A stretch of DNA of 64,000 nucleotides. It comes from Sphagnum magellanicum (taxonomy: Eukaryota; Streptophyta; Sphagnopsida; Sphagnales; Sphagnaceae). Below, in pieces: positions 1 to 64,000 of the stretch. Position 1 is the stretch's first letter; each line of letters begins with the position of its first letter. A program made the position numbers and the translations under genes. Under the pieces are notes generated by a model. That model was not told the DNA's origin. It saw nothing but the letters and a program-made list of their open reading frames with translations, and made no database searches. The DNA lies in the NCBI GenBank assembly GCA_021904315.1, contig CM038914.1, forward strand, positions 7,812,001 to 7,876,000. Direction: 5' to 3'.

Positions 1-4
1 AGGA

Positions 5-250
5 TCCTGGTTTTTTTCTACTTTCATATCTGGCATGTAGCCAGAATTGGCTAAATTAGTTTCTGGATGGTTGCCACCTTGGCTACGTCACAAAATCCTT
101 TTAAAAAAAACCCTGGGTGGGAAGTTCCAGGGTTTCTTTAAAGCGGGGTTTCTTTTTCCAATTTTGTGATGTAGCCGAGGTGGCTATCATCTTGAAAGTG
201 ATTTAGCCTAATTTGACCACATGAACTAATATGGAAGTAGGAGAAAATCA
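5..250. mobile_element. MITE-like inverted-repeat element
   Basis: The two halves are imperfect reverse complements: the left half reads ...GCCACCTTGGCTACGTCACAAAAT and the right half ATTTTGTGATGTAGCCGAGGTGGC, extending outwards to TTTCTACTTTCATAT on the left and ATATGGAAGTAGGAGAAA on the right. There is no coding capacity. Related half-elements starting at AATTTTGTGATGT recur near 1381 and 1613. The family is not recognised and the left end may be cut by the window edge, so no target duplication could be confirmed. Confidence 0.5.
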
Positions 251-1380
251 CAAGGTACCACCCTCAATTCTCATTGACTCCCCTGAATTTGTAACCCTTT
301 TGCTTCTTGGATGAGAATGTCATAGTCGCACTCTTTTTGGATGAAAAGAGGACATCTCAATTCTCATTGCCATCCGTTATGTGCAATAACCAACACCCTC
401 TTGCCACTTACCTCACCTCGACTCAAGGGACTTGAGATGGATATGGATGTGAGCAAGGGGGTGGGGGGCATGTCCGGACTCCATGTATAAGTAAAGCCTT
501 TGGGGGTGGGTACATATATGATTATATTGGCACATCGATTCAGGATATGTCAAATGGATCACATTAATAACCCATTTTGTGTGGAATCATTATAATATGT
601 TGGCCTTGCCTACCAAGGCAAGGATATTGTGTTCACATCCATTATAGAGTATAATAGCTTAAGGGATTTTGGTCCCTAGGTAATAGGTCTATTTTTATAT
701 GAGGATTTTTGAAAGATGATATTTTGGCTTGCCATTGAAACTTGAGATTAGTTATAGAGGTATTATAATATCTTGAAGGATTTTGGCTTTTTTTAGAGGA
801 TTTTTGAAAGATTGTATTTTTGCCTGGTGAAATATTTGAGAGTTTTCATAATCCTTCTTTATCCTTAAGATACTTACTTTTTAATGTAAATGGCAAGGCC
901 ATAGTGTGAAACACCCCTTGTTCAAAGATAGTCTCCTCCCTATAGCCTTTATCCGATCAAGTAAGAAGGAAAACCCTATATATATATATGTGTGTGTGTA
1001 ATTTTATTTATATTTTTTAAAAGGCGGGGATGGAACATACCACTAATAATACACTAATCAAATAGAAGACACTAAATCTAAATAGGTAAGGTGTTGTTCT
1101 TAAGGAGGGCTATTAGTCCAGGCCAAAAATAGTGGCAGCCAATATTAGGAATTGAATTTCCACGCAACCAAAAGGCCTAGTGTGTCACAAAGTCCTTTAT
1201 GTAACTTGCATCAAGGAGGCTTTGTTTTGTTTTGTCTACCCACCTTTTGTTTGTATTCTCAGTCATAGATTTTATTTAATAATAATGAAATAATTTTAAA
1301 TTACTTATTTAATTTTTCCCAAAAAAATATTTAATAATATTTTTAAATTTCTATTTTTTAAAAAAATTATTAAAATTTTC

Positions 1381-1690
1381 CAATTTTGTGATGTAGCTAA
1401 ATTGTGGAGATCATCATCCGTAAGAAAATTATTTAGTGAAATTTTATTATTAGAATATTTTTTAAATGAAATTTTATTATTATTAAAAAAAGAATTCTTC
1501 TATACTTTTGGTAATCTGGAGATTTTTTTTTATAATTAAGGAATTTCTAGATTTGGCAACTGAAAACCCTGGAAAACAATTTCTTTTCACCATTTCAAGA
1601 AAAGAAATTCAATTTTGTGATGTGGTAACCTGGAGTGGAGTTCATCCATAAGGCTATTTAGCTAAATTTGGCTATTCAACCATATAAAAA
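1381..1690. repeat. Two partial copies of the MITE at the window start
   Basis: AATTTTGTGATGTAGC at about 1382 and AATTTTGTGATGTGG at about 1613 each continue into a CATCATCCGTAAG or TTCATCCATAAG stretch followed by TATTTAG, like the right arm of the element at 5-250. They are solitary arms without the matching left arm, so they look like truncated or decayed copies. Confidence 0.35.
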
Positions 1691-1699
1691 AAAGGAAAA

Positions 1700-4600
1700 A
1701 AAGAGTAAAGCATCTCTCTATACTTGTGGATAACTTACTGGAAAATAATATAGAATCTCTGTGTATATATATAATTTCTAAATTTGGTGACCGAAAAATC
1801 CCCCAAAAAATATTTTTTTCGCTATTTTGAAAAAAAATCACCATTTCGGAGAATTAAAATTTCACTTTTTGGCGAAATTCACCAGGAAGAAAAAAAAAAA
1901 CCCCCTCAACCTTGCATTTATGCTGTTGCATGCTATGGAAGTCATACTGAAAGTGGGACTGCTTATCTTGTAGCCTAATGCAGACTCTGCTCTGAGAATT
2001 CCACATTCAAATTGGCAAAACTTAATTGGGAAAATGGAATGGTTGTACTGAAGTTCATGAGAAAGTTAGAATCTTGTAGAGAGGCAACAAATTTATTTAT
2101 TTAAATAAAAAAGCATCAAGTTGAAATGGGAGCAAATTAGGAAAGAAAATACATGCATTTCAATATGTCAACAAGTGAGAAAATAACATCTCCCTAATCC
2201 CAATGGGCTTTCAAACATTATTGGATGCAAAAGAGAAGCTCAAAATCATGTTCATGGACGGGGATAATACAATAAAGGGTTGTGGTATGGACCAATTGGA
2301 CAAAAACGGGGAGGAATTATGTTTAAAGCAAATTTATGCCCACCCACCAATTTGGAGTTGCCATAAAAGGTTTGTTGTGAAGCAATTATCGTTGCATTTG
2401 GTGAATCCTTCATCTCAACCCCAACATGGTTGTTGGTGTAGCTTTTTGCCTCCACCTCAATTGGGGAAATTTTGCATGTTCAGCATGTTTCAACTTGGTG
2501 TTAAGATATGTTTTGTTTCAATGATTGTTTTGCTCACTCTCCAAAGAGACATCTCAAACTTATCAAACTTAAACAACTTAAAAGTAATTACATATTATGT
2601 TGTCAAAACATGTTGGATAAGCATGTTGAGTCAAGCTAAACTTGTTATCACAAAGTGCAACATATTTTTTAATGATGAGGATGAGTAAAGACAATAAGGA
2701 GGTTGTACATGCCAACAACAATTTTGACGTGTTGTGAGATGTCTATTTGTCTATAGTCCTTGTTGGTTTGCTCCCATTGTTGGAGGTCAAGTAGTTATAA
2801 AAAGTAGGTGTACGAGCACAAAAGTCGAGGTTTTTCATTCATATGTACCCATACTTAATCCATTGAAGCAAAAAAAATTTTAAAATTTGGTACAACTTTT
2901 TAAAACTATTATAATGAACAAATTTCAAAACTAAAAAATAAACAATTATGATTTAATGATGTTTTTTTTAAGGTAATTCATTAGACCTCAATGGCTATAA
3001 ACTATTTAAAAAGTAGGTCCACAAAGCATTTGGACTTCTTTTTGAAAGGGAATAGGAATTGATTGGTGCCTTCAATATTAATGTTTTTGATGTTTAAAGA
3101 GAGTGTCATTTTTGTGAATTTTGTTTTCAAACTTTAAAAATATGATATCATCTTGATTTTATTTTTTGGATACTTTTACATGTTAAAATTCATTGAAGAT
3201 AATCATTTTGGGACCTTGGACATAAGGCATTGTTAACCTCAAAAAATTTATGTTGATAATTTTTTTTTTCCAAAAACGGAAGTCCTAGTGTACAAAAGCA
3301 TATTATATTTATTTATTGTCTCCTTTTTCCAAAACATTCATGATAAGTTGGTTACCTACTTTATCACATGTTTCCACACATTCATCAATTTTTTAAAAAG
3401 AAGGATATCTTTATTTATGGCAATCATTAAGGCTATATTAATTTCACTATATAAGGATTCAAAAACTTGTTACATCTCTTATGCTTTTAAAGACTTCAAA
3501 AATTTGGTTGTTTCAAAGCATAACATAATTGACTGGTGTTGGATAGTTGAAGTTTTGAACTAATCATCTCATGCATGGAATATCTAACATTTCAATTTGT
3601 CAACAAACTAATTGTGTTTTTTCCTTTTTTTGGAAAACCTAGTCAATTCATCCAAGATGTCTTCAGCACTAGCATAGGTGAAAAGATCAAGAAGTAGTCA
3701 ACATGTAAATAAACATCCAACAATGAACTTGTACATCAACTTGTTTATTATGTATATATTTGTTGCTTGCTTTTTTCACTTTCAAATCTAATGCTTGTTG
3801 ATGGTTTTGTAAGTGTTATAATTCCTTGACCATGGATCTCACCAAAAAAAATTTGCCAACTATCTAATGGATACCATGAAAATTATTTTAAACCTTATTT
3901 ATTATAGATTAATTACCTACAAAAATAGTGTTTTTTAGGTTCTTGTTCCTCTCATTAGCTTAAGTACCATGTACCCACCTAACTAAAGCAAACACTACCT
4001 TTCAATTTATAATGGTACTCCAATCAGTAGTTAGACATGCCAACCAGTGCTTCAAAGCTCCATGCCTCTTTTTGTGAAGGAGGTTCATTACCTCTTCCAA
4101 ATGTGTTACAATTATTTAATATTTTATTATAATTTTAGTATTCATAATTAATCCATTTTTATTTCAAAATATTACAAGTTACCAAATTTGCATTGATACT
4201 AATTTTATACATATCTGTGCATGCACACACAAATAGTACAATATTAGTTTAAGATACAATGGAACAACAATTTTGATTTCAAAACACTTGTACAAACTTG
4301 GTGTTTTACATTTCTTAATTAAAATGTCCCAAAAACAAACACCCTAAAAGTCCTTGACTTTTTTTATTTATATTTTTTTGTGGTGATTCCAATGTCTAAC
4401 AAACTATAACAAATTCTAACCATTTGTAACCATTTCACCGTTAGTAATTTAGTTGTATAAACTTGTTGACATGTTGACTTATTATTATAGCTTAGCTTGT
4501 TATGAGTCAATTTATTGTTGGTTAAGTTTTTCACAAAATCAACAATAATTAGCTTGTCTTTTAGTTTGTCTATGTACTACTATATATATATATATATATA

Positions 4601-5690
4601 TAACCTAACAAATTTTCAATGTTGGCTCCAAGTTAATGCACAAAAACTTTGCTTGACAACGTTTGTTAATAAACCCTACCAATATGCACATGAATGCAAG
4701 TTGGGAACTATTGATATTTTTCCCCAATCTTATGATTGTTGGCACTTGCCCTTCAAGCCAACATGTTCAAATGCACTATGAAATCATGTTGTTGGAACCC
4801 CAAGGATGCCAAATGAATCTACTTATAAAACTAATGTGCAAATTAGATAGTTTAGTTGTTTTGAGGATCACCAACATTTTAAATTTACTTTAAGGTTTTT
4901 GTCATTTGCACAATACAAGTTTCAAGTTTAGTCAAGGATGAATGACCTTTTTTACATGTTCATTTATGAAAAGCAAGTTTCAAAAATCAACTTGAACATT
5001 TCAAACACTCATAGATTTTGGAGTGTACTATCATAATTGATATATAATTTATATAAGAATTTCCATATGACAAGGTTTTTGATATATGGCAAGTGGCAAA
5101 GAAGCACAACATTAAAACTTTGATGGTAATCCAAAGTTACATGTAACTTAGTTGTCATTGTTTCTAATGAATGATCTACATTGAAAGTACTCCATGACAA
5201 AAACTTGAATAGGATACAAAGACTACGATAGAAAATTAGAATAAAATTAAAGCAAGTGAATATATAAACCAAATGAGATTTAACAACACACAATGTTCTA
5301 CATATGATATGAAACTAAGAAATAATTTCATTACAAGAACAAGCTTACATATATTCACATTGTAATAAATCCAATCCTAAAAAATAGTGAACAAATTTGG
5401 AAGTGCACAATGATGATCTAATGTTACTTACTACACAATTGTGAACTTAATATGTTAATATCCTTATCTACTTCAATTCCATATAAGATTAGCCAACTTC
5501 AATTCAATAACAATCTATTGATTGATTTTTGTAGTAAGATGTCATTGGTGCACTGCAGTTATAACTTCAATATCTTGATGATGATTTACTAGCCATGGAT
5601 GTTGAAGTCCTTTCACATGTTTGTTTCACCCCCCCATTGTGACTAAGACTATAAAATCATTTCAACATGACTAACTAATTTTGTTCATTT
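1700..5690. other. AT-rich intergenic DNA, no gene seen
   Basis: This stretch holds short open frames (the longest at 2203-2688, 161 codons, and 4515-4893) that show no recognisable domain, no compositional shift and no plausible splice context, so no gene is called. It contains a (TA)n microsatellite at about 4581-4602. Nothing else is recognisable. Confidence 0.5.
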
Positions 5691-6514
5691 TTAATAAACC
5701 AAAATTTAGAATATTAGATTTATTAAGTTCAATTTTTTTAATAAAAATTTGCTAATGACACATGAACCAATATGGCAAATCCATGAGGAAATCATAGTGA
5801 TAGTCTCATGATTAGATTTAATCATAAGAAAATGACAAGGATGGTGACATGTCACCATGTACATGACTATTGTGACTTAAACATGTTACAAGTCGTGTCA
5901 AATCTTATGTGCCACTGTGATTGTAATGCTTTACATATTTTTGGTCTTATATGGCATAATGTATATAGTGCCCTTAAATTTTTTAATTTTTTAATATAAT
6001 TATGAATTTTTAAAAATTACAAAAAATTATAATGAACTTGTAATAATTATGTACTTCGCATGTTAAATGAATTAATTCATTATGAAGTTATATTTATTCT
6101 ATTATGATTAAAGAAAATACATTGGAAATTTTGAAATATTTTTTAAAAAATCAATGCCATGTCTTTAAATTTAAAATAAAACCATTGCTAAATTAAATGT
6201 AATTATGAAAGTATACATATGTGAAATTGGTGTAATTTTTTATTATGATCGAATTTAAGTATTAATTTATCAAATTATCAATTAACAAGTTATATGAATT
6301 AAATTAAATTCTGAAAATTTAAAAATAAGATGTAATTTAAATTATTAATTTTTTTAATTATATAACCCAATTTGAGATTCAAAAAATTGATATGTTTGAA
6401 TTTTTTAAATGAATATTGAAATTATTATAATGTCTTTACATTACATTATTAAATTTTTACAAAAACCAATGTAATTATGAAAATATTTTTAAAATAAATT
6501 AAATTATGAAATAA

Positions 6515-6735
6515 GGGTAGGTAGGTACTAGATAAGTACATAAGAAAAATCTAAATATGTATGTAGGTAAGTAGGTAGGTCATAAATAGGTACATACGTT
6601 GGTAGTAAATAGGAGTAAATAAATAAGAAGGACCTACCTAGGTAAATGTATAGGTAAGTAGGTAAGTATTACCTCTTAACAATGACTTACCACCTACCAC
6701 CTACCTATTTATTATGTACCTACCACATGTTATCT
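6515..6735. repeat. GGTA/TACC tetranucleotide array
   Basis: Degenerate runs of GGTA (GTAGGTAGGTACTAG, GTAGGTAAGTAGGTAGG) are followed by reverse-complement TACC runs (CCACCTACCACCTACC), so the array is itself an imperfect inverted repeat able to fold. The same array type recurs at about 10895-11030, 13430-13592, 25778-25866, 31455-31650, 35840-35875, 41716-41830 and 57295-57512. Confidence 0.7.
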
Positions 6736-6866
6736 AGGTACCCACACATGAACTTAATTTCATTATGGAGTTAAATAATTATGTAATAACATTTTAATGC
6801 CCAAAATTCAAAACATACATTTGTTTATATTTGTGTGGTCACATTATGTGTCATCATGTGATATGA

Positions 6867-6925
6867 TGGTCCAATGGTTAAGGACTTGTGTTATGGTTGT
6901 GGAGATGAAGGTTCAAATTGGTTCA
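6867..6925 (+). repeat. tRNA-like SINE head (A box and B box)
   Basis: TGGTCCAATGG resembles a pol III A box and GGTTCAAATTG, about 32 bases later, resembles a B box. No clean cloverleaf with a 7-bp acceptor stem is seen, so this is more likely a tRNA-derived SINE head than a functional tRNA. A similar arrangement lies on the minus strand at 46876-46930. Confidence 0.35.
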
Positions 6926-7371
6926 CTTTTGACATCCTATAATTAATCATGTTGACATGCTAGATTTGGTGATGAGTCATTGAGCAACCACCTATTAACA
7001 ACCTTGCCCGAAAAGAAAAAGAAAACCTTGTTTGCTACTTTCTATTTCATAGTGATAAATAATTTTTGCAATTACAAAACTTCATATTTTTATTTTTTTT
7101 GAAAATTTAAAAGTATTTATATAATAATTTAAAGACTGAAATAATATATTGTCACATAAACACCACCTAACAAAACATACATGACATATTTTGGTCAAAA
7201 CATACATGATAGATCTTAATCATGATCAATCACATGATGGCAATTGAAGTGCTAACAAATTGTTGATTTAAATGATTGGTCTTTTTTTGTTAAGCCAAAA
7301 ATTGTCTAATATCCATTTTGACTAAATTTTAGTCAAAAAAAATAGTAAAAAGGACTAGATCTATTGTAGTG

Positions 7372-8820
7372 ACATAGCTTGTAGAAATATGGAGTTTTTA
7401 TGTTTTGAACTTTTTTTGGTGGGGTTATTTGACCTTGTGGATTGGTTATGTATTTGGTCAAGGATGCTTTTAAAAGAACAACTTACAAAGTTGGATGTTG
7501 TTGATGTTGAACCTTTATTTATCTAGGGTTTAGGGTTTAGGGTCCTACATGATGTTTAGAACCTTTTACTTCAAGTTTGGTGTTTCAAGTTTGGTTTTAT
7601 ATATTCATTTAATAAAATTTCAACTATTTGATTCAAAATTCATCTTCTTTTTATGTTGAATTTTTTCCTTTAATGTATTTAATTAGTTTTAGTTTTTTTA
7701 TGAATGTTAATAAATAGTTTTAGTAAACTTTTGGAATTTGGGTGAAAACCTATTTGGTAGATTTCCCAATATTATTTTCCCAACCAAACATGTTATCCTT
7801 CATTCTTTTATTTTATTATGAATGACTTGTAATGTGGTAGATGCTTACATCAATTGTATAAAAAATTGCCTCATATGTGAAACCCATAAAAAAGGATACT
7901 TATTACATCATGTTATAAGCATAATGTTTCCTTTTGGTAAATAGTGGGAGTTTGATTAGGAACAAAGGAATTTCCAAATCACATTTAACCTTGTGTTTAT
8001 GATATCAATAAAATTACATGTCTACACAAATTACAATTGTAGTATTGATTTCATTTGCAAATGATAATGACATTGAGAATAATGTATCAAATATTTAAAT
8101 TTTGGTGTTAACAATAGCCTAAACCCTTCCAAGAACATTGTATATCCCACAACTTTGGAATTGTAAAGGAAAGCCCAAATTACAAAACATGGTGAATGAA
8201 TGGGAAGTATTGTCACAAAATTGATACACCTTTACATGGATATCTTTCTACTAGGTTGATATTAATTTTAGTTAAATGTAGTTAAGGAGTTGTAAGGATG
8301 CACCTTTAGGTTTGTTGAGTGGTATTAAGGGTGAAAAGCTAATTAATTTTCATTTTTCATTGAAATGCGAACTTGAAATGTGTTCCCTAATTCCCAAAAG
8401 AAAGAAGGGTGATGAAAGCTTCAAATGGGATTAGAACAAGTTCACAAAACATGAATTCAAAGTGTAATCAACTTGTGCAAGCCAAGGAGGGCAATTAATT
8501 CAAGTTGGAGTGAAAATGGTGCATGGATTAACCATAGGCAATAAACTTTCACAAGATTCATCACAACTTGGACACCATTATGCCTTATACAACATACTCT
8601 ACATTATACTAAAATGAAAAAAATCATAAGACTCCAAAATGGAAGTCTTGAAAATTCTCAATTTGTTAAGTTATAAGTTTCACAACTTTGTGGGCTCATA
8701 AGTCCTACACAAAAACTCTAATTGAAAATCTTTTAAAGTTTGAAAATAACATTTAGAGAGACATTTCCAAAAACATATAACACATTATAATTGAAAGTAT
8801 TTTAAACTTCATTTCCCAAG
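7372..8820. other. Intergenic, one short interstitial telomere-type repeat
   Basis: At about 7526-7545 the sequence has two to three units of TTTAGGG, the plant telomere motif. Nothing else is recognisable; a 61-codon minus-strand frame at 8031-8216 has no support. Confidence 0.4.
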
Positions 8821-9612
8821 TTTAAGTGGTCAATAATCAAATTGTCAATTTGACTATTGACCATTCTTTTGAGCTTCAAATTGGAAAATGTGAACACACT
8901 TTTGATATTTGTGTTTTAAAAAATTTGCAGCAATTAAAAAAAATACGGAATTTAAACAAGTTTTGTTATTTACACTTTTGGCCCAACTATTCAAAACCTT
9001 ATGGGACACCAATCCCAAAGCATGAAAACATTTGGGTGCAAATAGGATAACATGAACCACACCTGCTTGCTTTTTTACTACTTTTGGGGAAATATTTTAA
9101 AAATATTATTCGAATATTCTTGAAAAAAATTTGAAAAAATATTTTTAAATCATGATAATTTTTCTAATAATACTTTGATAAGCATTGCATTAAATTTTTG
9201 TCAAAATTTGTCATTTAAAAAAAATAAAGTTATTAAACATGTCCTTTTATTGCTTAAAAACATTGGTTACAAAATTTTATTATTGTTTTTTCACATTTTT
9301 TGTTCATTTGATTGATTTCAAATTTATTCACAAGTTCCCATGATATATTATGAATGTTATCATATAAGTAAATCCTATAATTTCAACACAAAATTAAATT
9401 ACATTTTCAATAACATGGAACATCAAGCACTGGTTAGACTTGTTAAGGTACATGTTACTATGACTACACCCATTTGAAAATGTTGGGATTCACTTCCTTG
9501 CATTCTCCCACACTTGTGAATGCACACTTGAATCTTGGTACATTCTTTTAATTTTCTTCCCTTTTCATTCCTTAGTTCTAGTTGTGAACTCAAGGTTAGG
9601 GTCACAACAATA
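8820..9612 (-). mobile_element. LTR-like dispersed repeat, copy 1
   Basis: The block aligns by eye with 27283-27636: both contain TCAAATTGNCANTTTGAC near one end, a CTCCCACA...TGTGAATG stretch, and end at AACTCAAGGTTAGGGTC or AACCCAAGGTTAGGGTC. Read on the minus strand it begins with GACCCTAACCTTGNGTT, a start often seen in plant Ty3/gypsy LTRs. No internal retroelement genes or paired LTR were found, so it may be a solo LTR. The inner portion 9031-9473 is also duplicated at 16663-17108. Confidence 0.4.
9031..9473 (+). repeat. Dispersed ~440-bp repeat, copy 1
   Basis: Starts GGGTGCAAATAGGATAACAT and matches 16663-17108 almost end to end, including CATGGAACAT near its right side and the terminal ATGTGATTGCACCC-like segment. 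Noncoding. Confidence 0.65.
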
Positions 9613-10463
9613 AAATTTTACATGTTTATACTAAGAGGGATAACATGATTCGACCTCGTGGTAGCCACCGCCTATTACATTAATTTTTGGTTTCCTTAGG
9701 GAAGAAAGAACTAAGAAAATATGTCTTGGTGTTTTGGGTGTAAATGTGTTAGTGGGCAAGGATAGAAATATATATTGGAACACACAACAATGTGTGTGTG
9801 TGTGTGTGTGTGTGTGTGATTTGGACATTAATAATAAAAATTATTTGGACCTTATGTCATGAATAACATCCCTAACATCATCATCAACATCATTGTTAAC
9901 ATCACCAACATTCATCGTTATCATCACCATCATCATCATCATGGATAAATTTTGTCCACGAAATTTTGCTTTTCATCCATAATGGATGAAGTTCATTCAC
10001 CACCATCCATTTCATCCATAACCTATAGATAACATGTAGTTTATTTATAATTCATTTAATTAGCATGTAATTAATGATGGCTAACCTATAATTAATTATA
10101 GTGAACTTATAATTAATTTATAGTTAACTTGTAGTTTAAGAAGGTTCTCAAGAAAGCTTTTTGGAGTATGTTGGGCATATGGAAACTTTTGTGAAAACCT
10201 CCATGGAAGCCTCCTTGATTTAGATCCCCAAAAATATAATAATGAAAACCTAATTACCTTCAATTTGTTCAATAGTAATTTGAAGCATGATTTTGCACCG
10301 TAGACTTGTTTGTTTCATTTCATGTTCATGTTTTCACATGTTATTAGAATAAATTTTTGTTTCAACTTTTGATTTGCACATTTTGTGTTTTTGTTTGTGG
10401 TTTTCATGCTTTATGTTGGATTTTCATTTAGGTGTTCTTTTGCCATAGTCTTGAAAATCCTTT
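9613..10463. repeat. Intergenic with (TG)n and CAT microsatellites
   Basis: A perfect (TG)14 run occupies 9791-9818, and an imperfect CAT/CAA trinucleotide run (CATCATCATCATCATGG) lies at about 9876-9942. No gene is seen in the remainder. Confidence 0.7.
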
Positions 10464-12349
10464 CACTATGAGAAAAGGGGGTGTTTTGCAACTAGCCTTG
10501 CAACTCATTATATTTATACACCAAGAGTGTTAACGAACAATTTGTATGAGTTACAAAGTTACAATTCACCATATATATGGTGCAACTCATTGCAATTCAA
10601 TTGTAACTCAATCAAAACAATTCATTTTCAACTACTATGTAATTCCATTATTATTGCACCCATGATGTCACGTTGATGTCATTGATTATCATCCATCTAT
10701 TAAAATCTAACACATGGCACTATGAAACTTTTTTGACGTAAAAATTAATTTTTTTCGAAACATTGATTTCCATGGTTCATATGATTGTTAATGATGGTCC
10801 AAAATTAGTGACATGTGGCACAATAAAAAATTTCCACACGACATATTAATTATATTTTGGAATAAATAAATAAATAAAAATATCTATTTTAGTAATTAGG
10901 TAGGTTGTACATAACCATAGGTAGGCATGTTGGTAGGTTTTAAGACCTACATACCTATGTATTTACTTAGGACCTACCTACATAAGTAGGTAGAAAAATA
11001 GGAAATACTAGCCTACCTAAGGTCATAGGTAGGTAAAAAAAAAAAAAAATAGGCATGAAATGTTTTTTTAAAAAATTATGTTTTGCCTTTAGGTTAAGCT
11101 CTTTTGAGTTCATCCCAAAATGGCATTTATATTTTAATGTGAAAATATGAGATAACAAGCATTCTTTATATAGTTTGTAACATGGGATTCAAAGACAAAG
11201 CATATGAGTTCAATCTTTTAGTTGTTATTTAGTTGCAAATTAAGTTGCAATTAAGTTGTAATTATAACACTTCAGCGCTTAGGGCAAGCTGGATGCAAGG
11301 GAACAGCTCCATTGTTTCTCGTGTTTAAACAAAATTTGACCCCTTTTATTGGCGCCTTTAGGGCATTAAAAATCATAAAAAACGAAATAGAATTGAAAAA
11401 GTTATGGGCCCCCAAAGTAGAGGGGGTCAAAAACTCAAAAAAAAAACCATTGAATGTTACAAAGACTAGTTCCCAAACACCTAAAAAAATCCTTGTTTGT
11501 TGTTCTATTGATATTAGAATTCAAAGATGATTTGTAAAACTTCAAGTGGTGCTCCTATAAAACTTTAAATCCTTTAAAATGCATAAAATAAAATAAAATT
11601 ATGAAGTCTAAAAGTAGGAGGGGTCCAAAGAAGGAAAAAATGTTTTGTAAGTTAGAAAGCTTATTTCTCTTCTTTTTTTCATTATTATTTTTCCTTTACA
11701 TTTCAAAAATGATTTTAAAATCTTGAAGTAACATTCCTACAACATTTTAAATCACTCAAAATGAAACACATATGATGAAGATATAAATAATTAATGAATA
11801 TGTATCTTTATTAAATTATAAATAGTCGTATTATAGTCATAACATAGTTGAATAGTAGTATTCTAGTAGTGGTGCATTAGTGGTTAGGTTAATTATATCA
11901 ATGGGAATTGTAATTGAAAACTAATTACAAACGTATTCCATAATGGGTGGTGGAAATGTGGACACATAACATGATCGCATGTATGTATATTGAACTTAGT
12001 TGCAACATAGTTGTTGTTTTAGTGGCACATTTATAATAGTTTTAAAGTATTTGTCACATGTAATTACAATGCAACTCCTAAAAAAATCAAATATGGTTGA
12101 CTACATATGTATGTACAATGTGTATAAATTATCATATAGGAAACCCATTTTCAATTCACTTGCAATTATAACACAACTAACTGATTTTTTGACATGACAA
12201 TTTATTTATTAATACATTGTATTTCTACGGGGATAGTTGCACATTAGTTATAATACCCAAGAAATAGTTGCAAAATAGTTGTATATGAGTGTTTTTTGAA
12301 TTTTAGTTGCAAGATAGTGTGGTTTCAATGGATGCAATTTCTCATAGTG
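10464..12349. mobile_element. Non-autonomous CACTA-like element, 1.9 kb
   Basis: The left end is CACTATGAGAAAAGGGG and the right end is ATTTCTCATAGTG, so the first 12 bases form a perfect terminal inverted repeat. The 3-bp flanks are TTT on both sides, the target-site length expected of CACTA (En/Spm) elements, though TTT is low in information. Inside are a GGTA/TACC array (about 10895-11030), short tracts of TTGCAACT near both ends like those in sibling elements, and no transposase frame. The frame 11312-11530 inside it is not supported. Confidence 0.7.
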
Positions 12350-13009
12350 TTTTATTTTCATAGTTTTTATGCTAGTGACAATTTAAACAAATTCCCCATC
12401 AACCTTATGTTCATTGGTGTTTTCTTTGTCTTTGTTTGTTTCTAAACCATGCCCATGTGAAGAGATGAAGTAGTTGTGTCCATGGATAAAAACCTTATTG
12501 TTTTAAAATTTATGCAACAAGAAAATTTATTGCTTCATGAATTCATTGTTAAGCTTCAAAGTTTTCAAGCATTGGCATCATTGGGGTGTGTTCCTCCAAC
12601 ATAACCTTAAGCGAAAGAATCACAAATTAGTTTTAATGAATAGAACTTAGTCAAAGTTTTGAGGTTTTGTCAACCAAATGCACCCAATTATTCAACTTCA
12701 CCCCCATTGTTATCCAAATGGCCCAACTCAAATCGAATCAACATGTTGCTAATATGCATGAGTTTAACATGGTTTACGCCTTTTTGGGAACACTAATCTC
12801 CACTTTTGAACAACTTTGAAGCATTTATTAAAAAATTCAATGCCACTTTAACCAACATGAATGATTGGGGGAAATATAATCACACCTAGCTTTTCCATTT
12901 TGAAAGTCAAGTCCTTCATTTGCTCCATGTGCTTTTAGGCATGTGAGTTGGAATATGCAATAGCAATTGATGAATCCACTTCAAATGGATCGAAAAAAAT
13001 AACACATAG
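12350..13009 (+). pseudogene. Possible decayed reading frame, unrecognised
   Basis: From about 12479 one frame reads on with coding-like composition (SMDKNLIVLKFMQQEN..., ...FCQPNAPNYSTSPPLL) but is broken by TAA and TAG codons at roughly regular places. No family is recognised. It could be a relic of a retroelement gag or of a host gene, or chance. Confidence 0.2.
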
Positions 13010-14795
13010 CACTAGTAGAAAATGGCCATTTTGCAACTGGTCCATGCGATTAATTTTTAGTTGCAAGCGACATTTGCAATTAAAATCTTAATAATCGCGT
13101 TGGACAAATTGCATTGACACTAGTCACAAATGACAACGAATTTTGGATGAAAGAAAAAGTCAACAAAATACTCTTTTATCCTTTGATTAATCATGTATCT
13201 ATTGTTGTTTACAACAAAAATGTGATTTTTTTGGTGAACAATGGAAACAAGTCATGTGTTGCCACGTGTCCCAACTTTTCATAATTAAAAATATTTTCTT
13301 ATTATTTTGAAATAATCTAAAACGTTTCATTTTTATGTTTGGATGGTATATATTGTGACATGTGGTGCAATAAAATTTTGCCACATGCCATATTAATTGA
13401 ATTTTTCCAAATTAAATTTAAATCAATATTTAGGTATGTAGGTTGCACTATGTACCTACCTACCTATCTAGGCTAAACATCTATCTAGATAGGACCTATT
13501 TACCTACCTAAGCCAAATACTTACTTAGGTAGGTAGGTAGGTAGGTAGAAAAGTAGGTAGGCAAGTTACAGAAGTAGGTAATTAGGTGTAGGTACATGAA
13601 TATTTATATTTTATTTTGGGTCAAATCGTATTTAATGACTCATCCTAGATGCCCATCTATTTTAACATGAAAATGTAGGACAAAACACCTTGTTTATATA
13701 TTTTTCAAGATGCGAATGAAAGCCAAAACACATGGGATAAAGTTTTTAATTGCAAATCATTTGCGACTAAACGTTTTTAGTCACAAATGATTTGCAATTA
13801 AAAACTTTATCCCATGTGTTTTGGCTTTCATTCGCATCTTGAAAAATATATAATTAAGTAAGTAAATGACATCTAACTAATTAGCTAACTAATTAACTAA
13901 TAAAATTATCAATTATTTAATGAATAAAATATATAAAAATAAATTAATAAACTTGCTAATTAATTAATTAACAACTAAATTAGAAACTAACTAATTCACT
14001 TTATAAACTATCCAACTAACTAATTATTTATAGTAATAATAATCAATATCTTATTATTACTGAATTAATTATATTACCATTAATTATGAATTATTTTATT
14101 AATTATATAAAAATTAATATTATATAATTATAATTATATATTAACTATAATAATCTATCAACCAATTTAATTAACTAGTAATTGGCTAATGGTGGAATAT
14201 TTAGTTAATTATTAATAAGTAATAAATTATGATTTCATAACCAAATAAATTAATATGATAACTGAAATATTCCGTATTTAATAATTATTAACTATAAATA
14301 TTGAGTACTAGGTTTTTTAATCTAATAATATAATTAAAACCTAGCCTAGGTTAACCATTTTTATTATAATTATTCCAATTATTATTCATTTATATATTTA
14401 ATAATAAATATATATATAAATACTTAATAGTAACAATAACATTGATTCAATTATTAATTATTAATTAAATATTTTACACTTTTAATAAGTATATTTTTCC
14501 TTTGAAGATAATTTCTGCATTTGTATAATAATTTACTAGATTTCCATTCTAACTAATATAGTAATTATTATAAAATAATAAAATAATAGAACTGAAAATA
14601 ATATATATCAGTAAATGATTATAATAATTTATTATTAATAATTAATAAATATCAACTATAAATTTGAAATATAAAAACTCTAAACTATATATTTATATTT
14701 CCTAGTAATTATTATATTAATCTAGTAATAATTCATAATTGATTACTTATAATAATATTAACAATAATGTAATTTTCGCTAGCCTAAGCTAGCTA

Positions 14796-14836
<41 letters not shown>

Positions 14837-15667
14837 GTCACTTGTTAGAACTATTATGATTTATCATGATTAAAGTTTCATTTTTTATTAAATAAAATTT
14901 AATTCGTAATAAGTACATTAGTCATTTGAAAAGAATTTAATAATAATGTAATAATATATTAGAATTTTAATAATTACTTCAGTAATTATAGAATTATTTT
15001 TCTTATCAATATAATATCATCATCATCATTGTGATCATTATGTAACAAGATTTTTTTTAAAAAAATTTAGTTAAAGATAATATTGAAATTTATTTTTTTA
15101 TTACATGTAATTAATACATATAATAATAATAATAATAATTTTCATTTGTAATAATTTTAAGAAATATAATAAATGGTTTGGATAAATTTGTAATATGGGC
15201 ATAATATATTTAACAAATATCTAACATTTAATTTTGATATACTGAATATATATATACCATTTATTGTAACCATAATATCGAGGCTATTTATGTTAATAAT
15301 AATATTTGAATACACATCTAATATGGTTGTTTGTATACATTCAAAATACATTTATAAATCCTAATACACTCAACTATATATTTTAGAATTCACAAAATAC
15401 ACCTTTATATACTCATAAGGTTGCAACTAAATTGGTCACATTTGCAACTAATGGGACATAAATTGTTTTTCTTCGATGAAAACTAAACTAAATGTTGTTC
15501 ACATGGAAGGATGAACACCAAAATAATTGCAAACTAGTTGCACTATAATTGCAAATATGACCAACACAAGAAATAGTTGTAAAAATGTCCAAATGTAGTT
15601 GCAAATAACTAATAATCGCATGTAGTTGCAAAGAGAGTGGTTACATTTTGACCAATTTTTACTAATG
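13010..15667. mobile_element. Non-autonomous CACTA-like element, 2.7 kb
   Basis: Left end CACTAGTAGAAAATGG; right end reverse complement CATTAGTAAAAATTGG (13 of 16 match). CACTAGTAGAAA is a classic plant CACTA terminus. Order inside: subterminal TTGCAACT/AGTTGCAA motifs, GGTA/TACC array (13430-13592), a long hairpin (13694-13853), a 1.5-kb extremely AT-rich block with a (TTA)n run at 14798-14834, then subterminal TTGCAACTA motifs. This is the same plan as the elements at 29354-32064 and 55105-57897 but in opposite orientation. Flanking 3-mers (TAG, GTG) do not match, so no target duplication is preserved. No open frame of note. Confidence 0.65.
13694..13853. repeat. Long near-perfect hairpin inside CACTA-like element
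   Basis: The arms 13694-13770 and about 13777-13853 are reverse complements over about 76 bases with one mismatch visible (TTTGCGAC against TTTGTGAC) and a loop of only a few bases. Sibling elements have a much shorter stem at the equivalent place. Transcription would yield a dsRNA stem. Confidence 0.85.
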
Positions 15668-16440
15668 GTGTTTTGCCCCCAACACACGTGCATCATGGGG
15701 AACATTAGTGGAATTGACAAATCTTTAGCTCCACAAAAGAATCCCAAATAAAGATTTAATCCTAGATGTGTGCAACTAAACTTGTGCAACGTAGTGTCTT
15801 TGCCTTCTTTTCTTCCAATTTTTGAATTGTGATCAAATTTTCCAACCAAACAAATTGATCTTAAGTAATGGCCATGCTAACACCTCATTCTTAGTCATAT
15901 ACACTTGCACCCTACAAGAATCCAAGTTCAAAACAGATAACCAAAATCATAAAACAACAATCATGTTTTTTTTTTGTGCTCTAAAATTTAAAAACACCAA
16001 AAATGAGAATATAGAGCCACACCATGGGGATAAACCCCCAAACACAAATTGTTTTTGAATTGTGTTCAAATTGAACTAGGTTCCCAACTATAGGAAATTA
16101 ATGTCTTGTATTAAATTCTTGACCATGTATTTTGTAATTTGTCTTTGATTATCTCCTATTAAAAATTTGGAATCTAAGGATTTTAACTTGTAATCTTGGT
16201 ACATTATTTTCCACATTGCATTAGGAGTTCATTATGTTAGATTTTCATTGTCTTCATTACATACAACATGCATGTTGTGACCAATGATTATAAGAGGTTG
16301 CCATGCAATTAAAGTGTAGGAATTTCACCATGCACCTTGAAGCATTCTCTTTTTGATAATCCTTTGGTTTATATTAGTGCCCACCACCCCACACTCACTC
16401 TCTTGTTAAACGCAATGGGTCCAAATTAAACCTTGCCATA
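15668..16440. other. Intergenic, nothing recognised
   Basis: Short frames here (15499-15849 minus, 15822-16058 plus) overlap the end of the transposon or lack any domain. No repeat or gene is identified. Confidence 0.4.
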
Positions 16441-17540
16441 CCTTTAAGCAAGCACCATCAAGGGAAACACATGATGACAAAAAGGGTGATTGACAAAAAG
16501 AAAGAAATTTTAAAACAAAACAAATGAAAGAAGGAGAGAGAGTAGGTAGAGAAAACACACAAAAAAATGGCACATAGAGGCAAAATTGAGAGGAAAGAAA
16601 AATATGAAAATAATATACAAATAAAAGAAGAAAATGGCAAACATATAGAAAGATAGGAGGGTGCAAATGGGATAACATGAACCACACCCGCATGCTTTTT
16701 GATTGCTTTTGTGATTGCTTTTGGGGAAATATTTTTAGAATATTCTTAAATATTCTTGAAAATATCTTTGAAAATATTTTTTAAATCATAATAATTTTAT
16801 TTATAGTACTTTGATAAGCCTTGCATTAAAAATTTGTCAAAATATGTCATCTAGAAAAAAATTCAAGTTATTAAACATGTCTTTTTATTATTTAAAAACA
16901 TTGGTTACAAAATTTAATTAGTGGTTTTTCATTTTTTTATTCATTTGATTACTTTCAAATTTATTTAAAAGTTTCCACGATATATTATGAATGTTATCAT
17001 AAAAATAAATCCTCCAATTTCAACACAAAATTAAATTAGATTTTCAATAACATGGAACATTAAACACTAGTTACACTTGTTGTGGTATGTGTTAATGTGA
17101 TTGCACCCAAGAGATTAGCATGTATGAAAAAATGCTAAAGAGGCAAGGGAGAGGGAAGGAGTGGTAGACAGAGAAAATGAAAAAAAAAGGAAAAACAAAT
17201 AAAAACAAGTAGAAATTGAGAAAAATTAATAATGAAAGGAAAGAAAATGAAAAATTGAAACAAGGGAAAGGTATGAAATTGATAGACAACAAGAAACCAA
17301 TTGAAGTAAAGAGAGTGTGGCAAATGGAGAGAAAATAAAATAAAGAAAAATTACTAGCCAAAGGAAAATGTGCCAAATAAAGAATATATATATTTTTAAA
17401 ATGCATGGTAAACAAAAAGAAGGAAGGAAAAAAAGATACAAAAAAAAAAAAAAAAAAAACAATGGCAAAACAAAGCCAAAAAATAATAATTTTGAGAGAA
17501 AAAAGAATGGTAAATCTTCATTTGTAGATGACCTCTATTC
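16440..17540 (+). repeat. Purine-rich tracts split by a dispersed repeat
   Basis: Two A/G-rich stretches (about 16460-16655 and 17120-17510) flank copy 2 of a dispersed repeat (16663-17108). The purine bias creates hydrophobic phenylalanine/leucine-rich frames on the minus strand that are artefacts. An A-run of about 20 lies at 17439-17459. Confidence 0.6.
16663..17108 (+). repeat. Dispersed ~440-bp repeat, copy 2
   Basis: Starts GGTGCAAATGGGATAACATG and matches 9031-9473 across its length with scattered substitutions and small indels. It sits between two purine-rich tracts, as if inserted into one. Confidence 0.65.
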
Positions 17541-17984
17541 CATGCCACCTCTTTTCACAATGCATGTTCCACAACTGCCCTTTTTTGTGAAACTTTGATG
17601 CCACCACTCAACCTTTTGAGCTTTGAATGTTTTTGCAACAAATGCATGTTCCTCTCCTTCTATTGATGGCATAACAAACATGTGATCGTTTTTGAAACTT
17701 TTAATCTCACTAAAGGCTCTACCCTTTTTTTCATGCCCTCTCTTTCCTCCCCTATTCACACCATTTTTTTGGAACAAAACTTGAGAATAAAAGTTGCAAC
17801 CCACTTTATGAAACTTTCCAACATTGAAAACATGAAATATAACTTGAAGTTCTTTTGAAATAGACCCTAAAACTAATGCAAACATTGTTTGAAACTCTTT
17901 GACATTGCTTCTATCACATGGAACTATCTTGAAACAAACAAATGAAACCAAAAGTTGCAACCACACCTTTCTAAAATTCTCCAA
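17535..17984 (-). CDS. Unrecognised open frame, 149 codons
   Basis: This minus-strand frame opens without an ATG at its boundary (first codon TTG) and has balanced composition, including a basic KRGHEKKG segment and scattered Cys and His. No domain is recognised, and no neighbouring exon was found. It may be a relic exon or chance. Confidence 0.2.
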   Translation of the reverse strand: MENFRKVWLQLLVSFVCFKIVPCDRSNVKEFQTMFALVLGSISKELQVIFHVFNVGKFHKVGCNFYSQVLFQKNGVNRGGKRGHEKKGRAFSEIKSFKNDHMFVMPSIEGEEHAFVAKTFKAQKVEWWHQSFTKKGSCGTCIVKRGGME

Positions 17985-18858
17985 GATTATTTTTGTTACA
18001 TGAAGTTTGTGGACATATAACCTTTCTCATCCAAACTTGGAAATGCACGAATTTTGGTGTAATTATGAGTTTCACCCCCGTTTTGTTTTTTCATTTGCAC
18101 CAACTTCATGCCAAGTTTAATAACTAGTTTCACATTTTGCCCAAAGTTAAGGTTTTTGTCCCAATTCTAGGCAAGTTTATGCTCATCTTTATTGTAGTAG
18201 CTAAGATTTCATGTGTATAATCTTCATATTAAAAAGGTTATAATTTCAATGTTTTAGTTTTTGAAGTTGAAAGTATAAAATTTAATTCATAAAACATTGA
18301 CATGATCTTTTTAATGTATATGAAGGGCATGTTATCAAGAGGAATTTATATTTTTCAAAAGGTATGTTATTTCCAAAAAAGAAACACATGTTGAAAAAAA
18401 TTGGAAAATAAAATCATCCCAGTCCTTTATGCAAAGTAATGCATGGTACTTACTTAGGGAATGCCCTACTCCTTGGGTGTTACTTTACACATCCAATTAA
18501 CCAAACTTAAATTTCCATTTCCCACACCAAATTTAGGCTATACCATTGACCCATCACCCTTAAGGTTATGTTTTTAAATTTGTTGAATGAGTACTTAACT
18601 TATCATGGTGAGTGTTAATTTAATTAAGGTACATATGTGAGTGTCATGTTTGAATTTTTTTGGTGAGTGAAATTTTGGACCCACCTTCAAATAACACTTG
18701 TTTAGTCTCACACTATATTGTTATAATGCTTTTAAGAGTATGAATTAATTTGAATTCACATACTAATTTTGTGATCCCATTCATTGATGAACAGGAACTA
18801 GTCCAAAATTTTTAATTTCCAATATTGGTAAAAAAGATGTAAAAAGGGTTAAGCTTTT
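17985..18858. other. Intergenic, nothing recognised
   Basis: AT-rich DNA with no frame over about 50 codons that can be supported. It may include the 5' part of the adjacent Harbinger element, but no terminal inverted repeat was found. Confidence 0.4.
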
Positions 18859-19902
18859 AGGGGGTTGTGGCATGATTATTTTGTCCCTAACCATGTTTAT
18901 AATGAGGAGCATTTTTGGCAAAGGTTTCAGATGTCAAGGTTAATTTTTTTGCACATTGTTGATTTATTATGTGATTTTGACAACTATTTTGTCGAAAAAT
19001 TTAATTACATTGGTGTCCTTGACCTTTCTCCTCTTTAGAAATGCACCATAGCTTTACGGATGTTAACTTATGAGGTTTCTACTGATGTTGTAAATGAATA
19101 TAGTTGGAATGTTGAAAACATAACTATGGAATCACTAAAAAGATTTATAATGGCCATTTGTGGATGTTTTGAAAATGTTTATTTCCCACAACCTGCTTGG
19201 GAGGACATAGAGCACATCTTTAGATTAATTTTCAATGATGTTTCCCTAATATGTTTGGGAGCATTGAATACATGCATTTGTAGTGGAAAATTTGTCATAT
19301 AAGGTGGCAAGGGTGGTGTTAGGATAAAATAAAAGGCTAAATAAGTCATTCTAAAGGTGGAGGTGGATCAAAGCTTATGGATATGGCACACTTATTTTGG
19401 GTTACTTGGAAATAACAACCTAAATGTGCTAAATTGCTCTCCAATTATTGTGGATATGTTTAACGGCCTTGCAAATGAAATCTTTTTTGAGGTGAATAGA
19501 AATTTATACCCCATGTACTATTCATTTACATTTGAGATTTATTTTCCTTGGTCTTGTTTTGTGAAACTGTTCATGCACCTGAAGATGAAAAATGTGTTTT
19601 TCATGCCATTAAACAAAAGGTTGTACAAAAAGATGTAGAAAGGTGTTTTGTCATTTTGTAGTTTCAATTTGCAAGCATTCAAAACTTGGTGAGGCAATGG
19701 GACAATATGAGTATCACACATATTATGTATGTGTGTATCATCTTCCATGACATGATAGTTGAATATGACCTACAAAATAATGTACCACAATCTGAGCCAT
19801 AAAATGTGCCACCCCAAAAAGAAGCGCAAAAGATATGGAAAATGAAAACTTGCACTTTCAATTGCAAAATGATCTAATCCAACATTTGGCCAAAATTCAT
19901 TT
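18859..19902 (+). pseudogene. PIF/Harbinger (HARBI1-like) transposase pseudogene
   Basis: The three-frame translation follows the plant Harbinger DDE transposase from near the N terminus to the C terminus. Segments in order: LWHDYFVPNHVYNEEHFWQR and FQMSRLIFLH (18865-18960), KCTIALRMLTYEVSTDVVNEY (about 19039-19100, one residue of the family's usual string differing at several places), MESLKRF, LGALN, SLWIWHTYFG (about 19372), NLNVLNCSP, DVERCFVIL (19632), FHDMI, and the tail HFQLQNDLIQH (about 19850). It is dead: TAG at 19036 replaces the usual Gln of the LQKC motif, TAA ends a segment at 19300, there are further stops near 19656 and 19800, and the frame shifts near 19630 and 19830. The first catalytic Asp (GS-L/I-D) reads Asn (GALN) and the second (NDINVL) reads NNLNVL; the DVER Glu is kept. 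Harbinger elements insert at TTA or TAA, and the Tourist-like MITE at 44189-44535 has that signature, but nothing ties the two directly. Confidence 0.85.
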
Positions 19903-21430
19903 AATAAGAACTCCATTTCAATTGAAATCGTTTCTCAATTACAAATGTTTGTTGGTGTTCATGTGTTTGCTTAAATTTCCTCACATCACTATATATTCTC
20001 ATGTGCATTCTTACTTCTTCCTATCTATTATGGTATTTGAACATCCTAGGGTACCATCCAATTTGGTATAATTGGCATGGAATGGTGTTCAAATGCAATT
20101 TTATGAATGTCAAAGGTCAACTTGTTGGCACTAGGATGAAATTACTACATTGAATATGGGTTATCAAACAAGCCTCCAAATTGATTGTGCACATTGGTTT
20201 AATTGGTGCAATCCAATTGTAGGAAACATCAATGCATGAACTTCAAATTCTTGAATATGTTCCATAGGCAAATTACTATTCAATCCACATGTACACCCAA
20301 CCATGAATTCTTGAATACCAAATTTATGTCATAAAACACCATAAGCACTTGCACCATTGGTGTCACATGCGTTTAAGTTGAATCCATGAACAAATGTTGA
20401 TAAACTTCTTTAGGTTGAAATGGATCAATTAAGTCCCATTCGAAGACATTGTCTGCTACGATGTTTGTGTACATTACCCTTTTCATATGATTAATTTTCA
20501 TCAAATTATTGTTCTTCATTCTATCCTCTATTTCATTGCACATTGACCCTTGCTATTACCTCCACTAACACATGTCAAACACACCTTAATTCCTTGATAG
20601 GTCTTTTTCCATCAAACATATTGCCATTTTTTTTTATGGTCATCCTATCAATTAAACATAGTCCACTGCAAGTGTTTATGTTTTAGGTCAATATCGATAC
20701 ATGATAAAAACTGAGATAACCATATACATTCATTTAGTTGATTACCACATATGTGTATTAGATATATACACATGATGGATGAAATATCATAATAACAAGA
20801 TTGAATTTGCACCACTTTTGTAACATCACAACCATACTTTATCAATTCAAAACACATTCAAAATAATTCACACTCCATTTATGAATAATGAATCATTACT
20901 TCATGGGTTTAGTAATGCATATCAACTAGCCCAACATATGGAAAACAAGAAGAAGCAAAATGTTCAAATGATTTGAACATCTATGTTCAATTGAAAATAC
21001 ATATATAACAAGTAATTTGTGTCAATGGAAAAAATTAAAAATATGAGTACAAATTTCCATTTCACATGTTTATTATTCAAATGAACATGCCATGTACAAG
21101 CATGTAATACACTTGGGACAATATAACTAGATGAAAATAGTGTTAAATGTTTTTTGCAGAAACTAATTTATCCAACTTTGCTACAACAATTGTTTAACCT
21201 TCTTAATATTCATTGTAGGTTAATTGATGAATTCATCAATCTTTGGTGACCTTGTCCAAAAAAAAAACAAAGATGTTGTAAGAAACAAATTTCCCAATCT
21301 TTTGCAAACAATTTGACAACCTATTCACCAAGTCTATATGGAATTGGGAAATATTCCAATTGCCACCTCACAGGTTATTGTTGCCATTCCACCTACTAGT
21401 GTGAACTTGGTGCATAATGCACCCGTCGAG
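19903..21430. other. Intergenic, nothing recognised
   Basis: No supported gene. A second (Myb-like) Harbinger gene was looked for downstream of the transposase and not found. Frames at 20648-20857 and similar lack any domain. Confidence 0.4.
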
Positions 21431-21440
21431 TAATAACTGT

Positions 21441-21800
21441 CACAGAAAACAAAACCCATCAAAAAAAAAAAAAAAAAAAAGGTCCGGGCAGTTTAATTGA
21501 CATAGAAAACAAAACCCATCAAAAAAAACAAAGGTCCGGGCAGTTTAACTGACACAAAAAACAAAACCCATCAAAAAAAAAAAAAACAAAGGTCCGAGCA
21601 GTTTAATTGACACAGAAAAGAAAACCCATCAAAAAAAAAAAAAAAAAAAAACAAACAAAGGTCCGGGCAGTTTAACTGACACAGAAAACAAAACCCATCA
21701 AAAAAAAAAAAAACAAAGGTCTGAACAGTTTAACTGACACAGAAAACAAAACCCATCAAAAAAACAAACAAACAAACAAACAAACAAAGGTCTGGGTAGT
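21441..21800 (+). repeat. Minisatellite, six units of 52-69 bp
   Basis: Units begin at 21441, 21501, 21553, 21611, 21680 and 21738. Each has ACAGAAAACAAAACCCATC, a variable poly-A/(CAAA)n spacer, then GGTCCGGGCAGTTTAACTGA. Length variation sits in the A-run. The array ends in a partial GGTCTGGGTAGTG followed by (GACA)n and CTTTAATATATAAGAT, which may be the tail of the parent retroposon. Confidence 0.85.
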
Positions 21801-21839
21801 GCCTAGAAACTGCTCGGACAGACAGACAGACATACAAAC

Positions 21840-23340
21840 ATGTAGCTTTAATATATAAGATGGATATGGTTTTAATAATAAGTTTTAATGTCTGTTAACA
21901 TTTTACCATGACCTTAAGCCTTTCCATGATGATTGTGTTTGAAGTCATGTCCTTTTAAACTTTCTTTTGGGCTTTTTTCCATGCTCATGCAGCTCTACCA
22001 GTTCCCTTTAGTTTCCTTGTTGCTGGAATTTTCCTTTATGCTTTCGACGCAAGCCTTACTATGGCATGTGTTTTCATTAGATAATATTTGCCAATAGTGC
22101 CATCCCACCTGACCTGATATTTTGGCTTCTCCTTTATGGTTAGCCTACCCGTTTCAAGAACAAATTAAAGTTGAAATGAGACCTCATGTCAGTTACACAT
22201 TCTGCTATGCCGAAATGCAAAAAAGGTTGGTCGTGATAATCACCTTGGAAGAATATGCATGCATCCTTGAGGTAAATAAGAAGTTGAAGTCTTCTAAAAG
22301 TTGGCATTCCTACACAAATTGTGAAGTTATTATTGTCATTCATTTTTGCTGCCTATCTTTTATTACACAAGTATTGATAATTGGAGCGTTCCTCATGTTG
22401 TGTGTTCATGTCATCCCTTGAAAAAAAATAGGTTGAGCATAGATAACAAGGGCCATTAACAATAATTTGTTTGCCAAAAATGAAGTAGTTTCGATACAAT
22501 TGGCAAGAGGTCTTGAAACAATCATGCATTTGTTAGTGTTTTAGCTCCAGTAGGCTATGTACATCTCAAGGAACTCTAGCAATAGGAAACTCATCTGCAA
22601 GTTGACAAAATTGTGTCTCTTTCAGGGGTTTGGGGCCAAGCATGGCAAACTTCTCCATGGTTGACATGTTCACATCTGAGTCCTGAAAAAATTTATGGAA
22701 CCTACTTTTTTTGTTGTGGCACAAGGCTTTATTCAAGAAAGTCATGTTAACATTGGAGAATATATAAGGGCTTGTGAATGGAGAACTTGTGAAGCATTCT
22801 TTCATAAAGTTCTTGCCTATTCTTATTTGACGTCACTAAGTTACAAATAGAATGCTTTTAATTCTATGGAACTTTATGCAGCCACTTGAAGTATTGTAGG
22901 GTGGAGAATAGATTTTAGTTTTAGTATAAGGAAGGTGCATTTGAAATGCTTAGGATGCTTCACAAGCAATCAAACATGTCTTCAGACAACATTTTAGTCA
23001 TTTTAACATGGTTGCCACACTTTTACTTTTCCATTTGGCATCTACTTCCATGGAGCGGTGGTAAGGGTTAGCTTGTCTATGCAATGGTGTATTTGTGTTA
23101 TCTTGGTATCTAAGATCTAATTCTTTGGTTCCATTGTTGTGCAGGAAGCGGACAAGATTTTGACCAAACACAAATCTTGAAAATCCTTGCCTATTCGAAT
23201 AAAATGCTACTATTACATAATGGAAACTAGCCATGAAGATGATGATCTATTTAGCCTTGTCAAATGCACCATATGATCTTACCTCCTTGCTGTTGCAAAC
23301 TTATCATAGGTTTCAACTCCTATTTGTTCCTTGATATGTT
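21840..23340. other. Intergenic, weak coding-like fragments
   Basis: Minus-strand frames 22566-22805 and 22998-23234 are in register with each other and separated by stops, which hints at a decayed gene, but no domain is recognised. A plus-strand frame 22122-22421 is likewise unsupported. Confidence 0.25.
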
Positions 23341-23367
23341 GCCAAAATGCTGGGATTGAGATTTTAC

Positions 23368-23508
23368 AATGTAGTTGCTTGGGATGCAATGGTTTTTGGG
23401 ATATGGGAAATTTGGGCAAGGGCAGAAGGTGTTGCAATGTTTAGAGTATGGGGCACATAGTCAGATCATGTCATTTTCCTAGTACTTACATTTGCTCATG
23501 ACACATAA
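23368..23508 (+). pseudogene. Pentatricopeptide repeat (PPR) relic
   Basis: One frame reads NVVAWDAMVFG (23368 on), then AMFRVW, a TAG at 23458, then SDHVIFLVLTFAH. This follows the PPR pattern of VVSWNAMI-G-Y, ALELF-M and PD-VTF-VL-ACAH seen in plant PLS-class PPR proteins. A few residues are missing around the stop. Just upstream, DMLPKC resembles the DMYAKCG of the preceding repeat, in another frame. PPR proteins are organellar RNA-binding factors; this copy is clearly non-functional. Confidence 0.5.
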
Positions 23509-25770
23509 AATGCACAAATGCAAGTAGAATTGTGTGATGATGTATCAAAAGATTGTCAAGAGTGAGACACAATGAACACCATAGTTATTGCAAGGAGTTC
23601 GTTGATGTTTTTAATATTTCATTCCCTTAGATTTTTTTTTCGTGTAGCACAAATTGCTTTATGACTTGGCAATAGGGGTTACTATTGCATGTGTCCTCAC
23701 AACACCATTATTTAATAATCCTATTGTCAATTCCATGTGTTTGGTGTCTGTTTTAACTTTTATATTTTTCCCTGGTCATTGATTTTATTCATGTTTGTAG
23801 CATCCAAGTGATGGACTTAGTCAAGCACATGATTGGATGCAACTAATAATATGTGGCTTTACATTTATTTGTAAATACAACATTCTTGTAATCCTTTAAT
23901 AGGTAAATATTCATTCATGACTTGTTTTTGTAGCCATTTGAGATACATGATCAAATTAATGCTTTGTACTTCATCAAGTTGAACAAACATGAACATCATC
24001 AACCTGATTAGTCCAAACACACATATATGCTAATAGTTTCCTTTCTTCCAAAAATAATTTTAATTCATCCAATGCAAACTTACCTAAAACTTTATCCAGG
24101 TATGCTAATTTCACTGAAATGGAATCATTGCTAGTGTTGTTGTTCTATTGTGGAAAAGGTTGTGGCTAATTTAAAGAGAAAGTTGGCACAAGCTTTCACA
24201 AAATTTGAATATTTTTTTGGGTTCTTTTCCCCCTCCTATCATCTTTGCTGCCAAAAGGGGTTCTGGTTGAACTAATGAAAACTAGTTGGTTATTGAATTT
24301 CCACCTACTTATGTTTTTTTTTCATCCTCCATTTGTGTTATTGTTACTCCTACCATCTCTATTATCAAAGGGGTTCTAACCAAGCAAAAAAAGTGGGTTG
24401 ATGTGAGGTTCAGCACATTTGAACAATTTTGTTTTCCCTCTTCTTGGCAATTTGTTTGTTGTTGCTTCATCTCCATTGTCGCAAGTGTTATGGCTAAGTT
24501 GATCAGAACATCCCGCAAGTTTTGATGTGTTGTTTTTAAATTGGTTTTGTTCTATTTGTCATGCATTTTGTGGCTACTCCTACCATCTCAAACTAGGTAG
24601 GTTGTGAGTGAACTAAGGAAGTGGGTGATGTTGATGATCAATTTTGATATGTATATATTTGAATCACTTTTAACATAGTTGCAATGCATTTTGAGAGGTG
24701 GAATGTGTTCATGTGAGATAGATTGTAAATGATACAAGGAGTACCAAATGAACATAATTGAACCTTATGTCATATAAAAAGGAATGTTGTTGATGCACAC
24801 TTCAAATGTTCAATTCAAGAGGTGAAATCAATTAACCCTTCACATGAGGTATCCATGAGGTGAAAATTTGGTAGTTTTATCCTTATTATATTCACAAGAT
24901 ACTCAACAACAAAATCTTTTACTTAAAAGTTTAAATTTCAATCCTTAAGCAAATAGATGGGTGACATGATTTTCATCCCCAAAGCATCCATGTTCAAATT
25001 GTATTAATAGATAGTAAATGATGGAAAGGAGAGGACACACATGATGACAGTTAAATCTGGTGCATTGCTTTGACCATTACTGGGAAAAGCTAAGGAGGAT
25101 TCACATCTGCCTTGGGTGAAACACAAATGCACCAACTGTCATCATTGAGAAGATAACACAATGATAAAAAATGTAAAAACCAAAATGCATTTTCCAATCA
25201 TGTCTCTTGATAAAATTTGACATTTCAAAATATAAATGAACCTTCTTCCATTTGGGGTAGATCCTAATTTGATTAGGAAGAGAACTTTCCACTTTTGTAA
25301 GGTTCCTAAAGTTTGAAAAGTTATTAAAGTGATGAGTTTGTATAGAGTTTTAGATTTATTTTGTTCTTTTCAAAATTTCCCTGTTCCAAGTTTCTTGTGT
25401 AAAGTAAAGCCCTAGGATAGAGGCATTTTCAAAATAAAGGGTCTAGGATGAGGCGATAACCAAATCTAGGCCCCCATTTTGGGAATGTCCCCCACCCATG
25501 GGCTTTACCTACCATAAAACATGAAGCAAAATTTATCATGAACCAAATCTATATAGGTCATGAGGTGAAATTGATGGGATATAAGGTACCCTCTAAATGC
25601 ATTACAAATTTTTTCAAAATACTTTATGTGAATGTAAATGCCAAGTTTTACAAAACCACCAGGGTATGGAAAGAGGGTGGTAAACTCCTCATGAATGTAT
25701 ATGAAAAAAGGGTGTTAAACTCCCCATCAAATATATAAAGGCCAAGAAATGCCAAGTTTTGTGATAGGAA
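23509..25770. other. Intergenic, nothing recognised
   Basis: Contains imperfectly repeated phrases such as CTCCTACCATCTC (about 24348 and 24577), but no gene or mobile element is supported. Confidence 0.35.
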
Positions 25771-25777
25771 GTAGGTC

Positions 25778-25866
25778 TCATACATAGGTAGGTAAGTAGG
25801 AAAATAATACCTATTAGGTCAGGAAATGGTTTATACATATGTAAATGTTGTTTTTACTACCTACCT
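25778..25866. repeat. Short GGTA/TACC array
   Basis: ATAGGTAGGTAAGTAGG followed, some 60 bases later, by CTACCTACCTATTA. This is the inverted tetranucleotide pattern of the CACTA-like elements, but no element ends were found around it. Confidence 0.5.
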
Positions 25867-26699
25867 ATTAATAACCTTCTTGGTAAAAGGAGAAGAAGCA
25901 GATGTGCCAAGGCTTGTGCTCAGTGGGATTTTCAATTGATCATAAAAGCTTGAAAACTAGAGCTCTTGATATGGAAAGAAGTTTCACATGTTGTCATCTT
26001 GTAGAGCTTTAGCGGGAGGTTGTGAACCTCAAAAATGAGGTTGACAAAAAAGAAGCAACTAGGTTGTTTATTGAGGAGTTTCGTACCCCATGCCACATAT
26101 TTTTGTGCATTGAGAATATAGGTGGTCTAAAAGTAAAATGGACACACTAAACTTTTAGTGGTTCTTGCAAAATTCGTAGGCATTATTCCTATTCTAATAT
26201 GTCAAGATCCTTTTTATAAAACCTCAATCATTCCAAAGTTGTTAAGTTAGCATATTCCCTTTTTGATATCACAACAATGTTGTTTAGTTATTTCATGGGC
26301 TTGTTGATGGTGTTTATTAATTTCAATTTCTTTTGAATTGAATATGACAAATGGGGTCATTTCATAATGAGGTTGGTTGGGCCTTTTCACATTCCACAGG
26401 AACTTACAATTTCATCTGAATTACACTCATTTATAAATGTCACCTAAACATATAAATGTTTTAGGACCTTGAACCTTGATTAAGTGTGTGGAGGATGTAA
26501 TGAGGAATATTTTTATGGGTTTGTTAATGGATACACCATTGGAATCAACAACAACAACAATTGCTTAAGTATGTTGAATGCTAGTAGTTGCATAAGACTT
26601 TCTTCATGTGGGTGGGTGAAATTTTGTATGGTTTTCTTTTAGGTTGGGTGTGTGATGTTATGTAAAGATGGTGACAATTTTGGAGCATTACCACTTAAG

Positions 26700-27636
26700 G
26701 TAGCTAAAGCTTGGGCATCAGGAAAAAGTTAATGCACCCCCAAACTCTTTGAAAGATTCAAATGTGAATCTGAAAGTGAAAACAACAGAAGAAAAATGAA
26801 TTCAGGTACATTCCCTAGCTCACAACACTTTAGGGGTAAGAGGGGCGTGCTGGAACTTTGAAATGGGGACTAGGATGAGTGACAAATGGGTCAATTATTC
26901 ATATGGACCTACACAAACCAAACAACAAGCTAGTTAATGCACAATTAAAACATTTTTGGTGCACAAACAAATCATGGACATACATGGACTCACAAAATTC
27001 ACCATGGCCCAAACTTGGGGGAAACCACCACCTTCCCCTTTATAGTATTTTCTGTGGCTAGGCATAGGAGTTGGACCCAAATGTCATTTTTCCTAGGACT
27101 CCCAAGTTGGGAGTCCCAAAATTCTTGAAATTAGGACTCCCACCACTTTGGATGCCTATAATTGTTTGTGTAGACCTCCGATTGAAATGAAGTTTGAAGC
27201 CAAGTTGTAACCCTCATCAAGATCTTTCCAAAAATATGTAGCATGCCACCTGCACGCACATAATTCAGGGCGATTCTTGACTTTTAATGGTCGGGAGTCA
27301 AATTGACACTTTGACTTTCAGCCATAATTTGTGTTGTAAGTACTCAAATGGATCATGCAAGCCCAATTTAGACATTTATGTCTCAAAAAATTTCCAATGG
27401 TATAAAAAAAAATTCAATCCAATGAGTTTTGACCCTTCAAATCGCTTTCTGAAATTCGCGAATTTTCGAAACTCTAACTCCCAAAGTGGGAACCTAATTG
27501 GGAGTGTGTGGGCTCATTCCCTCACAATCTCCCACATTCCCAAAAATGTGAATGTGACTCCTAGGTTGCACTCTCAACCCATAACTTTCCATGCCTTTGC
27601 TTTGGTCGCAAACCCAAGGTTAGGGTCGTTATAAAA
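26700..27636 (-). mobile_element. LTR-like repeat, copy 2 (possible solo LTR)
   Basis: The right part (27283-27636) aligns with 8820-9612. Read on the minus strand it starts ACGACCCTAACCTTGGG, contains a TATA-like ACTATAAAGGGG at about 27047-27036, and continues to about 26700, a plausible LTR layout. The 115-codon plus-strand frame at 27287-27634 lies within it and is not a gene. The left boundary is uncertain. Confidence 0.35.
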
Positions 27637-27639
27637 ACA

Positions 27640-29353
27640 ATCATTTCTTAATTAGGCCAAATATTTTCAATGCTTTTCAAGGTGGAACAAAATCCTAACC
27701 ATTAGAAAGTCCCAAAAATATCAACTATTTTGTATTGGATTGTCAAAATTATGTGTAGAAAAAAAGGTGAATAATTTATTCATTTGAAGTATGGGCTAAA
27801 AATCATGGAGTCAAATTTTTGAAATGTTTGATTAGTGTGGGTGGTGACCTTGTGTGGATGATTTATTGGAACTACTATGTTTGAAATTTGAGTTACTTAG
27901 TCATGGCAATCATTTCAAAATCTAAGAGAAACAAAATCTAATGGGATCTTGTTAAGAAGTTTAATGATATTCACAAGTGACCTTCATTAGACAATTTACT
28001 GAGAAGAAAATAACACCAATTGCTTATTATTAGAACCATCAATAGATTATTATTATGGGCAACCATTGTAACCATGACTTGCAATGAACTATTCCCATTG
28101 TGAGTTGAATATTTAGGTAATGCATTCATCAATTGGTTGTCATAGAGGCCTTTAAGGGCCAAAAACATCCACACTTGTCCATGATGTTACTTGAATTTTT
28201 GTCATTAAATTTGAGTTATATGATTGTTGGTAGATGTTATATCAAATGGATTAGAAAGTTGGTCCATCAAGGATGAAGGCTGAAAATGGTGACGAAGAAA
28301 GTTTTTTTGTGAAAATAAAAAAACTTAACCAATGGTTCTTTCATGTAACAAAAGGTCAACATATCTATTCCTTCTTGTAATGATCTTCTTACATCCAAAG
28401 GTCACAATCATAAAATGTTTTAAACCTTTTCAATGGTCTCAAATCCCTTTGCTACAATGCAAAAACAAAGGTTTTTCCATGTTATACCTAGTCGTTACTA
28501 ATGCAAAATTGAATTTGCTTATATGTTTTTAACTTGCATTAATGCTTGATGCAATTTCTGATTAATGGTCATTATATTGGATTTTAATTAATGGTGTTAT
28601 ATGTTGCATCTTAATTGATGACCATCCTGGTGACTTTCCATACACCAATGACACTTCATAATTGAATATCCTTCTGGATTTAGGATAACCTTGTTTTTCT
28701 TGCAAAAGACATGATAAATACACAATAAACTTTGTTTTTATTTTGGATTCACAATACCCTTGCTTTCCAAGCAAAAGACTTGAAAAAATAATAATAATGG
28801 CTCCATCTTTTATGGGTTGAAACTTGAAATTAACATATGCATGACTACATGACATAAAAGACTACATAAATTTTAATAAGCTATAGGTCTAGGTTCCACT
28901 ATTACATCATGTGAAACCAATTCAAAAATGATAAAATTTAGTCAATTATCAATGAAACAAATAACCCAACAAAGGGGGATAAAAAGGTACAAGATGGAAG
29001 GACACAACTCTTGGCAAACTAAGATTACTTCAAAAAGGGCAAATCACAAGGGGAAGGGAAAAAATTCAAGTACTTGAACCTTTCCCCCCAATTGAAAGAA
29101 GCATATTAGATAAGGAGAGGGGAGGAACACATAAAAGAATGCCTAGCCTAAATGAACCTTCGCCTATAATAACAACACATTTCAAAATAAAGGTTGTTTA
29201 TACTCACTACGATGCCACTGACACCCTTTGCATGTAAAATGAAAGACAAAACTTTATTAAAAACTAAAAATATTTCACTCTTAAGACCAAGGTTCCATTC
29301 CCCTTCCTAAGGTAGTTTCATTTTTCATACTTACATTTTGTGAAAAGTTTTGC
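27640..29353. other. Intergenic, nothing recognised
   Basis: No frame with a recognisable domain and no clear repeat. The minus frame at 28562-28855 (97 codons) is unsupported. Confidence 0.4.
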
Positions 29354-32064
29354 CACTAAAAGAAAAAGGCCAATATGTGACCAACGCATTTACAACTACT
29401 TGCAACAAATTTACAACTAAATTGGGTTACATCTATATATAGGCTGGATTTATCATCCAAAAGTAACCATCTAAAGTCCCATTAATTGCAAGCGAAATGG
29501 TGCTTAATCACAATCAACATATGTCAATATACATCAATTATAATAATTATTTGATTTATGATTAAACTTAATATTCATAGTATTTTATTGTAATTAAAAT
29601 CATTGATATGATTACTGTAATTATATTAATTTCATTACATTAAATTACATATAATTTTACTACAAATTTTTAATATTTTTAATAAAATAATTTACTTTTT
29701 ATTTATTACCTATAATGTAAAATAAATAAATAATATTACAACATAAAATTTCACATTTATGAAAATGATAGTTCTAATCATAAAATATAACTATTGAATT
29801 TACAAAATTTATGTTTCAATAATAATAATAAAATTTTGTATCCTAATTGAGAAATTATGTCCTATAGTTAAGATTTTTATTTCAAAATTTTATAATAATC
29901 TTAAAATAATGAGCATAGTTGATGTAATTACTATATTTAGAAACAAAGATACACTAAAATAATTGTATGTATTACTCATTATTTACTTATTTATAATAAA
30001 TTGTTAATATAAAAACATAAAATTTTATATTAATAATTATTATTTTATTGTGACATAAAATCATTATAATTACTTAATTTATTTGTAAGTTAGAATTACA
30101 ATACTTGAATAATTAATTTATAACTAAACGTTATTATTATAATCTATAATTTATATTTATAAATTTAGTTCTTATTTAGGTTTCTAGAATAATAATCATT
30201 TAATTAAAATAATTAATGTTATGACCATAACTACATGGATTTTAATATAATAAATTCAAATATTTATTTCTTGTAACTACTTGTTCATAATATATCACTT
30301 TTATAAATAACTATAAGTTACATTAAATAGTTATTATTAGAACATAAGTTTTTATATTATACAAGTTATATTACTACAGTAAAATAAATAAATTATTGGA
30401 ATTAATGTTACATTACTTTAAAATCATTGTAATTATTTTAGACAATAATTAATTATAGTAATTTCATAATTATTTTTTAATTGAACATAATTATTCACAA
30501 TTTGTAAATTATAAATTAAAATATGAATTAAAATTTAGGAAATTTTATAATGTAATTAAAAATAATTATTGTAATGATTATAATTGCAGGAATTATTCTA
30601 CAGTAAATTTTTTTAATAAAAAACTCTGTAATTACTTATCTATGATAAATATTATTATAATATTATTATAATAATTAAAAATATTAATATATGCTCAGCA
30701 TATTATTTTATTTATAATTATTAATTATCAATGGAAAAAACATTTACTTGATTGATAAAAAAAATTAAATGATAAATGTAATTATATAATAATTACAGTA
30801 ATTATTTTTAATGTTACTTTTTAAATAAATAATTTTTGTAGGTATTTATTTTCTGATAGCAATTATTATTCATTATTTTAAATTTGAAAATAAATGTCTA
30901 TAATAGTTATTTAAAAGTATAATCATTAAATTATTTTTAAATTAATTATATTATCTATAATTCGACCAGATTTTTAAAAGTAAGGAAATATTATAAATAT
31001 TTAAGTTATCTATTTATCAATGAATTATGTATTGACAAGTTGTGAATAAGTCTATAACTAATTAGTTAAATATTAATAAGTTATTAATTATTTAAATATT
31101 GATAATGAAAACTTAATATTTGTAGTGTATAGTTTATATTTTAACTTTATGTTAAATTTAATCATTGTTAATTAATGACTATTTAATTATCTAATGAGCC
31201 ATGCACTTGAATTGTTTATAAATCTAAAAGCTAAGAAAAAAAGGCATGAGAAAAATTTTGAAGTTGCAACTTCTTCACAAACTAAGTTGTAACTTCAAAA
31301 TTTATCCCATATTCTTTGTTCTGCATTCTTAGTTTGAACAATTTATAAACAAGGGGTGTGGTTATTCAATTTCACATTAAAAAATGTGTGCACATGGGAT
31401 GAACCATTTAAAAGGCTTAACCCAAAACAAAAAGAAAAATTATGCGAAATTTTAAACTACCTACCTTTCCAACCTATTTATCTACCTAATTAAGTAGGTG
31501 TTTAATTTGACCTACCCACTTAGATTGACCTATGTACCTACCTACTTAAGTACCTACCTACCTACCTTTTTACCTAAGTAGGTAAGTAGGTATTTAGCCT
31601 AAGTTTGTAAAGACCTATTTGTGTATTTACCTAGGTAGCTACCAACCTAATATTAGTATTTTATATTAAATTCATTTTAAAATGCCACATGGCATATTTA
31701 CATTTGGCCATGTGTCATATTATAAATCATCCAAGCATGTGAATTAAATGTCTTAGATTATTTCAAAATAATAATAATTTTAATTTTAAATAATTAAATA
31801 TTGGCACACATGGTAGCACATCATTTGTCCTCAATAGTGACCAAAATAGTCATATCTTAGTTACATGTGACAATACATATATAATGGAGTCAGGATGAAG
31901 TTGTACTTGTTGATTTTTTTGTTCATCCAATACCTTTTATTGTTTGTAACTAATATCACATGCGATTTGTCTAAGGCAACTAAGGGGATTTTAGTCGCAA
32001 ATATTGTTTGTAATTACAATTTAGTTACAGAAACTAATCGAAAATATGTGCTTTTCTTTTAATG
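29354..32064. mobile_element. Non-autonomous CACTA-like element with target duplication
   Basis: Left end CACTAAAAGAAAA, right end reverse complement CATTAAAAGAAAA (12 of 13 match). The flanking trinucleotide is TGC on both sides (29351-29353 and 32065-32067), the 3-bp duplication expected of CACTA transposons. Internal order: subterminal TTGCAAC/TTACAAC motifs, a very AT-rich 1.6-kb block, a 20-bp-arm hairpin (31253-31303), a GGTA/TACC array (31455-31650), an ATGCCACATGGCAT palindrome near 31681, and subterminal AGTCGCAA motifs. No transposase frame is present, so movement would depend on an enzyme from elsewhere. Confidence 0.75.
31253..31303. repeat. Central hairpin of CACTA-like element
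   Basis: Arms 31253-31272 (AAATTTTGAAGTTGCAACTT) and 31284-31303 pair with one mismatch around an 11-base loop, CTTCACAAACT. The equivalent hairpin at 57091-57141 has the reverse complement of this loop. Confidence 0.85.
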
Positions 32065-35000
32065 TGCCATTGTTTCTTCCACATTAACTCTTGATGAAAA
32101 ACTAACTGAAATGTACTAATGTAACTTAATGTCATTGGCTTAAATGTGAATTAGTTACCCATTTCTTCCTTCCAAAACCACTTTTTGTAATTTAATTGAA
32201 TTTCAAACAAAAAACTACTCAAAATTCAATATTTTTCACAAATGCCATTAGACTTCCACAAATCCAAACAACTTCATTAAATTCTATGAATTGAAAATTT
32301 TCTAACAATACCAAGAGTGTGCCCAAATTCCATTGTAATTTTTTTTATTTCAATGAATTTTCAATGAAAAAAATATTTTCAATAACTTTTTCACTATAAG
32401 TTGAAACATTATGAAACCAATTTGATACACCCTTATTCATTGAAAACTTTCGAACAACACCAAGAACATGACAAGACGCACCATCATTTGCAAAATTTCA
32501 ATGTGATAAACAAATCAACCTTTCTTTCTTAAATAAATATTGGAGGTTTTCAAAGACCATAAATGAAGAAAAAACTTTATAAAAATCACCATTCTAATAT
32601 TTGATTTTTAATGTGTAGTCAAAAATATTTTTTAAATGATTAAAGATTTGTATTTCATATTTGGTTTCTAACCAAATTTGGCTAAATATTCTTAGAGATG
32701 ATAATTATTTTTATTGCAAAAAAAAAATCTTAAAAAGGAACAATGACCATCACCTACATAATATATATTGGCACCTTTACTTTTTAGGGTGAAACCTTCT
32801 ATTATAAAAATTCCACAACACATCATCCACCACATTTTAAATGAAATATAGCCAATATATGCATTGTTGGGGCCAATAAACTAAGTTTGACTTGGTGATC
32901 ACATGATTCAATAGTTAAAATGGGTGCGTCCATGTGCAAGTGTTCAAGAATTATTATTAATTTGTTCAAACATATTCACATGCGACATTGGAGAACGTGT
33001 CATGATTTCTTGTGTTTATGCCAATTGAAATGAATGTTTCACCTATTGATGAATGGGGTAAGAGTTCATGAAACATTACCCTACCATTTTCTTTTATGCC
33101 ATGAATTGTTGTGCTTTGTTTTGGCCAGATGTTGGCCAAGTCTTATAGAACCTTAGAAACAAATGGTGAAACATCGTTAATGCCAAAACTTTCTATTGTA
33201 TTTCCAACGATGTTTCTTACTTTCCCTACCAATACAATGATAAAAAATGGAATGAGTTTTCCTCATATTGGACGTAATATTGTTAATCTAGGATCCACAC
33301 TCTTGAAGTAGGATTAAAAAAATGAAATATAAAACTTAATTAAGCTCAATATGCAAGGTTGGGTTTAATAAAAAAAAATGGAGTTGTAACCAAATAATCC
33401 AATTCCTAACATAGGATTGCATGTCTTAATGAAGAATTAAAGATCCTAAGGATGATATTGAAGAGGAAACTAAAACTCAATGAACTAGACTAATTCATAT
33501 GCATTATGATTAAGGACTAAAAGAGAACAATGGAAAATTGATTCTTGAAGACCATAAATCTTGAAACAAAACACACAAATGAATGGAAATAAATAACATA
33601 AACATGTAGACAACAAAATGTATTCAAGTATGTTTCACATGTTTGAAAATGAAATGTTGGGTGTTTCCATTGGGAGTGATTATACCATATTAGCTTTTAT
33701 TTTCATGCCCGCCCTTCCTTGAACATCCTTGGAATCTAATTTTAAACCCCAAGTTGCAAACCAATTTGTAGTAAAAATGGCATCACAAAAAAAAACAACA
33801 CAACAGGACAAAGTTGTGTGTATTCTCCTATACACCAAGGGTGATAGGTATGCATGAAAGAAGTTGTCAATAAATTATTGCAACTAAATCACAATCCACA
33901 AAGATGACATGTGGGGTAGTTCCAAATAAGGTGCTCATTTTTTCATCACATTTGATTTTCTACATATTGTATTTTATTCAAATGTCATAAACATATGGTG
34001 AAATCATCAATGTGACAAACATTTACAAATTAAAATTTTCAATTTGAATAAGAATATGCACATAATGGTGAAATTCAAAAAACTACAACAAACATATAGT
34101 CATGAACTTTGATTAAATCATTATAATTGCAGTAATTAATTTTGATTATTGTAAAATATGAATAATTAATGTGGATATTTTTTATTTCTCATAATTGTTC
34201 ACTATAAATAAGTAATGTTAAGTTATAAATACAATCATTTACAATAAATACATTCATTACTCTAATTACATTATAATTATTGTAAAACCTTAAATCTCAA
34301 TTTAATTATAATTTATAACATCTAAATAGCTTTAATATTATATAATTATTTATCATAATATTATCAAATAAATATAAAATTACTATAAATAAAATGGTTT
34401 AAAAGTAATTAAGTTGATTAAAATAATTTTAATATATATATTTATTTTTTATAATGTGTAAAAATCTTTAAAATTAATGTTGTAACAATAACTATTCACT
34501 TTCAATAAAATAGGTTTTACGTAGAATATTTTATTATAATTGAATTAATTTAAGTACAATTAAATACATTAATTATTCACAATATAGTAAAATTACCATA
34601 AGAATTGTAAATTTTAATTTAAATTATAAATTATCAATATTATTACTAAATGCAATAACATATTATACAAATTTTTTATGATTTTTTTACATTGTAGAAA
34701 AATTAGTAATTAGGGTAAACTTTTTATGTTGGAAGAATAATTATTTAATATAAATAATTAATTATAAATAATGTATATTAAATTTATAGTAATTATGATA
34801 ATTACATTAATTACTTGAATTACATTATGATTAGTGTAAAAAGATTAAATATGGATTTTAACTATAAGTTTTAAGTTCTAAATAATTTGACTATTTATAA
34901 TGATTTATAACTTTTTTGGTAATTAATTTAGTACAATAATTATACGATTATTTTTTTAATTTTTTAATACACCCATGGATGATTGATGTATTGCCACCTT

Positions 35001-35073
35001 TACATATACCTTAATATGAGGCCAATATACAATAATAGTTTTTTCAAACCATGCCTAACTAATCCACGAAAAT

Positions 35074-35104
<31 letters not shown>

Positions 35105-35225
35105 CATTATGAATGTGAAGTACATAATGTATACATAAGGCTTACTATACATAATTGCTAATTACCATAATGTAAAACACATGACTTATTCTATACAAAA
35201 TTAATAACATAGATAACTTAATGTA
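32065..35225. other. Intergenic, AT-rich
   Basis: No gene is supported. The block 34090-34960 is as AT-rich as the cores of the CACTA-like elements and probably derives from the element ending at 35488. A (TA)n run lies at about 35081-35102. Confidence 0.4.
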
Positions 35226-35488
35226 TAAATAAGTATTAGTTACCATTTTTTGGTCACCTTTGCAACTAATGGGCCATATGAAGGCCTTTCAAAATGAAAA
35301 TAATGTGAGAAGTTATCCCATTGAAAAAATGAAAAACCTACAAATAGTTGCAACATAGTCATAAATGTGACAAAAAAATGTGTGATGTGATTTTCAGTCA
35401 CAAATGTAATCAATGTTAGTTGTAAACAACAATTAGTTGCATGTAGTCAAAAATCATTTGGTTATGTTTTAGTCTTTTTTTACTAATA
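35226..35488. mobile_element. CACTA-like element, right end only
   Basis: GGTCACCTTTGCAACTAATGG (split here as a repeat of the motif at about 15436 in the 13010-15667 element) is followed by several AGTTGCA motifs and ends AGTCTTTTTTTACTAATA, reverse complement TATTAGTAAAAAAAG. This matches the right end at 15667. The left end of this copy was not found. Confidence 0.45.
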
Positions 35489-35489
35489 A

Positions 35490-37101
35490 CAATGTTTTTA
35501 CTGACAAAAAGGTTTTTTCTTTTCTTGGGCATCAAGCTATCCTTGTCCATATATATTTTTTCATGCATTGAAATATAAACAAAACTAGTTTTATTATTAT
35601 TTTTTTAATGCCAAATTTCTTTTAATAGTGAGATGGGTGATGCGTCACATCCTAATTTTGCCCACCATCTATCATGGAACCTAGGATTTGAATGTTTCTA
35701 AGAAATCACCAATTAACTAGATAGTTTTCAAAATCTAGTTGTTGGGGTTTTTCAAAGAGAAGGAACATATTTTCATCATTGTGGATTTGTTGGCTTTGAC
35801 AACCTCGATAAATATTTTTTAATTATTAAGTTTATTAATTAGGTAGGTATGTAGGTAGGCAAGGTAGGGTAGGTAATTATTTAATTAATTGATTAATAGA
35901 TTCAAATTAAATTAAAATTTAAAAAATAAATAGTGGTTACAATGCTTTAAATAAAAATTTTAATTTATTGGATTGATTCCAAATTTGTATGATATGTAAA
36001 AGATGTATTCACAATAACATTCTATAAAAGGGTAAAAGCACACTAAGGTGAATTACTTTTTGACATATGTGAAATCCATATTAGTGTTAAAATAAAAATC
36101 CATTTTACATTATAGCATAATAAATTATATTGCACAAGTCATATGACAAGGCTAAACAATTTATTTTTACTTCTAAACTTTATCAATTGTAAATAATTGT
36201 ATCATAAATTTACATTAAAAATGAATAAAATACTTTATAAAAAATCCATATTTCATTCTATATATCAATTTATGGTTCTCAAAATATTTCAAAATAATTT
36301 TCCTTTGTATCAATGGCATCACACTATTTTCTATGTAAAAGAAATTCATTCAACTAAACATTTTAATGAATATAATGAGTCCATAATCATATGATATGGA
36401 TCATGACGCTAGATTTTTGGCACTTCAAAAGTCCAATATGTTATGGTAACTCAAAATTTATTCATGAAATTCATACAATGTGATCATATCACATCTAGTA
36501 TTATTATTTTGAGTCCTTTTCACATATTATTCATTTATATTTTGTTCCATGGCCCATGATTGATAATCCAACAAGTTGTGACAGGATTATGTAACCCATC
36601 TCAACGTGCTTTCACCCAAAAAATAATTTTATTTATAAAATTTATACTTTTTTTTAGTATAATTTTTATAAAAAAAGGTTGTTGATTTGCTTTTCAAGTG
36701 TCACCAACAACAAATTACTCACAAATGGTCATCTTTGTTGCATGTTGTTGATTCATGTCTTTCTTTACCTACTAGATGTAGACATCATTTTGTTTCCAAT
36801 GAAATTAAAAATGGTTTGTTGAGGTAAGAAGTGATGTGCTTTCTCATTTTGGTGTTAGTGGTTCGATGTTCATGGGTGTGCACAATATCTATAACAGAGT
36901 AAAATAGATATGAAAGTTGAAGATGGCATTATATGGGTGGCAAGTGAATAGTTTGGACAAAAGTTGGAATGAAGCTCCAAGCCTTATAGCCAACCTTGAA
37001 AACTCCCACTCAAGAGATGTTTAGGCCTCAATGCACCATTTCTTCAACCCCGCACTAAATCGATTAATCTTTGAATAATTCTAATTAGCCACATTTAGCT
37101 T
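35490..37101. other. Intergenic with a short GGTA array
   Basis: A GGTAGGTATGTAGGTAGG stretch lies at about 35841-35872. Otherwise AT-rich DNA without supported genes; the frame 36197-36394 has no domain. Confidence 0.4.
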
Positions 37102-37260
37102 CACTAGAAGAAATTTATAATTTTGTAATTGGTCATGTAGTTACCTCATAGTTGCATGTGATAGTTTGCAACTAATTTCTATTTTTTGCAACTTCACACC
37201 AAAAAATGATGGCAACTAGTTGTGTGCCAAATTGGTTGTAGTCCATTTCAACTATTTTGG
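37102..37260. mobile_element. CACTA-like element, left end only
   Basis: CACTAGAAGAAATTTA at 37102 is followed by the subterminal GTAGTTACCTCATAGTTGCATG and repeated TTGCAAC motifs found in the family. No matching right end was found downstream. Confidence 0.4.
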
Positions 37261-37439
37261 TGTTGTGCCTACTAAAGTTATCTAACATGAACTTTCATCC
37301 ATCTCTAATTCATTTGATTATATTTTATTTAGGTTATCAAAGGGCGATTAGATTTCATCACAACTATTGATTTTTCTTAATGACATAGCAATTAAAAGGG
37401 CATGGAGCAACTAAATTTAAACATGGTGGACATGGAACG

Positions 37440-37815
37440 ACCAGTCAACCAGATTTGAATAAGGTGGGGGCAACTAGAAGTAGAGCAATAAGGCAACCAG
37501 ATTTGGTATAACCAATTTTTTTTCAAGTGGCATCATCGACTAGCAGTGGGTGATTAGAAATAAAGGGATGAGGCAACTAGACTTGGACAAAACCATTTTT
37601 TTTTTTCGAGTGGTGTCATTGATTGGAGGGGGTGACTAGAGGTAATGTGATTTAGCAACTAGATTTGGACAATTGTATTTTTTTTCTCTACAAGCAATGT
37701 CATCAACTAGAACCTTGGGGTGATTGCAAGTAAATTGATTTTGGTGATCGAATTTGGATAAAGTTGTTTTTTTCCCATATCAATGGCCTCATCGAGTGGA
37801 AGTAAAACAACTAAA
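37440..37815 (+). repeat. Degenerate tandem repeat, ~80-90 bp
   Basis: About four to five units each carry CAACTAGATTTGGACAA (variants at about 37446, 37494, 37574, 37656 and 37746), a T-run, and a GTGNNNTCATNGANT segment. Spacing of the last four is about 80-90 bp. Confidence 0.55.
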
Positions 37816-40085
37816 TGATTCAACAACTAAAAGCAAAAACATTGGAAATATGTGTTCATAAATAATTTATATAACATTGCCACTAATGACAACCTATTGT
37901 TGTGTAATGGGTTTACTTCCTTTGTCAATTATCCACAAATTGTGTCACATGGTGGGCATGCTTAGTATATAACCTCAATTAGCTAGTTGGCTACAATCAT
38001 GTGCTCCCCCTTGCTTTGATTACATTCGTAGTGATGATCTCCCCACCTTTTCCAATGTCAAAAAACTTAAAGGATTTATTGTATTCCTGAAACTTCCAAA
38101 GTTGGGGTATTCATACAAGCATTACATTTGTAAAAGACTTAATAATATGCCACGAGGCAAGCAATTATTCTTTGGTTTGTTCTATTGAATAAGTTAAGCA
38201 ACTAGTTACCATGATATTAGTTAGTTGACCATGATCGCAAAATCTATGTTCCAAAGGTTAGTGTTAACATTACTCTACCTTATAATATATGTTGTTAAGG
38301 ATCTAGTTAATGGGCCTCAAGATACAACACAAGTAGTCCACATTCCTCAATAGTTGTTAGTTCCATTGCATTGACAATAATGGAGGGTGTAATATTGTGC
38401 ATGCATGGTTCAAGGAAGAACTCCTTGCCCCTTAATTAATCAACACAAGGGTTTGGTTTGTAATGCACAAAAATCTAACCATTAGCATGTGGAGCACTTA
38501 GAATGGGTGTGGTGAGTTAAATGGCACATTGTCAATATGCAACACATAAATGGTTATGATGTTTGCTTAGTGCCTTGGATTTTGTGCATTGCTTGGGAAT
38601 TTTGTGTAATGCATTTCTCTACTTGCATGGGCTTTGGTGATTGCAATATAATGTTCTAGGATTTTGGACATCCAAGATATGCCTTGGGATTTTGTGCATC
38701 AGATTGACATTGCAAATTTAGGGTTTTTGAACTGCAATCCTTTGCTCTAGGACTTTGTGCATTGTATTATTTTATGGGTTTAAAGTTCCATCATATTTGC
38801 ACTAGGTTTTTGTTCATTAATTAGCTTTTGGTCACATTGATTAAGTAAAGGGCAATGTAAAGGCATCATGTTCTTTAGATGCATACTATCTAAGGAATGA
38901 TTAATATGGGGGACCACAAGCCATTTATTATAGTCATTAGTGGATAGTCTATAGTTGCAAAATTTTGCAAATTCAAATGGATCCACTTGATGATTTGTGC
39001 ACCATCCTCATAATCACCCCCAAGGCTAGAACATTTGATAAAACAAATTTAACAAAATCAATGCATGGGTTTTTATAATCAATCCAATGTTGTTGCATTT
39101 GATTTTGTTTTAATTTTGTGTTGATAACAACTATTTGAAGAGGGGTGGTGGCAACAACTAACACCACCATCCACTTCTACAACTTCGACAATTTGTTTAT
39201 TTACTTTTTGATCTACGTTATGTTGCTGAGGAATGTGTATTTCTTTCAGCTTATTATTTTGTGAATATTATACTACCTTAAAATTACAAAAGCATGGACA
39301 AGTTAATGTTTATAAGTGGTGGTGCATCATATTGTCTATTATTATTACTGAAATACAAATTCCAATTGGTTTTCATGCCAATATGATACTTGATTTTCTC
39401 AAAATAATTGTTTTTGTTGAATAAGAAGTATACATTATAGATTATAGATGTATTTGTGACTTCCTATACAATTAACCTGACCTTTAACTGATATTATTTT
39501 TGTTTAATACAATTTTACCATTAATGAGACTTGGTGCATTAACATCAAGGGATGAAGAAGGCAAAATTGGACAAAAGTCAATCCCTACTTCATTCCTAGA
39601 GTTTGTAGGGTCCCATGTAATTTCTTCTTTTTATTTAACCTACTTTATGTTGAATGTTGACGGTTTAGGTCATGCAAATCAAGCTTAATCCAAATTTAAT
39701 AGAAAGGGGGCATGTAGATCATGAGTTCGTAGCCACCTTTCATCATGTGGTATAATACATGGAATTCATTGAGTTGGTACTTTTAACTCTGATATGTGTC
39801 TCTTACTAAAACATTATTACATGTGATGCAAGTAGGGTTTGCAACTTCAAAAATATTATGGCAATTTATATAAACATAATACCAAAATGTGAGGATGTTA
39901 ATTTGATGCTAGTGGTAGAGGTTCCAAGTAATAGACTTTGATCCTTACTAAGGTGATTTAGTTAAAACATTTGCTATAAGTTTATTTTAATTTGATGTTT
40001 GAAAAACAACTTGATGAATAAATCAATGTTTTGGGATGATAATACTAACATTAAAGGTTTCTTTTTTTTATATTCATGGCAAACG
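37816..40085. other. Intergenic, nothing recognised
   Basis: Includes recurrent GGATTTTGTGCAT phrases at 38570-38770. Frames at 38780-39170 (minus) and 39233-39688 (plus) have no recognisable domain, and upstream topoisomerase II exons were looked for here without success. Confidence 0.35.
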
Positions 40086-40775
40086 AGTGGCATTAGTTTT
40101 GCTGGGCACAATACGTATGGAATGTTTCCAATGAAAGGAAAATTGTTGAATGTGAGAGAAATAAGCCATAACAAGATTATGGAAAATGCTGAAATCAACA
40201 ACAACAATTGCATTTTTGGGCCCTAACATGGCAAACTTGATTATGACTACACTAAAGAACTTGTGCTATGCCCACCTCATGATCATGACAAATTATATTT
40301 TACATTCTCACTAATATAATGTTGGTGCTTGATTGTACCAACAACCTTGTACATTGTATTTTATTTTGAACTTTTACACTATGTTCTATTCATCCATTTG
40401 GCCATTTACCATTGGGCTAGTTTGTTAGGATCATGATGGTTCATTTAGTAAAGGGTTCTTGATAAGTTTTATCCACATATTTGGCCATCACTCCTCAAAA
40501 TTCCTTCCTCGTGGAGTTCATCACTTCTGTTGTGAAAGTATATCATGTTTTAAATCCCAAAATATGGTTTTAAAGGTTGTAGACGATCATTGGCTGTTGG
40601 TTCGTAGAATTATTTTTGGAATTTAAAACCTCATTGACAAGATGGGATCTAGTCTATGCAAGCAACTAATAAGAATTGAATTTCGTCATTCTATACATTT
40701 TTCAAATATTATCTAAGAAGGAATCTATACATGGAATTAGACAAAAAGGTGGACCATAATGTACTATAAGGTGCA
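40086..40775 (+). pseudogene. DNA topoisomerase II pseudogene fragment
   Basis: Blocks of eukaryotic type II topoisomerase (the TOPRIM part of the cleavage core) appear in the right order across several frames. 40086-40223 gives SGISFAGHNTYGMFPMKGKL then LNVREISHNKIMENAEINN. A TAA follows at 40224, where the family has Gln before HGK, and after a frameshift the LMIM of the LMIMTDQDHDG motif is readable near 40276-40290. About 140 bases of other sequence (a possible intron or insertion) precede DHDG at 40429, SLLKIPS near 40490, FLVEFITSVVKV to about 40547, and WTIMYYK at 40750. Topoisomerase II relaxes and decatenates DNA; this copy lacks the ATPase and Tyr regions and is broken, so it is a partial duplicate. 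The interruption before DHDG suggests it did not arise by simple retroposition. Confidence 0.8.
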
Positions 40776-41040
40776 TGCTCATATTCACAACAATATATCT
40801 AATATTTTACCGTGTGAATTTTGCAAATGAACACATGAACTCATTGAGTGTTTTATTAGTGAAGAAATACTCACTAAGGATACCTAAAAACATTTATTAA
40901 ATATGTTGTTTGAATTAATTCCATATTGTTAGCAGACCACCTTATGCTTAATCATATTCTTAAGTTACAAATGAACACATGCAATTTGGAACTTTATAAT
41001 TATATATTGGGTAATTTGGTAATGTAGTGATTTTGCATAC

Positions 41041-41690
41041 TTGCAAATGCGCACTTGCAACTTGTAAAGTTGTAATTATTAATTTGCACTTTCTAGATTT
41101 TGTAAATTTACAAACTTACACGAATTTGCAAATGCACATTTGCAATTTGTTAAGTTGTAAATTTGTAATTATTAATTTGTAATTTCTAGATTTTGTAATT
41201 TTATAAACTTGCAAACTTGTGAACTTGCAATTGTGCATTTGCAATTTGTAAAGTTGTAAAATTGTGACTATTAATTTGAATTTTTTTTGATATTTTAGTT
41301 TTGTAAATTTGCAAACTTGCAAATATGCACTTGCAATTTGTTCAGTTGAAAATTTATAATTTATAATTTGTAATTTGTAGGTTTTGTAAATTTGCAAACT
41401 TGCATACTTGCAAATGCACACTTGCAATTTGTAAATCTGTAATTATTAATTTATAATTTCTAAATTTTTTAATTTTATAAAATTGCAAACATGCACACTT
41501 GCAATTTGTTAAGTTGTAAATTGTAATTAATAATTTGCAATTTCTAGATTTTAAATTTTTTAAAATTTTTAAATTTGCAAACTTGTGAACTTGCAAATGC
41601 ACACTTGCAATTTGTAATTATTAATTTGTAATTTCTAAAGTTTTTAATTTTGTAATTTGCAAACTTGTAAACTTGCATACTTGCAAACTT
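41041..41690 (+). repeat. Tandem array, ~7 degenerate units of 75-108 bp
   Basis: Each unit contains GCAAATGCACACTTGCAATT, a TTGTAAAGTTGTAATTATTAA-like stretch, TTTCTAGATTTTGTAA and an AAACTTGCAAACTTG run. Unit starts fall near 41046, 41129, 41226, 41318, 41411, 41483 and 41595. Open frames on the minus strand here are by-products of the repeat. Confidence 0.8.
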
Positions 41691-41715
41691 GTTCATGAGT
41701 TGGTATCCTAAATTG

Positions 41716-41830
41716 TAGGTAGGTGAGGATAGGGTTCTACACCTAGATAAATAGGTAGGTAGGTGGATAGGTAGCCTACACAGGTGAGTATGTAGGCTAG
41801 GAGGTAGGAGGGTAGGCCACTAATGCAAAG
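41716..41830. repeat. GGTA-type array
   Basis: GTAGGTAGGTGAGGATAGG and ATAGGTAGGTAGGTGGATAGG, ending with CCCCCTACCTACCCC. It directly follows the tandem array at 41041-41690; no CACTA-like termini were found nearby. Confidence 0.5.
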
Positions 41831-41834
41831 CCCC

Positions 41835-42247
41835 CTACCTACCCCAAAAGAAAACAACCCAAAAAAAAAAAGTTTGGGCAAAAAAACTTGAAAAATAAAT
41901 TGGGCAATCAATGGATTTTTTGGGGGGCAGTAAGAAAAATTTGGGCAGCCTGTAAAATAATGTAAACTTGTCAAGTTTGCAATGTAAAAGTGGTGAGTGA
42001 AAATGGTGATTTGACAATGTGAAGTTGTAAATTGGTCAAGGTGCAATTGAGAATTTGACAATTTGTCAATGTTAAATTGGCCACCTAGCAAAATGCACTA
42101 AGCATTGTAGCATTTTAGCAGTGTGCACCTAGCAAACTTACCATTATGAGGATGTTAACTTGGAAAACAGTAAATGAGAAGTTGACAAAAGAGTAAAGTG
42201 GGAAAGTACAACATAACAAAAGAATCGCCCCTTTGGTGTTCCATAAA
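41835..42247. other. Intergenic, nothing recognised
   Basis: Transition from AT-rich DNA to the less AT-rich island that continues to about 46.7 kb. The minus frames here are unsupported. Confidence 0.35.
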
Positions 42248-42343
42248 GATCAGCTTGCGGGAATCTTCTGTGATGTGAAGGACTCCCATCATACCCTGTA
42301 TTCTATTGGGATGGCAGAGGATTTGTAGCAGGTTTTACGAGAG
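42248..42343 (+). repeat. ~96-bp segment duplicated at 46367-46467
   Basis: Shared landmarks: GATCAGCTT, TGTGATGTGA, CCCATCATACCCTGT, CTATTGGGATGGCA, AGGATTTGTAGCAGGTTTTA. Both copies lie 50-70 bases upstream of an ATG opening a plausible first exon, so this could be duplicated promoter or 5' leader sequence. Confidence 0.7.
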
Positions 42344-42391
42344 CTTCTTCTTCAGTGAGAAAAGTGATGCTTTTTTTCTGTTCTCTGAGTG

Positions 42392-42509
42392 ATGATAAGC
42401 AAACCATGGTCATCTTCTGAACTGGACAATGAAAAGGTCAGTCATTGCAGTGTAGATATTATCAATTTCTCCTGGCCTAGCTCATCTAATTTTCCTGAAG
42501 AATTTTGCA
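42392..42509 (+). CDS. Candidate orphan first exon
   Basis: An ATG at 42392 opens a serine- and acid-rich frame (MISKPWSSSELDNEK...) that runs into a strong splice-donor match, GCA|GTAAGT, at 42510. The open frame itself continues to 42619. It follows the duplicated 42248-42343 leader-like segment. No downstream exons were recognised, so it may be the remnant of a paralogous locus. The product is unknown. Confidence 0.25.
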
Positions 42510-42976
42510 GTAAGTGCTATGATGACAACAATCTTAGACACTGGAAAATGCAACCCTGTCTAAGATCGTTGCAACAACTTCTAAATCTGTACAACTTCAG
42601 GTTTTGCCACCCTAGATAGACAGACTGTTTGTGTAATCTGTCCTATTGCCAATCTGAACTTGTGTACTTGGGATTCACCATTTGTGACTTGTGATCTGCA
42701 ATTTTTATGCTCGAGGTTTAGAGGTTAGGGCCATCAAGAGGAGATATCAACTCTGTGCAGAAGTTGAAACATGTTAGAACATGTGGACATTAAGTTCAAT
42801 GCAGTTTTGGAGGGTACATTATAATGGGATGAGCATTTCATTAAATGGAACACTCACCATATAACAGTATGGTGGGTGTTTCATTTCATTTTACAAAATG
42901 GTCACCCCTGTTTTTAAAATTTTGGCTGTTCTTTATTTTGGGCAACACCCACGGAGCAGGGGCATTACAGAACTAA

Positions 42977-43320
42977 GGACCACCAGGTATCAAGGGGAAA
43001 AAAACTGAATGCCCATTTGCCAACAAGAAATCCTGCTAGATAATGTGTCCTCCAAATACAGAAGAAACTTTCTACTGGTACTTTATGTGTAGGGTAACAC
43101 CCCAGGAGTGGGTCATTACTGAAATAAGGACCCCCTCGGTGCAGCACTGGCAGAGATGAAGCGGGTCCTTATTTCAGTAATGACCCGCTCCTGGGGTGTT
43201 ACCCTACACATAAAGTACCAGTAGAGAGTTTCTTCTGTATCTGGAGGAGACATTATCTAGCAGGATTTCTTGTGGGCAAACGGGCATTTCAGTTCTTTTC
43301 CCCTTTGATAACCGGGGGGG
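42977..43320. repeat. Long inverted repeat with G18 run
   Basis: Arms of about 155-160 bases (42977-43134 and about 43160-43318) are reverse complements at high identity; the core GGGTAACACCCCAGGAG and TACTTTATGTGTAGGGT occur in both. The spacer is about 25 bases. The outer end of the right arm runs into 18 consecutive G (43314-43331). A third partial motif (CAACACCCACGGAGCAGGGG) lies at 42945. The frames 42965-43147 and 43257-43451 derive from the arms and are not supported as genes. Confidence 0.8.
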
Positions 43321-43805
43321 GGGGGGGGGGGTATCCTGAGATATGTGCTGAATGTGCTGAGTGTCTCCGGAAAAGAAATTAAAAATGATTTTCTGCCAGT
43401 GCTGTACATCAGAACGCCCTCATAGCAAGGTCTTACCCCCAGGGCAGGCATATTTCAGGGAGAACACACCACTAGGTTGGCATTACCTCAATCTAACGTG
43501 TGATATTAAAGTTATGTGTAAAGTCAGGAAAAGATGGTACTGGAACCCCCTGTTTCACTATTCACAGGGCACACCCTCCCATGCTGTGGCCACACATCCC
43601 AAGGCCAGGGGACCACTCATAGTATTTGTACCTGGTATAATTACACCTTGACCAAACCAGCACCTATACTGGTACCAAGCTACAAAAACACTTTGTGTTT
43701 GTTTCTAATTATTACAAAATGTGTGTGCAGTTCATTAGTTCCCTTTCATTAAATCAAGTGAATTCATTACTTTTCAACTAGTCTCAATTTATTTGAACTA
43801 GTGAC

Positions 43806-44600
43806 TTCATTCAAAATGTACTGAAATCAGTTGAAATGCAAAGACACCTTCTGTTGTAGCTAAAATCATCCTTAGAGGAGCTCCATAGGTGCTCTGAGTA
43901 TATGGCAATGAAACACAATATTTCCCAAAACCAGGATTAGTTTATTTTCTTTTTTTTCCCCAAACCCACACTAAAACTGACACTGCAAATGATCAGTAAC
44001 CAATAATAGCTATTAGCAACCCACTTGGACCAACCACCTATCTAACAATCACCAGGGGGTATTGTCCTTGGCTGAGCCTTTTGCCTGCCTTGGGATTCTC
44101 AGGGAAAATCTCCAAGCCCAAAGCCACTGTGCTGAGCCAAAATTCAATGTTCAAGCCCATATACCTAGTAGCTGTCGAGTTGCTCTTAGGCCCACTTTAC
44201 ACTAAGAGTCAAGGCTGATCTTCAACTCAAATCAAGCATTGCTATTGGTGAAAAAGTTGAAATCAGCCCCAAGGGCTTTACACTAGGAGTCAAGGCTGAA
44301 ATAGGAAAAAAAAAAATTCAATCTGCCCCAAGTTACTAATAAACACTGAACTTTATGGCCTTGTATTGGCCCCAAGGCTGAAGAAAAGGATACCATCAAA
44401 TTTGGGAAGCCAATTTGCAACCCTTGTGGAGAAGGTTCTATCATTTAGTAGTAACTTGGGGCCAAACAACAACCCAAAAATGCTCAAAGTTGGCCCCCAG
44501 TTTTTTCAGCCCTGACTCCTAGTGTAAAGTGGGCCTTAGATTAAATGAGGGTTGAAGAGTTCAAATTTAACATTTCTTTGATGCGTCTTGGAGTTATTAT
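43806..44600 (+). repeat. Direct repeat flanking HNL locus, copy 1
   Basis: Matches 53575-54375 in the same orientation, from TCATTCAAAATG through GGTGCTCTGAGTAT and CAACCCACTTGGACCAACCA to TTTGATGCGTCTTGGAGTTATTA. Both copies hold the MITE at the same offset. No coding frame is conserved between copies, so the unit is noncoding repeat DNA. Confidence 0.8.
44189..44535. mobile_element. Tourist-like MITE with TTA target duplication
   Basis: Left end GGCCCACTTTACACTA and right end TAGTGTAAAGTGGGCC are perfect inverted repeats, extending imperfectly through GAGTCAAGGCTG. TTA flanks both ends (44186-44188 and 44536-44538), the signature of PIF/Harbinger-type insertion. An internal TTTACACTAGGAGTCAAGG repeat at about 44278 shows nested structure. 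347 bp, no coding capacity. Confidence 0.8.
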
Positions 44601-44649
44601 GGGGAACAGGCTCACCATAAGGAGTCAAAAGGGTCTTGCAGTCAAACAC

Positions 44650-45365
44650 AATTAGTTTCACAACATGTTTTTCCATACTTTGTTTAGAGTGCACACATAT
44701 ATACCTCTGTAACAGTGTTCTTAAAATATATAATTTTATTTTTCAATTTTTTGAGTTGTAAACTTTGTTGATTTTTTCCATTTATGAGCATTTTTTTCTC
44801 GAATTCACACTATTAAAACGGATTTTCCCAATTTCTTCAAATTTTCTTTGTAGCCACAGTGCAAAGATTCACCAAGAAAAATCACTGCTCTGTGCAGAAT
44901 TTCTTTTGTTTTTCCACTCTGGATTTATTTGCTATGACCGTCCATGTAATTTTTCCCTTCCCTCACAGGCTCCTCCAATCATACCCACTGGCCAGGGCGA
45001 ACCGGCACCTACACTGGTACACTCACCTTCTTGAGTGAGGCCTCTTAGAGGCTGTCTTTGTCGATTTAGAGACCCTGATTTTGTCTAAGATCATCTCCAC
45101 CCCAAAAACTGCAAAAAACTGCTTTATGTTAAAATATAATAGTTTTTAATGATCACTGTCCCTACTCACAACCGTCATGAAAATCCCTTTAAACGCAAAT
45201 CAACATAAATACTCGAGAGGAGCATGAGTTACACTATCCCGCTGCAAGATTTAATGAAAAGGGGTGTTTGCAGGTGGGGGGTAGAGATTCTCTAAGGATG
45301 CTATATGTATCTATAATGTTTTGAAGCTGCCCCCAAAAACTTTGGGATTTTCACTATGGCTCTAG
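44650..45365. other. Intergenic with a dispersed-repeat fragment
   Basis: The segment near 44995-45040 (GGCACCTACACTGGTACACT...CTTGAGTGAGG) is related in inverted orientation to the start of an insertion in the second flanking repeat (54394 on), and CACCTATACTGGTACC recurs at 43663. No gene is supported; the frame 44765-45034 lacks a domain. Confidence 0.4.
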
Positions 45366-45367
45366 TG

Positions 45368-45625
45368 AAGGCCAGGTTCACCCGACCAAGGCAAATTGAC
45401 CCCCACATTGGGATCATGGTAAAAGCCACAGTGCTCATTTAAATTGCTCGTAAATAGTCTAAATACTTCTAAATATCATTTCCCTAGACGAAATCAGGGT
45501 CCCAAAGTCCAAATCTATAAATTTTGCGGGCTAATACGGCCAATTAAATGGGTTTTGGGGGTTTTTACAGTGATCCCAATGTGGGGGTCAATTCATCCTG
45601 GCCGGTGCACCCAAGGCCCAATTAA
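45368..45625. mobile_element. Foldback/MITE-like element
   Basis: Arms of roughly 55-60 bases pair: AATTGACCCCCACATTGGG (about 45390) with CCCAATGTGGGGGTCAATT (about 45577), extending outwards through the GGCCAGG / CCTGGCC motifs and inwards through TGGTAAAAGCC / GGTTTTTACA. The spacer is about 130 bases. Terminal boundaries and any target duplication are not clear. Confidence 0.6.
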
Positions 45626-45714
45626 TCATGCATTGCCTGCAACATGAGCTCTGGCAGAGCGCTTCAATAATGCACTGGGTCAAATCAGCCAACAGCAGGA
45701 AACGTTTGGATGAA

Positions 45715-46366
45715 TAATTTTGTGGGTCAGTTTTGAGATATACCCCAAGTGGCTATCATCGGTAGGAAGATTAGTCAGATTAAGCTATGAGCTAAATATG
45801 GCATTAGAAAATTTTAAACATATTTCTCTTATTTTTGGCTACCTATTTAAAAACCATGTGAGGAAATCTGACGATTTTTCTTTGAATTTTGTTGAATTTC
45901 GGCTATTGAGAATCTCAAAAAGCATTTGATTTAGCACTTTTTAAATTATGACTTAGCTTTTTTCCCGCTATAGTTTTTGGTAAGGAAAGGTCAGTGTGTG
46001 GATGTGAACAAAAGTCATGAGGATAACGATGGAGGAGGCCAGAGGGAAAAAAGTAAAGCGCGTTTGACAACTCTAAAGTTGACATTGCGTATTCCATCCT
46101 CAATTATGAGTAGAAAATAGAGACACATGTTCCACAAAAGAAAGTAACGAATTGTTCAGTGGCCAAGAAATCGGTAAAGCGCGTATGCTAGAGTCTGAAG
46201 AGTCACGGCAAACCCCTTCTAGACGGTTCTGGGCGAGGAGAAAATGAAGAAGAAGAAAAATCTGCAAGAAAAGTCGAAAAGGAGTGAGAAAAGAGTGTGA
46301 GAATTCCAGGGAGTTTCATTGTGACGAGGAGAGGGGTTGATGTTTTTTTGGGAGATCTAGTGGAAA
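45715..46366 (+). promoter_or_regulatory. Possible upstream region of HNL gene
   Basis: From about 46190 the sequence becomes GA-rich (AAAATGAAGAAGAAGAAAAA, GGAGTGAGAAAAGAGTG) and less AT-rich, like a plant 5' leader. No TATA box or transcription start can be fixed. The part near 45717-45790 (GTGGCTATCATCGGTAGG) resembles the MITE arm at 1-250. This is an inference from position and composition. Confidence 0.2.
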
Positions 46367-46467
46367 GATCAGCTTAGCTTGTGGGGATCTGTGATGTGAG
46401 GGACACCCATCATACCCTGTGTATGCTATTGGGATGGCAAAGGATTTGTAGCAGGTTTTATGAGACC
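46367..46467 (+). repeat. ~100-bp segment duplicated from 42248-42343
   Basis: Shares GATCAGCTT, CCCATCATACCCTGT, CTATTGGGATGGCAAAGG and ATTTGTAGCAGGTTTTA with the copy 4.1 kb upstream. It lies about 65 bases before the ATG of the candidate first HNL exon. Confidence 0.7.
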
Positions 46468-46530
46468 AAAAGGTTAAGAGAAAAATATTTATGAGAGCAG
46501 CGAGCAAAAAGAATTCCAGTAGTGCGAAAT

Positions 46531-46685
46531 ATGGGAAATTCATATGGCCTCAAGGGAAATGGAGTTGATCTTTCACAAGGGCCACCAAAAAGAAAGAGAG
46601 ATGTTGTGCGGATCCCTGCTGTGATTGAGACACCTTTGGTCCCTGCTGAAAATGCTCCTTCAAGCTCTGGATGTCACAGCGATGT
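46531..46685 (+). CDS. Candidate first exon of the HNL gene
   Basis: ATG at 46531 opens MGNSYGLKGNGVDLSQ, a basic PPKRKRD cluster, then a Ser/Pro-rich stretch (ENAPSSSGCHSDV). Coding-like composition stops near 46690, where a T-rich, intron-like sequence begins although the frame stays open to 46884. An N-terminal leader of this kind is needed, because the first hydrolase exon (from 47652) has no ATG start. The donor site is not strong (GAT|GTGGTG is one option), so the end is approximate and the link to the HNL gene is inferred. Confidence 0.3.
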
Positions 46686-46875
46686 GGTGCTTCTTCTTGA
46701 TCTTATCATGACCTTTCTTTGCACTGTTTTTTCTTGGGCTTTCTCAAGTTACATGTTGAAGTTTCATTTTTCTTTACTTTTAAAAATTTTGTTTGGGTGT
46801 CGACAATTTTTCTTGACCCTTACAACCATGATAGCTTATTGTGCTCACAAAGTATCAGGAGAAGGAGGTCTAGTT

Positions 46876-46930
46876 CAGATTTGAACTCCCAACCAGCAGC
46901 TTCACAAGCATACCCTTTAGCCACTAGGGT
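46876..46930 (-). repeat. tRNA-like SINE head
   Basis: On the minus strand TGGCTAAAGGG (A box) is followed about 22 bases later by GGGAGTTCAAATC (B box). It lies in the presumed first intron of the HNL gene. A full tRNA fold with paired acceptor arms is not evident, so a tRNA-derived SINE or relic is more likely than a working tRNA gene. Confidence 0.35.
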
Positions 46931-47651
46931 ACTTGAATGTCTTGAATCATTTACAAGCTTCCTTGTCATACATTTTCACTTTGCCTACTTCCTAGTTTGT
47001 TTGTTTAAATAAAAACAATATGAAATGATGTTTAAAATAGTACGAAATGGAGTCCTTGTTATAGCCTCTTACAATAGGCCAGCAACTCAATTGCTATAAC
47101 AAGTAGAATTGGTGAAAGGGAAATTTGTCAACTGGCATTGACTAAGAATATATTGAACTTGTAAGAATTGGAACTGTCATTATAGATTATGAGTTAAGTT
47201 CAATGTGTAGTCTTAATCCAGCAACCTAAAGCAAATTATTAAAATGCTCTTGGAGATTCTTATTGGGTTCGTGTCCCAGTTCCTTAAGGAGTTGGAGGCC
47301 TTAGTGGCCCAAATGTCGGGGAAAATGTCATGAAATACAAATGAACCAAACTAGATGGGCTAAGCTAATCAACCCAAACTTGAAGGAATCCAATTCTTAG
47401 CATTAACCTTTATTGATTTGCATACATTCCACCTACTGTGTAACAATATTTAGTTAATTGAACTATTTTTTGAAACTTTGAGGTCTATGACACACATGAA
47501 TGATCTTCATTTGTTAGTCATGCAAGATAAATTTGGTATTCTCCAATTCATCTATTATTGTCTTCTTGTTAAACTTAATATTTTCAATTAATTATTGCCT
47601 TTATCTAACTACTATAATTTGTATATTGCAGTTCTTTTATTTCATGAATAG

Positions 47652-50600
47652 TCAAATAATTTCAAGAGGCATTTGAAGAATTGTGTTGACTCATTTTCAT
47701 TTTCTTTGCAAAAATATCTAGTGCATGATTTAAATCCCACTTGCAATTCCAATAATCCAAACTTGACCATTGTTTTTTTTCATGGGATTGCTTTTGGCAC
47801 AAATGATGAATGGAAGGAAACATGGACAACATGCCCCCCCAACAATAGAGAAGAAAACATATGTTGGCCAGAAAAGTGGCTACCCGAAGACTTGAACAAC
47901 AATGTTCGAATTTTATCATTGTCCTATGATTCTAACATTGTGGCAAGTGTTCACAATGATGTGACTGAAATTGGCAAAAACCTCATTCAAAGTTTGGTTA
48001 CAAATTCAAGGTGTGACAATCTTCTTTATTTATGGACATTAATTACTACTCCTTTTATACATTAAAGATAATTGTTTATAGCTTTAGAATTTTTTAAATG
48101 TTTTGCACGAGTTAATTGTTCATGTGTGCTACTATTGTGATACACACCAACAAGTTGCAATTTATTTGAATCGTTAGATTCATGTAGGAGAACGTAAAAT
48201 GGGGCTAAAATGCAAATGTTCTTGTTTGATGATAATAGCAAAGTCTATGTTCATATTATAAGTTCATGGTACAACTAGTTTGGTTTTGATGGCAATTTTT
48301 AGTTCACATTTTTTGAAGCTTTATCTTTGGTAATGCAATTGAATTGAATGAATACATCTGTAGAAAATATGCATCCATTTCATTGCAAAAAAATTATTTT
48401 TAAAAAAGGGTTTTTTTTAAAATAAAAATTTCTTTTTATTTCAACGATATTTCCAAAGTAACACACAGAAGATGAGTTCTAGATTAACAGAAGAATGTAA
48501 ACACCTACATACTTTTACATAATAATAGTTTTACCAAAACATGATTATCACATTTTTTAGGTAGATTAGTGGAGTTGATAAATGAAAAATGACAAATGAC
48601 GAACAAATCAATTATGAATTTATGGCTTAGGTCATGTGTGGATTGCAAAATTGCCCCAAATATAATAGGATAAATTTGTACATGCTAATGCAATGTTGAT
48701 AACAAAATTTTGGTGCATTGTTAAATATTTTGTAGTTATCAATCCCTTTGGGATGGACCGGTGGCATTAGTTGCTTATAGTTTTGGAGGTTTGGTACTCA
48801 AAAGCTTGGTGGTTGAAGCTTGGAAACATGAACATCAAAGGCTAAGAAATGATTTGGATGATGAAATACACAAATGTTGTAAGAAATTTTTGAACAATGT
48901 TAAAGGTGTAATATTTTATAGTGTACCACATGCTGGTGGTACCCAATCTTTATCAAATTATTTCATTTGGCAACATCAACAAATCAACACAGTGAACAAG
49001 TATGCAACCCAATCTGGTTTTTTGAAAAATTTAGAATCTTTCAACCCACAATTGGAGCACCTTTCAACGGATTTTAAAAATGTCGCTCGTGAAAACCTCA
49101 ACATTTATGCATTTGGGGAAGGATTACCACTTGACCAGAATTGGGTAAGATTTTCATTTCACCGCATTGAAAGTTATCCAACTTGGTTCAATAGTTAAAC
49201 ATTTTTTGTATTGTCAAAACTTGTTTGGGACCAAGGAGTCAATACTTCTAAATATATTAATGTGGTGAATGGGTCATGTGTTTAATGAACTTTGTTTCAT
49301 GAATTACTATTGATGGAAAGGAAATTTGATTGATTTTGAACATTAGGAAATATGTTTTAAATTTTCCCTTCATGAAATCAATTCCACATAAATATTTATA
49401 AGGAAAATCATAACATCATTAAAACATGTAAGATTAATGAGATTAAAAACCAATAACTTTGTGATGTATTTATATAATTTGCTTGCCAAAAGGTTGAAGG
49501 AAATTATTTTTACACAAAATATTTCATTCTGATTCAAACATCATAAGTTATAAAACTTAGTTTCCACCACCATTTGGAATTAATATATTACTTATAAGTT
49601 AAAGCATAAGTGAACAAACAAGTCACTGAGTTCCATTAACTTAATCTTTTGCAAATGCAGGGAATTTTAGTGCCATATGCCTCAGCTATTCAATTGTCAA
49701 ACAACAACCATTACAAAATTGAGGATGCTAATCACTTGACAATTTGCAAGCCACCAAACAAAGATCATCCAAGTTATTCTATATTGTTAAAATGTTTGAA
49801 AATATGTATGGAGGTAAAAACTTCAAATCTAAATCATATGATTTCATATATGTTCATGTAATTTGATACACATTAGGTCATAGCACACTTGATGTGTGTC
49901 GCATACGCAATGTTAGATATATTGGTTATCAAATAAGAAAAATAACATATAAATGACCTATATTTTGTGAATTTTGACAGAAAAATATACTACTTCCACG
50001 TTTGCCATATCATGAGGTGGCATGGATTGACAAAGCAAAAGACATAAACATCTTGTTACAAAAGGAATCTATTGTTGGTTTGGTTGGAATGGGTGGGATT
50101 GGGAAAACCACTTTGTGCAGAAAATTCTATCATTTGTTCCACAACCAATATGACAAATCTAGTTTTTTGGAGGATGTGAAATCAAAGGACAATATCAACG
50201 ATGCCATAAAACAACTCCTACATGATTTGTGTGGGATATGCAAGGATAAAAATGTGAATCAAGATGACCTAGATCGAATTAGGCAGTGTATGATATCAGA
50301 AAAAGTGTTAGTGGTGGTGGATGATGTTGGTAAAACGGAGAACCTTACATCCTTGCAACTTCTCATTGATACCAAGAATGCAACTCCTAAAAGCAAAGTA
50401 CTTGTGAATTGTCGAAATTGGCAAATTTTGAAATCTCATGTAAGTGAAGATGGAAAAGTGGTCATGAAATCTTTGGAAGAAGAACAAGCAAGGGAACTAT
50501 TTATGTTCCATGCATTTGGTAATGCAAATCATGTTCCAACAAAGGATTTCAAAGATATATGTATGAAGATTATAAAAGCTTGTGGGGGGCTCCCTTTAAG

Positions 50601-52530
50601 TCTTAAAGTATTGGGTTCTTTTTTGTGTAATACTAAAGAATTAGAAATTTGGGAAGGTGCATTGAGAAAATTGAAAAGTGGGCAAAATCTCACGGGGGGC
50701 AATGATAATGAAAAGCTTTGGAACGTATTGAAGATTTCTTATGACCACTTGGATAAGCAACATCAAAACATGTTTTTGGATATTGCTTGTTTTTTGGGTG
50801 GTTTGAAAATAAGTACAATTTGTCGAGTGTGGAGTGGAGATTATTTAAACCAAAAGTTTATATTACAAAATTTACAACATAGATCTTTGGTCCAATGGGC
50901 AGAAGATGGAATCTTGTGCATACATGAACAATTACGAGACATGGGTCAAAATATTACAATGGAACTTCCAATTATGAATCGATTTATATGGAAATCAAAT
51001 GAATCAAATTTCCTTTTACAAAAGGATGAGGTTGTCACCATACTATTTCAATCCTATAATTTTATTTTGATTTCCTATGAATTTTGTCTAGAACTAAATG
51101 TTTTAATTCTGAGTCATAATTTTACAAATACATGTTTTTCTAATAAAAATTGGCATTAAGATGAAATGTTTTTTTATATTGATAATCCTTTTTGTTTTCA
51201 TTTCATGTGACAGGTGGTGGAAAATTTAGAAGGCATCTCATTGAAAAAATGTGTCAATTTCCCTACATTGTCCCAAATTAGCTCAAAGGGTTTTCGAAAC
51301 CTTAGGTTAGTTGACCTAACAAAAGCTTCACCAACTATAGTGGAAAATTGCATCCAAGGGCGAAATTTGAATAACATTAAATGGTTGCGCCTCAAAAAAT
51401 GCATGATTCGAAAGTTGCCAAGTAATTTGTTTTATTGTTTACAATTACAAGTATTTGATTTGGCACAATGCACGTTTTTGGAAGAAATACCTTCATCTAT
51501 TGGCCGATTGAAAACACTCCAAAAATTTGATTTAACACAGTGTGGGAGCTTGCAAAAATTGCCTACATCTATTGGCCAATTGAATGCACTCCAAGAACTT
51601 ATTTTGTGCAAATGTTTCAAGTTGAAAGAACTACCTTCATCTATTGGTCAATTGAATGCACTCCAAAAACTTGATTTGTCAAGGTGTTACAAGTTGAAAG
51701 AACTACCTTCATCTATTGGCCAATTGAATGCACTCCAAAAGCTTGATTTTGATGGGTGTTCCGAGTTGAAAGAACTACCTTCATCTATTGGCCAATTGAA
51801 TGCACTCCAAGAGCTTGATTTGGATGGGTGTTCTGAGTTGAAAGAATTACCATCATCTATTGGCCAATTGAATGCACTCCAAGAGCTTGGTTTGTCATGG
51901 TGTTTCAAGTTGAAAGAACTACCTTCATCTATTGGTCAATTGAATGCACTCCAAGAGCTTGATTTGACATGTTGCTACGAGTTGAAAGAACTACCTTCAT
52001 CTATTGGCCAATTGAATGCACTCCAAAAGCTTGATTTGGATGGGTGTTCCGAGTTGAAAGAACTACCTTCATCTATTGGCCAATTGAATGCACTCCGAGA
52101 ACTTGATTTGAATGGGTGTTGCAACTTGAAAGAACTACCTTCATCTATTGGCCAATTGAATGCACTCCAAAAGCTTGATTTGGATGGGTGTTCCGAGTTG
52201 AAAGAACTACCTTCATCTATTGGCCAATTGAATGCACTCCAAGAGCTTGTTTTGTCATGGTGTTTCAAGTTGAAAAAACTACCTTCATCTATTGGCCAAT
52301 TGAATACACTCCAAAAGCTTGATTTGACATGTTGTTTCGAGTTGAAAGGACTACCTTCATCTATTGGCCAATTGAATGCACTCCAAGAGTTTGATTTGAC
52401 ATGTTGTTCCGAGTTGAAAGGACTACCTTCATCTATTGGCCAATTGAATGCACTCCAAGAGCTTGATTTGACATGTTGTTCCGAGTTGAAAGGACTACCT
52501 TCATCTATTGGCCAATTGAATGCACTATAA
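47652..52530 (+). CDS. Alpha/beta-hydrolase-NB-ARC-LRR immune receptor (HNL)
   Basis: Five exons join in one frame: 47652-48010, 48736-49144, 49661-49813, 49981-51030 and 51214-52530 (about 1,095 codons; the first intron splits a codon, the others lie between codons). Exons 1-3 are a SERAC1/DUF676-like hydrolase: TIVFFHG near the oxyanion site, CWPEKWLP, VRILSLSYD, the nucleophile Ser in VAYSFGG (residue ~135, counting from 47652), GVIFYSVPHAGG, and the likely catalytic His in DANHLTICKP. Exon 4 is NB-ARC: P-loop GMGGIGKTT (~343-351), kinase-2 VLVVVDDV (~416-423), GGLPLS (~509), FLDIACF, and IHE (~621) where MHD is usual. Exon 5 holds degenerate LRRs, then 14 near-identical 24-residue LRRs and part of a fifteenth. 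There is no TIR or coiled-coil head. Hydrolase-NBS-LRR proteins are a liverwort-described class of intracellular immune receptor; ATP/ADP exchange at NB-ARC should switch the protein, LRRs sensing and the hydrolase signalling or being guarded. Start uncertain: in-frame TAG at 47649 forces an upstream exon, perhaps at 46531. The donor of exon 4 (GAG|GTTGTC) is weak. Introns 1 and 2 (725 and 516 bases) hold nothing recognisable. Confidence 0.85.
51487..52527 (+). repeat. 72-bp tandem LRR-coding array
   Basis: Fourteen full 72-base units and one partial unit each encode a 24-residue LRR of the pattern LPSSIGQLNALQELDL followed by about eight variable residues (such as DGCSELKE). The first half of each unit is nearly invariant in DNA; variation concentrates around the two residues after LDL and the next four, the part that would face the ligand. 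Such homogeneity suggests recent unequal crossing-over or gene conversion. Minus-strand frames over this array (51687-52268) are its shadow. Confidence 0.95.
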
Positions 52531-52623
52531 TACTTGTCACTTGGCCTTTTCTTTGAGGAGGGGGAAGATACCCAACTCTGGGGATTTTTTAATGCAGATT
52601 ATTCATTTGATTTAGATGATTGA
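52531..52623 (+). other. Open in-frame tail after the HNL stop codon
   Basis: After the TAA at 52528-52530 the same frame stays open for 30 codons (YLSLGLFFEEGEDTQLWG..., ending acidic FDLDD) to TGA at 52621. In the upstream LRR units the codon at the TAA position is CAA (CGA in one). The simplest reading is that the ancestral protein ran through to 52623 and a C-to-T change shortened it by about 31 residues. Confidence 0.6.
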
Positions 52624-52758
52624 ACCTCCACAACAGTTGGCATTTTCCTCCTTGGATCTACACCTATCTCATGGTGTTGTCAAAAACAAAATTCAATTTC
52701 ACGATTGTCATGTGAATGTGAGTATTGATCGTTAGCTAACTATTGTTGTGAGGGTGTA

Positions 52759-53060
52759 TGGATTCATCAACTATTACATGAACTAGGACTAAACATGAGT
52801 GCACAATCATGTGTCAGAATCAGAACACCATTAAACTCTTCAAGAACCCGATTTTTCATGATAAAACAAAGCACTTTGAAGTAGATTGGCATATTATACA
52901 AAAGAAAGTAGAAGAGAAAATAATTTAGGTTGATTTTATCAATACAACAAAGCAACCTGTTGATATGCTCATGAAGGCTTTAGGTCGAATTAAATTTGAA
53001 GCGTGTAGAAATAGACTCAATCTAAAAAATGTTAAGTCTAAAAGTTATATAATGATATAG
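52759..53060 (+). pseudogene. Ty1/copia RNase H C-terminal relic
   Basis: The start reads WIHQLLHELGL, then after a one-frame shift CQNQNTIKLFKNPIFHDKTK (from 52812), HFEVDWHIIQKKVEE, a TAG at 52926, FINTTKQPVDMLMKALGRIK and a final TAG at 53058. These match the end of copia polyproteins (DNQS-I-L--NPVFH-RTKHIEV, KPLGR--F). Only the last ~100 residues remain. A candidate LTR start (AAGGGG|TGTTGGAAT) lies at 53398. It begins about 140 bases past the HNL gene. Confidence 0.8.
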
Positions 53061-53574
53061 AAAGTCTCTACTTAAGTAGTCTCTTAAAAAATTTATGGGG
53101 ATCAACAAAATTGAAGTGTATGCAGGTGTGATTACATTACGAATGAAACGACTTCTTCTAATAAAGTGTGAAGGAAGATGTTGACAACATAGGAATGATG
53201 AAGAAGATGTTGTTAGTTGACGAAAAAAATGTTTAGATCTTGCCAGCAAAGACATTGCTAACGAAAAAACATTGTTGACATCTTATTAGGAGATAATGTA
53301 GAAGAAGTAGATCTATGTTGCTTGATTGTTTGATCTCCCTCATCCACCATATCTTGCTAATCAAAAGTGTTTGTGTATGCTGAGTGTACGAAGGGGTGTT
53401 GGAATCGATATATTTTTAGCTTAATATCATTCATCCTTTCACTAGATTATGTTAGAACTTTTAGTATGCATGTTATATTTAAAATGAGCCTAGGGTATTT
53501 GAGGGACTTTTTCTTTTTGTTTTGTGAACCAATTTGTTCCCATACAATGACTTCCATCTATGATTAACATTAGT
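53061..53574. other. Copia-derived downstream sequence
   Basis: Probably the 3' noncoding part of the copia relic. TGTTGGAATCGATATATTT at 53398 follows a purine run (GAAGGGG) as an LTR follows its polypurine tract, and ATGTTGACAACATAGG lies at 53178. A complete LTR cannot be delimited. Confidence 0.35.
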
Positions 53575-54375
53575 TCCTCATTCAAAATGCAATGAAATCG
53601 TTTGACGTAGAAAGACACCTTCTATTGTAACTAGAATCATCTTTCATAGCAACTCCACAGGTGCTCTGAGTATGTGGCAATGGAACACAATATTTCCCAA
53701 AACCAAGATTAATTTCTTTTCCTTTTTTCCCAACCCCACTTTAAAACTAACACTACAAATGATCGGTAACCAATAATAACTATTAGCAACCCACTTGGAC
53801 CAACCACATGTCTAACAATCTATCCAATAATCAATAGTAAGCATTGTCCTTTCTTAAGCCTTTTGCTTGCTTTCATATTGTTAGGGAAAATGTCCATGCC
53901 AAAGCCATTGTGCTAAGCCAAAATTTATTGTCCAAGGCCATATACCCAACACTTGTGGAGCTATTCTTAGGCCCACTTTACACTAGGAGTTGAGGTTGAT
54001 GTTCAATTCAAATCACACATTCCTATTGGCACAAAAGTTGAAATCAGCCCCAAGGGTTAAATTACACTAGGAATCAAGGTTGAAATAGAAAAAATCTTTT
54101 CAATTTGCCCCAAGTTACCAATAAATGCAAAACTTTATGGCCTTGTATTGGCCCCAAGGTTGAAAAAAAGGATACTATCAAATTTGGGAAGCCAATTTGC
54201 AACCCTTGTGGCCAATGTTATTACATTTATTAGTAATTTGGGGCCAAACAAAAAGCCAAAAATGCTCAAAGTTGACCTCGAGTTTTTCCAACCTTCACTT
54301 TTAGTGTAAACGAGCTTCAAACTAAATCAGGGTCTCTAAATTCAAATTTAACATTTCTTTGATGCATCTTAGAGT
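53575..54375 (+). repeat. Direct repeat flanking HNL locus, copy 2
   Basis: Second copy of 43806-44600 in the same orientation, more AT-rich through many C-to-T and G-to-A differences. After 54375 copy 2 carries about 235 extra bases (54394-54627) and then rejoins copy 1 at CAGGAGTCAAAAAGGTCTTGC (copy 1 AAGGAGTCAAAAGGGTC at 44619). Confidence 0.8.
53970..54315. mobile_element. Tourist-like MITE, decayed second copy
   Basis: Left end GGCCCACTTTACACTAGG after TTA (53967-53969); the right end has decayed to AGTGTAAACGAGCTTCA. Same offset within its host repeat as the copy at 44189-44535, so it was duplicated with the surrounding DNA. Confidence 0.75.
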
Positions 54376-54393
54376 TATTATTGAGGAAAGGGC

Positions 54394-54627
54394 TCATTCA
54401 AGAAGGTGAATGTATTAATGTGGGTGTAAGTTTAGCCTCGCCATTAATTACAAGTTTCCCCAATTCCTTCACAAACAATAGACTTGGTTGTGGGCACCAT
54501 AACACAAAGCAAGTCATAAAACAAAAAATCCGCAAAAGTAAGTAGCTTTCACTAGGCTAAGGCTTAAGATCTCGGATCCAATGTGTTTGCATTTTGCACT
54601 AGATGTCAATTGTGCTGATTGTGGTTC
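54394..54627. mobile_element. Insertion present only in repeat copy 2
   Basis: Lies between GGCTC and CACATCAGGAGTC and is absent from the equivalent place in copy 1 (about 44612). Its beginning (TTCAAGAAGGTGAATGTATT) is the inverted relative of the segment at 44995-45040. Noncoding; the class is unknown. Confidence 0.5.
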
Positions 54628-54639
54628 TCCACATCAGGA

Positions 54640-55104
54640 GTCAAAAAGGTCTTGCACTTAAAACACCATTAGGCCCACTTTAGACAAAAAATATTAAATA
54701 GGCCAAAGGAAATGAATGTAATCAGTACAAAAATATTTCTACGATTTTTTCTTCCAATCTACCCATTTGCCCCATTCATATTTTTTCAAGTGACACCCAG
54801 GCATCTTTTGCACTTGTAACTTCACATCACATGCTAAGTAATATGTTACATACCCCTTTATACCCTTAATGTGTCCATAATGTGCATAACATGGACTCAA
54901 AACATGCCTAGGCATGATAAGGTGAAAATAAATCGGGCAAATGGGAAGATTAAAGGAATAAAATCGCAACAATATTTTTGTACTAGCTACATTCATTTCC
55001 TTTGGCCTATTTAATGTTTTCCACTTTCGACAAAGGTCCAAGGTCCAATTTTCTAGAAAACAATTTGGACTCATGTAAAGCAAATTGAATATTTGAATTG
55101 GAGT
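54640..55104. other. Intergenic, nothing recognised
   Basis: No supported gene; the minus-strand frame 54739-55107 (122 codons) has no domain. An imperfect inverted pair AAATAGGCCAAAGGAAATGAA (54695) and TTCATTTCCTTTGGCCTATT (54994), about 300 bases apart, suggests another foldback/MITE-like unit. Confidence 0.5.
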
Positions 55105-57897
55105 CACTAGTAGAAATCAGCCAATATGTAACCATTTCATTGACTACATGCAACTTGTAATCATTTGCAATTAGATTTGGGAATATTTGCAACTACAATA
55201 CCAAATTTCAACTATTTTGGTCATTTTCACAATTATGATGCAACTATTAGAAATTTCATCCTATTGATTGGATCGATTTTACATTTATTTTCATCCATTA
55301 ATAGGTTGATATGTCCCATTAGTCGCAATAGTCACCAAATTAGTCACATCCTAAAGGTATTTTACAGTGACATAGGGGTGTATTTCAATGTAGGTACTAA
55401 AATTTTATATATATATATATATATAATATGCCCTACCTATGTATATTCTTCATATAATGAATCTCAAAATTAATATTTGAACTTTGTGTTTTTTATTCAA
55501 ATCTGAAAATTGTTATTTCAATTGTTTAAAACATTATTTGAATTTCAAAATTTAGATTTGAATATGATATTTTCAATTTAAATTCAAAAAGGTTTATTTG
55601 ATAAAAAACTTGATATTTGAATTTTGAATTAATATTTTTGAATCTAGAAACTAATATTTCAATTCAGAAAATTATTAATTGATTATAAAATTCGACATTT
55701 TAATTTTGAATATTTTTATATGAATATGAAAATTTATATTTCAATTCTGAAAAAAAATTCATTTAAATTTTAAATATTTTTGTTTGAACTTGAAATTTGA
55801 TATTTGAATTCTGAAGTTTTAAATTTAAATTTAAGAAATTATTTGACTTGAAATTTGAATTCCAAATTATTATTTTGGATTCTCGAAATTAATATTTCAA
55901 TTCAGAAAATTATTAATTGAGTCTTAAAATGGACATTTTATTTTGAATATTATTATTTGAATATGAAAATTGACATTTCAATTTTGAAATTTGTTATTTA
56001 ACTTCAAAAAACTTATTTGATCTAAAAATTGATATTTGAATTTTGAATTACTATTTTGGAATCTTAAATATATATACTAATTCAAAAAATTATTGATTGA
56101 ATTTAAGGGATTTTAAAAATAATTTTATCCATAATAAATCACTTTTATAAATAATTATAAATGATTATGTTTACTAAATCTAAGTTACACTAAATAATTA
56201 TTGTTATAACATAGATTTGTATATTATTTAATTTATATTCCTATATTAGAAGAAATAGATTAATGTAATTAATGTGACATTACTTTAAAATCATTACAAT
56301 TATTTCATATAAGAATTAATTAGTATGTTCATAATTATTTTCTAATTGAACATAATTATTCACACTCTGTAATTTATAACTTAAAAAATGAATAAAAAAT
56401 TTGGAAAAATTATTGTGTAGTTTAAATAATTATTTTACTGATTTTAATTTCACAAACTATATAATAATAATAATATTATTAAAAACTCTATGATTAATCA
56501 TCTATGATAAATATTTTATAATAATTTTACAGTAATTAATGTTATGTTTAACAAATTGTTGTATTTATAGTTAATAATTACCAAGAGAAAAACATTACTT
56601 GACCTGTAATAATTTTTACAACAATAAATGTAATTATAGAATAAGTAATGTAATTAGTTGAATAATAATTTTGTAAGAATTCGTGTAAGAATTTATTTTC
56701 TAATAGCAATTGTTAATTCATTACCTATAATTTTAACATAAATATTTAAAATAGTTAATTTTAAAATTATAGTCATTAAATTATTTCTACATTAATTATA
56801 TTATATATAATTCGATCAAATTCTAAAAATTAATAATTAAAAAAATCCTAATTATCTAATTATTTATGAGTTATGTATTAATAATTTGCGAATAACTAAA
56901 TAGTTAGTTTGTTCAATATTAAGAAGTTATTGCTTATTTAAATAATTGATGATGAATACTGAATATTTGTAGTGTATAATTTATAATTTAAATATATGTA
57001 AATTTAATCATTATTAATTAAATGATTATGCAATTATCTAATACTTGAATTGTTTAGAAATTAAAAAATTAAGAAAGTAAGGCAGGAAGAAAGTTTTGAA
57101 ATTACAACTTAGTTTGTGAAGAAGTTGTAACTTCAAAACTTATCCCATATTGTTTGTTCTTCATTCTTATTTTGAACATTATATAAACAAGGAGGTGTGG
57201 TCATCTAATTTCACATAAAAAAATTTGTGCACATGGGATGAGCTAATCAAAAGGCTCAACCCAAACCAAAAAAACAAATTATGCAGATTTTTAAATTACT
57301 TACCTTCCCAACCTACTTATCTATCTAGCTAAGTAAGTACCTAGTTTGACCTACCCACCTAAGTTGACCTAAATACTTACCTATATGAGTAGGTATTTAA
57401 TTTAGGAAGGTAGAACCTACCTACCTATTTTTTAACCTAAGTCGGTAGGGTGGTATGTAGTTTAGGTTTATAGGCACCTATTTATGTACCTACCTAGGTA
57501 CCTACCAACTTTTTTTTCATAAATGCCACTTGGCATATTTACATTGGGCCACGTGTCATAATATCAAATCATCCAAGTATTTGAATTGAACATCCTAGAT
57601 TACTTCAAAATAATAATAATAATAAAATATTAAGACACGTGGCATCACATCATTTGCCCCTAATTATCACCAAAATAGTTGCATCTTAGTCGCATGTGAC
57701 AATATATATACAATGGAATCAAAGGATGAAATGTATTTGTTGACTTTTTCTTGCATACAATACCCTTTGTCATTTGCAAATAATTTATCACATGCGATTT
57801 ATCGTAGGCGACCAAAAGGATTTTAGTTGCAAAATGTCTCTTGTGACTAAAATTTAGTCGCAAAGATTAATTGAAAATACATGTTTTTTTTCTAATG
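55105..57897. mobile_element. Non-autonomous CACTA-like element, 2.8 kb
   Basis: Left end CACTAGTAGAAATCAG; right end reverse complement CATTAGAAAAAAAACA, a decayed match. Internal plan and orientation match the element at 29354-32064: subterminal TTGCAAC motifs, (TA)n at 55408-55425, AT-rich block, hairpin (57091-57141), GGTA/TACC array (57295-57512), ATGCCACTTGGCAT at about 57522, and AGTCGCAA motifs. Long stretches after the hairpin align directly with the sibling (TTATCCCATATTNTTTGTTC; TGCACATGGGATGA). Flanks AGT and AAC do not match. No coding frame. Confidence 0.65.
57091..57141. repeat. Central hairpin with inverted loop
   Basis: Arms 57091-57110 and 57122-57141 pair with one mismatch around the 11-base loop AGTTTGTGAAG, which is the exact reverse complement of the loop in the sibling element at 31273-31283. 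Confidence 0.85.
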
Positions 57898-57899
57898 AA

Positions 57900-59763
57900 C
57901 GTTCCTTGGTTCCCAACTTGATTTTTAGTTCTCTAAATCAAGAGTTCTCCTTTTAGCACTGTCTTTTGGTCCGAACCAATTGAATTTCCCTCCAAAATAG
58001 GTGTGCCATATTAGCTTCAATTTGTCACTTTTTGGTCTTGGACCCTCGTTTAAAGGCCTTGGGACCAATTAAAAACCTTCCACCAATAAGATTGTTTGAA
58101 TTCATTGGTCCTTGCACCTTGGACCCTCAATTTAAAGTCGCCCTTAGTTTCACAACATTTATTTCCATAAGTCCTCTATCTGCTTTCGGGTCAAAATTGT
58201 ACCCTACATACACTTGCAAATTTTCATCACCAAAAATATCACTATCTTCCTCACATGGCAATGCATTAGTTCTAAGAACATTCATTTAACCAACCCATCT
58301 TAAAACGCAAGCTAGCTTGATGAAACACATGGTAGATTTTAAAGTTTAGTGATATGGTAAGGAAAATGTTAAACAATATGCTAAGGGTCTTGAATGCTAC
58401 TAGTACAAAAGGACTACCCCACGTCACCATGACATCATCCTTCCCCTCACCCTTGTAACTTCCAAGTCCTCCATTTCCCTCCCCATGTAACATCCAAGTC
58501 TTCCATTTCCCTCCCCATGTAACAAGCTTTTTATTCATTGACATCGGTTATGCTCGTGTTACCTATTTTACATAATGGACCATCAACATCCCCATCCCCA
58601 TGGTACTCTTATGCCATCCATGCCACACCACCATGTCTTCTCACCATCATGATGACGGACCTTTTTGCTTTAAGGCATCGTCATCGTCCTTTGTAATTGC
58701 ACATGTTTTGCATTTTGTATTGCACAATCTTATAACATCTCCCTCCATCATTTTTCTACTCGCTTGCACCCATTGTCAAATGCTCTCACAATAGCTCTAA
58801 TTTTTCTCTAGTGCCTTTGTCATTGATTGACTTCACCAATACAACTATTGCATGTGTTTCTACGACATCCTATTGAGGTGCGTGCATTGCCCAATTTGAA
58901 GGTCTTGCATTGCTTGTAGTTTGCTTGTAAAAATTAAATGTTATTAATTTCATTGTAGAAATTACATGTAGAGGAAGTTATCTTTGTTTCATAAGCTTGG
59001 ATGCACGAATTACAAGTGGAAGATCGCTTTTCAGTCCTTTTCTGAAGTTGCCAGGTGCAAAATTTTGTCCAAATGTTGTCTACCTCCATGGAGATGTTTC
59101 TTTCCTTCCTTCTTCATTGTTATCTTCATTAGTTTGGTCAAAATCTTCAACATCTTGCATCTCCCAAAGTGATCCCAGTTCCCCCTTCTTGATTAAATAG
59201 ATAGTAACTCCTTGATTGCATGTTTCTTGCAGGCGCTATTCCTTCATCTAATTTCAACTATGCTTGGTGACATTCTACGAAAGATCTAGCTTTTTTTTGT
59301 GGTCCTTAAAAGTCAAAAAGGTATGCATTGTTTAGGAATTTCCCTTATAGCATGTACATATTATTAAATCTTCTTGTTTCCATGGTTTTTTTTTGTTTCT
59401 TATCCTTTGTAACCTAGAACTCATTTGAAACAAGGCATTCAATCATATTAGAGTCGTAGGCTCTCCCCTATAACATGCATGCCCACGAATTGTCCCCATT
59501 TTGTGCTAACAATGTTTATGTGGTGCTTCTGTAGATCACTTGAATGACATTGTGTAACCTATAATTTCTTTCAACAAGGTACTCATTCCAAGCAACCTTA
59601 ATCTATCCTTTGTAACATGCCCACAAACTGTGTTTAATTCGCAATCTTGCCTAAATTGGTTTATTATGTCAACTCAATCTTAATTGAAACATGATTTATT
59701 GAATGATTTTAATTCCAAGTCATATGTCAATGCCTTGTAACAAGCCCTTTCTTACAATATTTT
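57900..59763. other. Intergenic, nothing recognised
   Basis: Pyrimidine-rich in places, with short duplicated phrases (CCCTCCCCATGTAACA twice at about 58480-58525). Frames at 58032-58794 and 58984-59200 have no recognisable domain. Confidence 0.35.
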
Positions 59764-60760
59764 ACCTTGTGAATCATTTTATGAAACTTGTTTGATGGTG
59801 TTGTAACTAAGTCCACTTGCTCAAATAATACAATGATCCCCATTTCCTATAACATCTCACAACATGTCTTGGAACATGTCCTTACTCATGAATTGTTGAT
59901 CCTATACCTTGTTAGTTAAGGTTTGTAATTTGTTTTGCTTTCTCATGTAATCACTCCCGTTTACCTTGATGCGGTCACCCCAATTATTTCACGTGACATC
60001 TGACAACATTCTAGTGTTGTCCTTACAGGTCCATTGAACCATAGTTTGTAACCTGGAATTCAATTCAACAAGGTGTTCAATCTATCTTCTATAACATGCC
60101 CACAATCTATGTATAATATCCGAGGTGTAACATGGATCATTAGATGTTTGGGGAAACTTGTTTGATGTTGTTGTAACTAGTCCCATTTACCTTAATAATA
60201 TGGTAATCAACATTTGTTATAACATTGGTATGTAGCTTCTGATTCTATGTGATTCCTCCCACCTTGTGAATCATTTGATGGAACTTGTTTGATGGTGTTA
60301 TAACTAGGCCACTTGCTTAGATAATACAATGATCCCAATTTCATGTAACAATTCACAACATGTTTTGGAACATGTCCTTATTCATGATTTGTTCTTATAC
60401 CTTGTTAGTTAAGGTATGTAACTTGCTTTGCCTTCTCTTGTAACCACTCCCATTTTCCTTGACGTGGTCACCCCAATCATTTCATGTGACACTTAACAAT
60501 ATTCTAGTGCTCTCCCTGTAGGTCCATTGAGCCACAATTTGTAACTTGCAACTCATCTCAATATGGTATTCAATCAATCCTATGTAACATGCCTAAAATC
60601 TGTGTACATCATCCTAGGTGTAACATGGATCACTAAATAATGTCAATCCCATCTTGTAATGTAGCTTTTAGTTGTATGGGCAAGCTTGTTTGATGTTGTT
60701 GTAACTAGTCCCCTTTACCTTGATAATATGGTAATCCCAATTTTTTATAACATCTAATAG
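59764..60760 (+). repeat. Tandem duplication, two ~497-bp units
   Basis: Units start at 59764 (ACCTTGTGAATCATTTTATG) and 60261 (ACCTTGTGAATCATTTGATG) and match throughout, for example at TTGGAACATGTCCTTA, ACCTTGTTAGTTAAGGT, GGTCACCCCAAT, GGTGTAACATGGATCA and TTGATAATATGGTAATC. Noncoding. The word TGTAACATG and close variants recur through 59.5-63.8 kb, so the region may have grown by repeated duplication. Confidence 0.75.
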
Positions 60761-61677
60761 TTTCTCCTAACTTGTGAAGGCTTCTTGTAACATGTTAGTT
60801 TCATATTATTATGTTAGTTTGTCATGTACATATATAGTGGATCCTCGCCTTGGCTACATTGGTATGTAACTTCTAATTCCATAATGTTTTTTCCATATGC
60901 ATGCCTAATGATATTTTGTAACATGTAGATCTTTTTGTTGTAACATGCATATTATTTTAGTATAATGTCTAAGTATGGATTGTAACCTATTGATATCATG
61001 TTATTATCTTAGTGTATATTTTATATTGTTAGTCCATGTTTAGTTATTACTATGCATGTCACTCTTACATGTTTTATATATGCCATTGCTGGAAGAGAAT
61101 TTTATTGTGGACCTTTCATGTATAAACATCGAAAGACAAGTTCCAATCATCACTTTAGTATTCTCTTCTTACATATGTTTTTGTTGTTTGTTTGTGCAAT
61201 ATTAATGTGATACATTTATGATTTAATTCCTTCACATGAAGTTGTAACTAAGTTAATTTTTAAAACAATTTTTAGTATGCAACATTTTAATTGGTAACAA
61301 TTTAGATATGCATATTTACTTTAACCCATTGCATTGTAACATGTTTACAATTATTTTGGTGGGAAAACATTCATCATTGGAATATTATGGAACCTTAGAC
61401 CTATCAATTGGTTTCCCTAAACCCTAGATTACGACAAAACCTTTGGTGAGTTTATTATTTCCATAACTTTGCAACGGGGATGTGCATAAAACTTTGCATT
61501 TTGTTGGGCTGCACTTTGATGTTGTTTGTATTATTTCTTGCAATACCAATGGGTACAAACTTAGTCCTTTGGAAGTTTCAATCAATTCCTAATAATGTTG
61601 TGTTGGGTTAGTATTGGAGGACATACCAAAATAATCTTTCACAATTAGGGTTTTTTGTGGCAGGTGTTTTATCAATT
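60761..61677. other. Intergenic, possible upstream part of the following pseudogene
   Basis: No frame is supported. A splice-acceptor-like TTTTTTGTGGCAG ends at about 61663, 15 bases before the ATG of the degenerate frame, so that frame may begin at an internal exon. Confidence 0.3.
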
Positions 61678-63089
61678 ATGGCCATTGAAAAGATCAATGT
61701 GATGGTGTTAAAGGAGCATTTTGAAAGCTTGTTGAGGTATTATGGCAAAATGAATGTGGGGCAATTCATAGAACAATAGGTGACCTTAAGCTTTTATCGT
61801 GAAATACTTGAGTAGACCCAAATTATTCAAATTCCTTTTCTACGGGGAGAGAAGGATCGCCTTGACTTTTAATGCATATATTGTGGGGGAAAGTGGTTTA
61901 GTAAATTAAGGGTATTTGACCACAAGGTTAAAGGGTGTGAATTTGGTCCATTTCACCCAAGCACAAAGAACTAGATCCTTCTTTTTGTTTTTCCTAACCT
62001 ACATAGTGCCCAAATGTCTAAGCTTATGAAGTGTACAATGGAAAGTAACAATGGTTGTGCATTGCCTTTGAAGCTAAAGACGCAATTAAAAGTCAATGCA
62101 AAACACAACCTAAATGAAGGTGCCCTTAGAATTAGAAACCATGTGGATGTTCAAGTGTGCAAGTTCAAAAGTTTCAAGGGGTTATTTCCTGAACTTGTTT
62201 ATAACAAAGACAATCGTAAACAACAAGAATCAACATCTAATCCAAGGGTGATTGCATCAAACATTGGGTTGTAGTTGGAATCCAAAAATGTTATGGTAGA
62301 TCATCTACAAGTATCCAAGGGTGTCTCATCGAAAGCAAAGTTCAAATTGAAATAATTAAAAGCAATTACGTGACACAAAGGTGCACAAATAATGTCTACC
62401 TTAAGGGATGTGCCATCATTAGAAGATGAGGATGATTATACCATCATGGGGACAATTAGAGAGCCTATGCATGAATAGAATGTCAATAAGCTTGAAACAT
62501 ATGCGCCTAGTGAAAATTGGCATACACAAAATTGACAACGTCTTGTTCACCCAACCTTGCAAAGTGAACAAAATGTCCAGGACAAGGTTCCACCAACAAA
62601 TTCTATAGTTGACCTTATTACATTTTCTCTTCCTAGTAAGAGGCCTAAGATTACTCCAAAGTCTTTGACTCAGATGATGGGATGTGCTTCAAAGGGTGGA
62701 AATCCTCCTAAATCCTTGCCTATAATTCCAATTATTGACCAACATGAAATTCAACTTCGGGGGGGGGGGAAAGTAATGAGGAATTTGAAAATGTAGGTAG
62801 TCAGTATTTGAAACATATGGAGGTAGAGGCTCGTGAACATGTTACACTTTCATGGGGGCCATCGTTACTTCTTCCTTTTAGGCATCCACCTGGATTGTTT
62901 AACTTAATTCCATATATGTTGAGGAAGTATGATTAGTTGAGTACCTCTATTAATGATTTCAAGAAACAACTTGCAATATATTGGGCTTTCCCTGAAGGAG
63001 GTTGGGCATAATGGGTTGATAACGTCTTCTCAATGTTAGTTGGCCAATGGATTATGAAGGATCAAACAATCATCACAAATTGTATTTAA
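61678..63089 (+). pseudogene. Long decayed reading frame, unrecognised family
   Basis: From ATG at 61678 (MAIEKINVMVLKEHF...) a single frame reads with coding-like composition to 62758 despite nine stops (61777, 61813, 61870, 61972, 62272, 62353, 62371, 62476, 62533). After an 11-G run (62759-62769) the register changes and reading continues (EFENVGSQYLKHMEVEA, SWGPSLLLPFRHPPGLFN, IYWAFPEGGW, NVFSMLVGQWIMKD) with stops at 62934 and 63009 until TAA at 63087. A CIYCGGKWF segment followed by FDHKVKGC at about 61873-61940 resembles a C2H2-type zinc finger. A basic SKRPKITPKS stretch lies near 62632. No family was recognised; a transposon-encoded or plant-specific nuclear protein is possible. Confidence 0.55.
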
Positions 63090-63500
63090 GTTCCTTAATA
63101 TCGATGTGTGTTGGTATCATCTAGTTTTAGCCTCTTTGTTGGTAACAAATGTTTTGCATCATCTTATACTTTAGTTTATGCCATCAAACTAGGTTATGTT
63201 CCATGCACATAATGTAATTATATCTTTTTTTTTGTAAAGGTTTTGGTGTCATGTCAACCTAGTTCAAGTCATCACTATTGGAATAGGTTGTTCCAAGTAC
63301 ATAATCCAACTTTTTAGCTTTCTATAACATCCCCATTTCCAACTATCCATTATGGTTTTGTTTGCATCCTCTCTTTTATTGTCCTTGTTTTGGGACCCTA
63401 TGTGTGCATCCATAACATTACATTTGGTTAAGGTTGTTTTGTAACATGTTGATATTAGATGATTTCATGCTACTAGTTACTACCATTTTTCATGTTAGGG
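63090..63500. other. Intergenic, nothing recognised
   Basis: No gene is supported. It links the decayed frame to the tandem array. Confidence 0.3.
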
Positions 63501-63508
63501 GGGCTTGT

Positions 63509-63836
63509 GTAACATGCCCATAATCTCACAACCCCTTGTTACAAGGTCTTTGAAACATGGCCACAATTTTGGACCTCCTTGTTACAAGGGCTTTGAAACA
63601 TGGCCATAGTTTCAAAACCCCTTGTTACAAGGACTTTGAAACATGCCCCGGATTCAGAACTCCTTGTTAAATGGACTTTGAAACATGGTCATAATTTCAA
63701 AACCCCTTGTTACAAGGACTTTGGGACATGCCCAAGATTCAAAACTCCTTGTTACATGGACTTTGAAACATGGCCATAATTTCAAAACTCCTTAGTACAA
63801 GGACTTTGAAACGTGCCCATCATTTCATAACTTTAT
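63509..63836 (+). repeat. 43-bp tandem array
   Basis: Seven units of 42-43 bases, with GAAACATG or variants at 63552, 63595, 63638, 63680, 63723, 63765 and 63808. Each unit also contains CCTTGTTACAAGG, an odd-centred palindrome, and a CATAATTTCAAAAC-like spacer; units alternate between CATAATTTCAAAAC and CNNGATTCANAAC types, hinting at an underlying ~86-base higher-order unit. Confidence 0.85.
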
Positions 63837-64000
63837 GTACATGTTACAAGTTTATATTTACAATGTTTTCCTTTTACCTTATAATGATATATATTCAACA
63901 TGCTCCTTATGATTGTGAACAATTTACTAACCAATGTAAGGTTTATTACCTTGTGTCATGACCATTTATCAGAAGCCCAAAGGAAAGAAATGCGAATTGT

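Follow-up and report, generated by a model that had tools for sequence, protein, structure and literature searches.

The window (the whole stretch of 64,000 nucleotides that was analysed) carries on its + strand a gene, at 47652-52530, whose sequence makes it near certain that it encodes a hydrolase-headed NLR of the HNL (Hyd-NLR) class, an immune receptor of the bryophyte type. The assignment follows from the defining architecture together with the class-specific phase-0 introns. The gene is a fresh member of an already known class, and as a receptor copy it is ordinary for that class. Its five exons join in frame to give 1,095 codons with zero internal stops.

47652..48010, + strand: exon 1, opening part of the alpha/beta hydrolase; covers residues 1-119 and two bases of codon 120
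47781-47786, + strand: oxyanion-hole HG (HG44-45), exon 1
48011..48735, + strand: intron 1, phase 2, GT-AG; donor rank 1/281
48736..49144, + strand: exon 2, with nucleophile Ser135, the SVPHAGG motif and predicted acid Glu248
48779-48781, + strand: Ser135, exon 2, motif AYSFGG
49118-49120, + strand: Glu248, exon 2, motif FGEG
49145..49660, + strand: intron 2, phase 0, GT-AG, inside the hydrolase domain; donor rank 3/281
49661..49813, + strand: exon 3, end of the hydrolase, with His281
49733-49735, + strand: His281, exon 3, motif DANHLTICKP
49814..49980, + strand: intron 3, phase 0, 167 bases, separating hydrolase from NB-ARC; donor rank 11/281
49981..51030, + strand: exon 4, NB-ARC and winged helix
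from 50086, + strand: P-loop GMGGIGKTT, exon 4
50920-50928, + strand: MHD position, reading IHE, exon 4
51031..51213, + strand: intron 4, phase 0, GT-AG, frame kept, separating NB-ARC from LRR
51214..52530, + strand: exon 5, LRR domain; the TAA at 52528-52530 terminates it mid-repeat
51478..52526, + strand: LRR tandem array, 72-nt (24-aa) unit, 14.6 copies, 88% matches (Tandem Repeats Finder)
52531..52623, + strand: in-frame open stretch after the stop, 30 codons, then TGA

The intron phases in this splice model are 2, 0, 0 and 0. One of the four donor/acceptor pairs enumerated for the junction of exons 1 and 2 is stop-free; the other junctions were placed by eye from GT/AG lists. Ranked among 281 GT sites with a plant donor matrix, the intron 4 donor (GAG/GTTGTC, 51031) is weak, at rank 92. 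The domain match of the spliced protein is not due to chance, because the Pfam matches pass their curated cut-offs (DUF676 esterase, 1.5e-4; NB-ARC, 1.3e-32; WHD_ROQ1, 3.6e-9; LRR_14, 4e-57) and the head is matched by a profile built from 86 bacterial hydrolases (E = 1.1e-25).

An earlier note, made from the letters of this stretch, had described a hydrolase spliced in frame to a full NB-ARC and LRR, with the hydrolase replacing a TIR or coiled-coil head. The motifs it quoted (VFFHG, VAYSFGG, SVPHAGG, DANHLTICKP) all occur on the strand and in the order that it gave, the splicing holds through five exons and GT-AG introns, the HMM search it proposed recovers both alpha/beta hydrolase and NB-ARC, and the architecture is that of an HNL by Pfam; TIR was absent from the best 25 of 28 Pfam families, the other three standing at E 0.22 to 1. 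Two parts need correction: the NB-ARC and LRR are strong Pfam matches, but the LRR breaks off partway through a repeat unit, and the five exons, while in frame, lack a start codon and leave the 5' end incomplete.

The hydrolase head and its predicted catalytic residues

On profile comparison, the head is homologous to bacterial DUF676-type hydrolases. Residues 1-337 score 24.2 bits with DUF676 against a cut-off of 20.3, and among 200 shuffled versions of the head the best reached E = 7.2 against the bacterial profile (E values for this profile were set to a database size of 177,635). Exon 1, an open frame, by itself matches profile positions 18-91 (E 1e-6), exon 2 matches positions 100-204 (E 1.8e-9) and exon 3 gives a weak match (E 0.074); the whole-head alignment stops at residue 307, the last of exon 3, with an envelope to 313. 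As a single-sequence query the head had 0 matches among solved structures, PHROGs and phage records likewise gave 0, and no NCBIfam model rose over its cut-off.

The catalytic triad is likely Ser135-Glu248-His281. In an alignment of relatives that took in 86 of the 87 fetched bacterial loci (L020, with a frame of just 157 residues, was omitted), these three residues and the oxyanion HG44-45 all fall at conserved columns. This bears out the earlier reading of an intact catalytic Ser and candidate His, both of which occupy conserved family positions in the 87-row alignment, with His retained at the His281 column in 84 of 86 bacterial relatives. The Ser-His-Asp triad proposed alongside fares worse: the acid is more likely Glu248, because Glu is retained at that column in 85 of the 86. 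The structure prediction for the head family was made on one bacterial homologue, about 24% identical to the head, in place of the window's own three-exon head, and its secondary structure puts the triad and oxyanion residues as expected. The structure alignment comprised L026 and 40 of 44 non-redundant hydrolases chosen from 78 (L041, L055, L071 and L082 were omitted).

Asp was considered as the acid and rejected. In the first alignments the Asp of the VVD stretch is not in all 8 rows, the window having Pro-Tyr; the Glu after the strand preceding that stretch is invariant in those rows. The 87-row alignment has just two >70% columns in which Asp is commonest, both N-terminal of the nucleophile, and the window residues there are T39 and E106, neither of them Asp.

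EDS1-type lipase-like proteins are thought to bind a ligand or partner as non-enzymes. The window head might likewise be a pseudo-hydrolase, a scaffold with a binding role of this kind, since it deviates at near-invariant active-site neighbours: H134Y and L136F flank the nucleophile, and T183V precedes the conserved PH. The review PMC10952240 also raises the possibility of lipid binding or EDS1-like roles. Against this, the head retains the full Ser-Glu-His set and the oxyanion HG at the aligned positions, and we regard such a scaffold as unlikely. Our preference, held with some reserve, is for a head predicted to be catalytically competent.

The ends of the gene

The five-exon model is not full length. 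Exons 1 and 2 contain no Met and an in-frame TAG (47649-47651) lies directly upstream of exon 1; therefore either the model lacks a 5' exon or the gene itself is broken. The latter would mean a decayed or truncated HNL copy, its start lost and its LRR cut by a stop, that makes no working receptor. Several observations point that way: the closest upstream ATG (47644) is in a different frame, the acceptor for an exon start at 47632, good on visual inspection, would bring a stop into frame, and a search of 44500-47640 for an upstream first exon gave five ATG-to-donor candidates (donor score >6), none convincing. At the other end, the TAA at 52528 sits where sibling units read on, with the further open codons beyond it. 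Yet all 1,095 codons are free of internal stops in a window whose GC content is 31%, the triad and oxyanion residues are retained over three hydrolase exons, the NB-ARC motifs are present, and frame-preserving acceptors are available at 47652, 47667, 47669, 47679 and 47722. We consider decay unlikely and favour an HNL receptor whose 5' end is incomplete in the model. The coding signal of 52531..52623, assessed with a codon model trained on the same gene's exons, is weak (p 0.02, or 0.09 when its stop codon is included); this stretch is possibly a former C-terminus.

One predicted fused protein of the HNL class

Fusion of the hydrolase and the NB-ARC-LRR into one protein is supported by the reading frame, because a stop codon lies directly upstream of exon 4 and no Met stands there ahead of the P-loop (in-frame Mets begin at residue 306, the next being 344 and later; the P-loop starts at 343). 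Two adjacent genes, a hydrolase (exons 1-3) separate from an NB-ARC-LRR (exons 4-5), are very improbable: exon 3 is open into intron 3 and, were that intron retained, a stop would close the frame at 49861, but this has to be set against the upstream stop and lack of a Met, a 167-base phase-0 intron at the published HNL place, and a bacterial profile alignment that ends right at the hydrolase/NB-ARC junction.

Along with the P-loop and MHD position, exon 4 contains kinase-2 (VLVVVDDV), GLPL and RNBS-D (FLDIACF). Among solved chains the NB-ARC and winged helix are nearest to Roq1 (4.6e-36), followed by ADR2 (5.1e-21) and the 7crb NADase (1.6e-20), while CNL and NRC chains trail Roq1 with weaker E values; this ranking covers solved chains. 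The window gene resembles TIR-NB-ARC-LRR receptors (such as Roq1 and RPP1) in the sequence of its switch and differs from them in its hydrolase head and in the absence of a TIR from the Pfam results. TNL genes have a phase 2 intron between TIR and NBS (PMC3352924), unlike the phase 0 intron between head and NBS here, and TNL identity was rejected on both counts. No other NLR pieces were found elsewhere in the window (best tblastn E = 5).

The HNL class is described by Xue et al. 2012 (PMC3352924) and Chia et al. 2024 (PMC11218826). The earlier note had it as defined in liverworts; the class is indeed a known one, but the portion of PMC10952240 that treats it has it shared between liverworts and some mosses, so that membership does not single out a liverwort, and the relevant part of a fern survey found none. 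Compared by published description, not by sequence, the window gene has the same hydrolase-NBS-LRR order, with an N-terminal alpha/beta hydrolase, central NB-ARC and C-terminal LRR. Published HNL introns are in phase 0 within the hydrolase, at hydrolase/NBS and at NBS/LRR (PMC3352924), and introns 2, 3 and 4 here agree with them by phase and domain. Unlike those genes, the window gene has an extra phase 2 intron (intron 1) near the start of the hydrolase, a uniform LRR array of 14.6 copies and an incomplete 5' end.

Bacterial relatives of the head

Bacterial DUF676-type hydrolases (PADLOC DUF626_VIII and PD-Lambda-4_A, ABC-3C, and cyanobacterial hydrolase-NB-ARC proteins) share the Ser-Glu-His columns of the window head and in several cases are also N-terminal to a switch or sensor module; they differ from it in sequence, at 17-26% identity. 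Some sit on proteins of defence type, namely bacterial NB-ARC, NACHT, TIR, ABC-3C or PD-Lambda-4 proteins. The Pfam tail scan covered 18 of 22 genome loci with tails of at least 250 residues, plus L001 and L006, leaving out L043, L047, L058, L066 and the shorter-tailed loci. Residues 1-657 of the spliced protein match the PADLOC model DUF626_VIII, a label that we take to mean retron type VIII (its description field is blank), and had no match to PD-Lambda-4 models at E 0.1. In the tree, the window head lies on a very long branch (6.79) and its placement is unsure; the label PD-Lambda-4 was tested there for L002 alone, and L005, L042, L047 and L058 were so labelled by similar length.

Hydrolase-linked bacterial NB-ARCs match the plant NB-ARC poorly (best E 0.0019; Roq1 reaches 4.6e-36), so the plant pairing of hydrolase and NB-ARC looks not to have been inherited from bacterial pairings. 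Descent of the plant HNL as a whole from a cyanobacterial hydrolase-NB-ARC is unsupported, the NB-ARC halves being far apart. Fungal SesB-like NLRs (PMC9815663) are alike in having alpha/beta-hydrolase heads, a likeness by description and not by sequence; the Pfam models of that survey include DUF676 and PGAP1.

A proposed mode of action

The explanation that we think likely is a hydrolase-headed NLR in which a ligand sensed by the LRR would lead to an oligomerised NB-ARC and active esterase heads. The LRR would keep the receptor inactive and sample ligands via variable positions on its exposed face; upon binding, the NB-ARC would exchange nucleotide and oligomerise. By analogy with solved NLRs, we infer that the oligomer activates the heads, which, once clustered, would become lipase-like esterases with Ser135 as nucleophile, His281 as base and Glu248 as acid. 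Most probably they would cleave a lipid of the membrane or some other ester and thereby cause cell death. That the substrate is a lipid we put forward tentatively. Cell-death-like responses to two Marchantia heads, which were expressed transiently in Nicotiana benthamiana, appear in the relevant section of Chia et al. 2024 (PMC11218826), which defers the biochemistry.

More broadly, we speculate that DUF676 Ser-Glu-His esterases may be an immune-effector family common to bacteria and plants, repeatedly joined to STAND switches (in bacteria NB-ARC, NACHT, nSTAND1 and PD-Lambda-4; in bryophytes NLRs; and probably SesB-like NLRs in fungi). Upon switch oligomerisation they would hydrolyse lipids or esters of the infected cell itself, which would die or be arrested. 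The alignment singles out three residues as targets for mutation, Glu248 being the likely acid. It also links the head with hydrolases from bacteria. Some of these lie in proteins that match PADLOC models of known or candidate anti-phage systems, and they may be more tractable biochemically.

The LRR array

A single multiplied unit of 24 residues makes up most of the LRR. Among the 14 complete LRR units compared, overall pN/pS is 0.97, near 1, a value that does not indicate positive selection. An antisense frame of 207 aa overlies the array (51978-52598) and was interpreted as a side effect of the repeat. The window contains no tRNA, and no Rfam family at gathering scores. Folded alone with AlphaFold, exon 5 gave five models with mean pLDDT from 62.5 to 85.8; residues 1-29 are below 50 pLDDT, and the model has a strand and helix for each 24 residues.

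Gene model and class membership

In the window (64,000 bases, GC 31%), the spliced gene is a member of the known hydrolase-NB-ARC-LRR (HNL) receptor class. Its five exons are separated by GT-AG introns of phases 2, 0, 0 and 0 and give 1,095 codons.

Exons of the HNL gene (splice model)
47652-48010, + strand, exon 1
48736-49144, + strand, exon 2
49661-49813, + strand, exon 3
49981-51030, + strand, exon 4
51214-52530, + strand, exon 5

The earlier note had proposed that a hydrolase, an NB-ARC and an LRR are joined in frame here, and the five-exon splice bears this out, its coordinates included; the HMM check that it called for matched both DUF676 esterase and NB-ARC, and Pfam also places WHD_ROQ1 and LRR on the product. 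According to passages of Xue et al. 2012 (PMC3352924), the class is defined by its hydrolase-NBS-LRR order and three conserved introns, two of phase 0 inside the hydrolase and at the hydrolase/NBS boundary, and a third behind the NBS, given as phase 0 in the Discussion. Introns 2, 3 and 4 of our gene agree with these in domain and phase; intron 1 (phase 2) is additional to the set. In TNL genes, according to the same source, the intron before the NBS is of phase 2, whereas our gene has phase 0 there. Among solved chains, Roq1 is nearest to the NB-ARC (4.6e-36); ADR2 comes next (5.1e-21), then the 7crb NADase receptor (1.6e-20). CNL chains rank lower, from 1.9e-17 on. This ranking appears in line with published trees, which in the portions cited place most HNL near TNL (PMC3352924; PMC11218826). 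A passage of a fern survey reports that hydrolase-NLRs were not found (PMC12512272).

Exons 1 to 3 and exons 4 and 5 read as one gene. A profile made exclusively from 86 bacterial hydrolases (database size fixed at 177,635) aligned to residues 30-307 of the spliced protein (envelope 17-313, E = 1.1e-25; best E among 200 shuffles, 7.2), and residue 307 is both the final residue of exon 3 and the hydrolase/NB-ARC junction. Exons 1, 2 and 3 cover consecutive profile stretches (18-91, 100-204 and 232-259), exon 3 by itself matching weakly (E 0.074). Because a stop lies directly upstream of exon 4 and no Met precedes its P-loop, that exon is unable to start a normal NB-ARC alone. Retention of intron 3 could possibly yield a hydrolase-only form ending at 49861.

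Ends of the gene

The first Met of the spliced protein is residue 306, an in-frame TAG (47649-47651) adjoins the start of exon 1, and the closest upstream ATG (47644) is out of frame with it. Acceptors at 47652, 47667, 47669, 47679 and 47722 keep the frame; the acceptor that would begin the exon at 47632 breaks it. Either a further exon lies upstream or the start of the gene is broken. An open frame of 129 codons upstream (46495-46881), with a coding-like stretch near 46501 (0.45 bits/codon), may belong to the gene as an upstream exon or have no connection with it. At the 3' end, TAA (52528-52530) interrupts a repeat unit, and the 30 open codons past it carry a weak coding signal (p 0.02 without the closing stop, 0.09 with it) under a codon model trained on the gene's own exons.

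LRR array and possible mode of action

The LRR array comprises 14.6 copies of a 72-nt unit with 88% matches. Against LxxLxLxxCxxL, which we take to be the LRR consensus, mean entropy over the 14 complete units was 1.47 bits at the seven x-positions, chosen after the units had been seen, versus 0.25 at the other 17 (Mann-Whitney p = 3.5e-4). Between 12 of the 14 units, pN/pS was 0.97 overall, and 0.16, 1.18, 1.05 and 0.68 for residues 1-6, 7-12, 13-18 and 19-24. These values suggest that the array multiplied recently, with an exposed face that tolerates change and a scaffold that is held; they do not prove positive selection. AlphaFold modeling of exon 5 by itself predicts a regular solenoid (mean pLDDT 85.8 in the best of five models, 62.5 in the poorest), weak support for the predicted LRR fold because repeats of this kind fold easily.

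The MHD motif sets the resting state in other NLRs; at this position of the NB-ARC (50920-50928) the gene encodes Ile-His-Glu.

Sequence comparison establishes the architecture of the splice model, the HNL class and the conserved catalytic columns. By analogy with solved NLRs, a ligand would engage the LRR, nucleotide would be exchanged at the NB-ARC, and the receptor would form an oligomer. Family and fold suggest that the clustered heads (the N-terminal hydrolases) may work as esterases, perhaps on lipids, and that this action could lead to cell death. Two Marchantia heads are described in a passage of Chia et al. 2024 (PMC11218826) as causing HR-like responses in Nicotiana benthamiana.

Bacterial relatives of the head

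Residues 52-303 of the head match the PADLOC model DUF626_VIII (1.4e-8), as do three bacterial proteins searched alongside; we take this label to mean the DUF676 hydrolase found in type VIII retrons, the model's description field being blank. Among the fetched bacterial loci with related hydrolases (L numbers), L002, on an Enterobacter plasmid, has a PD-Lambda-4_A match behind the hydrolase (1.9e-180), and both L003 and L007 carry the annotation ABC-three component system protein. We scanned 20 tails, the parts behind the hydrolase, all of at least 250 residues; the set is biased, since tails shorter than this are commoner among the 80 loci. NB-ARC exceeded its curated cut-off in four of the 20 (L001, L017, L026 and L070), TIR occurred in three (L022, L025 and L077), and NACHT (L036), nSTAND1 (L053) and SIR2 (L013) in one each. 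Other tails carried WD40 (L065), TPR (L084), a metallophosphatase (L014) or DUF4062 (L019); L008 and L060 gave sub-threshold matches only, and four of the 20 (L006, L042, L067 and L086) gave no match at E 0.001.

Similarity between the plant NB-ARC and the bacterial NB-ARCs that are linked to hydrolases is low (best E 0.0019), and the head's position in the hydrolase tree is unsure. There is therefore no support for descent of the two domains as a pair. A versatile head joined repeatedly fits better, as a candidate reading. A sequence link between the HNL head and bacterial defence-type hydrolases was not found in searches of openly licensed PubMed Central papers. In the portions cited, a fungal NLR survey includes DUF676 in its starting models for NLR heads (PMC9815663), and a 2023 review already draws the parallel among plant, fungal and bacterial NLR heads, hydrolases included (PMC10952240).

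Additional observations

The window held no tRNA, no Rfam match at gathering scores and no further NLR pieces (top tblastn E = 5). Long tandem repeat arrays lie at 21434-21800 (period about 58/127), 41033-41687 (about 91/183) and 63511-63832 (about 43/85), in stretches where no genes were otherwise recognised. Among the bacterial loci, L017 (Okeania; tail from 6736) joins a DUF676-type hydrolase, a trypsin-like protease and an NB-ARC in one chain, two effector-like domains ahead of a single switch. L022 and L025 (hydrolase, TIR, then AAA_35) and L077 (hydrolase, then TIR) each carry two enzyme heads on a single protein. The hydrolase is fused to a SIR2-like domain in L013 (6829-8127, Crocosphaera) and to a calcineurin-like phosphoesterase in L014 (4579-5928, Symploca). 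L004 is an open frame (about 4848-6221) on a Novosphingobium plasmid, in a part for which no genes are listed; its hydrolase clusters with the one carried by the ABC-3C protein of L003.
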